Notes under the pieces: model-generated
What the model was told of the DNA's origin: nothing
Database searches by the model: none
What the model saw: only the letters and a program-made list of their open reading frames with translations
Part shown: positions 1-64,000 of the stretch, in pieces
How positions within the stretch are numbered: the stretch's first letter is position 1
How the letters are laid out: every line of letters begins with the position of its first letter
Origin: Pseudanabaena sp. BC1403
GTDB lineage: Bacteria > Cyanobacteriota > Cyanobacteriia > Pseudanabaenales > Pseudanabaenaceae
NCBI RefSeq assembly: GCF_002914585.1
Contig: NZ_PDDM01000001.1
Coordinates: 124,001-188,000, forward strand
Length of the DNA stretch: 64,000 nucleotides
Reading direction: 5' to 3'
Program-made: the position numbers and the translations under genes

Positions 1-942
1 TTTCTCAAAATCAGAGTGAATTACCCCTGCGGCTTGAGGTGCTTTCATTCCCGCATGAATTGTCCATGCACGCGCCTCTTTAGGCCCAACAGTGAAATAG
101 GTGCGTAGTCCTAAGAGGTGATAGGTAGAGCGAATTAAGGATCTTAAGCCACCCTCTTTGACTCCGAGAGATTCCAAAAAGTCTTGACGCTCGTCGTCTG
201 GTAGCTCCAAAAGCTCCGACTCGACTTGAGCGGAAACAATAGTTACTTCAGCATTTTCGGCAGCAGCGATCGCCTTTACCTTCTCGACAAAAGCATTGCC
301 TGTGGCAAGATCATCTTCCGAGACATTGGCGGCATAAATCGTCGGTTTGAGAGTGAGCAACTGCAATACAGAAATTGCTTCTTTCTCTTCATCGGTGAGA
401 TTAGCTAGACGTGCAGGTTTACCAGCATCGAGCGTCTCGCGGACTTTTTCAAGGGCTGCTAATTCGATTTTGGCATCGGCATCGGCTCGGGCAGCTTTGC
501 GGGTGCGATCGATGCGGCGATCGACTTGAGATAAATCGGATAGGGCAAGTTCGAGGGTAATGATTTCGATATCACGAGCAGGATCGATCGAGGCCTCAAC
601 ATGGATAATGTCGTCATTTTCAAAACAACGCACGACATGGACGATCGCATCGCAGACTCGAATATTTCCTAAAAATTGATTTCCTAGTCCTTCGCCTTTG
701 CTTGCGCCTCTGACCAGTCCCGCAATATCGACAAATTCGACTCTGGTAGGGATAATTTGTGCGGATTTACCGACTGCGGCGAGGGTATTTAGGCGATCGT
801 CAGGGACGGACACCGAGCCAACGTTGGGTTCAATCGTACAAAAGGGAAAGTTGGCTGCTTCCGCCTTGGCGTTGGCAACTAGGGCATTAAATAACGTAGA
901 CTTCCCCACATTGGGTAGTCCGACAATCCCAGCTTTGAGCAT
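1..942 (-). CDS. ychF: Redox-regulated ATPase YchF (Obg-related), 3' end missing
   Basis: The 314 visible residues read as YchF, a universally conserved ribosome-associated NTPase of the Obg/TRAFAC class that prefers ATP; the family is about 363 residues, so roughly 50 C-terminal residues lie beyond base 1. The protein starts MLKAGIVG with Walker A GLPNVGKST at residues 8-16, followed by DIAGL and the glycine-rich switch GASKGEGLG. Where classical GTPases have NKxD, this one has NVSE, the family hallmark that explains ATP preference. The visible end (WTIHAGMKAPQAAGVI) is the start of the TGS domain. The ATG at 942 is the only start that keeps the P-loop at the usual distance from the N-terminus. 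It is transcribed away from the DUF362 gene. Confidence 0.95.
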   Translation of the reverse strand, partial: MLKAGIVGLPNVGKSTLFNALVANAKAEAANFPFCTIEPNVGSVSVPDDRLNTLAAVGKSAQIIPTRVEFVDIAGLVRGASKGEGLGNQFLGNIRVCDAIVHVVRCFENDDIIHVEASIDPARDIEIITLELALSDLSQVDRRIDRTRKAARADADAKIELAALEKVRETLDAGKPARLANLTDEEKEAISVLQLLTLKPTIYAANVSEDDLATGNAFVEKVKAIAAAENAEVTIVSAQVESELLELPDDERQDFLESLGVKEGGLRSLIRSTYHLLGLRTYFTVGPKEARAWTIHAGMKAPQAAGVIHSDFEK

Positions 943-993
943 GATGGCTATCTAAACGAAAACTTTTTGACATTGTGCTTATAAATTCTGTCA

Positions 994-1020
994 TAAAAGT
1001 CTCACTTGGTGAGACTTTTA
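994..1020. repeat. 12-bp perfect inverted repeat upstream of ychF
   Basis: Arms TAAAAGTCTCAC and GTGAGACTTTTA surround a 3-nt loop (TTG), about 50 nt upstream of the ychF start. It could be an operator or a 5' leader hairpin of ychF. It lacks the GC-rich core of the larger hairpins nearby. Confidence 0.6.
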
Positions 1021-1072
1021 CTAAAATATACGCGATGGGCAACTATAGCTGTCGCCATTCTAGTTAGGACAT

Positions 1073-1127
1073 AAAACCCAAATAATGAGAGGCGGCGCGA
1101 AGCGCCGCCTCTCATTATTTGGGTTTT
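1073..1127. repeat. Triloop hairpin repeat (family A), 26-bp arms
   Basis: Perfect 26-bp arms begin AAAACCCAA and end GGCGGCGC around the loop GAA. The upstream flank CTATAGCTGTCGCCA...TTAGGACA recurs, inverted, at about 32440-32466 and in variant form near 34930-34955, so the mobile or duplicated unit is larger than the hairpin. With the element at 1222-1264 it fills the 384-bp gap between ychF and the DUF362 gene; nothing else is recognisable there. Confidence 0.85.
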
Positions 1128-1221
1128 GATTTATCTTGATAAAAGTGGCTACTGCTATATTTTTGAGCTATTGATTTTAGAGGGCTTCAGACTTTTAGTT
1201 GCACATCGCGATAGCAATGTA

Positions 1222-1264
1222 ATACCAAAACACAAAGTGGCTACGCCACTTTGTGTTTTGGTAT
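1222..1264. repeat. Short copy of the TAATACCAA element (family B)
   Basis: This is a 20-bp perfect palindrome (ATACCAAAACACAAAGTGGC) with loop TAC. It corresponds to one terminal hairpin of the roughly 105-bp family B element seen complete at 32227-32333. Confidence 0.8.
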
Positions 1265-1326
1265 AAGCCATATTACTAGGCTATATTTTAAGTAGTTCGC
1301 TGACCCACCACCTTCTAGAAACATTC

Positions 1327-2292
1327 ATGAAACCAATCGTCAGTCTCCTACATACCTCTAGCTACGAAACAGCATCACTAATGCAAGCTCTAGAGGCAGT
1401 ACTTGCACCCCTAGGAGGTATGTCCAGCATCGTCAAAGCAGGCGATCGCGTTCTCCTCAAGCCCAACCTACTTACAGGATCGCGTCCTACCAAAGAATGC
1501 ACCACTCGCCCTGAATTGGTGTATTGCGTCGCCAAAATGGTACAAGATGCTGGAGGCAAACCCTTTTTAGGTGATAGTCCTGCTTTTGGGAGCGCCAAAG
1601 GCATTGCCAAGGCAAATGGCTTATTACCCCTTGCCGAAGAATTGGGAATCCCGATCATCGAATTTCATGGTAAGCGTTACGCAACTGAAGGCGAAGGTGA
1701 GCTACAACATTTGCGGCTGAGTAAAGAGGCGATGGATGCCGATGTAGTGATTAACTTGCCCAAGGTGAAGTCACATATGCAACTGACCCTGACTCTAGGT
1801 GTCAAAAATCTCTTTGGCTGTGTACCAGGTAAAATGAAAGCTTGGTGGCATATGGAAGCTGGAAAAGATGTCGAAAGATTTGCGCAAATGCTAATTGAAA
1901 CGGCAAGAGCGATTAATCCTGAACTAACAATCCTTGATGGTATTGTTGGACATGAAGGCAATGGGCCAAGTGCTGGTGAACCCAAAGATTTAGGGATTTT
2001 AGCGGCTTCCTGTGACGTATTTGCGCTAGATCGCGTTATGGTGGAGATTCTCGGAGTTCAGCCTCTAGATGTACCGACGGTTGCCGCCGCCATACGCACT
2101 GGGCTTTGTAGTGATCTTAATGCGATTGACATCATTGGCGAGCCGATCGCTAATTTGCAAAGCAAAGATTGGAAACTGCCTGAAACGATGATGGCAATTG
2201 ACTTTGGAATGCCCAGAGTTTTGAGATCGACCTTTAAACATCTCTATATCAAGTTTATTAAAGAACCGCTCAGTACCTATGCCCGCACTTAA
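1327..2292 (+). CDS. DUF362 domain-containing protein
   Basis: The 321-residue protein matches the DUF362 family, which is sometimes annotated as iron-sulfur-cluster-associated although its biochemical role is unsettled. Visible family features are the N-terminal VLLKPNLL block (about residues 44-51), the central VINLPKVKSHMQLTLTLGVKNLFG region (residues 140-163) and GIVGHEGNGPSAGEP (about 204-218). No ferredoxin-type cysteine motif is present, so this copy is the DUF362 core alone. Its last 14 nt overlap the start of a response regulator in another frame, which suggests translational coupling and a shared transcript. The substrate is unknown. Confidence 0.85.
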   Translation: MKPIVSLLHTSSYETASLMQALEAVLAPLGGMSSIVKAGDRVLLKPNLLTGSRPTKECTTRPELVYCVAKMVQDAGGKPFLGDSPAFGSAKGIAKANGLLPLAEELGIPIIEFHGKRYATEGEGELQHLRLSKEAMDADVVINLPKVKSHMQLTLTLGVKNLFGCVPGKMKAWWHMEAGKDVERFAQMLIETARAINPELTILDGIVGHEGNGPSAGEPKDLGILAASCDVFALDRVMVEILGVQPLDVPTVAAAIRTGLCSDLNAIDIIGEPIANLQSKDWKLPETMMAIDFGMPRVLRSTFKHLYIKFIKEPLSTYART

Positions 2293-2671
2293 AAGCCCTC
2301 CGCTAATCTTAGTGGTCGAAGATGCACCTGACAACCAAGTTTTGGTGGAGCAGGTGTTTCAAGATTCAGGCTACTGCGTCACTTGCATCCAAGATGGTCG
2401 AGCCGCTCTAGATTGGCTGGAAACTAATCATCCCGATCTGATTTTGCTGGATTTATCTTTGCCAGAGGTAGATGGCTGGGAAGTTGCTAGACAACTCAAA
2501 GCTAACGATCGCACGTCCCTAATCCCAATTATTGCGGTAACTGCTCATGCAATGAAAGGCGATAAAGAATCAGCGATCGCATCAGGTTGTGATGATTATC
2601 TGACAAAGCCATTAGACATTGATCTATTGGAAGCCTGTGTCAAGCAATGGTTAGATAAGCGATCGCAGTAG
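2279..2671 (+). CDS. Single-domain response regulator (CheY/Spo0F-like receiver)
   Basis: The 130-residue protein is almost entirely a receiver domain: LILVVEDAPDNQ with the acidic pocket near the N-terminus, phospho-acceptor Asp in LILLDLSLPEVDGW, Thr/Ala switch in IIAVTAHAM and the conserved Lys in DYLTKPLD. It has no output domain, so it should act by protein-protein interaction or in a phosphorelay. The ATG at 2279 lies inside the end of the DUF362 gene. No histidine kinase is adjacent upstream; the nearest is the large hybrid kinase starting at 4489, which already carries its own receiver. Confidence 0.93.
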   Translation: MPALKSPPLILVVEDAPDNQVLVEQVFQDSGYCVTCIQDGRAALDWLETNHPDLILLDLSLPEVDGWEVARQLKANDRTSLIPIIAVTAHAMKGDKESAIASGCDDYLTKPLDIDLLEACVKQWLDKRSQ

Positions 2672-2866
2672 GGTGTTGCTCTGCGACACCCTAACTTGTG
2701 AGTATTTAGCCCAAAACAAAAGCTTATACTTACCTATAACTTAGACTAAGATCTAGGAAGAGTTTTAAAATTTAAAATTTAACTTAATAAAAAATTCCAT
2801 TTATAACAATTACTGGAAATGTAGTAACACTTTCAGTAATAAAAAAAACAAGCCCAATCTGGGTTT

Positions 2867-2995
2867 AAAAATTTTCAAAATGGCAACTCCATTTTGGAGA
2901 GGCAAGGATAGGTAAGGAAAGGCAGCGCGAAGCAACGCCTGTTCTTACCATATAAATCCTCTTCTTTTTAGGACTACCCCATTTTGAAAATTTTT
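2867..2995. repeat. 129-bp element with 17-bp terminal inverted repeats
   Basis: Perfect arms AAAAATTTTCAAAATGG and its complement bound a 95-nt interior containing a small CTCCATTTTGGAG hairpin and a GGCAGCGCGAAGC segment. It lies in the 405-bp AT-rich gap between the response regulator and hemH and looks like a MITE-type or foldback repeat. No gene is visible in the rest of the gap. Confidence 0.6.
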
Positions 2996-3076
2996 ATTAT
3001 TCATCGTCTATGAGCGTTGCTTTGCGTCACTCAAATTCATCAAGTTATTAACTTACCAAATTTAGGAAATTGTTTT

Positions 3077-4090
3077 ATGTCTGGTCGTGTTGGAGTAGTA
3101 CTATTAAATTTAGGAGGCCCTGAGAAGTTAGAAGATGTCTATCTTTTCTTGTACAATCTATTCGCTGATCCAGAAATCATTCGCCTCCCATTTCCCTTTT
3201 TACAAAAGCCAATCGCCTCGCTGATTGCGGCTAGTCGCGCTCCCATCAGTCAAGAAAATTACCGCATGATTGGCGGTGGTTCACCACTGCTCCAGATTAC
3301 CAAAGAGCAAGGCGAAAATATTGAAAACGTGTTGCAGCGTCATGGAGTCGATGCCAAGGTTTATGTAGCAATGCGCTACTGGCATCCTTATACCGAAGAG
3401 ACGATCGCCCAAATCAAACAGGACGGCATTACTCGTCTTGTGGTTTTGCCTTTATATCCTCAATATTCGATCAGTACTAGTGGTTCAAGCATCAAGCAAC
3501 TGGATACGCTTTGGGAAAATGATCCTGAACTTCAAGCGATCGAAAAAATCACAATCCAGTCTTGGTATGATCGCACTGGCTATATTCGGGCTATGAATGA
3601 TCTGATCAATACTAAATTACAAGCTTTTGCCGAACCTGAGAATGTGCATATATTCTTTAGCGCTCATGGTGTGCCTGTAAAATATGTGACCAAATATGGC
3701 GATCCGTATCAGTCAGAAATGGAAAACTGTGTTGATGGGATTATGAAGGCTCTTCGCCGCGATTATCAATGCTACAACGCTCATACCCTTGCTTACCAGA
3801 GTCGCGTTGGCCCCGTTGAGTGGTTACAACCATATACCGAGGAAGCAATTAAGAACTTGGCTAAGCGCGGCGTTAACGATCTTTTGGTTGTGCCAATTAG
3901 TTTTGTGTCTGAGCATATTGAGACTTTGCAAGAGATCGATATTGAATATCGGGAAGTTGCCGAAGAAGCTGGTATTCACAATTTTGCTCGTGTTCCTGCA
4001 TTAAATAGTCATCCAGTTTTTATCAATGACCTTGCAGAATTGGTAATGGAATCGCTCGGTACAACTAAATCTGCCGCGATCGCGGTGTAG
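3077..4090 (+). CDS. hemH: Ferrochelatase (protoheme ferro-lyase), lacking the C-terminal CAB extension
   Basis: The 337-residue enzyme inserts Fe2+ into protoporphyrin IX, the last step of heme synthesis. The start [15 protein letters not shown] is canonical; the frame stays open to 3017 but the upstream 20 residues do not look conserved. Catalytic-site segments are [12 protein letters not shown] (active-site His) and [14 protein letters not shown] (His/Glu pair). Most cyanobacterial and plant type II ferrochelatases carry a further region of about 50 residues with a linker and a chlorophyll-a/b-binding-like transmembrane helix. This protein stops right after the catalytic core (ending TTKSAAIAV), and no CAB-like coding follows before the repeat at 4097. 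It is likely monocistronic. Confidence 0.95.
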
Positions 4091-4096
4091 GTTCCG

Positions 4097-4216
4097 CAGC
4101 CCTGCACTCAAGTGCGGGCTGAAAGCTCAAGTCGGTTGAAACCGACTGAAGAATAAGTCTAAATTAACCCGTTTCAACGGGTTTTAGCTCTTAGCCCGCA
4201 CTTGAGTGCAGGGCTG
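4097..4216. repeat. 120-bp palindromic element with nested hairpins
   Basis: Perfect 24-bp outer arms (CAGCCCTGCACTCAAGTGCG...) enclose two perfect 8-bp hairpins, AGTCGGTT-GA-AACCGACT and AACCCGTT-TC-AACGGGTT. This would fold as a three-way junction. It begins 7 nt after the hemH stop and may double as its terminator. Confidence 0.8.
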
Positions 4217-4285
4217 TTGATGGTGCGTTACGCTAACACATCCCACAAGAAGGATTTTTGGTTTCTCCAACAGGCTGCTAATTGG

Positions 4286-4391
4286 TATAGCGGTTTTCAG
4301 TTGAGTGTGGTGCAAAAAATGTAGGGGCAATTCATGAATTGCCCCTACATTTTTTGTGGTTTCTGTACAGTGGTAATCTGAAAACCACTAT
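4286..4391. repeat. Nested palindrome: 14-bp outer arms and a 44-bp inner palindrome
   Basis: The outer arms ATAGCGGTTTTCAG and CTGAAAACCACTAT have one mismatch. The inner palindrome runs 4313-4356 and is centred on TTCATGAA with GTAGGGGCAATT flanks. Together with the element at 4097 it accounts for most of the 398-bp gap before the large kinase gene. The last 100 bp hold only an AT-rich leader. Confidence 0.75.
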
Positions 4392-4488
4392 ATTACTGAG
4401 ATTCTGTAATGAATTAAGGTTTCACTCCTAACTTCATCACAACGTTGGTAATATTGAGAATATGTCATAAATCCATAGGAAGCTCGTC

Positions 4489-7400
4489 ATGCCTGATTCA
4501 GAATCGAAGGATTTATCAGAATCTGAACAAGCACTACAAGAATGCTCTGCAATCGTCGCAATCGGGGCATCGGCTGGCGGATTGGAAGTATTTACGCAAA
4601 TTCTCGAAGCTTTACCAGCAGATACTGGCATGGGCTTTGTGCTGCTTCAGCATTTAGCTCCGCAACATCATAGTCAGCTAAGTGAGATCTTACGGCGTTC
4701 TACAAAGATGCCCGTAAATGAAGCAAAAGAAGGCGTGAGAATTATGCCAAATTCGGTGTATGTGATTCCGCCGAATACTTCGATGACTCTAGAGCAAGGT
4801 CTGTTAAGACTGGGTGAGCGGCAGAGAGTCAAAGGCAAATATATGGTAATTGATGAATTCTTTAGTTCGCTTGCTGCCGATTTTGGAGTAAAAGCAATCG
4901 CCGTGATTTTATCGGGGAGCAATGAAGATGGGACAGCAGGCCTAGGTGCAATTAAGGCAGCAGGGGGAATTACCTTCGCTCAAGACCTTGAATCAGCCGA
5001 ATTTCCCACTATGCCGATGATTGCGATCGCATCGGGCTACGTGGATTTTGTGTTGCCACCTGTGCAGATTGCCGCAGAACTGGTAAACATCAGCAATGGA
5101 CTTGAGCATGATGAAGCTTTAAGTAGCGCAATTACTCTCTATGAAGCTGATGATAAATCTACATTAGTTTTTACAGAAACTGCCGAAAGTACTAAAGCTT
5201 TAGAAATTATTTTTCAGCTATTAAAGGATGCGATGGGGGCAGATTTTCGCAATTACAAGAAAGGTACAATTAGGCGGAGAATTTTGCGGCGGATGGGATT
5301 ACTTAATCTGCAAAAGTTAGAAGCTTATGCCGCCTATTTGCTAGAGCATCCTATTGAAGTTGAGAATCTATACAATGACATTCTGATTAATGTAACTAGT
5401 TTCTTTCGAGATCCTGATTCTTTTAACGCCTTACAAAAGTTAGTATTCCCTGTGATTTGCCAGTATAAATCGCTGGAGTTACCCATGCGGATCTGGGTAG
5501 CAGGTTGCGCTACGGGTGAAGAAGTTTATTCAATCGCAATTAGTTTGTTGGAATTTCTTGATGATCGTCCTATCAAACCTGCCATTCAGATTTTTGCTAC
5601 TGATATCAGTGAAGTCGTTATCGACAAGGCAAGGCAAGGAATTTATCATCATGATTTGTTAACGAATATCTCCCCAGAAAGGTTGCGGCGCTTTTTTGTA
5701 CCCGTGGAAGGCGGCTATCAGATTGGCAAGACAGTCAGGGAAATATGTATATTTGCAAGGCAAAATTTGACCAGTGACCCACCTTTTTCGCGAATAGACC
5801 TCATTAGTTGCCGCAATATGTTGATATATCTAGAACCAGTACTTCAAAAAAAGGTGATGCCGATTTTTCATTATGCACTTAATTCTAATGGCTTTTTGAT
5901 GTTGGGAAGCGCTGAAGGGATTGGGAATGCAGAAGATTTATTTGCGATCGCTGACAAAAAGAATCGTATCTATAAAAGTAAAATTACGTCATCACGTCTA
6001 AATTTCAATTTTGTCAAAAGTCAATATAGAAGCGTAACTGCAAATCTAGGTAAATACAAGGAAGAAGTTGTGGAAGTCAGTTTAGAACAACTAGCCGATC
6101 AGGTGATATTAAGTCGATATGCGCCCGCAGGCGTGATAATTAACACAGAGCTAGAAATTTTGCAGTTTCGAGGACAGACAAGCCCCTATTTAGAGCCATC
6201 TCCTGGAAAGGCTAGCCTAAATTTGCTGAAGATGGCTCGTTTAGAATTGCGTCTAGATTTGCGATCGGCAATTTATAATGCCAGAGATCAAGATTTGCCG
6301 ATCACTAAAGATGGCATTGAGCTGTCGAAAGGTATTCTAGTGAAGTTGGATGTGATTCCTATCAAGGCAAATAGCGATCAATATTTTTTAGTGTTATTTG
6401 AGAGTCGAACAGCACCAATAATGCTTGCACCTTCCCTCACAAGTCCACAGATCAAGCCCCGCAAAGAACGCTCAATTGCAAACATAGAAGTAGTGCGACT
6501 CACCCATGAGCTAGCTAAAACCAAGGAATATTTGCGATCGATCATTGAGTCTCAAGAAGTTAACCATCAAGACCTCAAGGTGGCAGGTGAAGAGATCTTG
6601 TCAAGCAATGAGGAATTACAAAGCACCAATGAAGAATTAGAAACTGCGAAGGAAGAAATCCAAGCCACTAATGAAGAGTTAAGCACGATTAATGATGAAT
6701 TACGTGGTCGTAATATGCAGCTACATCAAGTCAATAATGATATGCAAAATCTGCTAAGCAGTGTGAATATCCCAATTTTGATGTTGTCAGGCGATTTGCG
6801 AATCAGACGCTTTACGCCAATGGCTGAGCAAGCATTTAACCTAATCCCTAGTGATGTGGGACGACCTTTTAGTGACATTCAGATTAACCTTGAGATTCAA
6901 CATATCAGAGACTTGGTAACATCGGTAATTGATACGCTGATTCCCCATGAACAGGATGTAAGGGATCAATCAGGGAATTGGTTTAGTATGAGAATCCGCC
7001 CCTATCGCACCACTGATAATCACATCGATGGTGTGGTAATCAGTTTATTTGACATCGATATTCTGAAGCGCAGTGTGATCGAGTTAGAAGCAGCACGCAA
7101 TTATGCGACCGCAATCATTGAGACTTTACATCAACCCTTGATGGTGCTAAATGCCGAGCTACAAGTGATTACTGCAAATAGCGCCTTTTATCAAACTTTC
7201 AAAATATATCCGCAGCAGATCGAAAATCAATCAATCTTTGTATTAGGAAATGGAGATTGGGATAGTCCCAAGATGCGATCGCTACTAAATGAAATTCTTC
7301 AGTTGAATATTTCTGTCCAAGACTATGAAGTTACTCAAGAATTTGCTCGTCTTGGCACACGCACGATGTCCATAAATGCTTGTCGAATTGAGCAAAGTAA

Positions 7401-8691
7401 TATAGTTGAGATGATTTTGATTGCGATCGAAGATATCACTGAACGTAATCTCCAAAAACGTCAACTGGTTGCTAAAAATCAAGAATTGTCAGAAGCAATG
7501 GTTGCTTTTGAACATGCGAATATGGCTAAGAGTATGTTTTTGGGCAATATTAGTCATGAATTACGCACTCCTCTCAATGCAATCATCGGCTTTTCACAAA
7601 TTCTTCTAGATAGTCCGAACCTAAATACTGAAGATCAGGAATATGTGGGAATTGTTTTGCAGTCTAGTGAACATTTGCTTTCACTAATTGAAGATCTGCT
7701 CGATATTTCTAGAATCGAAGCTAACAGAATAGAGATAGAGTCAAATCTTTTGACTCTATCTAGTTTCTTGGAAGTCACAGTGGGGATGGTTTATTTCAAG
7801 GCTATGGAGAAAAATCTTGTCTTGACAAAGCAGTTTGCCCCCGATCTTCCTGACACCATCTATGCAGACGAAAAGCGATTAAGACAAGTCTTGCTCAATC
7901 TGCTTAGCAATGCGATTAAGTTCACAACTAATGGAGCGATCACCTTTTCCGTTACGATCAGTCAATCAAGCAGCTCTAATCAACTAATTCAGTTCGCGAT
8001 CTCAGATACAGGTATAGGGATATCCGCCGCCGAGATGGGGAAAATATTTTTGCCATTTGAGCAGGCTGGCAAATCTAAAATGAGAAGTCAAGGCGTAGGT
8101 TTGGGACTAGCGATTAGCCAAAATATAGTCAAAAAAATGGGTGGTGAAATCAAGGTCGTCAGCGAAATAAACGTGGGCAGTACCTTTAGCTTTGAGTTGG
8201 ACTTAATCGGGAATCAACCACAAACCCTGCTTATGTCAGGAACTGAAGCGATCGCCCTATTATCAGCAAAAACTGAGGATTTGATCGAAGAAGTAGCGAT
8301 CGATGGTCAGGAAAAAGCAACAGAAACCAAGCCATTAAGCATTCTAATTGCCGAGGATGTGGACTATAATCAAATGCTCTTACAGATATACTTGGAGAGA
8401 TTAGGATATGAGACTGACATCGCTAACAATGGATTAGAAGTGATAATAAAGCTGCGGGAGAAACCCTACGATATAATTTTGATGGATGTTCAAATGCCTG
8501 TATTAGATGGAGTGGAAGCCACAAAAAGAATTATTGCTGATTGGGATCAACACTCTCGTCCTTACATCATTGCAGTATCTGCAAATGCTTCTCCAGAGGA
8601 TCAGCAAGAATATGCTGCCGCTGGGATGGATGCATACATCAGTAAACCCATCGACTTTGATATTTTAAAGGAACTTTTATCGCGTGGCTAA
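4489..8691 (+). CDS. CheB-CheR-PAS-histidine kinase-receiver hybrid signalling protein
   Basis: The protein has 1400 residues. Residues 20-205 are a CheB methylesterase domain with the catalytic triad visible (S28 in GASAGG, H55 in LLQHLAP, D147 in SGSNEDGTAG). Residues 225-500 are a CheR methyltransferase with the SAM-binding segment VAGCATGEEVYSIA (about 337-350) and SCRNMLIYL. A Glu/Asn-rich coiled coil follows (about 690-760), then two PAS-like regions. The HisKA has phospho-acceptor His about 1023 (ISHELRTPLNAI), the HATPase has DTGIGIS and GVGLGLAIS, and a C-terminal receiver has DIILMDVQMPVLDG. Such CheB/CheR fusions are known in cyanobacteria and are thought to link methylation-type adaptation to a phosphorelay. 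No chemoreceptor or CheA is adjacent. ATG 4489 is preceded by AAGCTCGTC and no better ribosome-binding site is seen. Confidence 0.95.
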   Translation: MPDSESKDLSESEQALQECSAIVAIGASAGGLEVFTQILEALPADTGMGFVLLQHLAPQHHSQLSEILRRSTKMPVNEAKEGVRIMPNSVYVIPPNTSMTLEQGLLRLGERQRVKGKYMVIDEFFSSLAADFGVKAIAVILSGSNEDGTAGLGAIKAAGGITFAQDLESAEFPTMPMIAIASGYVDFVLPPVQIAAELVNISNGLEHDEALSSAITLYEADDKSTLVFTETAESTKALEIIFQLLKDAMGADFRNYKKGTIRRRILRRMGLLNLQKLEAYAAYLLEHPIEVENLYNDILINVTSFFRDPDSFNALQKLVFPVICQYKSLELPMRIWVAGCATGEEVYSIAISLLEFLDDRPIKPAIQIFATDISEVVIDKARQGIYHHDLLTNISPERLRRFFVPVEGGYQIGKTVREICIFARQNLTSDPPFSRIDLISCRNMLIYLEPVLQKKVMPIFHYALNSNGFLMLGSAEGIGNAEDLFAIADKKNRIYKSKITSSRLNFNFVKSQYRSVTANLGKYKEEVVEVSLEQLADQVILSRYAPAGVIINTELEILQFRGQTSPYLEPSPGKASLNLLKMARLELRLDLRSAIYNARDQDLPITKDGIELSKGILVKLDVIPIKANSDQYFLVLFESRTAPIMLAPSLTSPQIKPRKERSIANIEVVRLTHELAKTKEYLRSIIESQEVNHQDLKVAGEEILSSNEELQSTNEELETAKEEIQATNEELSTINDELRGRNMQLHQVNNDMQNLLSSVNIPILMLSGDLRIRRFTPMAEQAFNLIPSDVGRPFSDIQINLEIQHIRDLVTSVIDTLIPHEQDVRDQSGNWFSMRIRPYRTTDNHIDGVVISLFDIDILKRSVIELEAARNYATAIIETLHQPLMVLNAELQVITANSAFYQTFKIYPQQIENQSIFVLGNGDWDSPKMRSLLNEILQLNISVQDYEVTQEFARLGTRTMSINACRIEQSNIVEMILIAIEDITERNLQKRQLVAKNQELSEAMVAFEHANMAKSMFLGNISHELRTPLNAIIGFSQILLDSPNLNTEDQEYVGIVLQSSEHLLSLIEDLLDISRIEANRIEIESNLLTLSSFLEVTVGMVYFKAMEKNLVLTKQFAPDLPDTIYADEKRLRQVLLNLLSNAIKFTTNGAITFSVTISQSSSSNQLIQFAISDTGIGISAAEMGKIFLPFEQAGKSKMRSQGVGLGLAISQNIVKKMGGEIKVVSEINVGSTFSFELDLIGNQPQTLLMSGTEAIALLSAKTEDLIEEVAIDGQEKATETKPLSILIAEDVDYNQMLLQIYLERLGYETDIANNGLEVIIKLREKPYDIILMDVQMPVLDGVEATKRIIADWDQHSRPYIIAVSANASPEDQQEYAAAGMDAYISKPIDFDILKELLSRG

Positions 8692-8786
8692 GGACATTTT
8701 TGCGCGATCGCTGCTTTAAACTATAAGTACTTATGCATCATTGAACGAATTTTTTTCTTTGGCGACCATTTCTGTGGACGATATTT

Positions 8787-9302
8787 ATGACTCACAAACC
8801 ATCAATGCATTCAATTGGAGAATTGTCGAAGCTTGTGGCGGCGATCGCCCTAACTACCTGTATTTATATCCCTAATCCTGTAAAAGCCGAGACCTATATT
8901 AATAATCGTACTTGCCCTGCGGACTTTACGAGCTTAAGCTATGCCCTTGCTAAGGACTTACCAGACTATCTCAACCGTGCCTATAGTCGTTTGCGGATTA
9001 AACGAGAGGTGATGACCATCAGCCAGCCAGAACTAGAGCCTTTGCCTTTGGCTCCTGACCAAGCTCGCGATCGCCTCCCCCAACAGGTTTTCTTGTCAAT
9101 ATTAGAGCGGCAAACGGGTAAAGCCGAAACATCGCAACGGGCTTACTGGTTATTTTTGGTTCCCACGTCAAATGGTTGGCGGCTGTCGATGGCATTTATG
9201 CGGATTGGACAAACTCCACCTGTGGATGTAAGTGATGCGGCGATCGCAGATGCGACAAATAAGTGGTTGCGAGATTATTGTGATCCTCGTTATCAGCGTT
9301 AG
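8787..9302 (+). CDS. Secreted hypothetical protein
   Basis: The 171-residue protein has an N-terminal signal peptide (hydrophobic LVAAIALTTCIYIPNP, likely cut after VKA near residue 34). The mature part is small and soluble, with two cysteines (in NRTCPADF and DYCDPRYQR) that could form a disulfide. I do not recognise the family; it resembles small periplasmic proteins found only in cyanobacteria. The spacing to the next gene is 45 nt and is filled by a hairpin, so co-transcription with the CruP-like gene is possible but uncertain. Confidence 0.75.
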   Translation: MTHKPSMHSIGELSKLVAAIALTTCIYIPNPVKAETYINNRTCPADFTSLSYALAKDLPDYLNRAYSRLRIKREVMTISQPELEPLPLAPDQARDRLPQQVFLSILERQTGKAETSQRAYWLFLVPTSNGWRLSMAFMRIGQTPPVDVSDAAIADATNKWLRDYCDPRYQR

Positions 9303-9305
9303 GAT

Positions 9306-9334
9306 AGTAGATGTCGGCGCAGCCGACATCTACT
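9306..9334. repeat. Triloop hairpin (family A), 13-bp arms
   Basis: AGTAGATGTCGGC and its complement flank the loop GCA, 4 nt after the stop of the secreted protein. Confidence 0.8.
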
Positions 9335-9347
9335 TATATGAAAAATT

Positions 9348-10937
9348 ATGTCTTTATTTGAGTCTGTGCGATCGCAAATGCCTGCGGAAATTCCAGCGCA
9401 ATTAGAACGCATGGATGCTTTCTGGACGAGCTATCGCCAAAGCAATCAGGAAGTCACGAAGGTCGTTCAGACAACTTCAGCGAAGCTAGGCGACAAAGAT
9501 TTTGATGCGATCGTTTGTGGTGGCACATTGGGCATATTTATCGCCTCTGCATTGCAGCGTCGAGGCTGGCGCGTGGCGATTATTGAACAGGGCATATTGC
9601 GGGGCAGAGCGCAGGAATGGAATATTTCCCGTAAGGAGTTAAATGCATTTTTAGAATTAGATTTATTAACTGAAGCAGAACTAGAAACTGCGATCGCGAC
9701 AATCTACAATCCTGCGAGAGTTGGCTTTCAGGGAGGTAAAGATCTTTGGGTGCGTGACATTCTCAATATTGGCGTTGATCCTGTTTATTTATTAGAAATT
9801 CTGAAACAAAAGTTTTTGGATGCTGGTGGAATATTATTAGAACAAACTGCTTTTAAACAGGCGATCGCCTATGCTGATGGTGTTGCTGTGGAAGTTGCAT
9901 CTGCCAAGGGAGCGGAAAACAAGAGGATTACAGGACGATTATTGTTAGATGTGATGGGACATTTCTCTCCGATCGCAAAACAAGCGCGATCGCAAGTACA
10001 GGGAAATATCAAGCCCGATGGTGTTTGTATGGTGGTGGGAAGCTGTGCGAAGGGAATACCCGAAAAATCCTATGGTGACTTGATTTATAGTTTCACGCCC
10101 ATACAAAAACAATGCCAATATTTTTGGGAAGCCTTTCCTGCTAAAGATGGCAGAACCACCTATATGTTCACCTATGTGGATGCCGATCCACAGCGTCCCA
10201 GCTTTGCAGAACTAATGGAAGATTATTTGTTTTGGCTGCCCAAATATCAAGAGATAGAACTGGCTCAACTAGAATTTCAACGAGTTCTCTTTGGCTTTTT
10301 CCCTTCTTACAAGCAAAATCCTTTACAAACGCCTTGGGATCGGATTTTGCAGGTTGGTGATAGCTCAGGAATGCAATCGCCGCTTAGCTTTGGTGGATTT
10401 GGCGCAATGGTGAGACATTTACCCCGTTTGACCGATGGGATTGATACGGCTTTGCGTAGTGACTTGTTAGCCAAAGAAAATCTGCGATCGCTACAGCCCT
10501 ATCAACCAAATCTCTCAGTAACTTGGCTATTTCAAAAATCGATGAGCGTCGCTGTCAATCAACAAATCGAAAGCGATCGCATTAATTATCTGTTAGGTGT
10601 AACTTTTAACTCAATGGAGAAATTAGGCGATCGGGTTCTCTATCCATTTTTGCAAGATGTGGTGCAGTTCATTCCACTAGCGAGGACGATGCTAGCAATG
10701 TCTATTGCTGATCCTGTTTTAGTTCTGAAGATTATGCAACAGGTTGGAATTCCAACTTTACTAGATTGGCTAAAGCATTATCTGGGTTTAGGTGCATATA
10801 GCTTTTTGAATCAAATTGGTAAAAGGGTAGAACCTGCGATCGCTAATCTCTTGCCTGAGCAAAAATATCAATGGCAACGCCAGATTGACGCATGGCACTA
10901 CGGTTCAGGTGGCGACTATCAGTCCCAAGAAGAGTAA
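9348..10937 (+). CDS. cruP: FAD-dependent lycopene-cyclase-like oxidoreductase (CruP/CruA family)
   Basis: The 529-residue flavoprotein has a Rossmann FAD-binding segment at residues 52-80 (DFDAIVCGGTLGIFIASAL...VAIIEQ), with a GGxxG glycine pattern. Later motifs are LQVGDSSGMQSPLSFGGFGAM (about 340-360), typical of the CruA/CruP branch of carotenoid cyclases. CruA cyclises lycopene. CruP lacks clear cyclase activity and has been linked to limiting carotenoid oxidation under singlet-oxygen stress. Length and overall sequence favour CruP over the longer CruA, but I cannot separate them without alignment, so the symbol is tentative. The C-terminal 100 residues are probably membrane-associated. 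No other carotenoid gene is nearby. Confidence 0.72.
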   Translation: MSLFESVRSQMPAEIPAQLERMDAFWTSYRQSNQEVTKVVQTTSAKLGDKDFDAIVCGGTLGIFIASALQRRGWRVAIIEQGILRGRAQEWNISRKELNAFLELDLLTEAELETAIATIYNPARVGFQGGKDLWVRDILNIGVDPVYLLEILKQKFLDAGGILLEQTAFKQAIAYADGVAVEVASAKGAENKRITGRLLLDVMGHFSPIAKQARSQVQGNIKPDGVCMVVGSCAKGIPEKSYGDLIYSFTPIQKQCQYFWEAFPAKDGRTTYMFTYVDADPQRPSFAELMEDYLFWLPKYQEIELAQLEFQRVLFGFFPSYKQNPLQTPWDRILQVGDSSGMQSPLSFGGFGAMVRHLPRLTDGIDTALRSDLLAKENLRSLQPYQPNLSVTWLFQKSMSVAVNQQIESDRINYLLGVTFNSMEKLGDRVLYPFLQDVVQFIPLARTMLAMSIADPVLVLKIMQQVGIPTLLDWLKHYLGLGAYSFLNQIGKRVEPAIANLLPEQKYQWQRQIDAWHYGSGGDYQSQEE

Positions 10938-10949
10938 TATTAATTAACC

Positions 10950-10982
10950 AAAACACAAAATGGTTTAGCCATTTTGTGTTTT
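10950..10982. repeat. Degraded TAATACCAA element (family B)
   Basis: AAAACACAAAATGG and its complement form a 14-bp hairpin. It is followed by AAAACCCTTGCTAAGTTTG and TGTGAATTGGCATTA, which match the middle and far end of family B, so a diverged copy probably spans about 10945-11012. Confidence 0.65.
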
Positions 10983-11123
10983 AAAACCCTTGCTAAGTTT
11001 GTGAATTGGCATTACACATCACAAAGCGTTGCAGGTCGGAGAAATTCTTTGCTTTTCCAGCAATTTTGGAGTTTGCAATAGGCAAACCTTCAAAAAACTG
11101 ATTTTTATAATAAGAATTGCTAT

Positions 11124-11192
11124 CTTTTCATAATCGTTTCATTTTTTGCTTTGAATATGCTATATTTTAAAAAATGAAACGATTATGAAAAG
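11124..11192. promoter_or_regulatory. 24-bp perfect inverted repeat overlapping the mntC promoter/leader
   Basis: CTTTTCATAATCGTTTCATT... (11124-11147) is repeated in exact inverse at 11169-11192. The 21-nt spacer contains TATGCT and TATATT, both plausible -10 hexamers. The right arm ends 5 nt before the mntC ATG, so the arm would occlude the ribosome-binding region if transcribed. This fits either an operator for a metal-responsive repressor or a leader hairpin. It does not match the cyanobacterial Zur box (TGATAATNATTATCA). Confidence 0.6.
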
Positions 11193-11197
11193 TAATC

Positions 11198-12178
11198 ATG
11201 GAGCCTAAACTCAGTCTTACCAAAAACTTGATGTCCTTGAAAAGCTATCGGGCTATCCTTACTAGCCTTGTGTTTGCAGTTAGCCTGAGTGGGTGCAACT
11301 TCCCGACGACCTCCCCACAAACTAGTAACATCCCCAATTCCCCAAGCACATCAGAGCACAAAGACAAAAAAGTTATTCTGACCACGTTTACAGTGCTTGC
11401 AGACATGGTGCAAAACGTCGCAGGTGATAAAGCGATCGTGGAGTCGATTACGAAGGTGGGCGCTGAGATTCATGGCTATGAACCTACACCCAGTGACCTC
11501 CGTCGCGGTCAATCAGCCGATCTAATTTTTGATAATGGCATGAACTTGGAACGCTGGGCCGATCGCTTTTATAATAGTTTTCCTAAAGTCGATCGCCTGA
11601 CCTTGAGCGAAGGCATTCAACCCATCAACATTGCCGAAGACTCCTATCAAGGTAAACCCAATCCTCACGCTTGGATGTCGCCTCAAAACGCCTTGGTCTA
11701 TGTCGAAAATATTCGCAAAGCTCTGAGCAAAGCCGATCCTGTTAATGCAGCAACCTATGAGGCTAATGCCAAAGCCTATAGTCAGCAAATTTTAGCGATC
11801 GATGCCAAGCTAAAACAAACTATTTCGACAATTCCTCTAGACAAGCGATATATCGTCAGTTGTGAAGGTGCATTCTCATATCTTGCCCGTGATTATGGAT
11901 TGAAGGAAGTTTATATTTGGCCAGTAAATGCCGAGCAGCAAGCCACTCCTAAGCAAGTAGAGAAAGTAATAGAAACAGTAAAAGCAAAAAAGATCCCAAC
12001 CGTGTTTTGCGAAAGTACAGTCAGTGATAAAGCGATGCAACAAGTAGTAAAAGAAACTGGAGCAAAGTATGGAGGTGTCTTTTATGTGGATTCCCTATCT
12101 CCTCCCGATGGACTTACCCCGACCTATCTCAAATTACTGGAATACAACGTCAATACATTAATCAAAGGCTTGCAATAG
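11198..12178 (+). CDS. mntC: Manganese ABC transporter, lipoprotein substrate-binding protein
   Basis: The 326-residue cluster A-I metal-binding lipoprotein has a lipobox LSGC (Cys 33) for anchoring outside the plasma membrane. The four metal ligands of the family can be placed: H92 (EIHGYEP), H157 (NPHAWMSP), E223 (SCEGAFSYL) and D298 (VDSLSP). The acidic third ligand and the absence of a His-rich loop are the Mn2+ pattern; Zn2+-specific ZnuA proteins have His at that position. The order C-A-B with the next two genes matches the mntCAB operon of Synechocystis, which supplies Mn for photosystem II. ATG 11198 directly follows the inverted repeat; a later ATG (residue 12) is possible. Confidence 0.92.
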   Translation: MEPKLSLTKNLMSLKSYRAILTSLVFAVSLSGCNFPTTSPQTSNIPNSPSTSEHKDKKVILTTFTVLADMVQNVAGDKAIVESITKVGAEIHGYEPTPSDLRRGQSADLIFDNGMNLERWADRFYNSFPKVDRLTLSEGIQPINIAEDSYQGKPNPHAWMSPQNALVYVENIRKALSKADPVNAATYEANAKAYSQQILAIDAKLKQTISTIPLDKRYIVSCEGAFSYLARDYGLKEVYIWPVNAEQQATPKQVEKVIETVKAKKIPTVFCESTVSDKAMQQVVKETGAKYGGVFYVDSLSPPDGLTPTYLKLLEYNVNTLIKGLQ

Positions 12179-12190
12179 ATTTCTTGTTCT

Positions 12191-12263
12191 GTAGAGTACG
12201 TTAGCAATAGCGTAACGCACCTAATAACCGCAAATGTGCGTTACGCTCGCTAACGCACCCTAC
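12191..12263. repeat. Imperfect inverted repeat between mntC and mntA
   Basis: Arms built on CGTTAGC...GCGTAACGCAC and its complement, ending in GTAG/CTAC, fold with short bulges. It could attenuate transcription between the binding-protein gene and the ATPase/permease genes, giving excess MntC. Confidence 0.6.
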
Positions 12264-12300
12264 GAGCTACGGGCTAAATCAAGATAAATGGAGAAAAATT

Positions 12301-13065
12301 ATGAATACATTTAGCATCGATATTGAGAATGTAACAGTTGCCTATCATGGCAAGATAGCTTTACATAGTGCATCACTCCAACTCAAAGCAGGTACAATCT
12401 GCGGCTTAGTCGGTATGAATGGCGCAGGTAAGTCCACGCTATTTAAAGCGGTGATGGGCTTTGTCAAACCTGTAAGCGGAAGAGTATTAATTAACGGGTT
12501 ACCAATTCGCCTTGTCCAAAAAAATAATCTAGTTGCCTATGTACCACAGACAGAAGAAGTAGATTGGAACTTTCCTGTGAGTGTCCATGATGTAGTGATG
12601 ATGGGACGCTATGGCTACATGAATTTTCTGCGAATTTCCCGATCGCAAGATCAACATGCTGTGCGTGATAGCTTGGAGAGAGTCGAAATGTGGGAAATGC
12701 GCGATCGCCAAATCGGTGAGTTATCGGGCGGTCAAAAGAAACGCACATTTTTTGCTAGAGCTTTGGCACAACAGGCTAAGGTTCTATTGCTAGATGAGCC
12801 CTTTGCAGGAGTGGATGTCAAGACCGAGAAGATGATGATAAATCTGCTTATGGAACTCCGCGACGCAGGTTATACGATTTTAATTTCCACCCATGATTTA
12901 GATTCGATCACCACTTTTTGCGATCAAGTAGTCCTGATCAATCGCACAATTCTCGCCTATGGTGAGACTTCAGAAGTATTTACTGAAGAAAATCTTTCTC
13001 GCACCTTTGGCGGTTCAGTTATCGATTTATCGCGTTCAAAAATAATTACACCTCCAACTTTGTGA
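12301..13065 (+). CDS. mntA: Manganese ABC transporter, ATP-binding protein
   Basis: The 254-residue ABC ATPase has Walker A GMNGAGKST (about residues 39-47), Q-loop AYVPQTEEVDW, signature LSGGQKKR, Walker B VLLLDEPFAG and the switch His in ISTHDL. The VDWNFPVSVHDVVMMGRYG stretch is characteristic of Mn/Zn/Fe chelate importers. It energises the MntB permease at the cytoplasmic face. Its stop overlaps an alternative GTG of the permease frame, so the two are translationally linked. Confidence 0.95.
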   Translation: MNTFSIDIENVTVAYHGKIALHSASLQLKAGTICGLVGMNGAGKSTLFKAVMGFVKPVSGRVLINGLPIRLVQKNNLVAYVPQTEEVDWNFPVSVHDVVMMGRYGYMNFLRISRSQDQHAVRDSLERVEMWEMRDRQIGELSGGQKKRTFFARALAQQAKVLLLDEPFAGVDVKTEKMMINLLMELRDAGYTILISTHDLDSITTFCDQVVLINRTILAYGETSEVFTEENLSRTFGGSVIDLSRSKIITPPTL

Positions 13066-13118
13066 GATTAAGCCTCCGCAACCACACGAAATTAGGTAGT
13101 TTAGCAGGAATAATCCAA

Positions 13119-13973
13119 ATGGAATTAGTGAATTGGTTTACAGCACCCTTGCATTATGGGTTTATGGTCAAGGCAATCTGGGTGAGTGCCTTAGTCGGTG
13201 TTGTCTGTTCGGCGCTATCTTGCTTCATGATCTTGAAGGGATGGGCGCTCATGGGAGATGCAGTTTCCCATGCTGTACTCCCAGGTGTGGTACTTGCCTA
13301 TGTGATGAATATTCCCTTTGCGATCGGTGCATTTGTGTTTGGTGTGGGTTCGGTCATGGCGATCGGATTTATCAAATCCAACACTCGCATTAAAGAAGAT
13401 ACAGTAATTGGATTGGTATTTACAGGACTATTTGCCTTCGGGATTGTGTTAGTTTCCAAAGTTAAAAGTACAGTTGATTTAGGTCATATTCTCTTTGGCA
13501 ATGTTCTCGGAATCGGTGATAGCGATATCCTCCAGACCGTAATCATTAGCGTCATTACCTTAGTAACACTCGCACTTTTACGCAAAGATTTAGTCCTGTT
13601 TTGCTTTGATGTCACCCATGCTCGTTCAATCGGTTTAAATACAACGTTTCTCTATTACGTTCTCCTGTCTTTGTTATCCCTCACGGCTGTTGCTGGACTT
13701 CAGACAGTGGGGATTATTCTCGTAGTAGCCATGTTAGTCACTCCTGGCGCAACTGCCTATTTATTAAGCGATCGCTTTGACCATATGATGTTGATTGCGA
13801 TGGCATCAGGAATGTTTTCCAGTGTGATGGGAACTTACATCAGTTATCACATTGATGGCTCTACGGGCGGCTGTATCGTCGTTTTGCAAACCTTATTATT
13901 TCTAACGGCGATGATTTTTGCGCCGAAGCATGGAATGTTAGTGCGATCGCGTCAACAAATTGCTGAGTCCTAA
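13119..13973 (+). CDS. mntB: Manganese ABC transporter, membrane permease
   Basis: The protein is an ABC-3 family permease with eight or nine predicted transmembrane helices; LKGWALMGDAVSHAVLPGVVLAY (about residues 41-63) is the family signature. I place the start at ATG 13119 (MELVNWFTAPLHYGFM), which has AGGA about 10 nt upstream and matches the usual N-terminus. The frame is open to a GTG at 13062 that overlaps the mntA stop by 4 nt. The stop overlaps that of the convergent pentapeptide gene by 3 nt. Confidence 0.93.
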   Translation: MELVNWFTAPLHYGFMVKAIWVSALVGVVCSALSCFMILKGWALMGDAVSHAVLPGVVLAYVMNIPFAIGAFVFGVGSVMAIGFIKSNTRIKEDTVIGLVFTGLFAFGIVLVSKVKSTVDLGHILFGNVLGIGDSDILQTVIISVITLVTLALLRKDLVLFCFDVTHARSIGLNTTFLYYVLLSLLSLTAVAGLQTVGIILVVAMLVTPGATAYLLSDRFDHMMLIAMASGMFSSVMGTYISYHIDGSTGGCIVVLQTLLFLTAMIFAPKHGMLVRSRQQIAES

Positions 13974-14485
13974 TCGGTTTGCATACCTTCAACTATAGGA
14001 TCGAAACCCACTGGGAATTTGGTGTTAAGGCTATATTTTGCACCGACAAACTTTGCTTCAGTTGCTACGGCTTCGGATAAATCTGCACTGTTGAGATTCG
14101 CTTCACTTAAGTCTGCTTCCCGAAGTCTAGCTTGGGTTAACTTAGCATTTAACAGAATTGCCCCATTTAAAGAAGCTTTAAGCAATATGGTTTTATGAAG
14201 ATTTGCACCTGTCAAAAGTGAACGGCTAAGATTTGCCCCCGTAAGATTTGCCCGACTTAACTCAACTCTATTGAGAATTGCGGTTGAGAGATCTGCTTGA
14301 AACAAAAGTGCAGAGCTAAGATCCGCACCTGTGAGATCGGCTTTTCTGAGACTAGCTCTACTCAAATTAATCTCTTTTAACACTAATCCACTTAAGTTAG
14401 CTCCATCTAAGTCAGAGCCTTCAAAGTTGCGATCGCCTTGGTTGTACTGCTCTAATAATTGCTCAGCACTACTTACTTTTGCCAT
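13970..14485 (-). CDS. Pentapeptide-repeat protein
   Basis: From the ATG at 14485 the protein has 171 residues, beginning MAKVSSAEQLLEQYNQGDRNF and continuing into A(D/N)Lxx repeats (about 22 units) that should form a right-handed quadrilateral beta-helix. The same N-terminal pattern (LLxxYxxGDRxF) occurs in the pentapeptide protein at 58074, which supports this start. Upstream the frame stays open for 66 more codons (to TTG 14683), ending inside the family B repeat at 14668-14775. That segment may be chance, or the remnant of a longer N-terminus cut by the repeat. The function of such proteins is generally unknown. Confidence 0.85.
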   Translation of the reverse strand: MAKVSSAEQLLEQYNQGDRNFEGSDLDGANLSGLVLKEINLSRASLRKADLTGADLSSALLFQADLSTAILNRVELSRANLTGANLSRSLLTGANLHKTILLKASLNGAILLNAKLTQARLREADLSEANLNSADLSEAVATEAKFVGAKYSLNTKFPVGFDPIVEGMQTD

Positions 14486-14667
14486 GCGTCTATACCAGTT
14501 GTTTTCTTTCTTAATCCAGTTTTGTACTGCGGTCACTCCAGCGAGATCTGCATTGTCTAGGATAGCGTAAAGGTTCAGCTTTATTCCCCAGAACTCAAGA
14601 GTGGAGAATGCATCATTAAAGCGAAATTCTCGACACCAAACTCTTCCGCTAGAAGTTTGTTTGTACT

Positions 14668-14775
14668 TAATACCAAAGCACAAAATGGCTACGCCATTTT
14701 GTGCTTTTAAAACCCTTACTAGGTTTGTTTTTTAATTTCCAAAAGTGTCGGCGCACTTTTGGAAATTGGGATTAA
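14668..14775. repeat. TAATACCAA element (family B), near full length
   Basis: The order is AATACCAA, hairpin GCACAAAATGGC-TAC-GCCATTTTGTGC, mini-hairpin AAACCC-TTACT-AGGTTT, then hairpin AATTTCCAAAAGTGTCGGCG...ACTTTTGGAAATT and TTGGGAT. It lies between two genes transcribed leftward. Confidence 0.8.
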
Positions 14776-14799
14776 TCACTCTTTCAGAAATTTGTATTA

Positions 14800-15294
14800 T
14801 TACCTAGAACTAATCGCCATCATAAAAGCATCGGTAGTCGCAAGAGAGGCGATCGCAATTCCAATGCCTTGTGAGATCATTGCCTTGCGCAAAAAAACTG
14901 TACGCTCAGTTTTATAAGTTTGTAAATCCTCAATTTGCTGCATCCATGTATTCGTAATCGCAGTTTGCAAGCTTTCATTTTTTTGCATCAATACTTCAGG
15001 AGAAAGCCCCGTTGTCGAGACTTTGCGTGGATATAGCCCAAGTACCGCAAAGGCGATCGCGATCGCTAGAGCCACACATGCTGAAAGCTTGAGACTCAAA
15101 TAGACAAAGTAAAGATTTTCCTGTTCTGGCTTAACATAGATTTGAAAAGTGGAGGTAACACACAGACCCAGCAATAACAAAGCACTAATTTCCATGACAC
15201 CTGAAAGCTTGGTTCCCAGAGTATCGACTCCATGCTGAGCTTGCTCTAGGCAAAACTTAGTGTATTCGTAAAGAAAATTTTGCTGTTCTTCCAT
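14800..15294 (-). CDS. Small membrane protein, three predicted helices
   Basis: The 164-residue protein starts MEEQQNFLYEYTKF (ATG 15294; the frame also contains an upstream start at 15315). It has two N-terminal transmembrane helices (ISALLLLGLCVTSTFQIYV and LSLKLSACVALAIAIAFAVLGL), a charged, probably helical cytoplasmic stretch of about 55 residues, and a C-terminal hydrophobic helix. That 2TM-coil-TM layout resembles SLATT/Pycsar-TM effector proteins, but no cyclase or CD-NTase gene is next to it, so this is only a topological similarity. I do not recognise the family. Confidence 0.7.
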   Translation of the reverse strand: MEEQQNFLYEYTKFCLEQAQHGVDTLGTKLSGVMEISALLLLGLCVTSTFQIYVKPEQENLYFVYLSLKLSACVALAIAIAFAVLGLYPRKVSTTGLSPEVLMQKNESLQTAITNTWMQQIEDLQTYKTERTVFLRKAMISQGIGIAIASLATTDAFMMAISSR

Positions 15295-15366
15295 TTTATT
15301 TTCTGTAAAATGCAAATTAAATTAAGCCAAAATTCAATGATGCTTTCTTCGCACGCATTATTAAAT

Positions 15367-16047
15367 CTAACTTTTTTCTAGTAGTACTTGCTTTAGACGC
15401 ATCGGATCGCCTTTGTCGATGACCTGACCACGCTCTAATAAAAATGCGCCATCAGCATAGTCAAGCTCATTCAAACGATGAGTTACCCATAGAGCTGTGA
15501 GATTTTTTTGTTTGACCAAATCGCGGACTGAAGCGACAAGATCAAGCTGATTTTCGCCATCTAATAAAGCCGTGGGTTCATCTAGCAATAAAATCTCGGC
15601 ATGACGCGCGATCGCACCTGCGATCGCAACCCTCTGCTTTTGACCACCACTAAGAGCGTAGATGGGGCGGCGAATCATTTGCTCTAGGTTAACAGCGCTA
15701 AGTGATTCTTTAACTCGATGCAAAGTTTCTATGTAGGAAAGATTTTCTGACGCTAAGCCAAAAGCAATATCTGCGCCAACGGTAGGCATGACCAATTGAT
15801 GATCGGGGTTTTGGAATACAAATCCAATGCGAGCACCGATCTCAATATCGCCAGACTTAGGTTTGAGCAAGCCTGCTAGGAGCCTGAGTAAAGTTGATTT
15901 ACCACTGCCGTTAGTACCCAACAGCATCCAAAATTCCCCTTTTGGGACAGATAAATTGCAGTGATCGAGGACGGTTTCGCCCGATGCCCACGCAAAATTA
16001 AGATCGCGAACACTTATGGCGGTGGTTACAGATTGATCAGTGGGCAT
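15367..16047 (-). CDS. ECF-type ABC transporter ATP-binding protein
   Basis: The 226-residue ABC ATPase has Walker A GTNGSGKST, signature ALSGGQKQR, Walker B ILLLDEPTALLD and switch WVTHRLNEL. The Q-loop reads FVFQNPDHQL, the motif typical of energy-coupling-factor (CbiO/EcfA) ATPases that drive vitamin or Co/Ni uptake. No T component or substrate-binding S component lies next to it, so the substrate cannot be deduced; orphan EcfA-like ATPases are common in cyanobacteria and plastids. Upstream of its start is a triloop hairpin, then UPF0367 in the same orientation. Confidence 0.88.
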   Translation of the reverse strand: MPTDQSVTTAISVRDLNFAWASGETVLDHCNLSVPKGEFWMLLGTNGSGKSTLLRLLAGLLKPKSGDIEIGARIGFVFQNPDHQLVMPTVGADIAFGLASENLSYIETLHRVKESLSAVNLEQMIRRPIYALSGGQKQRVAIAGAIARHAEILLLDEPTALLDGENQLDLVASVRDLVKQKNLTALWVTHRLNELDYADGAFLLERGQVIDKGDPMRLKQVLLEKS

Positions 16048-16080
16048 TATTAATTGCAGGTAATTACAGAAGATACGAAC

Positions 16081-16113
16081 ATTTATGTCGCACGCGCAGC
16101 GTGCGACATAAAT
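16081..16113. repeat. Triloop hairpin (family A), 15-bp arms
   Basis: ATTTATGTCGCACGC and its complement flank the loop GCA. It lies between the UPF0367 gene and the downstream ATPase gene, both leftward. Confidence 0.8.
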
Positions 16114-16122
16114 ATTTAATGA

Positions 16123-16380
16123 TTAGCCACGGATAAAGCCTGCGCCCATATTCGCAGAAGCCCCTGATTTCTCAGAAACCTGTACGGCGGAGATCTCGCC
16201 AACAAGTACTGAAACTTTTTTGCCTTCTTGTTTTTCGCAGGTTAATTCCAAGATTTTGGTATTACCATCAGCGATCGCGCTAGCAATTTCACGATATAGC
16301 GCCTCAGCATTTTCTTGCTCCTTGCGCTGTACAGACAAGGCGATCGGGTTATTTTTGAGGGTGATTTCAACTGTATACAT
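16123..16380 (-). CDS. UPF0367 family protein
   Basis: The 85-residue protein from ATG 16380 begins MYTVEITLKNNPIALSVQRK and contains AEALYREI, ILELTCEKQEGKKVSVL and EISAVQVSEKSG, which match the cyanobacterial UPF0367 family. The family is small, soluble and of unknown function, found almost only in cyanobacteria. A second in-frame ATG two codons upstream is the alternative start. Confidence 0.88.
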   Translation of the reverse strand: MYTVEITLKNNPIALSVQRKEQENAEALYREIASAIADGNTKILELTCEKQEGKKVSVLVGEISAVQVSEKSGASANMGAGFIRG

Positions 16381-16540
16381 CAGCATTGATTAGGTTGTCC
16401 TGCCTAGAAATAAAGGTAGATAGGGTTATTACAAGGTTTAGCGCAGATGCATTAGTGATTTGCATACCTGTTTGTTACCTTCAGTATGCCATTGCATAGA
16501 CGATCAAGGGGAGGTTTATTCAGTAGAGCATCCCGTAATA

Positions 16541-16577
16541 CAAAAGCACAAAATGGCATTGCCATTTTGTGCTTTTG
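16541..16577. repeat. Short TAATACCAA element (family B)
   Basis: The 17-bp perfect arms CAAAAGCACAAAATGGC surround the loop ATT, preceded by GTAATA. Confidence 0.8.
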
Positions 16578-16608
16578 TAGCTTTCGCCGTTTGTGTTAGG
16601 ACAAAATC

Positions 16609-16663
16609 AAAACCCAAGAATTGATTGGCGGTGCTTTGCACCGCCAATCAATTCTTGGGTTTT
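16609..16663. repeat. Triloop hairpin (family A), 26-bp arms
   Basis: The arms start AAAACCCAAGAATTGATT and end GGCGGTGC around the loop TTT, and are perfect over 26 bp. The upstream flank TTAGGACAAAATC is shared with other family A copies. It aligns with the copy at 25767-25835, with compensated differences. Confidence 0.9.
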
Positions 16664-16770
16664 ATGTACTAGTGCACTTTTGGGAACTGATATCAAGACA
16701 AAAGATCAAGAGCTACAAATCTGGGAATTTAAGATACATAATAAGAACTGATGCAAAATTATCTGCGTTT

Positions 16771-18027
16771 ATGATCGTAAAAGGCTTAGAACTACCCAGT
16801 TGGGAAAATATCAAACGTGAGTGGCGCGATGCCGATCCGTTGTTGCTAATTTTCCCGATTCTATTGATGATTTTAGGTGGCATTGCCATCTACAGCTCTG
16901 ACTTTCGCTCTCAGAATGCTGTGTGGTGGCAACATTGGGTGACAGGTGGCGTAGGCTTGGTAGCTATGTTTGCGATCGCCCGTTTTCATTACGATCAATT
17001 ATTGCGATTACATTGGTTTACCTACGCGATCACCAATATATCTTTGGTTTTGGTGCTGCTTATTGGTACAACGGCTCTTGGGGCTGAGCGCTGGATTACG
17101 ATCGGTGGCTTTAATATTCAGCCTTCGGAATTTGCCAAGGTAGGCATAATTATTTCTTTAGCAGCCGTGATGCACGATCGCCCGATTCAGAGTCCGATTG
17201 ATGCATTTAAAGTCGCTTGGGTAACCGTACCGCCTTGGATTTTGATCTTTTTGCAACCCAACCTTGGCACATCTCTGATATTTGCAGCGATCACGATTGG
17301 AATGCTCTATTGGGCTGGAGCCAGCTTGGGTTGGCTATTACTAATATTTTCACCCATTGTCTCGGCAGTCCTGTTTTCGATTTATTTACCCGCATGGATT
17401 GTATGGGTGATTTTGATGGGTGTGGCGGCTTGGGTCTCATTACCTTGGTTTCGGATTGTCAGTACTGTAATTGCTGTGGTAGTCAATTTGGTGTCTGGAC
17501 AAGCAGGAATTTTATTATGGAATATTCTCCATGATTATCAAAAGAAGCGCCTATTACTATTTATCGATCCTAATCAAGATCCTCTCGGAGCTGGATATCA
17601 CGTCATTCAGTCCAAAATTGCGATCGGAGCTGGGCAACTATTTGGTCAGGGTTGGCTCAAGGGTACACAAACACAGTTAAATTTTATTCCTGAGCAGCAT
17701 ACTGATTTCATCTTTTCAGCGATCGGCGAAGAGTTTGGCTTTTTTGGTTGTGTATGCGTTTTGTTATTGTTTGTAGGAATTTGCTGGCGCTTACTGGTAA
17801 TTGCAGTAAATGCGCGGGATAATTTCGGATCACTACTAGCGATCGGCGTGTTTTCCTTCGTCCTATTTCAAACCTTTGTCAATATCGGCATGAATATCAA
17901 TGTTGCGCCTGTGACGGGGATTCCTTTGCCTTGGCTCAGTTATGGACGATCAGCATTACTTGCTAATTTCATGGCGATCGGCTTGGCGGAGTCTGTTGCC
18001 GCCCATCGACGCACGATTAAGTTTTAA
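16771..18027 (+). CDS. rodA: Rod-shape-determining peptidoglycan glycosyltransferase RodA (SEDS family)
   Basis: The 418-residue polytopic membrane protein (about ten helices) polymerises lipid II together with a class B PBP during lateral wall growth. SEDS features are GAERWITIGGFNIQPSEFAKVG (about residues 110-131), GYHVIQSKIAIGAGQLFGQG and NFIPEQHTDFIFSAIGEEFGF, which are the RodA rather than FtsW variants, and the C-terminal GIPLPWLSYGRSALLANF. I chose ATG 16771 (MIVKGLELPSWENIKREW). The open frame continues upstream into the hairpin at 16609 and those residues are not expected to be translated. No mreBCD or PBP2 gene is adjacent. Confidence 0.93.
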   Translation: MIVKGLELPSWENIKREWRDADPLLLIFPILLMILGGIAIYSSDFRSQNAVWWQHWVTGGVGLVAMFAIARFHYDQLLRLHWFTYAITNISLVLVLLIGTTALGAERWITIGGFNIQPSEFAKVGIIISLAAVMHDRPIQSPIDAFKVAWVTVPPWILIFLQPNLGTSLIFAAITIGMLYWAGASLGWLLLIFSPIVSAVLFSIYLPAWIVWVILMGVAAWVSLPWFRIVSTVIAVVVNLVSGQAGILLWNILHDYQKKRLLLFIDPNQDPLGAGYHVIQSKIAIGAGQLFGQGWLKGTQTQLNFIPEQHTDFIFSAIGEEFGFFGCVCVLLLFVGICWRLLVIAVNARDNFGSLLAIGVFSFVLFQTFVNIGMNINVAPVTGIPLPWLSYGRSALLANFMAIGLAESVAAHRRTIKF

Positions 18028-18060
18028 TTTAAAGGCTGTGCTTGGCGCTGACTTATAAAA

Positions 18061-18105
18061 CCCAAAAATATGGCGGCGGGCTTTGCCCGCCGCCATATTT
18101 TTGGG
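18061..18105. repeat. Triloop hairpin (family A), 21-bp arms
   Basis: CCCAAAAATATGGCGGCGGGC and its complement flank the loop TTT, 33 nt after the rodA stop. Confidence 0.88.
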
Positions 18106-18120
18106 ATCGGTTATTTTGTG

Positions 18121-18227
18121 TAATACCAATTCATAAAAGTGTGGCAAAACTTTCGTGAATTAAAAAACAAACCCAGTAAGGGTTTTCAAAACACAAAATG
18201 GCTACGCCATTTTGTGTTTTGGTATAA
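18121..18227. repeat. TAATACCAA element (family B), full length, inverted
   Basis: It begins TAATACCAATTCATAAAAGTG, has the mini-hairpin AAACCC-AGTAA-GGGTTT and ends with the hairpin ACACAAAATGGC-TAC-GCCATTTTGTGT plus TTGGTATAA. The orientation is opposite to the copy at 32227. Confidence 0.88.
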
Positions 18228-18250
18228 GCCCCTAAATTAGGAGAAAAAAC

Positions 18251-18784
18251 ATGAAAACAAAAAACTGCTTAGATTTAATTTTTGGCAGTTTGTTTAGCAG
18301 TTTGTTTGGCACTTTGCTAATTGCAAGCTATCAACCATTCGCGATCGCTGATGACGCTTTTACCCGTGACTATGAGTTCTCAACTCCTATACCAAAAACT
18401 GGAAAAGTCACAATCCGTAAGCCGATTCAAGATTTACCTGCTAAGAGTCTTTTCGCATCATGTCCTGCCAAATCTGATCTCCAAGACTTTGCTGAAAGCA
18501 CCAGTTTTTTTGTCATGATTTGTCGAGATCAGAAAAATGTATTACAAAAATATTGGATTCAGAAAAACAAGAAAACAGGTTCAGTTTTACGGTTAACGGC
18601 ACAAGATCTGCCTCGTAGTCAGCCTTCAGTTTGGAAGAGTGGTAATTATCAAGTATATCTCTATCATGATGGACGAAACCCAGAGCTAATTAATGCTTAT
18701 CTGGAGTCATACAACGTGACAACCAAGAAGGGAAGAGCAGAAGCACTGCTTTATTACTACAGTAAATTTCATGTTTCCCAATAG
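18251..18784 (+). CDS. Secreted hypothetical protein
   Basis: The 177-residue protein has a signal peptide (basic MKTKN, hydrophobic LIFGSLFSSLFGTLLIAS, likely cut near IADDA at about 34-36). The mature part has two cysteines (SCPAKS and MICRDQ). It starts at an ATG with GGAG 9 nt upstream (TTAGGAGAAAAAAC). I do not recognise the family. It is 8 nt from malate dehydrogenase and may share its transcript. Confidence 0.75.
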   Translation: MKTKNCLDLIFGSLFSSLFGTLLIASYQPFAIADDAFTRDYEFSTPIPKTGKVTIRKPIQDLPAKSLFASCPAKSDLQDFAESTSFFVMICRDQKNVLQKYWIQKNKKTGSVLRLTAQDLPRSQPSVWKSGNYQVYLYHDGRNPELINAYLESYNVTTKKGRAEALLYYYSKFHVSQ

Positions 18785-18792
18785 AAGGAATT

Positions 18793-19737
18793 ATGCCAAT
18801 GCAAATACAAGATTATCGATCACCTAAAGTCACTGTCATCGGTGCTGGTAATGTCGGCGGCATGTTAGCGCAACGCATCGCCAAGCAAAATTTAGCTGAC
18901 GTTGTATTATGCGATATTGTCCAAGGGAAACCGCAAGGAATTGCCCTTGATCTGGCACAGGCACATACAATTTCCAATCTCGATCGCCAAATTATCGGCA
19001 CTAATGACTACAGCGACACCAAAGATTCGGATGTGATTGTCATCACCGCAGGCATACCACGCAAAGAGGGAATGAGTCGTAATGATCTGCTCAGGATTAA
19101 TGCAGGCATAGTTAAGGATGTTGTGCAGAAGGCGATCGCTCTATCTCCTTCTGCAATTTTGCTCATTGTCTCTAATCCTTTAGATGTAATGACTTACCTA
19201 GCATGGCAAGTCAGTGGTTTACCTCCTCAAAGAGTAGTTGGGATGGCTGGAGTTTTAGATGCTGCTAGATTTCAAACTTTTATTGCGATGGAATTAGGCA
19301 TATCCACTGCGGATATCTATACAACCGTTTTGGGTGGACATGGTGATTTGATGCTTCCTTTGCCACGCCTATCAACAGTGAACGGTGTTCCGATTACTGA
19401 GCTATTGTCACAGGAGGCGATCGTCCGATTAGTAGAGCGAACTCGCAATGGAGGTGCAGAAATAGTCAAGTTGTTGCAAAATGGTAGTGCTTATTTTGCG
19501 CCATCGGCTGCCGCCTACGTTATGGTCGAAGCAATCATTAGCGATCGGCATCGAATTTTTCCTGCTGCTGCTCATCTCACAGGTGAATATGGCTTAAAAG
19601 ATATATTTATGGGAGTCCCCGTACAGTTAGGGCGACAAGGTGTTGAAAAGGTGATCGAACTGGAGCTTACAGATGAGGAAATTGCCTCACTCCATGCTTC
19701 CGCATCATCTATCCAAGAGAATATCAATCTCCTCTAG
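18793..19737 (+). CDS. mdh: Malate dehydrogenase (NAD-dependent, LDH-like type)
   Basis: The 314-residue enzyme interconverts malate and oxaloacetate with NAD(H). It has the dinucleotide site GAGNVGG (residues 17-23), substrate-specificity Arg in AGIPRKEGMSR (lactate dehydrogenases have Gln at that place), the NPLDVMTY loop, and the catalytic His in LGGHGDLMLPL. These residues identify the LDH-like tetrameric MDH common in cyanobacteria. A strong ribosome-binding site (AGAAGGAATT) precedes ATG 18793. Confidence 0.95.
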   Translation: MPMQIQDYRSPKVTVIGAGNVGGMLAQRIAKQNLADVVLCDIVQGKPQGIALDLAQAHTISNLDRQIIGTNDYSDTKDSDVIVITAGIPRKEGMSRNDLLRINAGIVKDVVQKAIALSPSAILLIVSNPLDVMTYLAWQVSGLPPQRVVGMAGVLDAARFQTFIAMELGISTADIYTTVLGGHGDLMLPLPRLSTVNGVPITELLSQEAIVRLVERTRNGGAEIVKLLQNGSAYFAPSAAAYVMVEAIISDRHRIFPAAAHLTGEYGLKDIFMGVPVQLGRQGVEKVIELELTDEEIASLHASASSIQENINLL

Positions 19738-19763
19738 AAGCTATCAGAGCAATTCTCATTGTG

Positions 19764-19818
19764 AAACAAATTTTGTTATTTTCAGTGCCGCAGGCACTGA
19801 AAATAACAAAATTTGTTT
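19764..19818. repeat. Triloop hairpin (family A'), 26-bp arms
   Basis: The arms AAACAAATTTTGTTATTTTC...GTGCC are perfect around the loop GCA. The left flank GCAATTCTCATTGTG also borders, in inverse, the hairpin at 56119-56173. The two copies differ at five arm positions and all five are compensated. Confidence 0.9.
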
Positions 19819-19893
19819 TGATGAAACTCCACCGCTGACATACTTTCATCAAGGCAAATTTATATGGTGATGATTTATAAAAATCTATACAAA

Positions 19894-20000
19894 TAATACC
19901 AATTCACAAAAGTGTGACGATACTTTTGTGAATTAAAAAACAAACCCTGAAAGAGTTTTAAAACCGCAAAATGGCGTAGCCATTTTGCGGTTTGGTATAA
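19894..20000. repeat. TAATACCAA element (family B), full length, inverted
   Basis: It begins TAATACCAATTCACAAAAGTG and ends with hairpin CCGCAAAATGGC-GTA-GCCATTTTGCGG and TTGGTATAA. Relative to other copies the ACAC of the last hairpin is CCGC, with GTGT becoming GCGG on the other side. With the hairpin at 19764 it occupies much of the 445-bp gap before the kinase gene; the remaining 180 bp are AT-rich leader. Confidence 0.88.
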
Positions 20001-20182
20001 TACTTTTGCTCTAAAGTATGACTACACTTTAGAACAAGAAAAATTAATCCCTGAAAGGATCTTAAGCTATCAAAAAGACTCCGCCTTTTTAAGTGTATGC
20101 CTGAAGAAATTCTCATTAAATTGAGGTTCGTTGTATTATGAAAATAAATGGCATTTAAAACTTTAGATTGACTGCAACCACC

Positions 20183-22120
20183 ATGACCTATTCTGAAGCA
20201 ATTCTTGCAGGCAGATATAAAATTGTAAAACCTCTTGGTGGTGGTGGTTTTGGGCAGACATTTTTAGCTCAGGATTTGCAAATGCCAAATCAGCCTGCTT
20301 GTGTGGTTAAGCAACTAAAGCTCCAATTACTTAAACCTCAAGAACTAGCGATCGCCAAACGTTTATTTGATAGTGAGGCTGCAACATTAAATGATTTAGG
20401 AATTCATGATCAGATTCCCAGACTATTTGCCCACTTTGAGCAAGATGGCGAATTCTATCTAGTCCAAGAGTTTATTGAAGGTGAGACCTTAGAATCTGAG
20501 ATTGGTGCTGGTAAGCAATGGGATCAATTAAAGCTGATTTCTGGCTTAAGAGATATTTTGCAAATATTAGCTTTTGTGCATAGCTGTCAAGTAATTCATC
20601 GAGATATCAAACCTGCTAACTTGATCCGCCGTCGTAGCGATCGCAAAATAGTACTAATTGACTTTGGAGCAGTCAAAGCTATAAGCCCAGACTCATTAGA
20701 GAGATTTATCGAAGAAGAGAATCAGACTCGTAGTGTTGTTGTTGGCTCCTTGATGTACATGCCCAATGAGCAATTAGCGGGTCAACCCAAATTTTGCAGC
20801 GATGTCTATGCCTTGGGGCTAGTATGCTTGCAAGCTTTCACGGGGCTTTCATTTAAAGAATTGCCGAAGGATCTTCAAAACGAGTATAGCTGCTCCTTGG
20901 CTGGTGCTAAGGTCAACATTAAAATTAATTCAGGGTTGGCAGCAATCATTGACAAAATGGTGCGATATGACTACCGCCAAAGATATTATGATGCGACAGA
21001 GGCTCTGCTAGCAATAGAGAACCTTCTCCGCAATGCCAAGGCAGCGACAACTATTTCTAGCCCTCCACCAAAACAGCAAAAGAAATTCCAATTGGAAGAG
21101 CCTGATGGTCAAATAGAAATAGGTTCTCGTTTTTACATTCAGCGACCTCCCATTGAAAAAGACTGCCTAGAAACCATGCTGAGAGCAGGTTCACTAATTC
21201 GGATTAAAGCGCCTCGACAAATGGGTAAATCATCTTTGTTATCGCGTACTCTAGCTTATGCCAAACATAAAGAATATCAAGTCGCGCATTTATATTTTCA
21301 GCAAGCGGATAGCGATATATTTGATGATCTAGATTTATTTCTAAAATGGTTTTGTGCGAGTATTGCCTTGGAATTAGATCTAGATGACAATTTGGAGCAA
21401 TACTGGCAAGGAGTTCTAGGCAGTAAAAACAAGTGTACAAAATATTTTCAGCGTTACTTACTTGCCGCAAAGGAAACTCCCTTAGTTTTAGGACTGGATG
21501 AAGTAGATTTAATCTTCCAATATCCTAAAATCGCTTCTGATTTTTTTGGTTTACTAAGAGCTTGGCATGAAAAGGCAAAAAATGAGGATGTTTGGAAAAA
21601 GCTGAGATTAGTAATTGTTCATTCAAAAGAAGTCTATATCCCCTTAAATATCAATCAGTCACCTTTTAATGTAGGCGTACCGATTGAATTACCTGAATTG
21701 ACTTTGGAGCAAATTGCAGATTTAGTTCAGCGACACCAACTAGATTGGCAGCCAACTCAGATAAAACAATTGCTAATGCTTACTGGTGGACATCCATATT
21801 TGGTTAGACAAGCACTTTATCAAATTGCGAGAGGGCGAATAGACTGGGAAAGTTTACTACAATCATCTCCTACCGAAGAGGGGATTTATGGTAACCATCT
21901 TCGTCGCCAACTTGGCAACTTAAAAGAAGATTCTGAGCTGTTTGAAGCATATAAAGAATTGGTTACAGGCTCTCGTCCTTTACAGTTAGATAGTCAAATA
22001 ACTTTTAAATTACGAAGTATTGGTTTAGTGAAGCTAGTCGGTAATCAGGTGGTTCCGATGTGTGCACTATATTATCAATATTTTCAACAAATATTTCAAC
22101 AATCTAAAATAAATCCATAG
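20183..22120 (+). CDS. Ser/Thr protein kinase fused to an AAA-like (PF14516-type) NTPase domain
   Basis: The 645-residue protein starts at ATG 20183 (MTYSEAILAGRYKIVKPL; a TTG five codons earlier is unlikely). Residues 10-285 are a Hanks-type kinase: GGGGFGQTF P-loop, the ATP-anchoring Lys in CVVKQL, VIHRDIKPANLIRR catalytic loop, IDFGAVK, and MYMPNEQ in place of the APE region. Residues 305-635 are an AAA-like domain with Walker A variant PRQMGKSS and Walker B LVLGLDEVDL. The next gene carries the same type of AAA-like domain with WD40 repeats, 50 nt downstream, so the two probably form a signalling unit. The target is unknown. Confidence 0.92.
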   Translation: MTYSEAILAGRYKIVKPLGGGGFGQTFLAQDLQMPNQPACVVKQLKLQLLKPQELAIAKRLFDSEAATLNDLGIHDQIPRLFAHFEQDGEFYLVQEFIEGETLESEIGAGKQWDQLKLISGLRDILQILAFVHSCQVIHRDIKPANLIRRRSDRKIVLIDFGAVKAISPDSLERFIEEENQTRSVVVGSLMYMPNEQLAGQPKFCSDVYALGLVCLQAFTGLSFKELPKDLQNEYSCSLAGAKVNIKINSGLAAIIDKMVRYDYRQRYYDATEALLAIENLLRNAKAATTISSPPPKQQKKFQLEEPDGQIEIGSRFYIQRPPIEKDCLETMLRAGSLIRIKAPRQMGKSSLLSRTLAYAKHKEYQVAHLYFQQADSDIFDDLDLFLKWFCASIALELDLDDNLEQYWQGVLGSKNKCTKYFQRYLLAAKETPLVLGLDEVDLIFQYPKIASDFFGLLRAWHEKAKNEDVWKKLRLVIVHSKEVYIPLNINQSPFNVGVPIELPELTLEQIADLVQRHQLDWQPTQIKQLLMLTGGHPYLVRQALYQIARGRIDWESLLQSSPTEEGIYGNHLRRQLGNLKEDSELFEAYKELVTGSRPLQLDSQITFKLRSIGLVKLVGNQVVPMCALYYQYFQQIFQQSKINP

Positions 22121-22151
22121 AGAATGCGGCGCTTCGCGCCGCATTCTCTAT
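22117..22151. repeat. Triloop hairpin (family A), 16-bp arms, containing the kinase stop codon
   Basis: ATAGAGAATGCGGCGC and its complement flank the loop TTC. The TAG of the upstream kinase gene (22118-22120) lies in the left arm, and the hairpin fills most of the 50-nt spacer to the WD40 gene. Confidence 0.88.
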
Positions 22152-22170
22152 ACAATTTGTTAGGTAAACG

Positions 22171-25100
22171 ATGCTTGCGGAAAGAACTACAAATTATCTA
22201 TATCAAGTTGGCGGAAGTCTATCTGTTGACGCACCTACCTATGTAGCGAGGCAAGCTGATAATGATCTTTATGAAAGCTTGAAATCTGGAGAATTTTGTT
22301 ATGTTCTCAATTCGCGGCAGATGGGGAAGTCTAGTCTTCGAGTCCGCACGATGAAACGACTGCAAGAGGAGGATTTTGCCTGCGCGGCGATCGATATTAC
22401 GGCGATCGGTACATCTGACATTACACCAGAGCAGTGGTATGCGGGGCTAATTGATAGCATTATCAGTAGCCTTAGCTTGTATGATTCCTTTGATTTGGAG
22501 GAATGGTGGGAACGGAATCACTTACTATCTCCAGTACAACGCTTTGGGAAGTTCTTAGATGAAGGGTTACTCAAAAAAATCTCTTCGCCAGTAATTCTGT
22601 TTGTTGATGAAATTGATAGTATCCTCAGCTTGAATTTTGCCGTTGATGATTTTTTTGCATTGATTCGAGAATTATTTAATCGTCGTGCCGATCGCATTGC
22701 CTATAATCGCTTAACCTTTGCCCTCTTTGGGGTCGCGACCCCTGCTGACCTGATCCGCGATAAGCAACGCACTCCGTTTAACATCGGTCGAGCGATTGAG
22801 CTAAGGGGCTTTCAGCTAAAGGAAGCAAAACCTCTAATGCGAGGCATATTGACAAAGTCTCAAAATCCCGTCGCTGTCATCAAAGCAATCCTAGCCTATA
22901 CAGGTGGGCAACCATTTCTCACCCAAAAACTCTGTCAAATCATCCTAAATTCACCCGAATCGATCCCGCCAAACCATGAACTTGTCTGGGTGAATAATTT
23001 AGTGCGATCGCGCCTAGTTGAGAACTGGGAAATCCAAGATCAACCTGAGCATTTCAAAACAATTCGCGATCGCATTCTCTGGAGCAGTGAAAACCGTCAA
23101 GGAAGACTTCTCGGATTGTACCAACAAATTTTGGCTTCCGAGCCATCTTTGAACAAGCTCGAATGCGGAATTATTGCCGATGATACGCCTGAACAAACTG
23201 AGTTGCGGATTACAGGACTAGTCGTCAAACGCGAAGGAAAACTAAGAGTTTATAACCCAGTTTATGCGGCAATTTTTAATCAAAATTGGGTAAACCAAGC
23301 TTTAGCCAATTTACGTCCATATGGTGAATCATTCAAAGCTTGGATGGATTCTGACTATCAAGATGAGTCACGATTGTTGCGAGGACAAGCATTACAAGAT
23401 GCTTTGTTATGGTCGGCAGATAAGAATTTGAGTAATCATGACTACCAATTTTTTTCGGCTAGTCAAGACCTTGAGAAAAGAGAAGTGGAAGTAGCTCTCT
23501 TTGCCCAAGCTGAAGCAAATCAAATTCTTATGGCAGCAAAACGACGACTAGAAAAAACTTTGGAGGCGGAGCAAGAAGCTAAGGTTAGGTTGGTGGAGAT
23601 GCAGCAAAGACTACAAGCTAGCTTAACGCAAGCTGAAGTTGTTCTCAAAAGTGCCTCTGCTAAGGCGACATTTATCCTCAATCAACAATTTGAAGCGCTC
23701 TTAGAGTCCATGGAAGCAGGTCAGCAGTTACAGGACTTAGAAAATTCCACTGGCGAAAGAGCGAGCCTCAGAATGCATGGGATTAGCGCTCTGCACCAAG
23801 CTGTTTACAATGTGCGCGAATATAATCATCTTGCAGGACATCTAAATACCGTTACCTGCATTGCGATCGCGCCAAATGATCATCTCATTGCATCTGGAAG
23901 TAGCGATCGCACAATTAAAATTTGGGATATTAAGGGCAACCTCAAACAAACCCTAAGTGGACATACAAACTGGATTACTAGCCTAAGTTTTAGTCGTACT
24001 GAACAACATCTTGTCTCAGCTAGTCGTGATGGTACGATTAGGCTTTGGAAAATGGATCGATATACAAAATTGTTCGTCGATCAGCCGATCCAAATCCTAA
24101 AGGATCATCAAGCACCAGTCTTGGCAGTAAAGTTTAGCCCCACCGATGCCATATTTGCCTCCTGTGGCGAAGATGCCAAAATTAGACTATGGCGCGACGA
24201 TGGTACTGCATTTAATACCTTCACTGGCGGACATAGTAAATGGATAACTTGTCTCTGCTTTAGTCCTGATGGAGAGCGTATAGTTACAGGTAGTGCAGAT
24301 CAATTACTGATTATTTGGAATGTCAATGGAACTCTTATAAGAACTATTAAAGCCCATGATCGATTTATAGAAGATATTGATATTTCTCCGTCTGGGCGGA
24401 TTATTGCATCTGTAAGCCGTGGTCACGATGCTAAACTTTGGAATATGGAAGGGAATCTAATTACTTCTCTTGAAGGTCACACTGATAAGGTTTTAGGAGT
24501 AAAATTCCTCCCTAATGGCAAATCTCTAGCTTCAGTTAGCAATGATCGCACGATTAAAATTTGGGATGTCAAAGGTAATTTAAAGCAAACCATATATGGA
24601 CATAAAGGTGGTGTCCATAGCATTAACTTTAATGCCAATGGCAGTAAGATGATTACGGGGAGCCAAGATACAACCATCAAATTTTGGCGCACCAAGGGTA
24701 ACTCCTTACCCTGTCTAATTGGGCATACAGATGAGGTAAACTGCATCGCTGTCAGCTCTGACAGTCGATTTATTGCTTCTGCTAGTAGCGATTTCACAAT
24801 TAAAATTTGGCTAGCTAATGCTAAATTGATTGCCTCTCTCGAAGGACACAAAGAGAGTGTACATAGTGTCTGCTTCAGTCCAGACAATCGATTTTTACTA
24901 TCTGTTGGTAGCGATCGCGCTATCAAGATTTGGAATAATAAAGGTATCTTGCTTAAAAGTATATATAACGAACATGAATCAGCGATTTATAGTGTAGCCT
25001 ACCGTAGTGATGGTGAGCTATTTGCCTCTGCTAGTGCTGATTGCACAGTCAAGTTATGGAATAAAGAAGGAGAATGGATACATACATTATTCGGTCATGC

Positions 25101-25626
25101 TAATGCTGTTTATCAAGTCTGTTTTAGTCCTGACGGCAACATGTTAGCGACAGCAAGCCAAGATAAAACTGTGAAACTATGGCATTGGGATGGAACATTG
25201 TTGAATACTTTGAATGGTCATACTGGAGATGTTTATAGTGTTTGCTTTAGTCCTGACAGTCTGACTGTTGCCAGTAGCAGTAAAGACGGCAGTGTTAAAT
25301 TATGGAACCTTGATGGCAAATTGCTGCAAACCTTAAATGAACATACTGCTGAAGTTAGAAGTGTTTGTTTTAGTCCTGATGGTAATGCCTTAGCATCAGG
25401 CAGTAGCGATCGCACTGTCAAAATCTGGAGCCTTGATGGGAAAGAACTCTTAACTCTCCAAGGTCATCAATCGGCGGTGAAGAGTGTTTGCTTTAGCGCT
25501 GATGGTGAGACAATTGTCTCAGCTAGTGTTAATGGAAAGATCATTTTATGGGATTTCGATCTAGCACATCTGATGGAGTTGGGCAACAAGTGGATTCAAG
25601 ACTATTTAGAAACCCATGAGCTTTAA
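22171..25626 (+). CDS. AAA-like NTPase with coiled coil and 14 WD40 repeats
   Basis: The protein has 1151 residues. Residues 1-340 are an AAA-like domain of the same type as the upstream kinase's tail, with Walker A variant SRQMGKSS and Walker [14 protein letters not shown] linker follows, then an Ala/Glu/Arg-rich coiled coil (about 435-510). Residues 553-1140 contain 14 WD40 repeats (GH...V..F.....ASAS.D.TIKIW), enough for two seven-bladed propellers. This is a STAND-like arrangement: NTPase switch plus propeller sensor. Repeats 9-13 are the most alike, suggesting recent expansion. It is probably co-transcribed with the kinase gene. Confidence 0.93.
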
Positions 25627-25766
25627 AATTTCACGTTTTATAGCAATGTAAGCTTTACTTACAGCAATTTGCTTTCACCCCCCCACAGCTAAAAATATAA
25701 AACCCATTGCGGGGCTTCGCCCTGCGACCCTTTTTATGGAGGATTTGATCAACAACTGCTGTAGGA

Positions 25767-25835
25767 CAAGTTAAAACCCAAGAAATTGATTGGCGGCGCT
25801 TCGCGCCGCCAATCAATTTCTTGGGTTTTAACTTG
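25767..25835. repeat. Triloop hairpin (family A), 33-bp arms
   Basis: This is the longest perfect hairpin in the window. The arms start CAAGTTAAAACCCAAG and end GGCGGCGC around the loop TTC. It lies between the convergent WD40 and transketolase genes, with the left flank CTGTAGGA. Confidence 0.9.
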
Positions 25836-25850
25836 GTGTGAGCTATATAT

Positions 25851-25885
25851 GCAAAAAAGCCTGCACCAAGTGCAGGCTTTTTTGC
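25851..25885 (-). terminator. Rho-independent terminator of tkt (reads in both directions)
   Basis: GCAAAAAAGCCTGCAC and its complement surround the loop CAA. The T-rich tail on either side suits termination of both convergent genes. It begins 10 nt after the tkt stop. Confidence 0.88.
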
Positions 25886-25895
25886 GAGAGGTTAA

Positions 25896-27899
25896 TTAAC
25901 CAAGAACCTTACGAGCAGTTGCAACCACATTATCAACTGTGAAGCCAAACTTCTCATAGGCAATAGGACCTGGTGCGGAAATACCAAAGGTATCCATACC
26001 AACTACTGCGCCTTCAGAACCGACATACTTGTGCCAACCAAAAGTGCTGCCAGCTTCAACACTGACGCGCTTCTTAACAGCAGCAGGAAGTACGGATTCT
26101 TTGTACTCATCGGATTGTTCGTTGTAGAGTTCCATCGAAGGCATGGAAACTACACGTACAGCCTTACCTTCAGCAGCCAAGACTTCAGCAGCACCCACAG
26201 CAAGCGCAACTTCTGAACCAGTCGCGATGAAGATCAACTCAGGGTTTGGAGCATCAACAACGATGTAACCGCCCTTCTTGGTTCCTTCGATGGAAGTACC
26301 AGCCAAATTCTTAACGTTTTGGCGAGTGAAAGCCATCAAAGATGGACGCTTGCGGTTAGCGATCGCAACTTGATAAGTACCAACAGTTTCCTTAGCATCA
26401 GCAGGACGCAATACCAAAAGATTAGGAATTACGCGCATAGAAGCGAGGGTTTCGACTGGTTGGTGAGTAGGCCCATCTTCACCGAGCATTACAGAGTCGT
26501 GGGTCATGATGTATAGCACACCAACTTCCGACAATGCCGACAAGCGGATTGCGCCGCGCATATAGTCAGCAAATACGAGGAAGGTTGCACCGTAAGGAAT
26601 TGTGCCGCCATGTAAAATCATGCCGTTCATGATTGCGCCCATCGCATGTTCACGAACACCAAAGCGGAAGTTACGACCTTCATAAGAACCGTATTGGAAG
26701 TCAGGCAAACCCTTCACATAGGTCATGTTGGAGTGAGCCAAGTCCGATGAACCGCCGAGGAATTCGGGAAGAACAGGAGACAATGCATTCAAGCAAGCTT
26801 CGGAGAGCAAACGGGTTGAGGTTTCCTTTTGGGCAACAGGCTCAAGAGCTTTTTCCCATCCTTCGGGAAGTTCGCCAGCCATGATCCGCTTGTATTCAGC
26901 AGCTTCAGTAGGATAGGCTTTTTCGTAAGCAGCAAAGCGCTCATTCCATTCAGCTTCAGCTTTAGCACCCTTGTCGATCGCTTGACGGAAGCGTGCAAGT
27001 GCATCGGCAGGAACTTCAAAAGGCTCATATTCCCAACCAAGGTTAGCGCGGGTTGCGGCAACTTCATCAGTACCAAGTGCAGCACCGTGAACGCCAGCTG
27101 TACCAGCTTTTTTGGGAGAACCGTAACCGATGGTGGTGGTAACAACAATCAAGCTAGGCTTGTCTTTGACGGATTTAGCTTCTGCGAGTGCTTTAGCGAT
27201 CGCATCTAAGTCTTCGTTACCATCGGCAACATAGGTGACATGCCAGCCATAAGCTTCGTAACGCATACCGACATTTTCAGTAAATGCGAGATCGGTGCTG
27301 CCATCGATGGAGATGCTGTTGCTGTCATACATCATGATCAGCTTGCCGAGCTTGAGGTGTCCGCCCAAGGAAGCTGCTTCAGAAGCAATCCCTTCCATGT
27401 TGCAGCCATCACCAAGAATGACATATGTATAGTGGTCAACGATATTGTGACCAGGTTTGTTGAAACGCGCAGCCAAATGTGCTTCAGCGATCGCTAAACC
27501 TACGGCATTACCAACACCTTGACCGAGAGGGCCTGTGGTAACTTCAACACCTGCGGTTTCAAAGTTTTCAGGATGTCCGGGGGTAGCACTGCCGAACTGA
27601 CGGAATTGCTTGATTTGGTCTAGAGGTACACTGTCATAACCAGTTAGATGCAGCAATGAGTATTGCAACATGCAGCCATGGCCTGCGGACAAGACAAAAC
27701 GATCGCGATCAACCCATTTAGGACTTTTTGGATTAAATTTTAAAAACTGATCAAACAGCACAAAAGCCATTGGTGCTGCGCCCATCGGCAGACCGGGGTG
27801 ACCAGATTTTGCCTTTTCGACCGCATCGATCGATAAAAAGCGGATGGAGTTAATGCAGAGTGTCTCAAGGGTTTGAGGTTTCGAGGGTGCAGCGACCAT
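25896..27899 (-). CDS. tkt: Transketolase
   Basis: The 667-residue thiamine-diphosphate enzyme transfers two-carbon units in the Calvin cycle and the pentose phosphate pathway. Family segments are [11 protein letters not shown] (about residues 33-43), FVLSAGHG with the catalytic His, [14 protein letters not shown], the ThDP motif GDGCNMEG...[10 protein letters not shown], and in the pyrimidine domain [16 protein letters not shown] and [16 protein letters not shown]. Full length for the family. The ATG at 27899 has no strong ribosome-binding site within view. It is monocistronic, with its own terminator downstream. Confidence 0.97.
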
Positions 27900-28223
27900 A
27901 GTTACAATTGCTTAGAAAATTTTTGTACTCAATCAGGTACATTTTCCCCCAAAACTGTCCCAATATAATAATAAATTTTAAGATTTGGTATCGTCTGACT
28001 CAATTTATCCCTTAAAAATTAGCTAGACACAGCTCGAAATTCTAAATCCTTAGAGACATTCAAGCAACTAAATCCCAACGTATTGAGGCGGGCGCAGCCC
28101 GCCTCAATACGTTGGGATTAATTATTCTGTTGAGAGATCTAGAAAAAGTGAGCGCAACAAAAATGTAAAAATGTAAGTCTTTATTTCTCAACTTGACCGC
28201 TATTGCTTTAAGGCTAACTCTGT
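27900..28223. other. Divergent promoter region between tkt and a secreted-protein gene
   Basis: This is a 324-bp AT-rich gap. The only clear structure is the family A hairpin at 28071-28119; no ORF or known regulator site is visible. Confidence 0.5.
28071..28119. repeat. Triloop hairpin (family A), 23-bp arms
   Basis: The arms AATCCCAACGTATTGAGGCG + GGC are perfect around the loop GCA. The outer part is a variant of the AACCCAA boundary seen in other copies. Confidence 0.88.
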
Positions 28224-29345
28224 ATGAATTTTGTGCAAATAATCATGCTGGTGCTGTTCTTGCTGCCTGAAGCATCTATACTTTATGCCCCAATAGTCGC
28301 TCCTCCAAAACAACAGAAGCAACCAAAAAGTTTGTCTGAAAGTCAAAATGTGATTGCGCCCGATCGCATTCCGATTGCAAGGGGTCAAGTCTCAAAAGTA
28401 GGTTCTTCTAAAAAAACAGCGATCGCGCAATGCTCGCCTGACGATTTCAAAAGCTTTTTTGAGCAGTTTGTGCACGGCTCTTTAGAAACAGAGAAATATA
28501 TTTCGCCAGAAGTCGAAATTCGCGACTATCAAAATCCTAGTAGGCTTTTGATGACGATCTCTAACAAAAATTACGTGATTTTTAAAATAGGGGCGATCGG
28601 CAATAAATATGTCATGGGTTCTTTAATACCATTTCTTGGCGATGCTGAGCTATTAAAGAATCGATTAAAACTGGACTTTCAAAGGATCAATGCTAAAACA
28701 TTTCGCGTGAATTATGTCAGAGCCGAATTTCTGAACGACAAGAAAGATGGAGATGGAACACTTGTCAGAACGTATGGAAACCCAGAAGCTTATGTCTTTG
28801 AGCATCGTGATGGATGTTGGCATCTGACCCAACAGTTGTGGCAGTACAAATATTGGAAAGCATCAAAGACGAGAGAACCGTTCACATATACGCCTAGGAT
28901 TTTTCAAGTTCCTAATTCTACAATTTACATGGCAGGTGACGGTCAGACTCATTATCAGAATCGCATCGTAACTGCTTATACAGATTTGTTTTACTATAAA
29001 AAGCTTGATGCTCAGTTTGGATATGCAGAGTCAGGCATACGAGATCGTTGGCGCGAATGGAAAGTAATTCATGAAGTTGTGGCAAAAGAGCTGACAAGGT
29101 TTTATTCGCGTTTGCAATGCTCAAGCAAGGAGCTAGTCGGTGTGCCAAGATTTGATGACTATGACGATTCTTCAGGTACATATACCAGCCAATCGCTCGA
29201 TCGCATCGCCACTGCAATTGCTGAATATCATGCTTTGCAAGCCGATCTGCATCTGAGTCCAGAAGCTGAAAAAAAGCGATGGTTAGAGATTCGCAAACAG
29301 ATATCGATCAATACAAATGATGCTTGTTCGATTCTTGACAACTAG
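28224..29345 (+). CDS. Secreted or membrane-anchored hypothetical protein
   Basis: The 373-residue protein starts with a hydrophobic segment (MNFVQIIMLVLFLLPEASILYAP) that could be a signal peptide or anchor, followed by a Lys/Gln-rich linker. The rest is a soluble, aromatic-rich domain with no motif I recognise (for example SPDDFKSFFEQFVHGSLETE near residue 75). It is followed after 38 nt by another exported protein gene in the same orientation, and the two may be co-transcribed. Confidence 0.72.
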   Translation: MNFVQIIMLVLFLLPEASILYAPIVAPPKQQKQPKSLSESQNVIAPDRIPIARGQVSKVGSSKKTAIAQCSPDDFKSFFEQFVHGSLETEKYISPEVEIRDYQNPSRLLMTISNKNYVIFKIGAIGNKYVMGSLIPFLGDAELLKNRLKLDFQRINAKTFRVNYVRAEFLNDKKDGDGTLVRTYGNPEAYVFEHRDGCWHLTQQLWQYKYWKASKTREPFTYTPRIFQVPNSTIYMAGDGQTHYQNRIVTAYTDLFYYKKLDAQFGYAESGIRDRWREWKVIHEVVAKELTRFYSRLQCSSKELVGVPRFDDYDDSSGTYTSQSLDRIATAIAEYHALQADLHLSPEAEKKRWLEIRKQISINTNDACSILDN

Positions 29346-29383
29346 ATTCGTCCGTTGTTTTTTCTCTTTAAATTTTAGTTAGG

Positions 29384-30466
29384 ATGTTTAGCAGCATGAA
29401 AAATTGGAGATTTGATTACGATCCCTCTGCGATCGCAACAAGTATTCTTACTGGTTTCATTGGATTAGCCGTAATTGGCTATTCGAGTCCTGCGATTTCA
29501 ACTGAAGGCGATCGCATCAATAGTAAAAGTACAGAAAAGCCTCAAGTTATCCTTGCAAGCTCGACCAATAAATCTCAAGATTTACCACTCCGAAAAGGAA
29601 TGATCTATGGCGAAGCGCGTCAAGTCATCATTGAACAAGGTTGGAACCCTAATCCAAATGTTAAGAGCAACTTGAGAAGTACTGTAGTTAAAGCAATATT
29701 CGATCGCGGATATATAGAAATTGAGGATTGCTCTGGTACGGGTGAAGCGCCTTGCCGATATGTGTTTGTCAATCAAAATGGAGATCTGCTATATGTCGTT
29801 ACAGCAGGGCGAAACAGGTTGCTGAGAAATTGGTGGATTGAGCAAAAGTCGCCAGAGCAAACAGAAGCTGCGATCGCAAGCTATCAGGGATTAATTCCTG
29901 ACGGCTGGATCGTAGAGCAGCAGACTCTAGGTGATTTGAATGGCGATGGGCAGTCCGATATGGTCTTAAAACTCATTCAATCGGGGACTGATACAAATAG
30001 AAAGCGATCGCTACAGGTTTTACTCTCAACTCTATCAGGTTGGCAAAAGCTTGCTTATGCATCTAAAATATTGCTTTGTGCGAGCTGTGGCGGAGTAATG
30101 GGGACAGAAAATGGCTCACATATCAGAGTTGAAATTAATGATGGAATTTTAGTTCTATATCAATTGCGCGGTAGTCGGGAAGCCATGCAGACCATTCATC
30201 GTTTTTGGATTGATCGGAATTCTCAAGAGTTAGTTTGTATTGGCGAAGACATCAATTCTTATGATCGAGTTAATGGCAATAAAATTACTGATAGTCGGAA
30301 CTTCTTAACTGGGAAGCGGATCATATTAGAGTCGAGAGGGAAGCGGAGCAATAGCCAAGCCCCCCTACGCAGTCTGGAAATGCAAATTTCTAAACAACTA
30401 CAAAGCATTGAATCAATTGACATCGAAGAAGCTAGCAATAGCACCCCTTCTTTGCCATTAGATTAA
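29384..30466 (+). CDS. Exported protein with a DxNxDGxxD (FG-GAP/EF-hand-like) calcium-type motif
   Basis: The 360-residue protein has an N-terminal hydrophobic helix (ATSILTGFIGLAVIGYSS, about residues 17-34) acting as signal or anchor. In the middle GDLNGDGQSDMVLKL (about residue 185) is a calcium-binding loop of the kind found in FG-GAP or dockerin-like proteins. Cysteines in EDCSGTGEAPCRY and LLCASCGG could form disulfides. ATG 29396 (MKNWRF) is an alternative start with AGGA upstream. The stop codon TAA abuts a MITE-like element at 30466. Function unknown. Confidence 0.72.
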   Translation: MFSSMKNWRFDYDPSAIATSILTGFIGLAVIGYSSPAISTEGDRINSKSTEKPQVILASSTNKSQDLPLRKGMIYGEARQVIIEQGWNPNPNVKSNLRSTVVKAIFDRGYIEIEDCSGTGEAPCRYVFVNQNGDLLYVVTAGRNRLLRNWWIEQKSPEQTEAAIASYQGLIPDGWIVEQQTLGDLNGDGQSDMVLKLIQSGTDTNRKRSLQVLLSTLSGWQKLAYASKILLCASCGGVMGTENGSHIRVEINDGILVLYQLRGSREAMQTIHRFWIDRNSQELVCIGEDINSYDRVNGNKITDSRNFLTGKRIILESRGKRSNSQAPLRSLEMQISKQLQSIESIDIEEASNSTPSLPLD

Positions 30467-30574
30467 GAGCGTGTTTGAGAAGTTTTTTTACCTCCTCTAA
30501 CTCCCTCTTTACAAGGATTAATGGGGGTAAAAGCAGAAATTTATGCAAGCAAGGAGACTTCTCAAACACGCTCT
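30466..30574. mobile_element. MITE-like element, 109 bp with 18-bp terminal inverted repeats
   Basis: AGAGCGTGTTTGAGAAGT and its exact complement bound a 73-bp non-coding interior. No transposase is present. It abuts the family B element that starts at 30574, so two repeats are inserted side by side. Confidence 0.65.
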
Positions 30575-30688
30575 AATACCAAAACACAAAGTGGCGTAGC
30601 CATTTTGTGTTTTTAAAAACCTGTGTCGAAACTCAAACAATTGTTAAGCCAGATTAAAATCAGCGATCGCTAACAATATTTGGTATTA
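30574..30688. repeat. TAATACCAA element (family B) with diverged interior
   Basis: TAATACCAA at 30574-30582 is matched by TTGGTATTA at 30680-30688. Inside is the hairpin AAAACACAAAGTGGC-GTA-GCCATTTTGTGTTTT, with one A:C mismatch. The rest is unlike the other copies and includes a HIP1-like GCGATCGC, so the terminal repeats may be all that is conserved. Confidence 0.7.
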
Positions 30689-30765
30689 AAATATACACAA
30701 GTCAGGAAAAACCTGAATTAAATCCTAAGTCAAGTTCTCTAGAGATTCCTTTGAGGGTGATCAGT

Positions 30766-30912
30766 ATGAACGGTCTTGTAAAGAAACTAACGAATATGGT
30801 GGAATATGTGAGCGATGCGATCGCCAAAATTTTCACCCCAAGTAAAGACGATTTCCCTGCCACAGGTGAGCAGCCTTACAAGGGCGATCCTGCTTCTGAG
30901 AATTCTAAATAA
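30766..30912 (+). CDS. Conserved-looking 48-residue protein
   Basis: The ORF MNGLVKKLTNMVEYVSDAIA...ends GDPASENSK. It has an amphipathic N-terminal helix and an acidic/Pro-rich tail with FTPSKDDFPATGEQPYKGDP, a pattern I associate with a family of very small cyanobacterial proteins of unknown function. ATG 30766 is preceded by TTGAGGGTGATCAGT, and a terminator follows the stop directly, so it looks like a stand-alone gene. Confidence 0.75.
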   Translation: MNGLVKKLTNMVEYVSDAIAKIFTPSKDDFPATGEQPYKGDPASENSK

Positions 30913-30947
30913 AAAGAAGAGAGGCGCAAATCGCCTCTCTTCTTTTT
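30911..30947 (+). terminator. Rho-independent terminator after the 48-aa gene
   Basis: AAAAAGAAGAGAGGCG and its complement surround the loop CAAAT, with a T6 tail. The hairpin starts in the stop codon. Confidence 0.88.
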
Positions 30948-30966
30948 TGTGATAAAAGTGCATAAT

Positions 30967-31001
30967 CTTAAGGACGATATGTAAATCATGTCGTCCTTAA
31001 G
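30967..31001. promoter_or_regulatory. 11-bp inverted repeat upstream of the ABC permease
   Basis: CTTAAGGACGA and TCGTCCTTAAG are separated by 13 nt and lie 32 nt upstream of the permease ATG. It could be a regulator site or a leader hairpin. Confidence 0.5.
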
Positions 31002-31032
31002 TTCATTTAAGCTCTTTTATAGATGCCGCCCT

Positions 31033-32214
31033 ATGACGCAAAATCCAGTTGCAATACCACCACTAAGATCTCAAAGCCCTTGGCAATGGGCAAAAATAAA
31101 TCTATTTAGTAGTTGGTTTAATAGCTTACTAACAGTTGCTTGCCTTTATTTGCTTTATCTGTTTGTAAGCAATGTCTGGCTTTGGGCAACGACTCAAGCT
31201 CAATGGTCGGTGGTGAGCAGTAATTTGCGACTGTTTTTAGTAGGACTTTATCCTGTAGAAGAGTTTTGGCGATTATGGGGTGTTTTAGCGATCGCAGGAA
31301 GTCTCGCAGGAATCTCTTGGGGACTATGGGGCAGATTTAGTCGCACAGTAGCGATCGGCATTAGTTCGTTATCAGTTGCCCTTGCAATCTTACTGCCTGT
31401 AGATGGCATATCGAAAATTTTGACTCTAGCAATTAGCGGTGCGATCGCCCTTGGTTTTGTGATCGGTCAACAATCCAAACGATTTGAATCAAGTTCCTTG
31501 GTTTTGGCGATCGCATGGCTTTTATCTTTGCCAATTTCTATATGGCTGATTGGGGGCAATCTGGGACTAACTGCTGTTGATGTCAATGCTTGGAATGGAC
31601 TAGTTTTGACTCTGATTGTGGCAATCTCAGGGATTGTTTTTTCTTTCCCATTAGGAGTTTTACTTGCATTAGGAAGACAGAGTACATTGCCTTTAATCAA
31701 ATGGTTTTGTGTCTTCTATATTGAAGTTGTACGAGGACTGCCACTAATTGGCATTCTGTTTATGGCGCAAGTTATGCTGCCTCTGTTTTTACCCGCAGGT
31801 TTAGAAATCGATCGCGTTTTGAGGGCGATCGCGGCTTTTGTGTTTTTCAGCGCGGCTTATCTTGCCGAAAATGTGCGTGGTGGCTTGCAGTCACTTCCTA
31901 AGGGGCAAGCGGAAGCTGCTAGAGCATTGGGATTGAATATCCCCTTAACGATCACTTTAATTGTTCTACCTCAAGCTCTCAAAGCTTCGATCCCTGCGAT
32001 CGTTGGTCAATTCATTGGTTTATTTAAAGATACTTCACTGGTTGCGATCGTCGGTCTAGTAGATTTGATGGGAGTTTCCCGCACTGTCTTATCGCAGCCA
32101 GAGTTTATCGGTCGCTACGCTGAAGTTTATCTATTTGTCGCCTTAATCTATTGGATGTTCTGTTTCTCCCTATCTCAAGCTAGTCAAAAATTAGAGAAAA
32201 AGCTGCAAAACTGA
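31033..32214 (+). CDS. Polar amino-acid ABC transporter permease (NatD/AapM-like)
   Basis: The protein has 393 residues from ATG 31033 (MTQNPVAIPPLRSQSPWQW); an upstream ATG at 30988 sits inside an inverted repeat and is less likely. The N-terminal half is a hydrophobic extension typical of AapM/NatD-type permeases. The C-terminal half is the HisM-type core: LTLIVAISGIVFSFPLGVLLALGR, IEVVRGLPLIGILF and the EAA loop EAARALGLNIPLTITLIVLPQALK, which contacts the ATPase. It should import neutral or acidic amino acids. The partner permease, ATPase and binding protein are not in the window, so it is either an orphan or encoded in trans. Confidence 0.87.
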   Translation: MTQNPVAIPPLRSQSPWQWAKINLFSSWFNSLLTVACLYLLYLFVSNVWLWATTQAQWSVVSSNLRLFLVGLYPVEEFWRLWGVLAIAGSLAGISWGLWGRFSRTVAIGISSLSVALAILLPVDGISKILTLAISGAIALGFVIGQQSKRFESSSLVLAIAWLLSLPISIWLIGGNLGLTAVDVNAWNGLVLTLIVAISGIVFSFPLGVLLALGRQSTLPLIKWFCVFYIEVVRGLPLIGILFMAQVMLPLFLPAGLEIDRVLRAIAAFVFFSAAYLAENVRGGLQSLPKGQAEAARALGLNIPLTITLIVLPQALKASIPAIVGQFIGLFKDTSLVAIVGLVDLMGVSRTVLSQPEFIGRYAEVYLFVALIYWMFCFSLSQASQKLEKKLQN

Positions 32215-32226
32215 TATATAGCAATG

Positions 32227-32333
32227 TAATACCAAAACACAAAGTGGCGTAGCCACTTTGTGTTTTTATAACCCTTACAGGGTTTGGTTTTTAACTCACA
32301 GAAGTGTTGTCACACTTTTGTGAATTGGTATAA
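32227..32333. repeat. TAATACCAA element (family B), reference copy, 107 bp
   Basis: It reads TAATACCAA, hairpin AACACAAAGTGGC-GTA-GCCACTTTGTGTT, mini-hairpin AACCC-TTACA-GGGTT, hairpin of AACTCACAGAAGTGT and ACACTTTTGTGAATT, then TTGGTATAA. There is no coding capacity. Confidence 0.9.
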
Positions 32334-32350
32334 GAGATAGCTAGGACAAA

Positions 32351-32399
32351 TCAATAATTAATAAAGGCGGAGCTTCGCTCCGCCTTTATTAATTATTGA
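32351..32399. repeat. Triloop hairpin (family A), 23-bp arms
   Basis: TCAATAATTAATAAAGGCGG + AGC and its complement flank the loop TTC, with upstream flank CTAGGACAAA as in other copies. With its neighbours it fills the 315-bp gap between the permease and the kinase gene. Confidence 0.88.
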
Positions 32400-32403
32400 T
32401 TTG

Positions 32404-32440
32404 CGGCGCTTTGCGCCGCTAATCAATTCTTGGGTTTTAT
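32404..32440. repeat. Half of a family A hairpin abutting the previous one
   Basis: GCGGCGC-TTT-GCGCCGC is followed by TAATCAATTCTTGGGTTTT, the right-arm sequence of the copy at 16609, but the matching left arm is absent. It is followed by ACTTGGCGACAGCTATAG, the inverse of the left flank at 1040. It looks like the left arm was replaced or deleted by the adjoining hairpin. Confidence 0.75.
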
Positions 32441-32529
32441 TTCCTAGTAAACTTGGCGACAGCTATAGATTTTTGCAAATCTGTATAGCTATGCCATTCT
32501 CTTAGGGGCTTAGCGGTAGATAAAAAATG

Positions 32530-34836
32530 TCAAGCAAACTGACAGGTGTCATCATCATTGCTGCGAGAGAGAGAACTTGGTTGTGTAAAGTCAGTATTTT
32601 CGGATGGGTCTTGATTTCCTTCGACAGGATGCATCATTGATTTAGCATCAAGCTGATCGTATAGAGTCTTGACCACCTGGAGAATGTAACTAGCAGCTTG
32701 ATCGTAGGCACTGGGTTCACTTAGCGATCGCGCTATTTGCCAGATAGATTTTTCGGCTTTTTCAAAGGAAGGATAGGCATAAAATAATTGCCGTAGCAAT
32801 CCATCTAGACGATGCGATCCCAAGTCATGCCAATTATCGAGATCGGGATCAAAGGGATAGTAAAGTACCGAAAACAGTAAAATTTTTGCACGCATAGAAC
32901 TTGTAAATCGCATTAGTTCTAATCGCAAATCAAATAAATCGATGGCAATGCGTGGATCAAAAGGAATTTTGCTGCGACCTTGATTGTTTAAGGGAAGGCT
33001 ATATTGATTGATAATTGGAGCGATCGGTGGCGCGATCGCTTCTAGATTATTTGCATCATTGCGATCGGGATAAAGGGGTTCTAACTTAGTGAGTAGCAAA
33101 TTGCCGATCGCAACATATTCAGCAGGTTTTGAAACTCTTTGAACTGCTTCTTGCAGTAAAGCTTGCAATTGCAGAAAAGTGGGCATAAATGAGACTAGTT
33201 CTCTTAATAGACTTGCCCAGTCAATACTGTTTAGTTGACGCAGATCGCTTTCCCAAACATCTTGATAGGTATAAAACAAAAGCTTTTTTAGACGCATTTG
33301 TTGAGCATCTGTATCAATGTTATGAGCTACCCATGCATAAATATCAGAGTTATCGTCTAGATAAGGGTCGTCGAACAGTAATAATTTATCTTCAGTTAAA
33401 CCAGACTGCTGCTCCGACGGCAATTCTGCAACCAAAGATTCGTTTAGGAGGTCTTTTACTAATCCATTTTGAGAAGTATCGAAAGGAGCAATTAGTTGCG
33501 CTGAACCTGCATTAATTACTAGATGATTTGCTAAATAGGCAGGTGGCTGACTAAATATTTGAGGATTTGAATTGAATTGAGAGTAACTTATCGGTTCAGC
33601 GATAACAGATACTGGTGATTGCTGATAAAATTTTGAAGCCGCATTAAAAACTATTTTGGCAACAATCAAATATTGGCGCTGTTTTTGAACAGAGATAGTT
33701 TTTACGGACTTAACCAAGTTCTCTTTCAAGGCTTCAATAGTTGGATATTGTTGATATAAATCTTCAAGCAATTCCACAAAACTGAAGTTGTTTAAACGAT
33801 TGAGATCGTTTTCTAAAATACCAGTACATACAAGGCATACCAGTTTCTTTGCTCGTACTGGGTCTTCACTCATCTCAAGGTCATCTGAGACTTCATCGAT
33901 AAGCATTTCCTTATGGCTCTTAGTAGCCAACTCAGGAGGATTAGCAATCGGGGTCAAATTGCCAATTCCTAGCGGTTTAAGCTCGCTCAAAATAGTCTGA
34001 GCTTGAGATTGCATTAATAAAATTTGCAGTGCGTCCAAGACTTCTTTGGCTGATTGATAGCGTTGACGAAAATCAAAACGCACCATTTTATCAATCACAT
34101 CTGCCAATGTTGCAGTAACTTTAGTGTGATCGCGCCAGCAAAACTCACTGGTAATGGGATCTTCAGGAATTTGGTTTGGCAATATTCCCGTTAGGGCTTG
34201 GATAGCAATCACCCCGATCGCATAGATGTCACTTGCAAACATGGTCTTGCCGCTATATTGCTCATTCGGCATGTATCCAGGTGAGCCAATCACCAAGCTT
34301 GAAGTATGACCTAACTGACTAATTGGCTGAGTGCTAACTTCTTTGACTGCACCAAAATCAATCAAGACAATTTTTTTGTCACTAGTGCGACGAATCAAAT
34401 TGCTAGGCTTAATATCGCGATGAATTACTTGCTGGCGATGTACAAAATCGAGGGTGTGCAAAATATCTGTGAGAAAATCAATCGTGTACTGCTCTCCCAA
34501 ACATTCACCACGCTTAATTTCTTGAGTTAATACATCACCTTCAATCAATTCCTGTGCCAGAAAAAATTCTTCGTCTTCTTCAAAGTGCGCTAACAAACTG
34601 GGAATGCATTCATGTCTGCCTAATCGATAAAGTATCTTTGCCTCGTTATCGAATAGTTCACGGGAGATTTTTAAAATATCTGCTTGCGATGAGGCAGGCT
34701 TAAGTTGCTTGATCACACAGGTAGGGCGATCGGGCAGATATCCATCTTCGGCAATAAAGGTTTGGCTAAAGCCGCCGCCCCCAAGTTGTTTGACGATTTT
34801 ATAGCGCCCAGTCAGGGTTTTACCGAGCATAGTCAT
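32530..34836 (-). CDS. Ser/Thr protein kinase with a triple-repeat C-terminal region
   Basis: The protein has 768 residues from ATG 34836 (MTMLGKTLTGRYKIVKQL). Residues 1-270 are a Hanks-type kinase: GGGGFSQTF, CVIKQL Lys, VIHRDIKPSNLIRR, IDFGAVKE, YMPNEQYSGK. The remaining 490 residues have no catalytic motif I know. They contain three diverged copies of a unit of about 75 residues, near 326-405, 512-590 and 643-729. Each has the pattern KKLL/KILLF...DL..L......LL..L...YP...........I......Y..A..IL......LY. The units are separated by low-complexity linkers. They are all-alpha by composition and may be an effector-associated or protein-binding domain. It is monocistronic. Confidence 0.9.
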   Translation of the reverse strand: MTMLGKTLTGRYKIVKQLGGGGFSQTFIAEDGYLPDRPTCVIKQLKPASSQADILKISRELFDNEAKILYRLGRHECIPSLLAHFEEDEEFFLAQELIEGDVLTQEIKRGECLGEQYTIDFLTDILHTLDFVHRQQVIHRDIKPSNLIRRTSDKKIVLIDFGAVKEVSTQPISQLGHTSSLVIGSPGYMPNEQYSGKTMFASDIYAIGVIAIQALTGILPNQIPEDPITSEFCWRDHTKVTATLADVIDKMVRFDFRQRYQSAKEVLDALQILLMQSQAQTILSELKPLGIGNLTPIANPPELATKSHKEMLIDEVSDDLEMSEDPVRAKKLVCLVCTGILENDLNRLNNFSFVELLEDLYQQYPTIEALKENLVKSVKTISVQKQRQYLIVAKIVFNAASKFYQQSPVSVIAEPISYSQFNSNPQIFSQPPAYLANHLVINAGSAQLIAPFDTSQNGLVKDLLNESLVAELPSEQQSGLTEDKLLLFDDPYLDDNSDIYAWVAHNIDTDAQQMRLKKLLFYTYQDVWESDLRQLNSIDWASLLRELVSFMPTFLQLQALLQEAVQRVSKPAEYVAIGNLLLTKLEPLYPDRNDANNLEAIAPPIAPIINQYSLPLNNQGRSKIPFDPRIAIDLFDLRLELMRFTSSMRAKILLFSVLYYPFDPDLDNWHDLGSHRLDGLLRQLFYAYPSFEKAEKSIWQIARSLSEPSAYDQAASYILQVVKTLYDQLDAKSMMHPVEGNQDPSENTDFTQPSSLSRSNDDDTCQFA

Positions 34837-34966
34837 TTCAGCCAGTACTAACTTCAATATTTTGGCATTTCCTTAACGTCCTAGCAAGTTAATTTTCGCA
34901 AGTACCTACAAAATATTTAGAATTGTGGATCTATAGCTATAGTCAGCGACATTAGGACAAAGCCAA

Positions 34967-35015
34967 AACCCCAAAGAGAGTTGCGGCACTTCGTGCCACA
35001 ACTCTCTTTGGGGTT
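34967..35015. repeat. Triloop hairpin (family A), 23-bp arms, one mismatch
   Basis: The arms start AACCCCAAAGAGAGTTG and end GGCAC around the loop TTC. The upstream flank is CGACATTAGGACAAAGCC. A single C:A mismatch lies next to the core, the only unpaired arm base in this copy. Confidence 0.85.
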
Positions 35016-35036
35016 AGAGTTAATACAGTTATATAA

Positions 35037-35087
35037 GCTCCCAGAAGGCAAATCGCCCGCTAAGCGGGCGATTTGCCTTCTGGGAGC
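35037..35087. repeat. Triloop hairpin (family A), 24-bp arms
   Basis: GCTCCCAGAAGGCAAATCGC + CCGC and its complement flank the loop TAA. It starts 20 nt before the stop side of the lipid-kinase gene and may terminate it. Confidence 0.88.
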
Positions 35088-35106
35088 ATTAGTGTTTCTA
35101 TTTTGC

Positions 35107-36459
35107 CTAGCTACTTAATTTAGATGCTTTTCTCACTGGAATCAGGTTGTTAACCAATGGAGCAAAAAGTGTCAATCCGTCTGGGATGCATACTATTTCC
35201 ACTGGAGTTGTCCCAATGATCTCGCCATCCACTACCACTTTTTGGGGTGGAGTTGCCGTAACCTTAATTTTATTCGTTCTGAAGCAGACCAAGACTTCGT
35301 TCTCAATGGGAGTTTTGGCTAATGCAGAAGTAAATAGCTTGCCGATTACATCGATCGCTAATAGGCGATCAGAAAGGTTGAGACTTTCATTCTTGGAAAT
35401 GGCGATTGTCACGTCAAGTAACCCATCGTTGGGAATTACTTCTCCAAATCCTTGAGCTAAAACTGAAGTCGGAGGTGCTGCATTAGCAATAGTCATCGCC
35501 CCACAGTGAAATTGAGTGATTGAGTCATCAATCTCAACTTCGACGGCAAAGAGCTTCTGTTCTAAAAGTTGCTGTGCCCCCGCGATCAGATAAGCAAAAG
35601 CTCCCAAAAGATTCTTCATGTCTCGATCAGCCCGTTCGACAGTTTCTGCTTCAAATCCAATACCAGCAAGTAAAATCATCGGAAAATCATTACAGCGAGC
35701 CGCATCGACAATGCAAGTATTGCCCGTGAGAATGTTCTCACAAGCTGGCTTTAGTTCTGTCGGAATTCCTAATGCGACAGAGAATGCATTGGCAGTGCCT
35801 CTGGGGATAATACCAAGGGGAATACCTGTACCAATCAAAGCATTTGCAACAGCGGAAATTGTGCCATCGCCACCAGATGCAATGATGAAATCTGTGTCAG
35901 GGGATGTCGATTTACGTTCCTGAATTGCCGCGATCGCAGCTTTTGCTTGGTCAGCAGGATTAACATCGGGCTTTGTGAAAATCACCTTCAGTTGAATCTG
36001 AGGCTCCAAAGTTTGACGAATCATGGCAAGATCCCAATCGGGATTTCCTTGTCCTGCCACTGGATTAAAGATCAGATGGGCGACAAGGCGCTTACCTAGC
36101 GATTGCAGTACAGCATCTGCTGTTGCTATGTTAGTAGCTAGAGGAACGTTATAGATTTTGCATATCCGCAACAAAGGTAGAAAATTAGAGCCAAGCAGTT
36201 GAGTATGATCGGGATCGAAGAGCCAAATGACACCAGCAACTTCTCCCGCAATGACACGAGCAGCAATTTCAATATCCCCACCGTCGTGCTGCGATCGCAT
36301 TAGCTCAATCGGAAGACCAGTCGCGGCTTGAATCTGTTTCCCCGTATTGGCTGTTGCAATAGAATTATAGCGAGACAGTGTGGCTTGGTGCTTTTGCGCT
36401 AAAGCAACTATGTCTGCTTTTTGGGTGTCATGGGCAATGAAAGCAATAGAGATTGGCAT
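35107..36459 (-). CDS. Methylglyoxal-synthase-like domain fused to a diacylglycerol/lipid kinase (YegS-like)
   Basis: The protein has 450 residues. Residues 1-125 resemble methylglyoxal synthase: IAFIAHDTQKADIVALAQKH, a GGDIEIAARVIAG segment carrying the Asp equivalent to the E. coli catalytic base, and YNVPLATNIATAD. The phosphate/substrate-binding stretch PHDPD of active enzymes is replaced by residues of LLGSNF, so the conserved His and second Asp are missing. Residues 130-445 are a DAGK-catalytic domain: NPVAGQG, ASGGDGTISAVANAL, IPRGTANAFSVALGI. The kinase half should phosphorylate a lipid or lipid-like alcohol. The N-terminal half may be a non-catalytic sensor. It starts at ATG 36459. 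Confidence 0.87.
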   Translation of the reverse strand: MPISIAFIAHDTQKADIVALAQKHQATLSRYNSIATANTGKQIQAATGLPIELMRSQHDGGDIEIAARVIAGEVAGVIWLFDPDHTQLLGSNFLPLLRICKIYNVPLATNIATADAVLQSLGKRLVAHLIFNPVAGQGNPDWDLAMIRQTLEPQIQLKVIFTKPDVNPADQAKAAIAAIQERKSTSPDTDFIIASGGDGTISAVANALIGTGIPLGIIPRGTANAFSVALGIPTELKPACENILTGNTCIVDAARCNDFPMILLAGIGFEAETVERADRDMKNLLGAFAYLIAGAQQLLEQKLFAVEVEIDDSITQFHCGAMTIANAAPPTSVLAQGFGEVIPNDGLLDVTIAISKNESLNLSDRLLAIDVIGKLFTSALAKTPIENEVLVCFRTNKIKVTATPPQKVVVDGEIIGTTPVEIVCIPDGLTLFAPLVNNLIPVRKASKLSS

Positions 36460-36498
36460 ATTATTATTCTTTACAGCAATTTTCGATCAAGGTAACCA

Positions 36499-36524
36499 CA
36501 AGAAATTTTTTAAAAAATTTCTTG
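36499..36524. repeat. 26-bp perfect palindrome
   Basis: CAAGAAATTTTTT is followed directly by its complement, between two leftward genes. It could act as a weak terminator for the HTH-GrpE gene or as an operator for the lipid-kinase gene. Confidence 0.55.
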
Positions 36525-36548
36525 GTTTGGGTTTAAGCACAAAATGCT

Positions 36549-37184
36549 TTAAATTGCGATAGAAACCCTAGCCCGATACAACAACTTTTCGCCTTGCATA
36601 TAACCAACATATCGCACGATCGCAGTATCTCCTTCTTTGATCTCATGACTTCCTTCCATTAATTGATGTTTCTGTGAATCGTAAGTAACTTCGTTTCCAA
36701 CAGAACCGATCGCACTAATTCCCCATTTTTGCAAAAGCGCATCCAAAGGACGTAATAGAGGCAAAATATTTTTTGCTAGCATATTTGGGTTTTGCTGAGC
36801 AGCATGAGCCGCTGATGGTAATTGCAAAATTAGAGATTCCAATTGTTGAATAGTTTCTCGCTCAAACTGCGATCGCAATTCAAATTTTTGCTGCTCAAGT
36901 TTTTGCTGCAATCGTTGATATTCTTCGCGCAAGGCTGCGATCGCTAAACTTGGAGATTCTGGATTGCTTGTATTACTGATAAATTTAGCAATTACCTCTG
37001 TTACTTCAATTTGGAGTACTTCCGCTAACTTCGCTAAATCGGCATATTTTAAATTTGCCGCATCCCTCTTACGCAGCGTATCAATTGCTCGCCTTGATAG
37101 GTTCGTGCGCTCGCCTAGTATTTGAAAGCTAGATATACCAACTTGCTTCATTAGCTGACGTAATATTTCTGTGCGATCGTCCAT
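36549..37184 (-). CDS. HTH-domain protein with a GrpE-like C-terminal head
   Basis: The protein has 211 residues. Residues 1-65 form a Cro/C1-type helix-turn-helix (GERTNLSRRAIDTLRKRDAANLKYADLAKLAEVL). Residues 80-125 are a Gln/Glu-rich coiled coil. Residues 145-211 resemble the beta-rich head of the nucleotide exchange factor GrpE (WGISAIGSVGNEVTYDSQKHQLMEG...GDTAIVRYVGYMQGEKLLYRARVSI). The canonical GrpE-DnaK contacts cannot be verified by eye. Similar cyanobacterial proteins are often annotated as GrpE; the HTH suggests a link between chaperone state and transcription. It is probably co-transcribed with the lipid-kinase gene, 89 nt away. Confidence 0.78.
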   Translation of the reverse strand: MDDRTEILRQLMKQVGISSFQILGERTNLSRRAIDTLRKRDAANLKYADLAKLAEVLQIEVTEVIAKFISNTSNPESPSLAIAALREEYQRLQQKLEQQKFELRSQFERETIQQLESLILQLPSAAHAAQQNPNMLAKNILPLLRPLDALLQKWGISAIGSVGNEVTYDSQKHQLMEGSHEIKEGDTAIVRYVGYMQGEKLLYRARVSIAI

Positions 37185-37290
37185 AGCCTGATTTGATAAA
37201 GTTAGTAAAGAGGATGCTTGTTCTCAGCATCGCAGATCTATGCTGACTATTGTACTATCATCGTTTTCTTAGCTTTTTGAATAATTATCT

Positions 37291-37947
37291 ATGCCTAATA
37301 ATCTTGGATTCTGGTTAATTTGGATTTTATTTGTGGTTTATGCATTCATTTTTGCTCCACCCGATCGCCCTGACACCATAACCCTGATCCAGAAACTGAT
37401 TGCAGGTGATTGGCAAGGTACTAATGCTTATATTGTGGCACTTTTTAATTTGATGGGTGTTTTTCCTTGCATTTATGCTTGTATGCTGGCTAGCGATGGA
37501 CAAGGACAGAAAATACCAGCTTGGCCGTTTGCAGGACTTTCATTCTTTTTAGGTGCATTCGCACTGTTGCCTTATTTTGCTTTGCGAGAGCCAAATCCTA
37601 CATTTGTCGGTAAAAAAAGCTGGAATGTGAAGATTTTAGATTCACGCTTTGCTGGGATTGGGATTAGCGCGATCGCTATTTATTTTGTGCTGTACGGATT
37701 CGCTAATGGTAATTGGGCTGATTTTATCCAGCAATGGCAAACTAGCCGATTTATCCATGTGATGAGTTTAGATTTTTGTATGTTGTCGCTGATGTTCCCT
37801 TGGTTGCTTAGTGACGATATGGATAGGCGCGGCATGACTGATGATCGCTTTTTTTCATTTATTGCCCTCATCCCACTAGTTGGAGCCTTAATTTATCTAT
37901 GCTTGCGATCACCTTTAATCGAAAGCGAGCAAGCAACAACAACTTAG
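37291..37947 (+). CDS. Conserved integral membrane protein (DUF2834-like)
   Basis: The 218-residue protein has about six hydrophobic segments, starting LGFWLIWILFVVYAFIFAPP and ending FFSFIALIPLVGALIYLCL. The C-terminal part (FIHVMSLDFCMLSLMFPWLLSDDMDRRG) resembles DUF2834-type membrane proteins of cyanobacteria and plastids. Function unknown. It starts at ATG 37291 and is divergent from the HTH-GrpE gene across a 106-bp gap. Confidence 0.75.
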   Translation: MPNNLGFWLIWILFVVYAFIFAPPDRPDTITLIQKLIAGDWQGTNAYIVALFNLMGVFPCIYACMLASDGQGQKIPAWPFAGLSFFLGAFALLPYFALREPNPTFVGKKSWNVKILDSRFAGIGISAIAIYFVLYGFANGNWADFIQQWQTSRFIHVMSLDFCMLSLMFPWLLSDDMDRRGMTDDRFFSFIALIPLVGALIYLCLRSPLIESEQATTT

Positions 37948-37971
37948 GCGATTTTCAAGAGAAAACCTATG

Positions 37972-38037
37972 CGTAGGGGCAGGTTTTGCAATAAATCTAT
38001 TGTTAAACCCTTGACTTGTGGCTAAACCTGCCCTTAC
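37972..38037. repeat. Dispersed 66-bp repeat with 14-bp inverted ends (copy 1)
   Basis: GTAGGGGCAGGTTT at the left is matched by AAACCTGCCCTTAC at the right, with one mismatch. The interior AATAAATCTATTGTTAAACC is nearly the same as in the copy at 51476-51540, including the flanking TATGC and AGGGA. Confidence 0.75.
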
Positions 38038-38076
38038 AGGGACTTTATTATTGCACATCCCCTTAAAGCGCCCTTT

Positions 38077-38934
38077 TTATTTGCAAATAGTCTCAATCAT
38101 GCGATTAGCTTGAGAGCCATAGCCGCCACCGAAGAGATTGAAATGATTGAGAATGTGATAGAGATTGTAAAGAGTTTTACGTTGTTGATAGCCTAAATCT
38201 AGTGGATATGCAGCTTGATAAGCTCGATAAAACTGCGATGGGAATCCACTAAACAATTCGGTCATCGCCAGATCAACTTCGCGATCGCCAAAATATAGAG
38301 CAGGATCAAAAATTACGGGTTCGCCATCCACAAATGCAGCATTTCCGCCCCAAAGATCCCCATGTACCATTGAAGGCTGTGGTTGGTAATCATCAAAAAA
38401 TCTTGACAAGGACTTATAAATTTTTTCTTCAGGAATATTGGATTGCCAACCTTTTCGTCTTGCCAAACTGAACTGAAATGCAAGCCGATATTCGATCCAA
38501 AAATCTAGCCAACTATTTGTCCAATTATTAATCTGTGGCGTTGAGCCGATCACATTATTTTGATCCCAACCAAATCCGCGATCGCTCTTGACGCGATGCA
38601 TTGCAGCCAGATTGCGACCCATTGCTTCCCAGTCTTGTCTACCGCCTAATTCGAGATTTTCCATCACCAAATAAGCCGCATCACTGGTTAACCCCCAGCA
38701 GATCGGCTGTGGTACGCGGATTGTATTGGTTGCATACATTTGCTTTAGAGCGATCGCTTCAGCAACAAACATATCGAAACAGTTAGCGGTATTAGACTTT
38801 ACAAAAAATTGGCGCTGACCATCGGATATTCGAGTTGTTTGATTGATGCAGCCGCCAGACTGCGCTTGGCGGCGATCGCAGGTAAAACTCTCTCCCGTTG
38901 CTTGTGAAATAGCGATCGCAATTTCATCCCACAT
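38077..38934 (-). CDS. Fructosamine/ketosamine kinase family protein
   Basis: The 285-residue kinase of the FN3K/YniA family phosphorylates protein-bound ketosamines, causing deglycation. Visible motifs are GGCINQTTRI with the ATP-binding loop (about 27-36), FFVKSN Lys, YLVMENLELGG, MVHGDLWGGNAAF as the catalytic loop and IFDPALYFGDREVDLAM with the metal-binding Asp. Length is normal for bacterial members. The ATG at 38934 lies 4 nt from a long hairpin. It may limit glycation damage from photosynthetic sugars. Confidence 0.92.
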   Translation of the reverse strand: MWDEIAIAISQATGESFTCDRRQAQSGGCINQTTRISDGQRQFFVKSNTANCFDMFVAEAIALKQMYATNTIRVPQPICWGLTSDAAYLVMENLELGGRQDWEAMGRNLAAMHRVKSDRGFGWDQNNVIGSTPQINNWTNSWLDFWIEYRLAFQFSLARRKGWQSNIPEEKIYKSLSRFFDDYQPQPSMVHGDLWGGNAAFVDGEPVIFDPALYFGDREVDLAMTELFSGFPSQFYRAYQAAYPLDLGYQQRKTLYNLYHILNHFNLFGGGYGSQANRMIETICK

Positions 38935-38937
38935 AAA

Positions 38938-38996
38938 TTAATTCACCAAAATTGAGAAGGTTTGCTAAGCAAACCTTCTCAATTTTGGTGAATTAA
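38938..38996. repeat. Triloop hairpin (family A), 28-bp arms
   Basis: The arms start TTAATTCACCAAAATTGAG and end AGGTTTGC around the loop TAA, perfect over 28 bp. It is located immediately upstream of the fructosamine kinase start, so it is in the 5' leader or promoter rather than a terminator position. Confidence 0.88.
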
Positions 38997-39083
38997 TAGG
39001 GGATTAGGTTAGCTTTCTCAATAAAACGTAACCCTAAAATTTAAGTACGGTTCGTATACTGAGAGCTAAGGATCTAACATTCA

Positions 39084-39145
39084 AATAAAGAACCATTTTT
39101 TTTATGGCGCGGCAAGACGCGCCATAAAAAAAATGGTTCTTTATT
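39084..39145. repeat. Long hairpin, 27-bp arms with 8-nt loop
   Basis: The arms start AATAAAGAACCATTTTTTTT and end ATGGCGC around GGCAAGAC, and are perfect over 27 bp. One of the few family A-like copies with a larger loop. Confidence 0.85.
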
Positions 39146-39213
39146 AAATTGCAGAACCCTAACAAAATAAATTAATTAAAAAACTTTAAAAAAATATCCT
39201 GATAGGTCTAATT

Positions 39214-39519
39214 ATGATGAATAACATTGGTAAATACCGCTTTGTTTGTACCCTTACCCTCAGCGATATTTTGGGGCAGGTAATTGTCTGGTTAGGTGTA
39301 ATTTTTCTGGCTCTAGCATCAGCACTTTCGCTAATGAGTAAGCCAATTTATTCCTTTGGCGCAGTAGGTTTGATCGTTGTAACCTCTCTACCTTTTTTAC
39401 TATTCACCTTCGTCACAACCTTATTTAATCACATTGATATTGTGCCTCTGACCGAAGAAGAGATTAAGCACAATAATTCCAAAATATCAGGTGTTCGTAA
39501 AACTGCGATCAAAGCTTAA
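39214..39519 (+). CDS. Small membrane protein, two transmembrane helices
   Basis: The 101-residue protein has hydrophobic segments at about 18-40 (ILGQVIVWLGVIFLALASALSL) and 48-70 (FGAVGLIVVTSLPFLLFTFVTTLF) and a short polar C-terminal tail. I do not recognise the family. A TCCTGATAGG stretch precedes the ATG pair at 39214/39217. Confidence 0.72.
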   Translation: MMNNIGKYRFVCTLTLSDILGQVIVWLGVIFLALASALSLMSKPIYSFGAVGLIVVTSLPFLLFTFVTTLFNHIDIVPLTEEEIKHNNSKISGVRKTAIKA

Positions 39520-39538
39520 ATTAGTGAAGCTCATTTTT

Positions 39539-39639
39539 ATACCAATTCACAAAAGTGTGACAACACTTCTGTGAATTAAAAACCAAACCCTGTAAGGGTT
39601 TTAAAAACACAAAATGGCTGCGCCACTTTGTGTTTTGGT
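39539..39639. repeat. TAATACCAA element (family B), inverted
   Basis: ATACCAATTCACAAAAGTGTG, mini-hairpin AAACCC-TGTAA-GGGTTT, hairpin ACACAAAATGGC-TGC-GCCACTTTGTGT (one mismatch) and TTGGTC. Confidence 0.85.
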
Positions 39640-39645
39640 CTTACA

Positions 39646-39689
39646 AGTAAAAAGGAGAGTGGATGCTTTGCGCCACTCTCCTTTTTACT
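39646..39689. repeat. Hairpin, 17-bp arms with a 10-nt loop
   Basis: AGTAAAAAGGAGAGTGG and its complement surround ATGCTTTGCG. The loop still shows the GCTTTGCG core of family A, as if one side of the core had mutated. Confidence 0.75.
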
Positions 39690-39754
39690 GTAGACATTAT
39701 GAGCAATGTTTGATAAACCATTAGCTAAGAATTTAGAAACGAGGTCTAACTACT

Positions 39755-40102
39755 GTGCGCCAGCTTAATTTTGTTGTCTTTTTTACCGTTGCTCTTGCAT
39801 TAGTATTGTTTTCCTTGCAAAATACTTCCCCAGCCTCCATTCAAATCATCCCTCAGATTAAAGTTGCTGCCCCAATCTCGGTCGAACTGATCTTGGCGAT
39901 GGGCTTAGGCGCAGTTTTAGCTTGGATATTTAGCGTCTGGTCTGGATTACAAAAATCTATTGACATGCGGAATAAAAATGTTCAGATCCAGAATTTGCAA
40001 GAAACTGTCCAGAATTTAAGCGTTGAGATTGAGGAGCGCAAGCGCTTGGTTTCTGCCTCAGCAATCGATGTTGAGATCGACGAAGACAAGTCTAAAAACT
40101 AA
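39755..40102 (+). CDS. lapA: LapA-domain (DUF1049) membrane protein
   Basis: The 115-residue protein has two transmembrane helices (FVVFFTVALALVLFSLQN and ISVELILAMGLGAVLAWIFSVW) and a C-terminal coiled coil (IQNLQETVQNLSVEIEERKRL). In E. coli LapA works with LapB in lipopolysaccharide assembly control; the cyanobacterial role is not established. The start is a GTG at 39755. A terminator follows directly. Confidence 0.8.
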   Translation: MRQLNFVVFFTVALALVLFSLQNTSPASIQIIPQIKVAAPISVELILAMGLGAVLAWIFSVWSGLQKSIDMRNKNVQIQNLQETVQNLSVEIEERKRLVSASAIDVEIDEDKSKN

Positions 40103-40131
40103 AATAAAGGGCGCATTTGCGCCTTTTATTT
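40102..40131 (+). terminator. Rho-independent terminator after lapA
   Basis: AAATAAAGGGCGC and its near-complement surround ATTT, ending in a TTTTATTT run. It overlaps the lapA stop. Confidence 0.8.
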
Positions 40132-40204
40132 CATTCAAATCAGATTTTATGACTATTTCACCGCAATCGATGATATTTTTAAACATCCGCTTCTCGTAAG
40201 CTCC

Positions 40205-41026
40205 ATGACCTTATCGATCGCAGAATCAGTTACCAAAGATGCCATAGCCCTCCTGATCGATCTTGCAGAACGAGGCGAGATTGATCCTTGGGATGTGCAG
40301 GTGATCGATGTCGTCGATCGCTTTTTGTCGCGGTTAATTGTTAGCGATCGTCGCGATTTATATGATTCGGGTCAGGCGATGCTCTACGCATCAATGCTGG
40401 TATTGCTCAAAGCCAACTCATTATCGGACAGTCAAGCTGTCTATGAACAAGAAGCCGCCGATGATGAAATTGGGGAAGAATCTGAGATGGTCGCTGATGC
40501 ATTGCGGTTACCAACGGACTTTGATAAACGGTTGCGACGATTGCCTGTGGCTTTGCCTCCAAAAGCAAGACGGATCACTCTAGAAGAGTTAATTGCCCAG
40601 ATCGAGGCGATCGCAGAAGTAGTTGATCGTAAGACCAGTAAGCCCGCCAAGCGTCCTAGTCAAGGCAAAGTTGCCCGCAAAGCAGCCATGAAAGCGATCG
40701 CCCAGCTAGCTCATAAAGAAAATTTATCGGAAATGGTAGAAGAAATTGAGCGCTATTTTTTACTCCATCCCGACGAAGAGATAGAGATATCTGACTTGGC
40801 AGCAGTATTTAACGATCGTGTAGGCGTATTTTGGGGCTTATTACTAATGTCTTCACAATCAAAAGTGGAATTGTTTCAAGCTGAGTTTTATGGCAAAATC
40901 CAAATTGTGCCAACTATCAAAACTCCATCAATCAAAGAGATCCCATTTCCTAATAGTTCAGCTAATCCCACAATAGAATCTACTCAGTTACAATTGAAAT
41001 TCGCTGAATTAAAAGAAGTTTCGTGA
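40205..41026 (+). CDS. scpA: Segregation and condensation protein A (kleisin)
   Basis: The 273-residue kleisin bridges Smc head domains. It shows the family's N-terminal block ALLIDLAERGEIDPWDVQVIDVVDRFL, a QAMLYASMLVLLKANSL helix, and the C-terminal winged-helix region (EIEISDLAAVFNDRVGVFWGLLLMSSQSKVELFQ). ScpB and Smc are not in the window. Its stop TGA overlaps a GTG of the next frame (GTGA). Confidence 0.93.
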   Translation: MTLSIAESVTKDAIALLIDLAERGEIDPWDVQVIDVVDRFLSRLIVSDRRDLYDSGQAMLYASMLVLLKANSLSDSQAVYEQEAADDEIGEESEMVADALRLPTDFDKRLRRLPVALPPKARRITLEELIAQIEAIAEVVDRKTSKPAKRPSQGKVARKAAMKAIAQLAHKENLSEMVEEIERYFLLHPDEEIEISDLAAVFNDRVGVFWGLLLMSSQSKVELFQAEFYGKIQIVPTIKTPSIKEIPFPNSSANPTIESTQLQLKFAELKEVS

Positions 41027-41076
41027 AGCATCTAATTTTGTTTGACTACCATCCTCCTGAACACCTACAGCAAGCC

Positions 41077-41592
41077 ATGAACAATCGAAGCACTAAACTT
41101 TCTGTTGGAACCTCGCAAGGCGAGTTTCTTATAAAAAGTTTAGCTTTGATTTTATCGAAATTTGTTGTAGGTGTAGGTGCGATCGCGATCGGTTTAGCTA
41201 GTTTTGCGCCTGTTTCGTTAGCTCAGGTGCGTACCTCCCTCTACAAGCCAACCGCGATCACTAGTGGTGTAGATGTTAGCGATATTCTCACCGACAAAGA
41301 TATTCCCACAGGGCAGAAAGGATTTGCTCGTGACTATGCAATCACTGTCCAAAAAGATGAACGCTTGGAAATTTCGGTAAATTCTGGAGGCTTTGATACA
41401 GTCTTGAGTCTGTTAGATAGTGCTGGCGAAGTTGTTGCCGAAAATGATGATTCTGTTGGTGACAATACCAATTCCCTCATCTTTTTTAAAGTGCGTCAAT
41501 CAGGAAATTACATTGTGAGAGTTTCCTCATTTGGCGGAAGTAGTGGCGGTAAATTTACATTGAGAGTCAACAAACTTCAAGTTGTAAAATAA
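41077..41592 (+). CDS. Secreted protein with a PPC (pre-peptidase C-terminal-like) domain
   Basis: The protein has 171 residues from ATG 41077; the frame is open from GTG 41023, which overlaps the scpA stop. The hydrophobic segment FVVGVGAIAIGLASFAPVSLAQ acts as signal peptide. The mature part ends with a beta-rich PPC-like domain: FARDYAITVQKDERLEISVNSGGFDTVLSLLDSAGEVVAENDDSV...NYIVRVSSFGG. PPC domains usually accompany secreted proteases; here the domain stands alone, as in several cyanobacterial exported proteins. It is probably in one transcript with scpA. Confidence 0.82.
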   Translation: MNNRSTKLSVGTSQGEFLIKSLALILSKFVVGVGAIAIGLASFAPVSLAQVRTSLYKPTAITSGVDVSDILTDKDIPTGQKGFARDYAITVQKDERLEISVNSGGFDTVLSLLDSAGEVVAENDDSVGDNTNSLIFFKVRQSGNYIVRVSSFGGSSGGKFTLRVNKLQVVK

Positions 41593-41631
41593 AAAATCAT
41601 TGCGGCGGGCGAAGCCCGCCGCAATGATTTT
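41593..41631. terminator. Bidirectional hairpin between convergent genes (family A), 18-bp arms
   Basis: AAAATCATTGCGGCGGGC and its complement flank the loop GAA. The left arm starts right after one stop codon, and the right arm contains the stop codon (41630-41632) of the convergent RNA ligase gene. A/T-rich ends suit termination both ways. Confidence 0.85.
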
Positions 41632-42682
41632 AACTCTCATCATTATCCATAAAAGGCTTTTCATGGGCGGGTTTAATACTTCGCCAAATATAGTCACTGT
41701 AATCTTTTCCATCTAGAAGAGAGAATAAGATCGTGTGATTTTGGCAAGTTAAGATATGTTTTGCCATTTCTTTGCGATCGCTGCGATCGACAACAGCGAT
41801 AATCCGCTCAAAGTCAATCTTGGCAGTATCTTCAATTTGTTGATATTGCGCAATCAGATTAGACTTAGTTTCTTTTACCCAACTGTAAAACTCATCGGGA
41901 ACCCGCTCTAAGATATCCTCAAAGGGAGTTTGATCACGCAACATTTCCCAAATCACTTTGCTAGTAACTTGAGTAAGTACACGATGCAATTTCACATAAT
42001 CAGCAAACTTAAATTTAAGCCTCAATCCACTTGCAAAGCGAATTACAAAGCCCTCTTGATTCTGCTCATTGAGATTAGTAATCGCTTCTAAATCTTTTAA
42101 TCCATCATATTTTTTAGCGATCGGGAACCCCAAATGTGTGAAGGATTCAATTGCATGTTCTATTCCCGATTCTGTTTCAATTACTGCCAATAATACTAAA
42201 CCTTCAAACTCTCCATAATCGACAACAATCCGATTTGTGGGATAGACAATCTCAAATAAATAGGTTAGCGATCGATCTAGTAATGGAATTGCTTCGGAAT
42301 AAATTGATGTCAAGATTTGATTAGCTTTAATGGCTTGATCAGAGTTAAAACTGCCTCTAGAAGCTATATAAGGCTGATCTTGATACCAATACAAGATCCC
42401 TAGAGAACCATCCAGCTTTTCATAAACATCAAAAGGTTCTGAGGGAATAGCTTCTTTATGTTCTTGGAGATTAAAAAATTTTGATAAAGGGCGAGCCGCG
42501 ATCGCACCATCACGATCAAGAATTAAACCCCGACATTGAATGGTTTCAGGAGTCCATAGGAGATCGTACTGAGCTTTGGCAGTGTAGTTATAGATAAATA
42601 GATCACCGCTAGAATGAGGGCGTTTGGTGATATATCCTTCACTAATTAGTTGATCGATTTTCTCCAAATTGATAGCACTCAT
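41630..42682 (-). CDS. RNA ligase, T4 Rnl1-like
   Basis: The 350-residue protein has the nucleotidyltransferase motifs of ATP-dependent RNA ligases in order: motif I EKLDGSLG (adenylated Lys 89), an upstream CRGLILDRDG block (residues 50-59) typical of the Rnl1 type, motif IIIa FEIVYP (about 142-147), motif IV EGFVIRF (about 215) and motif V LKFKFADYVKLH (about 227). The C-terminal 100 residues are helical and probably family-specific. Rnl1 repairs or circularises RNA by sealing 5'-phosphate and 3'-hydroxyl ends. No Pnkp-like end-healing gene is adjacent. The ATG at 42682 opens a stand-alone gene. Confidence 0.88.
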   Translation of the reverse strand: MSAINLEKIDQLISEGYITKRPHSSGDLFIYNYTAKAQYDLLWTPETIQCRGLILDRDGAIAARPLSKFFNLQEHKEAIPSEPFDVYEKLDGSLGILYWYQDQPYIASRGSFNSDQAIKANQILTSIYSEAIPLLDRSLTYLFEIVYPTNRIVVDYGEFEGLVLLAVIETESGIEHAIESFTHLGFPIAKKYDGLKDLEAITNLNEQNQEGFVIRFASGLRLKFKFADYVKLHRVLTQVTSKVIWEMLRDQTPFEDILERVPDEFYSWVKETKSNLIAQYQQIEDTAKIDFERIIAVVDRSDRKEMAKHILTCQNHTILFSLLDGKDYSDYIWRSIKPAHEKPFMDNDES

Positions 42683-42763
42683 TCTATATTCCCTAGTAAT
42701 TTTAAATTATCGCAATCATTTTCGATGTTACGAGGAAGAAATTCCTGCGATAGTAGAAGTTTA

Positions 42764-42842
42764 GGGCTGGCACGGGGACGTAGCCCCTACAGCACCTATA
42801 TTGTTAAGGTAGGGGCAATCCCCCCGTGGTTGCCCTGCCACG
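42764..42842. repeat. Imperfect foldback repeat
   Basis: GGGCTGGCACGGGGACGTAG pairs imperfectly with the segment from TAGGGGCAATCCC to GTGGTTGCCCTGCC. It resembles the GTAGGGGCA-type repeats at 37972 and 51476. It sits in the 248-bp divergent gap between the RNA ligase and the NarL regulator. Confidence 0.5.
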
Positions 42843-42930
42843 CTAGCAGCAAGAGATTAATCATCTACGTCCCACGTAACATCAGTATATAATCAAGTCA
42901 ATCAAACTAAATTTAGAGAAATTTAGAATT

Positions 42931-43587
42931 ATGACTGTTGCCACAACATCGAAACCTTTAAAAGTCCTAATTGTTGAAGACGATCCACTTATCCAACTCG
43001 GATTAGAGCAATCCCTCTCTCAACAGCCAAATGTCATTGTAATAGGCATCGCAGAAGATGGTTATATCGGTGTAAAAATGGCTCAGGAACTACGTCCTGA
43101 TATTATCGTGATGGACATTGGGATGCCAAGACTTGATGGAATTTCGGCAACCCAAAAAATTAAGGCAGCATCACCTAATGTTCATATTGTGATGCTTAGC
43201 TCCCATACAGATGATACAGAAATTATTGCGGCTCTATCGAGTGGAGCCGATGCCTACTGTGTTAAAGGTACTTCTACCGAAAGTCTTTTAGCAGCTTTTG
43301 CCGCCGCTATGGATGGCGCTACTTATCTTGATCCTCAAGTTGCTCGCAAAGTAATGGATCATCTCAAGCCACCAACACAACCTGAAAATACTTCACATCT
43401 ATCGCAACGAGAATTAGAGGTGTTGAAATTAATTGTTGAAGGCAAAAGTAATCCCGAAATTGCCAAAGTACTCTACCTCAGCCCCAATACGATTAAAACT
43501 CATGTGCGGGGCATCATGAACAAATTATCTGTTGACGATCGCGTACAAGCAGCAGTTGTAGCTTTGCGATCGGGTTTAGTAAATTGA
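42931..43587 (+). CDS. NarL/FixJ-family response regulator
   Basis: The 218-residue protein combines an N-terminal receiver (VLIVEDDPLIQ, phospho-acceptor Asp in IIVMDIGMPRLDG, VMLSSHTDD, Lys in AYCVKGTS) with a LuxR-type helix-turn-helix (LSQRELEVLKLIVEGKSNPEIAKVLYLSPNTIKTHV). It is a DNA-binding transcription factor whose cognate kinase is not nearby. Confidence 0.95.
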   Translation: MTVATTSKPLKVLIVEDDPLIQLGLEQSLSQQPNVIVIGIAEDGYIGVKMAQELRPDIIVMDIGMPRLDGISATQKIKAASPNVHIVMLSSHTDDTEIIAALSSGADAYCVKGTSTESLLAAFAAAMDGATYLDPQVARKVMDHLKPPTQPENTSHLSQRELEVLKLIVEGKSNPEIAKVLYLSPNTIKTHVRGIMNKLSVDDRVQAAVVALRSGLVN

Positions 43588-43700
43588 GCAAGATCAGTAG
43601 CAAAGCGCTAACCTAGCTTTTGGGATCATATGTCGATTGGTAATAACGCTATATAATTAAGACTGAATCTGCTGAGCAACAAAACAGAGCGACAAAAATT

Positions 43701-44153
43701 GTGGCGCATACCTTTTTAGTGCAACCTGGTAAATGGACTATCGAAGGCAATTGGATAGATAGAGATTCGATGCCAATTCAAGTCAAGGGTAGAACTTTGG
43801 TAGGCTGGTCAAGGGATAACTTTTGGTTCACAATGGTTACGAAGCTGACTTTTCCCAACACAGATCGCGAAGAATTAACGATGGCTTACAAAGGCAGGAT
43901 TGATTCAGACGAGCGACGTTTTACGTTTGTTGTTGATGACAGCTCTCTGGGTAAAGTTGAAGGGGAAGGCATAATTGGGCCAGATTCCATTGTCCAACGT
44001 TATTGGGTAATGGGGGACAGAAAAATGCGGACAGGTTTTCAGACTCTTTATCGTCGGGATAGTAATATTTACTCTTTGGCTAGTGGCATTATTGCAGGGC
44101 AAAATATTGAAAGCACAATGGAAGCAGTACTAACACGCCATATGGATTCCTAG
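43701..44153 (+). CDS. Conserved cyanobacterial hypothetical protein
   Basis: The 150-residue, mostly beta-strand protein has no signal peptide or membrane helix. WTIEGNWIDRDSMPIQVKGRTLVGWSRDNFWF near the start suggests a small barrel or lipocalin-like fold, but I do not recognise the family with certainty. The start is GTG 43701. It lies 113 nt after the NarL regulator and ends 2 nt before a terminator. Confidence 0.78.
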   Translation: MAHTFLVQPGKWTIEGNWIDRDSMPIQVKGRTLVGWSRDNFWFTMVTKLTFPNTDREELTMAYKGRIDSDERRFTFVVDDSSLGKVEGEGIIGPDSIVQRYWVMGDRKMRTGFQTLYRRDSNIYSLASGIIAGQNIESTMEAVLTRHMDS

Positions 44154-44154
44154 T

Positions 44155-44184
44155 AAAAAAAGGCGGACAAAGTCCGCCTTTTTT
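44155..44184. terminator. Rho-independent terminator
   Basis: AAAAAAAGGCGGAC and GTCCGCCTTTTTT surround the loop AAA. It serves the upstream rightward gene. A second hairpin at about 44192-44213 (AAAGAGAAGC-TAA-GCGTCTCTTT) lies before the end of the leftward protease gene. Confidence 0.85.
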
Positions 44185-44221
44185 ATGTAAAAAAGAGAAG
44201 CTAAGCGTCTCTTTCCCAGCT

Positions 44222-45487
44222 CTAGCGAGAGCTTACACTTTTAAGCTCAGTCGATAAAATATCGATCGCTTTGGCAAACTGTGGGTCAGAGGTTGTACCA
44301 ACTAGATCGCGATTTTTATTCAGCTTTTCAAGATCTTCTTTGGTTAGCTCAACTACACGGTCAGGAATGATACCCAAATGATTGATATCGCGTCCGCTGG
44401 GGGTGTAGTACTTAGCGATCGTTACTGCCATGCCCGAACCATCACTCAGGGAGTGCACTGACTGGACTAGTCCCTTACCAAAAGTTTTAGTTCCGACAAT
44501 AACCGCCCGTTTGTTATCTTGCAAAGCCCCAGACAGGATCTCACTAGCACTTGCCGAACCACCATCAACTAAAACTACGAGAGGTTTATTGGTGATAGCT
44601 TGACGGTTAGCAGTTAGGCGCTCACTTTCGCCCTTACGATCAATTGTGGAAACAATGGTGGCATTGTCGAGCCACATCCGAGCAATTTCAGCGCTGGAAT
44701 ATAGCAATCCACCAGGGTTTGATCGCAAATCTAATACAAATCCAACCGCGCCTTTACTGACATGGTCTTGGATCGCTTTACGCATGTCGCTTGCTGCGTT
44801 GGCATTGAACTGACGCAAGCTGATGTAGCCAACCTTGCCGATATTGGTATCACGAAGCTCAGCTTTGACTGGATGGATCTCAATCTTGGCACGTTCTAAC
44901 TCAATGTCAAACTGCTTATCGCCACGCTTGATTCCCAATTTAACCTTTGTACCAGCAGGTCCACGGATTAGGGCAACGGCTTGGTTGATATCCATGCCAT
45001 CGGTTGATTTATTCGCGATCGAAGTAATGATGTCTTTGGTCAAAACGCCAGCACGAGATGCTGGTGAATCTTCAATTGGGGCAACAACAGTTAGTTGTTT
45101 GGTTGCATCATCCATCCCAAGCTGAATACCAACCCCTGTGAGTTCCCCCGAAGTATCAATTTGCATACTCTTAAACTGCTCAGGATCCATAAAGCGAGTA
45201 TATGGATCGTCCAGTAGCTTAAGCATTTCCCTAACTGAGCGATAAGCCTCAGCTTTAGAAGAATAATCGCGATTTTCAACATATTGTCGTCTGACTTGCC
45301 GCCAGTCAACTTTATTGAATGCCCCATCAACATATTCGCGATTGATAAGCTGCCAAGCTTCATCAACTATTTCTTTGGGGCTATCTCGAAATGCGGCGAT
45401 GCTAGGGTTTGCTAGCTGAAAACCAACAACTGCCACAGCCGCAGCTAATGCTGCTGTTGTACCAAGTACAAATCCGCCTTTTGCCAT
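44222..45487 (-). CDS. C-terminal processing protease (S41 family, Ctp)
   Basis: The 421-residue exported serine protease starts at ATG 45487 (MAKGGFVLGTTAAL) with AGGAAGTT as ribosome-binding site; the frame stays open upstream. It has a hydrophobic N-terminal signal segment, then a PDZ domain (about 95-175: GVGIQLGMDD...IEDSPASRAGVLTKD). The catalytic core has DLRSNPGG, the nucleophile in GGSASASEILSGAL and the Lys in GTKTFGKGLVQ (Ser-Lys dyad). Cyanobacteria have several paralogues (CtpA processes the D1 protein of photosystem II); I cannot decide by eye which one this is. Confidence 0.9.
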   Translation of the reverse strand: MAKGGFVLGTTAALAAAVAVVGFQLANPSIAAFRDSPKEIVDEAWQLINREYVDGAFNKVDWRQVRRQYVENRDYSSKAEAYRSVREMLKLLDDPYTRFMDPEQFKSMQIDTSGELTGVGIQLGMDDATKQLTVVAPIEDSPASRAGVLTKDIITSIANKSTDGMDINQAVALIRGPAGTKVKLGIKRGDKQFDIELERAKIEIHPVKAELRDTNIGKVGYISLRQFNANAASDMRKAIQDHVSKGAVGFVLDLRSNPGGLLYSSAEIARMWLDNATIVSTIDRKGESERLTANRQAITNKPLVVLVDGGSASASEILSGALQDNKRAVIVGTKTFGKGLVQSVHSLSDGSGMAVTIAKYYTPSGRDINHLGIIPDRVVELTKEDLEKLNKNRDLVGTTSDPQFAKAIDILSTELKSVSSR

Positions 45488-45906
45488 GTCAACTTCCTGA
45501 AAAGTGAGGTGTGTGAGGAATACATCTAAAATTATCCCAACTCTAGCACATGAGCTTTTAAGCATGTGATCAAGTTAGCGAAATGTTAGTGAATTAACCC
45601 TTTCGGGTTGAGCATTAATGCTTAAATCTAAATCCTGATCTAACTCTAAACCACCACCATTAAATTTCGTATTTTACCTTTGCATTGATGATTTTCAAGG
45701 AAAATTATTAGACATTAAAGCCTCAACAGTCACAAATGTGATTTCTAATACAAATTGATGTCTTATAAATTGATGAAATCATCTTTGAATAATTTCTCTA
45801 TGGTAACCATCAAAATGAGGTTATAAGTGTTGCAATTTTTTAGCCTTTCAGTTATTGAGTCGCTATTTAAAGCAGCACTTATCTCAACTCATTTCGCCTT
45901 ATTCTG
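45488..45906. other. Divergent regulatory region upstream of ctp and amt
   Basis: This is a 419-bp AT-rich gap without an ORF. It contains the NtcA-like box at 45737-45752 and a TATAAA at 45764-45769. The 100 bp next to ctp hold a TAACCCTTTCGGGTTGAGC stretch that forms a short hairpin. Confidence 0.55.
45737..45752 (+). promoter_or_regulatory. Candidate NtcA box upstream of the first amt gene
   Basis: TGTG-N8-TACA matches the NtcA consensus GTAN8TAC except for one base (GTG for GTA). NtcA activates nitrogen-uptake genes in cyanobacteria. The distance to a good -10 is not ideal: TATAAA lies only 11 nt downstream and TGAAAT 21 nt downstream. Confidence 0.45.
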
Positions 45907-47508
45907 ATGACAAGAAAAAATTGTGAAAGGATAGCGTCTGTGATCAAAAAATTTCTACTGAGTTCGTTGCTAGTCTTGTGGTTGGTGAGTTTTCCTTTCA
46001 CGGGTCAGACTTGGGCGCAAGCAACTACTTCTCCTTCTCCAACTGCAAGCCCGACTGAAACAACTTCTCCTGCGGCTACAGCGAGTCCTTCTCCCAGTGT
46101 TGCTCCGTCCCCGACATCCGCTCCAGCAAGTGGAGACGTTGTAACTCTAAGCAAAGAGCAAAAGGAAGCACTCGACAAGCTTCTTGCACCAGCACCAGCG
46201 GCTTCGCCAATTAACTCAGGTGATACTGCATTTATGTTGGTAGCGGCTGCTCTTGTATTGCTGATGACTCCTGGGCTTGCCTTTTTTTACGGCGGTTTAG
46301 TCAGAACCCGCAACGTTCTGAACACAATGATGATGAGCTTATTGCTCATGGCTGTTGTTGGTGTTACTTGGGTTTTGTGGGGCTATAGCCTAGCTTTTGA
46401 TGTAGCAATAAAGGCTCCTGAGTTTGGTCAAGGGATTGAAAAATTTATTGGCGGGCTTGATTGGGTATTCCTCAATGGGGTCAAATTTGATGCGCCCGAT
46501 CCTGTTGGCTACGCGGGTACGATCCCTCACGCGGTATTCATGGTTTACCAGATGATGTTTGCGATCATCACACCAGCTCTGATTTCTGGTGCGATCGTTG
46601 AGCGCATGAGCTTCAAAGCTTATTTCTGGTTTATCCTACTTTGGTCTAGCTTTGTTTACTCTCCTCTTGCTCACATGGTATGGGGACGTGGTTTCTTACA
46701 AGAGCTTGGAGCTTTAGACTTTGCTGGTGGTACGGTTGTGCATATCAGTTCTGGTGTTGCCGCTGTAGTAGCTGTTTTGGTGGTTGGATCTCGCAAAGAT
46801 TTTGCAACTAGACCTCACACTCCTCATAACGTTCCTTATGTGCTATTGGGCATCGGATTGTTATGGTTTGGCTGGTTTGGATTTAATGCTGGTAGCGCCC
46901 TCGCTGCGGGCCCGCTCGCTGCGGTTGCATTTGTAGCAACTACAGTTTCAACTTCGTCTGGTGGTTTAACTTGGCTATTGGTTGAATGGGTGTTGCGTGG
47001 TAAGCCAACTGCGGTTGGTATTGCTAGCGGATTCTTAGCGGGACTTGTTGGGATCACTCCTGCCGCAGGTTTTGTTACACCAATTGGGGCGATTTTGATT
47101 GGCTCAATCACCGCAGTCTGTTGTTTTATCGCTGTTAGCCTGCGTGCGAAATTCAAATTTGATGACTCCCTCGATACCTTCTCAGTTCATGGTGTTGGTG
47201 GAACTGTTGGCGCAATGCTAACGGGCGTATTTGCAACCAAAGTTGCCTTTGGAGGAGAAGCTAGCCTTGGGCTTGTGGATGGCAATCCTATCCTGATTTG
47301 GAAACAGTTTGAAGGTGTTGCTTTTACCTATGTATTTGCTGGGATCGCCACATTTATTATTCTGCAAGTCCTAAAACTATTTATGGACTTGAGAGTTGCC
47401 ACTTCCATCGAAGAGCAAGGTATTGACTTACCTGTTCATGGTGAAGAGGGTTATGGTAGCGAGTTTGGCTCTGGTGTATTTATCAGTCAAAGTTCAACTG
47501 ATGGTTAA
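45907..47508 (+). CDS. amt: Ammonium transporter (Amt family), with Pro/Ser/Thr-rich N-terminal linker
   Basis: The 533-residue protein begins with a signal-peptide-like segment (KKFLLSSLLVLWLVSFPFTG) and a Pro/Ser/Thr-rich stretch (about 40-75). The Amt core of 11 helices follows: DTAFMLVAAALVLLMTPGLAFFYGGLVR, FWFILLWSSFVYSPLAHMVWGRGF and GGTVVHISSGVAAVVAVLVVG. The His in AGGTVVHI and the later FSVHGVGGTVG carry the pore histidines. A GTG at 45940 (MIKKF...) with AAAGGAT upstream is an alternative start. Amt channels conduct NH3 after deprotonating NH4+ in the plasma membrane. Confidence 0.94.
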   Translation: MTRKNCERIASVIKKFLLSSLLVLWLVSFPFTGQTWAQATTSPSPTASPTETTSPAATASPSPSVAPSPTSAPASGDVVTLSKEQKEALDKLLAPAPAASPINSGDTAFMLVAAALVLLMTPGLAFFYGGLVRTRNVLNTMMMSLLLMAVVGVTWVLWGYSLAFDVAIKAPEFGQGIEKFIGGLDWVFLNGVKFDAPDPVGYAGTIPHAVFMVYQMMFAIITPALISGAIVERMSFKAYFWFILLWSSFVYSPLAHMVWGRGFLQELGALDFAGGTVVHISSGVAAVVAVLVVGSRKDFATRPHTPHNVPYVLLGIGLLWFGWFGFNAGSALAAGPLAAVAFVATTVSTSSGGLTWLLVEWVLRGKPTAVGIASGFLAGLVGITPAAGFVTPIGAILIGSITAVCCFIAVSLRAKFKFDDSLDTFSVHGVGGTVGAMLTGVFATKVAFGGEASLGLVDGNPILIWKQFEGVAFTYVFAGIATFIILQVLKLFMDLRVATSIEEQGIDLPVHGEEGYGSEFGSGVFISQSSTDG

Positions 47509-47540
47509 AATCTCAAAATAATCTCAGACTCAATATCATG

Positions 47541-47567
47541 GACGGCGCTTTGCGTCGTCTTTTTTTT
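47541..47567 (+). terminator. Terminator after the first amt gene
   Basis: GACGGCGC-TTT-GCGTCGTC (one mismatch) is followed by T8. The apex has the same GC-TTT-GC core as the family A repeats. Confidence 0.8.
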
Positions 47568-47709
47568 ATAGATGTAATATCAAGGTTTTGACATGGGCTT
47601 AGAAAACCTTAAAACCCCAATAAGACTGCGCTCTAATCAATCGCTTAGTTATGCCTCTGAAATTTTTAACTGATATTCCTTATGAAAAATAAGAGCAGCT
47701 TATAAAAAC

Positions 47710-47725
47710 TGTATAAAGTTACACA
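47710..47725 (+). promoter_or_regulatory. Candidate NtcA box upstream of the second amt gene
   Basis: TGTA-N8-CACA has one base off the consensus (CAC for TAC). The -10-like TATGAA begins 25 nt downstream, close to the 22-23 nt usual for NtcA-activated promoters. It lies in a 313-bp gap with no other feature except the upstream terminator. Confidence 0.45.
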
Positions 47726-47821
47726 AAACCTAGGTGCTTGAATCTGTTGTTATGAACATAATTAATCCTTGCATTCTTAGTATTTGCATTGGTATGTTAC
47801 TTCGCTGAGGAGAATTTAAAG

Positions 47822-49324
47822 GTGTTGGTCTATAAGTCAAATCAAAAGAGGAGACTCAAGAGTTCAGTAAACTGGACTGCTTGTATTCCCCTTGCGGCAA
47901 TTATCGGTGTTTTTTGGGTGTATGCAGCCACTGCTCAAACTGCTACCCCTACTCCTGAGCCTCTAACTGCTGACAAGGTTCAGGCAAACGTTGCTGCTCT
48001 CAAAGTTGGATTAGATACTCTTTGGGTAGTAATAGCTGCATTTCTAGTATTTTTCATGAATGCAGGCTTCGCTCTGGTGGAGTCTGGATTTTGTCGCCGC
48101 AAAAATGCGGTTAACATTCTCACCAAAAACTTAATCGTATTTGCGATCGCGACCATTGCTTACTGGGCGATCGGTTTTGGTTTTATGTATGGCGATAATG
48201 GCGGCAATAATTTTATTGGCTTGAAAGGATTTTTCTTGAGTGGTGCTGATAATAGCCCTGCAACTCTTGCTGATTATAAAGGCGATTTTCCTGGACTAAG
48301 TTGGACAGGCGTTCCTCTAGAAGCTAAGTTCTTCTTCCAATTGGTGTTTGCCGCAACCGCCGCAACGATCGTCTCAGGTGCAGTAGCTGAGCGCATTAAG
48401 TTTCTTGCCTTCTTGCTGTTTAGCTTCGTGTTGGTTGCTGTTGCCTATCCAATTACTGGACATTGGATCTGGGGTGGCGGTTGGCTATCAAAAGTTGGCT
48501 TCTATGACTTTGCTGGCTCCACCGTTGTTCACTCTTGTGGTGGGTGGGCTGCGCTGATTGGTGCAGCAGTATTAGGAGCTAGAGCTGGTCGATACAGCGA
48601 AGATGGCAAAAATCGTGCTATTCCTGGACATAGTATGAGTTTGGCAACTTTAGGTTGTTTGATTCTATGGTTAGGCTGGTTCGGATTTAACCCAGGTTCT
48701 ACCATGGCAGCTGACGGTCGTTTGATTTCTCATATTGCCTTGACCACTAACATGGGTGCTTCCGCAGGTGGCATTGCTGCAACTATTGTGGCTTGGCTGT
48801 ATCTTGGTAAGCCTGACCTATCGATGATTGTTAACGGTATCTTGGCTGGATTAGTCTCTGTAACTGCTTCTTGTGCTTGGATTACCTTGCCTAGTGCCAT
48901 TATCATTGGTGCGATCGGCGGCACAATTGTTGTATTTGCAGTTGGCTTCTTCGACAAGCTGAAGATTGATGACCCTGTAGGTGCTACTTCAGTTCACCTT
49001 GTTTGTGGCATTTGGGGCTCTCTAGCTGTTGGTTTATTTGCAGTTGGTCAGACAGCAGATATCGGCGGCGGCTACATTTTACAAGCTAATGCTGGTCCTA
49101 AGGCTGGTTTGTTCTTCGGCGGTGGCTTTGATCAACTTTTAGCTCAATTGATTGGTGTTGCCTCCGTTGGTGGTTTTACTGTTGCTTTTAGCTTTATCGC
49201 TTGGTACGCAATTTCCCTAATTACTGGTGGTATTCGTGTCGAGGCTGAAGAAGAATTCAAGGGTCTCGATATCTCTGAGCATGGTATGGAAGCATATTCT
49301 GGTTTTAGTAAAGAAAGCGAATAA
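47822..49324 (+). CDS. amt: Ammonium transporter (Amt family), second paralogue
   Basis: The protein has 500 residues from GTG 47822, which has GAGGAG 9 nt upstream. An N-terminal signal-like helix ([22 protein letters not shown]) and a short linker precede the Amt core: [68 protein letters not shown] and [22 protein letters not shown]. The pore histidines are in TVVHS and TSVHL. The FALVESGF variant places it in a different Amt subfamily from its neighbour, so the two are old paralogues or separately acquired. Confidence 0.94.
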
Positions 49325-49340
49325 GTTTTTTCAAGATCAA

Positions 49341-49373
49341 AATAAAAGGTAAACCTTTGCGCTGCCTTTTATT
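49341..49373 (+). terminator. Hairpin after the second amt gene
   Basis: AATAAAAGGTAAACC...TTGCGCTGCCTTTTATT folds imperfectly, about 16 nt after the stop. Confidence 0.55.
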
Positions 49374-49391
49374 ATCCTAATTACGAAAAAC

Positions 49392-49428
49392 AAATAAAAA
49401 GGCGGCACGATGTGCCGCCTTTTTATTT
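49392..49428. repeat. Triloop hairpin, 17-bp arms
   Basis: AAATAAAAAGGCGGCAC and its complement flank the loop GAT, ending in T5ATTT. It could act as a second terminator for amt. Confidence 0.8.
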
Positions 49429-49466
49429 TTGTAAAGTTCATCCTAATTCCGATGGGGTTATCGGGG

Positions 49467-49472
49467 TATAAT
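49467..49472 (+). promoter_or_regulatory. Candidate -10 (TATAAT) of the sulfite reductase gene
   Basis: A perfect TATAAT lies 48 nt upstream of the sir ATG, preceded by a GGGG-rich stretch. No convincing -35 is visible at 17 nt. Confidence 0.5.
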
Positions 49473-49519
49473 AGTGGGGCAAAAAAACTAAAAATATACG
49501 AAGTTTCGATAGTTGAACC

Positions 49520-51445
49520 ATGACAAACACTTTGACAAATCCTGTAAAAGTATCAAAGGTTGAAGTCCTTAAGCAAAAAAGTAACTTTTTGCGAGGTCCT
49601 ATCAACACCGAGCTAAATGATGGCAATCCTTTTTTCAGTCAGGATGGCATTCAAATCCTGAAGTTTCATGGTTCCTATCAACAAAAAGAACGCGATTTTG
49701 AAAAGAACAAGATTAAAGGCGAAGAAGCTCAATACAGCATGATGTTGCGTACCCGTAGCCCAGGTGGGGTGATTCCTTGGCAGTTGTATTTGGCTTTGGA
49801 TAAACTATGTAATAAGTATGGCAACCATACTTTGAGAGCTACAACGAGGCAAGGTTTTCAGATTCATGGGATTCTCAAGGAAAATCTGAAGACGGTCATT
49901 GCTGATATCACTAGAAACATGGGATCAACGGTAGGCGCTTGTGGCGACATAAATCGTAACGTGATGGCTCCATCTGCTCCCTTTAAAAATAAGCCTGAGT
50001 ATACGTATGCTCGCGAATACGCTTTTAAGATTGCGGATTTACTTGCTCCACAAGCTGGGGCTTATTACGATATTTGGCTTGATGGTGAAGTGGCGGTTAC
50101 TTCTTCCGAAGCTCCAGAAGTAACCGAAGCGAGAAATCGTCAGGGGACGGGGACAGCGAAAACCAATATCAGCGAAGTCGAGCCGATCTATGGAGTCCAG
50201 TATTTGCCCCGCAAGTTTAAGATTGCGATCGCCGTTGCTGGTGATAACTCGGTTGATCTTTATACCAACGATTTGGCGTTGGTGGTGATTACTAATGCTC
50301 AGAAAGAGCTAGAAGGCTTTAATGTCTATGTCGGGGGTGGTTTAGGACGCGCCCATAATAATGATGCAACCATTGTCAGAATGGCTGACAGCATTGGCTT
50401 TGTCCCTGTTGCTAAAATCTATGATGTGATTAAGGCGATCGTTTCCTTACAACGAGACTATGGCGATCGCCACAATCGTCGTCATTCTCGCTTCAAGCAT
50501 ATTTTGCACGAGTGGGGTGTAGAGAAATTTAAGCAAGTGTTATTGGATTACTATCCAACAGCACTTGATGCGGCTCGTGAATTGCCTGATTTTAAATATC
50601 AGGATTATTTAGGCTGGCATGAACAGGGCGACGGTAAATATTTTGTGGGAGTTTCGATTGAAAATGGTCGAGTTAGCGATCGCGAAGATTTACAACTAAA
50701 AACGGCTTTACGCGAAATCAGCGAAAAGTTTCATCATGATTTTGTGTTGACTCCTAACCACAATTTGCTGATTACAGAAATCGCCGCTGATGAAAAAGAG
50801 GAGATTCAAAAGATTCTCGATCGCTGTGGCGTTCTAGCTCCTGACAAAATCGATTCCCTAGTGCGTTACTCCATGGCTTGTCCCGCCTTCCCTACTTGCG
50901 GACTAGCGATCGCTGAGTCAGAACGTGCCTTGCCAAGTGTATTAGCGAGAATTCGTAAGCTATTAGTCCGTTTGGGCTTAGATCAGGAAACCTTCGTCAC
51001 CCGTATGACAGGTTGCCCCAATGGTTGCGCCCGTCCTTATATGGCTGAACTTGCCTTCGTCGGTAGCGCTGCCGACGAATATCAGATTTGGTTGGGTGGC
51101 AGCTTTGACTCAACTAGGTTGGCTCAACCTTATGTGCAGCGGTTGCATATTAATAATCTTGAAAAAGGTTTAGAGCCGCTATTTGTTTATTTCAAAAATG
51201 AACGCACAGAAGGCGAAGGTTTTGGTGATTTTTGCGATCGCAAGGGCAATGAAGATTTACGAAAGTTCGCGGAAGCCTATGTCCCAGAGATAAATGAGAA
51301 CGAACCCAAAGGCAAACGTAAAGATGTCCGCCATCGAGTCACCCTTTCAGCAAAGTCCTTTGATCTTCTCAAAAAAGCTGTCGAAGAAAAGGGTGCTTCG
51401 ATGAAGGATCTTGTCGAAACTGCTTTGGAGAAGTATTTGGAATAA
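49520..51445 (+). CDS. sir: Ferredoxin-sulfite reductase with a ribbon-helix-helix-like C-terminal tail
   Basis: The 641-residue siroheme/4Fe-4S enzyme reduces sulfite to sulfide with electrons from ferredoxin (six-electron step of sulfate assimilation). The cluster and siroheme ligands are C454 and C460 (CPAFPTCGLA) and C499 and C503 (TGCPNGCARP). RTRSPGGVIPWQL and LRATTRQGFQIHGI are further family blocks. Length fits Sir rather than the shorter nitrite reductase NirA. The last 38 residues (RHRVTLSAKSFDLLKKAVEE...SMKDLVETALEKYLE) look like a CopG/MetJ-type ribbon-helix-helix, an addition outside the catalytic core. It has its own promoter. Confidence 0.93.
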   Translation: MTNTLTNPVKVSKVEVLKQKSNFLRGPINTELNDGNPFFSQDGIQILKFHGSYQQKERDFEKNKIKGEEAQYSMMLRTRSPGGVIPWQLYLALDKLCNKYGNHTLRATTRQGFQIHGILKENLKTVIADITRNMGSTVGACGDINRNVMAPSAPFKNKPEYTYAREYAFKIADLLAPQAGAYYDIWLDGEVAVTSSEAPEVTEARNRQGTGTAKTNISEVEPIYGVQYLPRKFKIAIAVAGDNSVDLYTNDLALVVITNAQKELEGFNVYVGGGLGRAHNNDATIVRMADSIGFVPVAKIYDVIKAIVSLQRDYGDRHNRRHSRFKHILHEWGVEKFKQVLLDYYPTALDAARELPDFKYQDYLGWHEQGDGKYFVGVSIENGRVSDREDLQLKTALREISEKFHHDFVLTPNHNLLITEIAADEKEEIQKILDRCGVLAPDKIDSLVRYSMACPAFPTCGLAIAESERALPSVLARIRKLLVRLGLDQETFVTRMTGCPNGCARPYMAELAFVGSAADEYQIWLGGSFDSTRLAQPYVQRLHINNLEKGLEPLFVYFKNERTEGEGFGDFCDRKGNEDLRKFAEAYVPEINENEPKGKRKDVRHRVTLSAKSFDLLKKAVEEKGASMKDLVETALEKYLE

Positions 51446-51475
51446 GAAGGTTTCCAAAAGAAAATATATCCATGC

Positions 51476-51540
51476 GTAGGGGCAGGTTTTGGAATAAATC
51501 TATGGGTAAACCATTGACTTATTTCCAAACCTGCCCCTAC
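51476..51540. repeat. Dispersed 66-bp repeat with 14-bp inverted ends (copy 2)
   Basis: GTAGGGGCAGGTTT and AAACCTGCCCCTAC are perfect arms; the interior AATAAATCTATGGGTAAACC matches the copy at 37972 with few changes. It lies between sir and the decarboxylase gene. Confidence 0.78.
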
Positions 51541-51576
51541 AGGGATTTTGTTTTATTGAAATCACCCAAGTAGGCT

Positions 51577-52998
51577 TTGAATCAAGATTTTTCTCCATTA
51601 TTAGAAGCGGCGCGGCGATATCTAGATATCGATCATGCGCCGTTTTATATGCCAGGGCACAAACGTGGTCAGGGTATTGATCGCGAGTTGATGGCAATTA
51701 TGGGTGAGAATATGTTTCGCCTCGATTTACCAGAATTGCCTGATCTCGAAGAACCGATCGCAGAAGCCGAAGCCTTAGCTGCCGATGCTTACGGTAGCGA
51801 TCGCGCATGGTTTCTGACTAATGGTTCTACTTGCGGTGTACAAGCGATGCTATTGGCAACTTGTAAGCAAGGAGACAAGATTTTAATTGGGCGAAACTGT
51901 CACAAAGCTGCGATCGCAGGACTAGTGCTCAATGGCGCTATGCCTGTTTATTTGCCAACTGACTATTTGCCAGAATTTGATTTGGACTTGGGCGTAAGTC
52001 CTAAGACTCTAGAATTATTTCTGAATCTTCATCCTGACGCAAAAGCGGTGATGCTTGTTAGTCCAAATTATTTTGGAGTTTGCGGCGAGTTGGCAAAAAT
52101 GGCAGTGATCGCCCATTCCTTTAATATCCCCTTATTAGTTGATGCTGCTCACGGAGCGCATTTAGGTTTTCATCCTGATCTACCAAATTCAGCATTGCAA
52201 GCAGGAGCCGACCTAGTTGTGCAGTCCACACACAAAGTCGCAGGTAGCCTTACCCAATCTTCGATTTTGCATTTGCAAGGCGATCGCATTGCTGTTGAAC
52301 AAGTTGATCGTGCTTTGCAAATATTGCGATCAAGTAGTCCCAATTTATTACTAATGATTTCTCTGGATGTGGCGCGGCGACAAATGGCAGTTAATGGCAA
52401 AAAGCTGTTAACTTACACATTGGGACTAGCCAAAACAGCGCGATCGCAGTTAAATCAAATTCCTGATTTGCGAACCTTTAGTCAAACAGAAGTTCCTACG
52501 CTTGACGATACTCGCCTCACGGTAATGACTGATTGCTTAGGTATTTCAGGGTTTGAAGCTGATGAATATTTACATTCCCAATTAGATGTGATGGCGGAAA
52601 TGCCCACCAGATCGCAATTAGTATTTAGTTTGAGCTTTGGTAATACTCAAGATGATATTGATCGGCTAGTGAATGGATTCCAACGGCTTGTTAAGGAAAA
52701 AGGAAAAAGGAAAAAGGAAAAATTAATTACGAATTACGAATTACGAATTACGAATTATCAATCTAGGTTGACTCCACGTGAAGTGTATTTTGGGAAATGC
52801 GATCGCGTTTCTATTGATAATTCGATCGGGAGAATTAGTGCTGAATCTCTTTGTCCTTATCCTCCAGGGATTCCGCTAGTTTGTATTGGGGAAGAAATCA
52901 CATTAGAGGTCGTGGAAATGTTACAAGCTATTTTGCGATCGGGCGGCGTTATTAATGGGGCAAGTGACGACAGTCTCAAAACAATTTTAGTTATATAG
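51577..52998 (+). CDS. Orn/Lys/Arg decarboxylase family protein, with an in-frame heptanucleotide-repeat insertion
   Basis: The 473-residue PLP enzyme is of the short arginine/lysine decarboxylase type. Features are DHAPFYMPGHKRGQG near the N-terminus, AWFLTNGSTCGVQAML, LVDAAHGAHLGFHPDLP and the PLP lysine in VVQSTHKVAGSLTQSS. The likely start is TTG 51577, because an in-frame stop lies two codons upstream and the first ATG (residue 25) would remove conserved sequence. Between the catalytic core and the C-terminal domain, about residues 373-394, bases 52693-52757 are simple 7-nt tandem repeats. They encode a Lys/Glu-rich then Asn/Tyr/Ile-rich segment without breaking the frame. The substrate cannot be decided by eye. 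Confidence 0.88.
   Translation: MNQDFSPLLEAARRYLDIDHAPFYMPGHKRGQGIDRELMAIMGENMFRLDLPELPDLEEPIAEAEALAADAYGSDRAWFLTNGSTCGVQAMLLATCKQGDKILIGRNCHKAAIAGLVLNGAMPVYLPTDYLPEFDLDLGVSPKTLELFLNLHPDAKAVMLVSPNYFGVCGELAKMAVIAHSFNIPLLVDAAHGAHLGFHPDLPNSALQAGADLVVQSTHKVAGSLTQSSILHLQGDRIAVEQVDRALQILRSSSPNLLLMISLDVARRQMAVNGKKLLTYTLGLAKTARSQLNQIPDLRTFSQTEVPTLDDTRLTVMTDCLGISGFEADEYLHSQLDVMAEMPTRSQLVFSLSFGNTQDDIDRLVNGFQRLVKEKGKRKKEKLITNYELRITNYQSRLTPREVYFGKCDRVSIDNSIGRISAESLCPYPPGIPLVCIGEEITLEVVEMLQAILRSGGVINGASDDSLKTILVI
52693..52757. repeat. Two heptanucleotide tandem repeats inside the decarboxylase gene
   Basis: AAGGAAA occurs four times (52693-52720), then TTACGAA four times plus TTA (52727-52757). Heptameric short tandem repeats (STRR) are known from cyanobacterial intergenic DNA. 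Here they lie in a coding frame. Confidence 0.88.
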
Positions 52999-53011
52999 CA
53001 ATGTAAGTTAA

Positions 53012-53060
53012 CCCAAAAAAGAGAAAGGCGGCGCTTTGCGCCGCCTTTCTCTTTTTTGGG
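53012..53060. repeat. Triloop hairpin (family A), 23-bp arms
   Basis: The arms start CCCAAAAAAGAGAAAG and end GCGGCGC around the loop TTT. It separates the decarboxylase from the riboswitch and may terminate the former. Confidence 0.88.
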
Positions 53061-53087
53061 CTTATGTCTTACAATGATAAGACTATC

Positions 53088-53205
53088 GTTCGGTTCCAAC
53101 GGGTAACAGTCGTTGGAGGAAACGGGGAAAGTTTGGTGTAAACCCAGCGCTGTCCCGCAACTGTGATGAGATGCTTTAATCTCTAAGTCAGGATGCCCGC
53201 CGATC
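53088..53205 (+). promoter_or_regulatory. Cobalamin (adenosylcobalamin) riboswitch
   Basis: The conserved B12-box elements occur in order: GGTTCC, GGGGAAAGTTTGGTGTAAAC, CCAGCGCTGTCCCGCAACTG, then AGTCAGGATGCCCGCC. Spacing matches the class I fold. Downstream a GAATCTC-TTTTC-GAGATTC hairpin (about 53212-53231) could serve as the expression platform. It normally lowers expression of transport or synthesis genes when B12 is plentiful, but here the next genes are not known B12 genes. Confidence 0.92.
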
Positions 53206-53262
53206 GCAAAGAATCTCTTTTCGAGATTCGTAAACATGTTCCTTTTCATCTGCGAGGTATAG

Positions 53263-53379
53263 ATGATGGTTTGTTCAAAATTTTTAGAAGCTTTACAATT
53301 GTTTCAGCTTTTACAAAAACTGTGCCAAGGCGATCGCATCAGGAAGACTAACAGGGAGTCCGATGCTGCAAGACTATAA
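53263..53379 (+). CDS. 38-residue leader ORF between riboswitch and orphan gene
   Basis: The ORF MMVCSKFLEALQLFQLLQKL...ends RESDAARL. GAGG lies 5 nt before the first ATG, a good ribosome-binding site. The ORF runs past the start of the next gene by 17 nt in another frame, an arrangement suited to translational coupling. The peptide is Leu/Gln-rich and amphipathic. Whether it is made is unknown. Confidence 0.5.
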   Translation: MMVCSKFLEALQLFQLLQKLCQGDRIRKTNRESDAARL

Positions 53380-53830
53380 AGAACGTTGGGGCATCTGTCG
53401 TTCTTGGGAACCTCAGTTTATTCGAGATAATTTTTTACTAATTGGATATCATGCCCTGAGAGGTTTTACAACCTCAGGGAAAGGGATTACAGTTTGTACT
53501 GTTGTACCACCTGCTGCTGATTTTAAGCCGAGTTTTCACATTTGGAAATTTAGAACTCAGTTTATAGCAGCAGAATTTGCCAAGCCCTATTTACTGGAAA
53601 TGGGTATCAGTTCACGACAGATTCCGTCATTAATACAGGCGATCGCCGCGTATGATCCTCAGCAAGAGATCATTCTGGCAATGAATATCGATCAACAGCT
53701 CGAAGTTTACTGTCTCCAAAACCTAAAGATTTCTCCCTCAGAATGCTACAAACAAGTATGCGATCGCTGGGATGAATTTATGCCACATGAGTTACCGCCC
53801 GAATCATCACATCGTTTTATTAGAATCTAG
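53363..53830 (+). CDS. Unrecognised protein under cobalamin-riboswitch control
   Basis: The 155-residue soluble protein is rich in aromatic residues (WGICRSWEPQFIRDNFLLIGYHALRGF near the start) with no transmembrane helix or signal peptide. Three dispersed cysteines in the C-terminal half (YCLQNLKIS, ECYKQVCDRWDEF) and one near the N-terminus could bind metal or a corrinoid, but no known B12-binding motif (DxHxxG) is present. ATG 53363 is preceded by AGGGAG. Its position 158 nt after the riboswitch makes it the main candidate for a new B12-related function. Confidence 0.75.
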   Translation: MLQDYKERWGICRSWEPQFIRDNFLLIGYHALRGFTTSGKGITVCTVVPPAADFKPSFHIWKFRTQFIAAEFAKPYLLEMGISSRQIPSLIQAIAAYDPQQEIILAMNIDQQLEVYCLQNLKISPSECYKQVCDRWDEFMPHELPPESSHRFIRI

Positions 53831-53860
53831 GATGGGCAGCGCTTTGCGCCGCCCATCCTA
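53828..53860. repeat. Triloop hairpin (family A), 15-bp arms, one mismatch
   Basis: TAGGATGGGCAGCGC and GCGCCGCCCATCCTA flank the loop TTT. It begins in the stop codon of the riboswitch-controlled gene. Confidence 0.85.
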
Positions 53861-53899
53861 GCCATGCGGCTAGAGTTATTTACAAGAGTATTTTATTGA

Positions 53900-55066
53900 G
53901 TGGAAAATATAATTAAAAAATCAGATTTTGTTCTTACTCCTTATATGAAGAGCAATGATCTCTGGGCAACTTATCAAATCCTGAATACCGTTATTCCCTA
54001 TATAGTTTTATGGTTTTTAGCAGTTAAAGCCGCAGCAGTATCTTTTTGGTTCCTGCCACCGATCATCATTTTGATGACTCTATTTTCATTGCGATGCTTC
54101 TCTTTAATGCATGATTGCGGACATTATTCACTTTTTACTTCCAAAAAAGTGAATAGAGTTGTAGGCTTCTTTTTGGGCGTGATTAATGCTATACCTCAAT
54201 ATCCATGGTCAAGAGGTCATGCTTATCATCACAAAACCAATGGTGATTGGGAACGATATCGTGGGGTTGCAGCATTTCTCTCTACTGAAGAATTCTCTAA
54301 GCTCAATGACACCGATCAAAAGCTTTATGCCGTAATGAGACATCCATTAATGTCTTTTTTGGGAGGTTTTTTCTACCTTGCAATCAGACCAAGATATGCA
54401 CTAATTGCAGGAAGCTATGATTTTATTGGTCATATATTTTCCAGTTTAAAGAAAGACCCTCGCATGGGTTTAGCGGCAATTATCTCTTCTCACAAATCTA
54501 GAAATTGGTATACGGGAGCGGAATTTATAGATTTGATGCTCAATAATATTTGTGTAATCGGCAGTTGGATTTTCCTTAGCCATTTGCTTGGAGCAGGCTT
54601 CTTTTTAGGTGTTTACTCAATCAGTTTAACTTTTTCAGCAGCGATTTTTATCTGTGTATTCTTTGTTCAGCATAACTTTGAAGACTCCTATGCTCATAAG
54701 ACTGAAGGTTGGGACTATCTGCTTGGAGCACTTGACGGTAGTAGTTATTTAGAGTTGCCAACAATTTTGAAGTGGTTTTCCGCAGATATCGGTTTTCATA
54801 ATATCCATCATCTTTCTGAGAGAATTCCGAACTATAATCTCGAAGCTTGTCATAAGGAAAATATTCAACTTCTCTCAAAGGTCAAAACTCTAAGGCTCGG
54901 TGATATGCTTGGTTGCGCCAAGTTTGTGTTGTGGGATTCTGAAGCAGGTAAACTAATTTCGATCGCTGAATTTCACAAGTCAAAATCTACAGCTCTGGAT
55001 ATAGAGCAAAGTCTTCTAAATCAAAATAAGCTGGAAGAACTACTTGTCAAAAATGGTAAGGCTTAA
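53900..55066 (+). CDS. Membrane fatty acid desaturase
   Basis: The 388-residue membrane di-iron desaturase has three histidine boxes: HDCGH (about residue 73), HAYHH (about 110) and HNIHH (about 306). Four main hydrophobic helices lie in two pairs around them. The box pattern fits the FADS (delta-12/omega-3-like) group acting on acyl chains in membrane lipids, though the regiospecificity is not deducible. It starts at GTG 53900; the first ATG, 17 codons on, is less likely. The next gene follows after 5 nt. Confidence 0.87.
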   Translation: MENIIKKSDFVLTPYMKSNDLWATYQILNTVIPYIVLWFLAVKAAAVSFWFLPPIIILMTLFSLRCFSLMHDCGHYSLFTSKKVNRVVGFFLGVINAIPQYPWSRGHAYHHKTNGDWERYRGVAAFLSTEEFSKLNDTDQKLYAVMRHPLMSFLGGFFYLAIRPRYALIAGSYDFIGHIFSSLKKDPRMGLAAIISSHKSRNWYTGAEFIDLMLNNICVIGSWIFLSHLLGAGFFLGVYSISLTFSAAIFICVFFVQHNFEDSYAHKTEGWDYLLGALDGSSYLELPTILKWFSADIGFHNIHHLSERIPNYNLEACHKENIQLLSKVKTLRLGDMLGCAKFVLWDSEAGKLISIAEFHKSKSTALDIEQSLLNQNKLEELLVKNGKA

Positions 55067-55071
55067 TCTTA

Positions 55072-56049
55072 ATGAATTTATTTGTTGCCACGCTGGAAGC
55101 GTTCTCGACAGTTGCGATCGCAGGAATTGGCATTTATCTAGCTACAGCGCGTCGCTATCAATCTGCTGATTCTGTTGCTAACTCCTATGATCAATGGACA
55201 GAAGATGGCATTTTAGAGTTCTACTGGGGCGAACATATTCATTTAGGTCATTATGGCTCGCCGCCCCGTTCAAAGGATTTCTTGACCGCTAAATCTGATT
55301 TTGTTCATGAGATGGTACGTTGGGGTGGCTTAGATAAGCTACCTGCTGGAACGACTGTCCTTGATGTTGGCTGTGGTATTGGTGGCAGCAGCCGCATTTT
55401 GGCAAAAGAATATGGCTTCTCGGTAACGGCAATTACGATTAGTCCTGAGCAGGTCAAACGTGCTCAGGAGTTAACCCCAAAAGAGCTTGATCTACAATTT
55501 CAGGTTGATGATGCGATGGCGATGTCATTTCCTGATGCAAGCTTTGATGTGGCTTGGTCAGTTGAAGCGGGGCCACATATGCCTGACAAAGCTATTTTTG
55601 CAAAAGAGTTGATGCGCGTACTCAAGCCCAATGGGTTGCTAGTACTTGCGGATTGGAATCAGCGAGACGATCGTCAAGTACCTCTCAATATTTGGGAGAA
55701 GCCTGTAATGAAGCAACTCCTCGATCAATGGTCACATCCTGAGTTCTCAAGCATTGAAGGCTTCTCTGAGCTTTTGGAGGCGACAGGACTTGTCGATGGC
55801 AAGGTAACAACTTCTGATTGGACAGCAGAAACTCTTCCTTCATGGCTAGATTCAATCTGGCAAGGTGTAGCGCGTCCTAAAGGATTGATAAGTTTTGGCG
55901 TATCAGGATTTATTAAATCTGTGAGGGAAATACCCACGATTTTATTAATGCGTCTAGCTTTTGGGGCAGGACTTTGTCGTTTTGGCATGTTTAAAGCTGT
56001 GCGATCGCCTGTTAGCACAAAAAACCTTGTTGAGCCACTTACTCATTAA
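55072..56049 (+). CDS. 2-methyl-6-phytyl-1,4-benzoquinol methyltransferase (MPBQ/MSBQ type)
   Basis: The 325-residue SAM-dependent methyltransferase has an N-terminal membrane anchor (FVATLEAFSTVAIAGIGIYLATA). The sequence SADSVANSYDQWTEDGILEFYWGEHIHLGHYG closely matches the Synechocystis enzyme Sll0418. Further motifs are VLDVGCGIGGSSRILAKEYG as the SAM site and SVEAGPHMPDK, and the C-terminal FIKSVREIPTILLMRLAFG is highly conserved in this group. It methylates intermediates of tocopherol and plastoquinone synthesis. It is in one transcript with the desaturase. Confidence 0.93.
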   Translation: MNLFVATLEAFSTVAIAGIGIYLATARRYQSADSVANSYDQWTEDGILEFYWGEHIHLGHYGSPPRSKDFLTAKSDFVHEMVRWGGLDKLPAGTTVLDVGCGIGGSSRILAKEYGFSVTAITISPEQVKRAQELTPKELDLQFQVDDAMAMSFPDASFDVAWSVEAGPHMPDKAIFAKELMRVLKPNGLLVLADWNQRDDRQVPLNIWEKPVMKQLLDQWSHPEFSSIEGFSELLEATGLVDGKVTTSDWTAETLPSWLDSIWQGVARPKGLISFGVSGFIKSVREIPTILLMRLAFGAGLCRFGMFKAVRSPVSTKNLVEPLTH

Positions 56050-56076
56050 AAGAGTTCATTTAGATTGAAAATTATA

Positions 56077-56129
56077 AAAATCGGTTTTTTGAAAGTCAGC
56101 CTACGGCTGACTTTCAAAAAACCGATTTT
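56077..56129. repeat. Triloop hairpin, 25-bp arms, overlapping the next hairpin
   Basis: AAAATCGGTTTTTTGAAAGT + CAGCC and its complement flank the loop TAC. Its right arm shares 11 nt (56119-56129) with the left arm of the following hairpin, so only one can form fully at a time. Confidence 0.9.
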
Positions 56130-56173
56130 GGTATTTACAGCGCCTCTGGCGCTGTAAATACCAAAATCGGTTT
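56119..56173. repeat. Triloop hairpin (family A'), 26-bp arms
   Basis: AAACCGATTTTGGTATTTAC + AGCGCC and its complement flank the loop TCT. The right flank ATAATGAGAATTGC is the inverse of that at 19749. It is the homologue of the hairpin at 19764 with compensated differences. About 120 nt of AT-rich leader remain before pyrG. Confidence 0.9.
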
Positions 56174-56267
56174 CATAATGAGAATTGCTGAATATCTATG
56201 CTCAGATCTTGCAGCGCAATCACCTGCTATATAATCACTTTGTTAAGCATTGTTTACGAAACAATAA

Positions 56268-57989
<1,722 letters not shown>

Positions 57990-57990
57990 T

Positions 57991-58043
57991 ATAGAAATCA
58001 GTAGGTAGGGTGGGCAATGCCCACCCTACCTACTGATTTCTAT
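57991..58043. repeat. Triloop hairpin (family A), 25-bp arms
   Basis: The arms ATAGAAATCAGTAGGTAGGG + TGGGC are perfect around the loop AAT, 2 nt after the pyrG stop. It may terminate pyrG, or attenuate the pentapeptide gene whose ATG is 31 nt downstream. Confidence 0.88.
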
Positions 58044-58073
58044 TTCTTCGTTCCTATTTTGAGGATTTTGAAT

Positions 58074-59132
58074 ATGGATGCAGCTCTTACTTCTCAAGAT
58101 ATTTTGCGCCGCTATGCAAAAGGCGATCGCGACTTTAGTGGGCTTAATCTCAATGGCATCAAACTCAGTGGCGCAAACCTCAGTCGCACTGATTGGCTAG
58201 ATGTTAACCTCTCCAAAGCTTACCTAAATAGTACAGTCTTGACTTTTGCTTGTTTGACAAGGGCAAATATGCGCGGAGCCTTAATGGTTGGCGCTAATCT
58301 TTGTGGCGCAAATCTCAACCAAGCCAGCATGAGTAATGTAAATCTATCCAATGCTGAATTGCATGGAGCAAGTCTGCAAGGAGCCACGCTCTTTGGAGCA
58401 AATCTCAGTCTTGCTAATTTGATGGATGCTAACTTAATTGACGCAGATATGCGAACGGTTAACTTGAGTGGTGCGAACCTTGTCGGAGCATGCTTGAAAG
58501 GCGCAAATCTCAGACAAGAAAGAGCGATCGGCGATCAACATGAAATTGACGCTGGCAAAAAGAAGCGCAGCGTAGCTAGTCTAACTGGCGCAAATTTATC
58601 TGGTGCTGACCTGCGTGGTGCAAATTTATCTGGTGCAGATCTACATAAAGCCGACCTGCGCGGTGCAAATTTACAAGAAGCAACTCTCAGTGGGGCAAAC
58701 CTTAGTGAAGCAAAGTTAAATAATGCCAATATGCAAGGTGTATTTCTCTCTGAAGCTAATCTTAGTTGTGCAACGCTCTCAGGCTCAATTTTAAATAATG
58801 CCAAACTGGAAAGAGCAATTTTAATTGATGCAGATTTTAATGGGGTCTCACTACGAAGCGCGATTATGGCAGATGTTAAGGCGAGTCGCGTGCAAATGCA
58901 ATGTACAGATCTCACAGATGTCAAGTTGACTCGTGCCGATCTGAGCCGAGCTAATCTCAGTGGTGCAATTATGATCCGAGCTAACCTCATCGAAGCCTAT
59001 CTTGCCAGAACAAACCTTGCCAATGCTGATTTGACTGATGCAATACTCAACCGTGCTGAGTTAAGCAGTGCCAATCTTGTCGGTGCAATTCTCAAAGGGG
59101 CAACGCTACCCGATGGAAAAGTCCATAAATAG
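58074..59132 (+). CDS. Pentapeptide-repeat protein
   Basis: The protein has 352 residues from ATG 58074 (MDAALTSQDILRRYAKGDRDF), with GAGG 11 nt upstream; the frame continues upstream into the hairpin. After a 20-residue N-terminal helix it is built almost wholly of A(N/D)L(S/x)(G/x) pentapeptides, about 60 of them. They are interrupted near residue 145 by a charged loop (QERAIGDQHEIDAGKKKRS). The fold should be a long right-handed beta-helix. The N-terminal helix pattern is shared with the protein at 13970-14485. Function unknown. Confidence 0.9.
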   Translation: MDAALTSQDILRRYAKGDRDFSGLNLNGIKLSGANLSRTDWLDVNLSKAYLNSTVLTFACLTRANMRGALMVGANLCGANLNQASMSNVNLSNAELHGASLQGATLFGANLSLANLMDANLIDADMRTVNLSGANLVGACLKGANLRQERAIGDQHEIDAGKKKRSVASLTGANLSGADLRGANLSGADLHKADLRGANLQEATLSGANLSEAKLNNANMQGVFLSEANLSCATLSGSILNNAKLERAILIDADFNGVSLRSAIMADVKASRVQMQCTDLTDVKLTRADLSRANLSGAIMIRANLIEAYLARTNLANADLTDAILNRAELSSANLVGAILKGATLPDGKVHK

Positions 59133-59195
59133 AAAAAAATCCCAGAAAGCTAGTGACCACGCTTCTTGTCAGCACTAGCTTTCTGGGATTTTTTT
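59133..59195 (+). terminator. Rho-independent terminator after the pentapeptide gene
   Basis: Perfect 23-bp arms AAAAAAATCCCAGAAAGC + TAGTG surround a 17-nt loop and end in T7. The hairpin starts at the stop codon. Confidence 0.88.
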
Positions 59196-59621
59196 ATACT
59201 AATTGCCGCTCTTATCTTACTGAAAAAAAGCTATCAAAAAAAACTAGTCTAGTAAATTTTCTTAGTATTAATACTGCAAAAAAATCACTATTTTAAGGCT
59301 ATCAATTAGTATATATTCCTATTAATAATTCTTGAAATTACTGAAGCCCTAATTTTCTTGTTACAAATATTTTCAGGATTTAATTAAGACTTTTAGGGGC
59401 AAATATTATAGATGGCTAATAACTCGAAGACTAAAAATTTTGCTGGCAAATTATTTCATGCTTTTTAGTTAAAGTATTTTAGCAAAACGGCTAACAACTA
59501 TTGAGATTAACTATTAATATGTACCCGTTTATACATTTGCCATGTATCTCTTCAGTCTAGGATAAATATTTAGGAATAATTTAGGGATAATTTAGATATA
59601 ATTTCATCTTTTAGGGGATTC
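59196..59621 (+). other. AT-rich intergenic region upstream of the transporter-kinase gene
   Basis: There are 426 bp with no ORF and none of the hairpin repeats common elsewhere. Near the gene, TTAGGAATAATTTAGGGATAA has near-tandem TAATTTAGG units and TATAAT at 59597-59602 is a likely -10. A long leader or regulatory region is plausible. Confidence 0.55.
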
Positions 59622-62564
59622 ATGAATACTAAATCAACTATCAAAGTTGTAAAAGAACGAAGAGCATATAACACATGGGTTGCAAATGAGACCTTAGAAG
59701 ATTATTCGCTCCGTTATGCGCCAAAATCATTTAGAAAATGGTCAGAATTTCTAGTTGCGAATACAGCATTAGGGGGAGTCTCGTTTTTAGCTCTAGAGGC
59801 AATCGGTGGATCTCTACTGATTAGCTATGGATTTGCTAATTCTTTCTGGGCAATCGTCGTTGTGGGGGGGATTATCTTTTTAGCAGGTTTACCGATCTCT
59901 TACTATGCCGCTAAATATAATATTGACATTGATTTATTAACTAGGGGAGCAGGTTTTGGTTACATCGGTTCGACGATTACATCGCTAATTTATGCTTCCT
60001 TTACATTTATCTTCTTTGCGCTTGAAGCCGCAATTATGGCGCAAGCTCTCGAGCTATATTTTCATTTGCCGTTATCCCTTGGCTATATTCTCTGTTCTTT
60101 GATTATCATTCCGATCGTATTTTACGGAGTCACACTAATAAGCCAGTTGCAGCTTTGGACACAACCAATATGGCTAGGTTTGATGATTCTGCCTTTTATT
60201 TTTGTGTTGAATAAAGAACCTGATGCGATCGCTAATTGGATGAATTTTGCTGGGAATTCTCCCAGTGGAGCAGGATTTAGTCCAATTCTATTTGGTTCCG
60301 CTGCCACAGTATCTTTTTCCTTAATTGCTCAGCTTGGCGAACAGGTGGACTATCTGCGCTTTCTGCCCGATAAGCAAGAAAATAATCGTGTTCAATGGTG
60401 GCTAGCAGTAATTATTGCGGGGCCTGGCTGGATCTTGTTTGGTGTTGCTAAACAGTTAGGAGGAGCATTTCTTGCCTCTTTAGCAATTGATCATGGAGTA
60501 GAAGTTGCTCATGCTAAAGAGCCAATTCAAATGTATATGGTGGGATTTGAGTATATTTTTGCCGATCCTTGGATTGTGTTATCAGTTGCCACTGTATTTG
60601 TGATTGTCTCGCAAATTAAAATTAATATCACGAACGCCTATGCAGGCTCTCTCGCATGGTCAAATTTCTTTTCAAGACTGACCCACAGTCACCCTGGGCG
60701 AGTTGTTTGGCTAATCTTTAATGTGATAATTGCTCTACTGCTGATGGAGCTTGGAGTATTTCAAACCTTAGAACTGGTCTTAGGGCTATATTCCAATGTA
60801 GCGATCGCTTGGATTGGGGCAATTGTTGCTGACTTGGTCATTAATAAACCTTTAGGCATTAGCCCTTCCTATATAGAGTTCAAACGTGCTTATCTCTACA
60901 GCTTTAATCCCGTGGGCTTTGGCTCGATGGCGATCGCTTCGATCATCTCGATTATGGCTTTCGTGGGATTGTTTGGAGTCTTCGCCCAAGCATACGCACC
61001 CTTTCTAGCACTAGGAATTGCCTTTGCCCTCTCTCCAATCATTGCGTTCGCTACCAAAGGCAAATATTACATCGCCCGTGAAAATATCTATAGTTCTCAA
61101 AAAGTAGATATGCATTCACTGATCGCCTGTAGTATTTGCGAACAGGAATACGAACCGCCTGACACAGCCTATTGCCCTGTCTATGATGGGCCGATCTGCT
61201 CGCTCTGTTGTAGCCTTGATGCTCGCTGTCACGACTCTTGCAAGCCATCCGATGACGATATTGGCAGTCTAACTCAAAACATAGCTAGCACTATTTTCTC
61301 AGAAAAAATTGCACCGCAACTAGGAGTAAGATTAATTAGGTTTTTGGGAATCTTTCTACTGCTCTCTGGACTGACAGCAACAGTTTTTGGCTTGGTTTAC
61401 TATCAGGGCATCTTAAAGTCACCGACTTTATCTACGGTTTCAGCTTCGGAATCAGAATTTTTAGGAGTATTGCTAGAACTCTATGCACCGCTTTCAGTAC
61501 TCATTGGTGTAGGTACTTGGTGGTTGGTATTAAGTGAAGAAAGTCGCGAACTGGCTGAAGCAGAGTTAGATCGCCAAAATTTGCAACTTCAGCAAGAAAT
61601 TGATGAGCGCCAAAGAATAGAAGATGCGATGCAAAAACTTACCTTAGAACTAGAACACCGAGTTGAAGATCGTACTAAGGAGTTATCGACAGCGATCGAT
61701 AGTCTCAAACTCACTCAGGTTCAGCTTATTCAAACTGAAAAGATGTCTAGTTTGGGACAACTGGTAGCAGGAGTTGCTCATGAAATTAATAATCCTGTTA
61801 ACTTTATTTATGGCAACCTTTCCCATGCTGCTAACTACATCAAGGATTTATTAAACCTCATTGGACTCTATCGAAAATACTATCCCCATCCTGACTCGTC
61901 CATCCAAGAGGAATCAGAGGCAATCGATCTAGAGTTTCTAGTGGAAGATTTACCCAACTTGCTGACATCCATGAAAGTTGGCGCAGAGAGAATCCAGAAG
62001 ATTGTTTTATCGTTGCGGAATTTTTCACGCATGGATGAAGCGAATTTAAAACCCGTAGATATTCATGATGGCATTGATAGTACCTTAATGATCCTGCAAT
62101 CTCGTCTCAAGTCAAAACAAGATTACCCAGAGATTCAAATCGTTAAAGATTATGGGGATCTTCCTAATGTGGAATGCTATGCAGGGCAACTCAATCAAGT
62201 ATTTATGAATATTCTCGCTAATGCCATAGATGCTATTGAGGATAATTATGACTCTCTCTCATCCATAGATATCAAAAAGAATATTGGTGAAATCAAAATT
62301 AAAACGGAAGTAAGAGAATCTGATTATATCAAAGTTACCATTACTGATAATGCTAAAGGCATTCCTCCAGAGGTACAAAAAAGATTATTTGATCCATTCT
62401 TTACGACTAAGCCAGTGGGCAAAGGAACTGGCATGGGTCTATCAATAAGCTTTCAGGTAATTACCGAAATTCATCATGGCAAGTTAAGTTGTCAATCTGA
62501 GATCGGTGAGGGGACTAATTTTATTATCGAGATTCCCATTGAGCAATCAAATGTCAACATATAA
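59622..62564 (+). CDS. NCS1-permease-like transporter fused to a histidine kinase, with a cysteine cluster
   Basis: The protein has 980 residues. Residues 40-480 form about 12 transmembrane helices resembling the nucleobase:cation symporter-1 (cytosine/purine permease) family; the start WSEFLVANTALGGVSFLALEAIGG and EQVDYLRFLP fit. Residues 503-540 hold eight Cys (503, 506, 518, 526, 529, 530, 536, 540) in a zinc-ribbon/B-box-like cluster. Two more helices follow (about 568-595 and 620-640) and then a coiled coil. The kinase core has the HisKA His 720 (GVAHEINNPVNF), the N box (NILANAIDAI), DNAKGIPPEVQ and GTGMGLSISFQV. The architecture suggests a sensor that uses a transporter fold to detect a nucleobase-like ligand. 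No response regulator is adjacent. Confidence 0.9.
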   Translation: MNTKSTIKVVKERRAYNTWVANETLEDYSLRYAPKSFRKWSEFLVANTALGGVSFLALEAIGGSLLISYGFANSFWAIVVVGGIIFLAGLPISYYAAKYNIDIDLLTRGAGFGYIGSTITSLIYASFTFIFFALEAAIMAQALELYFHLPLSLGYILCSLIIIPIVFYGVTLISQLQLWTQPIWLGLMILPFIFVLNKEPDAIANWMNFAGNSPSGAGFSPILFGSAATVSFSLIAQLGEQVDYLRFLPDKQENNRVQWWLAVIIAGPGWILFGVAKQLGGAFLASLAIDHGVEVAHAKEPIQMYMVGFEYIFADPWIVLSVATVFVIVSQIKINITNAYAGSLAWSNFFSRLTHSHPGRVVWLIFNVIIALLLMELGVFQTLELVLGLYSNVAIAWIGAIVADLVINKPLGISPSYIEFKRAYLYSFNPVGFGSMAIASIISIMAFVGLFGVFAQAYAPFLALGIAFALSPIIAFATKGKYYIARENIYSSQKVDMHSLIACSICEQEYEPPDTAYCPVYDGPICSLCCSLDARCHDSCKPSDDDIGSLTQNIASTIFSEKIAPQLGVRLIRFLGIFLLLSGLTATVFGLVYYQGILKSPTLSTVSASESEFLGVLLELYAPLSVLIGVGTWWLVLSEESRELAEAELDRQNLQLQQEIDERQRIEDAMQKLTLELEHRVEDRTKELSTAIDSLKLTQVQLIQTEKMSSLGQLVAGVAHEINNPVNFIYGNLSHAANYIKDLLNLIGLYRKYYPHPDSSIQEESEAIDLEFLVEDLPNLLTSMKVGAERIQKIVLSLRNFSRMDEANLKPVDIHDGIDSTLMILQSRLKSKQDYPEIQIVKDYGDLPNVECYAGQLNQVFMNILANAIDAIEDNYDSLSSIDIKKNIGEIKIKTEVRESDYIKVTITDNAKGIPPEVQKRLFDPFFTTKPVGKGTGMGLSISFQVITEIHHGKLSCQSEIGEGTNFIIEIPIEQSNVNI

Positions 62565-62640
62565 AGAAGCTGCACTTTGTGCCTAGTTTTGCCGACAATG
62601 ATAGTTTTTTGGCTCAATAATAGCCACTTGATTTTGCCTT

Positions 62641-62678
62641 ATACCAAAACACAAAATGGCTACGCCATTTTGTGTTTT
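62641..62678. repeat. TAATACCAA element (family B), partial
   Basis: ATACCAAAACACAAAATGGC-TAC-GCCATTTTGTGTTTT is followed by the mini-hairpin AAACCC-TTACT-GGGTTT (62681-62697). The rest of the element is replaced by the hairpin at 62699. Confidence 0.85.
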
Positions 62679-62698
62679 TAAAACCCTTACTGGGTTTT

Positions 62699-62755
62699 AA
62701 AAAATGCAAAAGAGTCATGGCGACTAAGCGCCGCCATGACTCTTTTGCATTTTTT
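62699..62755. repeat. Hairpin, 24-bp arms, 9-nt loop
   Basis: AAAAAATGCAAAAGAGTCAT + GGCG and its complement surround ACTAAGCGC. It has a T6 end and lies between convergent genes, so it may serve as a terminator. Confidence 0.85.
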
Positions 62756-62827
62756 ATATCCTAAACAAAACTTACATTGCTATAGCAATGTAAGAATCAC
62801 AGTGCTAATGGCTATATCGATTTTTAC

Positions 62828-63874
62828 TTAAGCTTTATTTGCTGATCTAGGTGATTGCGCGAGATATTTTTGTAATTGCTCCATGGCAAGTATTAACTGC
62901 GGTGTTGGATCGATCGCAACCAGTCCCTCTTGCATTTTTTGCCAGATCTCGAAATGCAGATGTGGCCCAGTCGCCATGCCAGTACTGCCAACTAAACCGA
63001 TCACATTACCCTGTTTGACCACCTGACCAGGCTTGACTAATACCTCAGACAAGTGTGCATAACGAGTCTCATGGGTGTCTCCGTGAGAAATGACCACGAT
63101 CAACCCATAGCCACCTAGCCAACCTGCAATTTCTACACGACCACTAAAGGCAGCGACGACGGGTGTACCTTCGGGAGCAGCTAAGTCAGTACCTTGATGA
63201 AAGCGCACCTGCCCCGTAACTGGATGAACGCGAGCGCCAAATAGAGAACTAATTACTGATGGAGAAATTAATGGGAACAGCATTTGCTTGTCGCCATTGC
63301 TAGGCAAGCTCATTGCGGCAATTTCTTCAGAAGTGAGGCGACGCACTTGCACAGCGGTTTCACCCGATGCGGCGGTGTAGAGAACATTGCCGTTTTGGTA
63401 ATAGTTTTGCGATCTATTTTTAGCGGCGATCGCTACTTCAGGATTACAAAGATCGGCATTGCGTTCGAGAAGGTTGCTAGCCTTGAATTTACAACCAGTA
63501 GATCGGTTCTCTAGGACGATTTCGACAGGTTGCCCAACAGGCTGCGATCGCTTAGCTGATGGTTTTGGTGATGGACTCGATCCAGTTTCAATATTGACTA
63601 GGACAGTTTCGCGATTCCCAGCATTATTTATAGGCTTATCTGCTGGAGCAGAATTCAAGTTGCTTTCGCTTTTAATCTCTACGTTGGCTGGTGCAGGAGC
63701 GATCGCAGGTTGAGGTTGCACCTGAGGGGCTGGTGTCGAAGGTTTTGATACTGCTACATCAGGAGAAACGGCAGATTTGGTCGCGGCATATGCTGAGCCA
63801 ACTAAAAAGTAGTTATTTGTGGAGAGGCAAAGCAGGGTTGCTAACGTAATCGTTGAAAGTGTTGATTTTCGCAT
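62828..63874 (-). CDS. M23-family (LytM-type) peptidoglycan endopeptidase, exported
   Basis: The 348-residue protein has a signal peptide (LSTITLATLLCLSTNNYFLVGSAYA), a Pro/Ala-rich linker (about 35-105) and a C-terminal M23 domain (about 200-330). The zinc ligands are visible: H and D in FHQGTDLAAP, and the two His in GPHLHFEIW; GARVHPVTGQVRFH is the family's entry motif. It cleaves peptide cross-links in the cell wall or, if a ligand is missing, activates an amidase. ATG 63874 is the only good start. Confidence 0.92.
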   Translation of the reverse strand: MRKSTLSTITLATLLCLSTNNYFLVGSAYAATKSAVSPDVAVSKPSTPAPQVQPQPAIAPAPANVEIKSESNLNSAPADKPINNAGNRETVLVNIETGSSPSPKPSAKRSQPVGQPVEIVLENRSTGCKFKASNLLERNADLCNPEVAIAAKNRSQNYYQNGNVLYTAASGETAVQVRRLTSEEIAAMSLPSNGDKQMLFPLISPSVISSLFGARVHPVTGQVRFHQGTDLAAPEGTPVVAAFSGRVEIAGWLGGYGLIVVISHGDTHETRYAHLSEVLVKPGQVVKQGNVIGLVGSTGMATGPHLHFEIWQKMQEGLVAIDPTPQLILAMEQLQKYLAQSPRSANKA

Positions 63875-63883
63875 AATTTGATT

Positions 63884-64000
63884 CTACTGATAGCCGACAG
63901 AGAAGTTTTGAGGCTGATAGATCGCTTCTTGGGAATTGCCCTCCCATCTTACTACCAGTTCGCCCATTGGTCTAATGTCGATTATTTTGCCTTGAAGTTC
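63884..64000 (-). CDS. C-terminal end of an unidentified protein
   Basis: The frame entering from base 64000 reads 38 residues, ELQGKIIDIRPMGELVVRWE...FSVGYQ, and stops at TAG 63884-63886, 10 nt before the M23 peptidase start. It looks like real coding sequence: no internal stops and a beta-strand-rich small domain. The family is not recognisable from this fragment. It probably shares a transcript with the peptidase. Confidence 0.6.
   Translation of the reverse strand, partial: ELQGKIIDIRPMGELVVRWEGNSQEAIYQPQNFSVGYQ

Follow-up and report, generated by a model that had tools for sequence, protein, structure and literature searches.

A cobalamin riboswitch ahead of a CcmS-like protein gene in Pseudanabaena and its recurrence across cyanobacteria

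The window analysed here is a 64-kb stretch of DNA (64,000 nucleotides) from Pseudanabaena sp. BC1403. It contains a cobalamin riboswitch that is followed on the same strand by a short leader ORF, a gene for a 155-aa protein, and genes for a fatty-acid desaturase and a methyltransferase. The features of the locus are as follows.

53013-53059, + strand: terminator-like hairpin upstream of the riboswitch (hairpin scan)
53074-53218, + strand: cobalamin riboswitch aptamer (RF00174; Rfam score 61 bits, gathering score 31.5, E 1.2e-12)
53153-53158, + strand: aptamer loop L5, UCCCGC (read from the Rfam alignment)
53246-53266, + strand: expression-platform hairpin, stem 53246-53252 with 53260-53266 (folding)
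53254-53257, + strand: GAGG Shine-Dalgarno site of the leader ORF (invariant in the window and four close relatives)
53263-53379, + strand: 38-codon leader ORF, overlapping the start of the 155-aa ORF by 17 nt (53363-53379)
53363-53830, + strand: gene for the 155-aa CcmS-superfamily protein of the riboswitch-linked family (ORF, homologues, fold, selection)
53829-53859, + strand: inverted repeat without a T-run, between the 155-aa gene and the desaturase gene (sequence)
53900-55066, + strand: fatty-acid desaturase gene (PF00487 in Pfam), probable operon member
55072-56049, + strand: SAM-dependent methyltransferase gene (Methyltransf_11 in Pfam), probable operon member
56080-56126, + strand: terminator-like hairpin 3' of the methyltransferase gene and 5' of pyrG (hairpin scan)

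The initial annotation called the cobalamin riboswitch clear, and the Rfam score, almost twice the cut-off, agrees. The RF00174 covariance model is matched whole (1-189 of 189), and this is the sole gathering-level Rfam match in the window. The riboswitch is also matched by a purpose-built model, R1, which was trained partly on this same riboswitch. The host genome has three cobalamin riboswitches in all, including this one. Another lies 5' of CobW and CobG genes, and a further one, on contig 3, is found 28 nt 5' of a gene for a 149-aa paralogue of the 155-aa protein. The host genome has a MetH match, but no MetE match was found in it. The hairpin just upstream of the riboswitch is the probable end of the upstream decarboxylase transcript. 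It holds one of three copies in the window of the hairpin core GCGCTTTGCGC (at 32406, 53031 and 53839), which is possibly a dispersed repeat. An inverted repeat similar to the one between the 155-aa gene and the desaturase gene is seen by eye at the matching site in four relatives, with its letters changed, and this element could limit co-transcription of the two genes.

In the hairpin at 53246-53266 the Shine-Dalgarno site lies inside the loop and the AUG of the leader (53263-53265) inside the stem; the folding energy is -6.2 kcal/mol with a z of only -0.75, which is an ordinary stability. The L5 loop, UCCCGC, would pair with the GCGAGG of the downstream loop, with one A-C mismatch and one G-U. 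A GCG[AG]G loop is found at most 160 nt 3' of the aptamer in 86 of 96 riboswitches, and the platform hairpin has a common form, (C)AUCU-GCGAGGUAC-AGAU(G), in most loci. In five species, the window and four relatives, the aptamer core, the hairpin and the Shine-Dalgarno site are nearly invariant.

The 38-codon ORF with its GAGG site and its 17-nt overlap with the next start had already been described, and the coordinates agree. Across the same five species it is exactly 38 codons long, without indels and with an identical overlap. Its peptide changes almost freely (dN/dS 0.51-1.97 over 10 pairs), in contrast to the 155-aa protein, which purifying selection constrains (dN/dS 0.28-0.59). That the length of the leader is kept and its sequence hardly so is what translational coupling would lead one to expect, and the ORF is best read as a coupling leader. 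With that scatter of dN/dS and the fixed length, a functional peptide is unlikely. The idea that the ORF is a remnant of metE was rejected, as MetE operons have their own short leader, starting at the hairpin AUG, 5' of metE.

The arrangement varies from locus to locus. Leaders of 30, 30 and 62 codons (L082, L083 and L076) extend to the start of the homologue match, and leaders of 26-35 codons stop no more than 12 nt from that point in 13 loci, 12 from family f13 and one from f16. In three loci (L064, L066, L077) the homologue itself starts at the hairpin AUG. In the remaining loci, including those with MetE, the leader ends farther upstream or its AUG was not found. The leader stop is more than 100 nt 5' of metE in most MetE loci, and coupling can therefore not be the whole mechanism everywhere.

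The 155-aa protein had been reported to belong to no recognised family, and the databases bear this out: it has no match in Pfam or NCBIfam at E up to 1, and the Meth_synt_1/2 domains of MetE are not matched in Pfam. The protein and 23 members of its family have no match in Pfam or NCBIfam to a known B12 transport, remodelling, isozyme or corrinoid-binding family. Matches of the 23 members in Pfam, NCBIfam and PDB sequences are weak throughout, apart from one lead, CcmS. In an excerpt of PMC11635287, CcmS is described as a dimeric carboxysome assembly chaperone that binds the 12-residue C-terminal tail of CcmK1. The NCBIfam CcmS model NF049993 has weak matches in 10 of the 23 members (best E 0.0058), short of its equivalog cut-off of 125 bits, and the 155-aa protein is unmatched by it at E up to 1.

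An AlphaFold2 model made from 23 homologues, with no CcmS rows in the alignment (pLDDT 82.6), was searched against solved structures with Foldseek and VIA-align, and Synechocystis CcmS was the best match (9iur, Z 8.5, rmsd 3.3, 112 residues aligned, ∼14% identity). A further CcmS structure, 8zlh, reached Z 8.3 and the next chain Z 3.5; folds below Z 3.5 were not used. A second model, from an alignment that included CcmS rows, has the same elements (pLDDT 81.3) and was left out of the fold search. Profile-profile comparison against four CcmS sequences gave an E of 1.3e-5 and a probability of 80.5. The residues W15, F19, W32 (Leu in the window protein), F67, P99 and C128 are common to the family and the four CcmS rows. 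In contrast, G28, C45, Y97, W136 and F139 characterise the family but not CcmS (C45 is Ile in all four CcmS rows), and E138 is found in one CcmS row. Since C45, W136 and F139 differ, the binding surface need not be used as it is in CcmS. The homologues are of two types, with 76 and 31 rows, which often stand in tandem.

CcmS proper occurs in 4 of 24 homologue-bearing genomes tested, each time at a site apart from the homologue, which argues that the family is a paralogue of CcmS; the predicted fold, the profile comparison and the shared residues all point the same way. That the protein is CcmS itself was rejected on account of these separate sites and the lack of an NF049993 match. In the host genome the NF049993 search found no CcmS proper, though its built-in controls were silent too, making this a weak absence. 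In short, the protein is like CcmS in its predicted fold and core residues, and differs from it in low identity, in genomic place, in its own Cys45 and C-terminal W-x-E-F motif, and in the cobalamin riboswitch upstream. The initial annotation had proposed a new B12 transport, remodelling or B12-independent replacement protein. No known family of these kinds in Pfam or NCBIfam matches, and CcmS chaperones are the only clear matches among solved folds.

The linkage to cobalamin riboswitches is well supported. Homologues were found in 23 of 58 relatives by searching with the protein, and their proximity to RF00174 matches in these relatives first suggested it. When 388 genomes of the class were then searched with a profile, 119 had matches; in 98 of them (counted by hand) the best match had an E no higher than 1e-20. 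The neighbourhoods were fetched, and R1, built from 26 riboswitches, was run on 98 sources, some of which had also been used for training. A same-strand cobalamin riboswitch is found upstream of the homologue in 91 of 97 loci from 92 cyanobacterial genomes. This number comprises 90 loci with the riboswitch in the fetched stretch, where that of L126 is matched only by R1 (26 bits with R1, short of the cut-off with Rfam's model), and L139, whose riboswitch lies just outside and is seen in L184. Rfam's own models, run on 13 sources, agreed with R1 except for the weak L126. Among the loci without a riboswitch, L102, L131 and L165 are truncated where their contigs end and L167 is a fragment of ∼40 residues; L127 and L128, with about 5 and 3.2 kb upstream and no riboswitch there, are exceptions. 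Chance would give ∼0.14 of 97 loci, a figure from rough inputs and related loci that serves as a scale and not as a test.

Among 15 control loci of distant cousins (profile E ∼1e-7 to 1e-16), a same-strand upstream riboswitch was found in none, although one of these (L173) has only 0.3 kb before the contig ends and another (L179) has a riboswitch on the other strand. Loci L169-L178 hold another CcmS-superfamily subfamily of the genus, without an upstream riboswitch, and at 7761-7820 of L181 lies a Glutamine-II riboswitch. Seven extra Pseudanabaena homologues, outside the 97 loci, begin 28-37 nt 3' of a riboswitch. The check suggested in the initial annotation, whether homologues are found repeatedly behind cobalamin riboswitches or close to cobalamin genes, thus comes out in its favour, and the opposite outcome, homologues never associated with riboswitches, was not observed. 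The riboswitch, its linkage to the family and membership of the CcmS superfamily are all well supported, and the 155-aa protein is probably a member of the B12 regulon. The B12 link of the initial annotation stands, and the biochemical roles that it attached to the protein are not supported.

According to an excerpt of PMC3766115, genes under cobalamin riboswitches serve mainly B12 synthesis, B12 or cobalt transport, or encode isozymes of B12-dependent enzymes, and in Limnospira such a riboswitch is found 5' of metE (PMC8400943, excerpt). The locus resembles these cyanobacterial metE systems in riboswitch class, hairpin, short leader and operon position, but its first full gene is CcmS-like and the host genome lacks a MetE match. 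Some relatives of this locus have both genes. Of the 90 riboswitch-linked loci, 20 have a full MetE placed between the riboswitch and the homologue and 5 have a MetE stub there, and in 65 MetE was not found; the MetE of L067 passes the TIGR01371 cut-off and the others were named by tblastn to that copy. Four stubs (L113, L126, L134 and L135) are open mini-genes just 5' of the CcmS-like gene, each of them fusing 36-63 residues from the start of MetE in frame with its last 15-62; in L135 the last 15 residues were recognised by eye. The stub in L104 is frame-shifted, and L127, one of the loci lacking a riboswitch, has the C-terminal part of MetE only.

The state of MetE changes at least six times on well-supported branches of the homologue tree, though both copies of a tandem locus are in the tree, so that the number of separate events may be nearer half of this, and the count does not distinguish gains from losses. 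The tree has 107 rows, few columns (149) and many open forks, 13 of 120 rows having been dropped because their merged BLAST span contained a stop or because they were shorter than 115. Because of the stubs, at least some of the changes must be losses. To judge from these loci, metE has appeared and disappeared repeatedly beside a riboswitch and a homologue that remained in place. As the homologue persists even next to a metE stub or with no metE at all, the client of the protein does not have to be MetE.

Where a genome has a near-full-length MetE match, a strong homologue is commoner: 21 of 36 such genomes have one, against 77 of the remaining 352 (P 9e-6, odds ratio 5; counted by hand, and the genomes are related). 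In 16 MetE loci from genomes without a listed homologue, a same-strand riboswitch lies 157-1053 nt 5' of MetE in 13; of the others, L205 has its riboswitch on the other strand and L203 only 0.2 kb upstream. The tail of MetE was also considered as a client peptide and rejected: compared by eye, no C-terminal motif separates homologue-bearing MetE loci from the others (in this comparison L090 duplicates L067, and L184 and L139 are one gene, so that labelling them as loci without a homologue was wrong).

Further genes recur beside the homologue. Neighbours were defined by BLAST clusters within 4.5 kb, each cluster named from one representative. DUF1636 (PF07845) is near the homologue in 35 of 97 loci, CobW in 16 and ZnuA-like proteins in 5. 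A gene of the DUF1636 cluster starts at the riboswitch hairpin in L140 and L154, as does a HupE/UreJ gene in one locus read, L107. CobW, HupE/UreJ and DUF1636 are B12-regulon neighbours and protein families distinct from the 155-aa protein, and CobW also stands behind another of the host's riboswitches. DUF1636 is itself a candidate for a second uncharacterised B12-regulon protein.

Taken together, we consider it fairly probable that the locus is a B12-repressed operon of a Pseudanabaena-like cyanobacterium, in which a leader-coupled, CcmS-like adaptor or chaperone is made for a client during B12 shortage. When cobamide is plentiful, the L5 loop of the riboswitch would hold the loop of the hairpin at 53246-53266, and this contact would hide the ribosome site and the AUG of the leader. 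The leader would remain untranslated, and through its 17-nt overlap with the next gene the 155-aa gene would be silent too. When cobamide is scarce, the leader would be translated and the 155-aa protein made by coupling, probably along with the desaturase and the methyltransferase. The protein would then act as a small, probably dimeric CcmS-like adaptor or chaperone that grips a peptide tail or surface of its client. The gene order, the riboswitch and its linkage, the family, the metE stubs and the conservation of the leader come directly out of the computation. That cobamide turns the operon off is read from the layout of the sequence; we infer likewise the coupling in vivo, the co-transcription, the long-range RNA pairing and the client, and adaptor or chaperone action is suggested by analogy with the fold relatives. 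More tentatively, and with somewhat less than even confidence, the family as a whole may be a previously undescribed set of B12-repressed CcmS-like adaptors with a part in the physiology of B12 shortage, perhaps holding an apo-enzyme or aiding metal delivery through the family-specific cysteine pair. The gene outlives metE, to which it is often linked, and would thus mark a new branch of the cobamide-starvation response.

Other explanations deserve weighing. The protein may serve MetE specifically, as its chaperone or partner, and persist through drift or in a new role where metE is gone. This would account for the enrichment of strong homologues in the related genomes with MetE, for the overlap of some 10-17 nt between metE and homologue frames in several loci, and for the retention of the homologue-side end in some metE stubs. 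It is nonetheless rather unlikely: of the 90 riboswitch-linked loci 65 lack MetE, and purifying selection still acts on the protein in the MetE-less clade of the window; MetE can do without the protein, as 13 of 16 MetE loci from genomes without a listed homologue are still riboswitch-led; and no shared MetE tail was seen by eye. Of a similarly low probability is a corrinoid or metal (cobalt or zinc) binder that uses two conserved cysteines to serve B12 or cobalt handling, an idea close to that of the initial annotation. Cys45 and Cys128 occur together in 94 of 107 homologue rows, and all four CcmS rows have Ile at the place of Cys45; most rows have Tyr or His at position 29; and the neighbours named above (DUF1636 in 35 loci, CobW GTPases in 16, ZnuA-like proteins in 5, HupE/UreJ in L107) would suit such a role. 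However, Cys128 is also present in CcmS and is thus not specific, no corrinoid-binding family in Pfam or NCBIfam is matched, and B12-related neighbours are to be expected behind such a riboswitch anyway.

A second CcmS, with a carboxysome role that has come under B12 control, is less probable still. CcmS is indeed the only solved fold with a clear match, and CcmS proper was not found in the host, where the search controls were silent as well. On the other hand, the 4 genomes of 24 that do have CcmS proper carry it elsewhere than the homologue, the C-terminal motif is unlike that of CcmS, and no ccm gene was noticed in passing among the neighbours. It is very improbable that a vanished metE operon left the riboswitch and leader behind and that the gene hitchhikes with them. 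The metE stub beside the riboswitch in five loci and the repeated changes of metE on the homologue tree would fit, but the near-invariance of aptamer core, hairpin and Shine-Dalgarno site in five species would not, and neither would the dN/dS of the protein (0.28-0.59). In other Pseudanabaena, moreover, the hairpin lies directly on the homologue's own start. The B12-repressed operon with a CcmS-like adaptor or chaperone is the reading that we prefer.

A literature search on titles and the openings of abstracts, with most subscription papers beyond its scope, found no paper on the family. Among the excerpts seen, that of PMC1242208 lists a putative cobalamin riboswitch, that of PMC13159521 uses CCMs for CO2 concentrating mechanisms, and neither these nor the excerpt of PMC4850488 bears on the 155-aa protein. 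What emerges is a family without a Pfam or NCBIfam model, found in 98 of 388 sampled cyanobacterial genomes (best E 1e-20 or lower) and almost always riboswitch-led at the loci inspected. Through this one gene, the cyanobacterial response to B12 running out becomes testable. The family would also extend the CcmS fold beyond carboxysomes, and its loci form a natural series in which metE is a full gene, a mini-gene or lost while the partner next to it is retained.

The genes downstream of the 155-aa gene recur as well. The desaturase type of the window is found near homologues in 14 loci, and a second type of fatty-acid desaturase lies 3' of the homologue in 12 loci (L073, L074, L111, L112, L119 and others), some of which also have a cyclopropane-synthase-like methyltransferase. 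The BLAST cluster of the methyltransferase at 55072-56049 is near homologues in 32 loci. This protein presumably resembles the cyanobacterial MPBQ methyltransferase; none of the NCBIfam models listed for it reaches its cut-off. In one genome (G049:C15:163771-163940) a weak RF00174 match of 24.3 bits, below the cut-off, lies 27 nt 5' of a related methyltransferase gene, which may be under the control of its own riboswitch.
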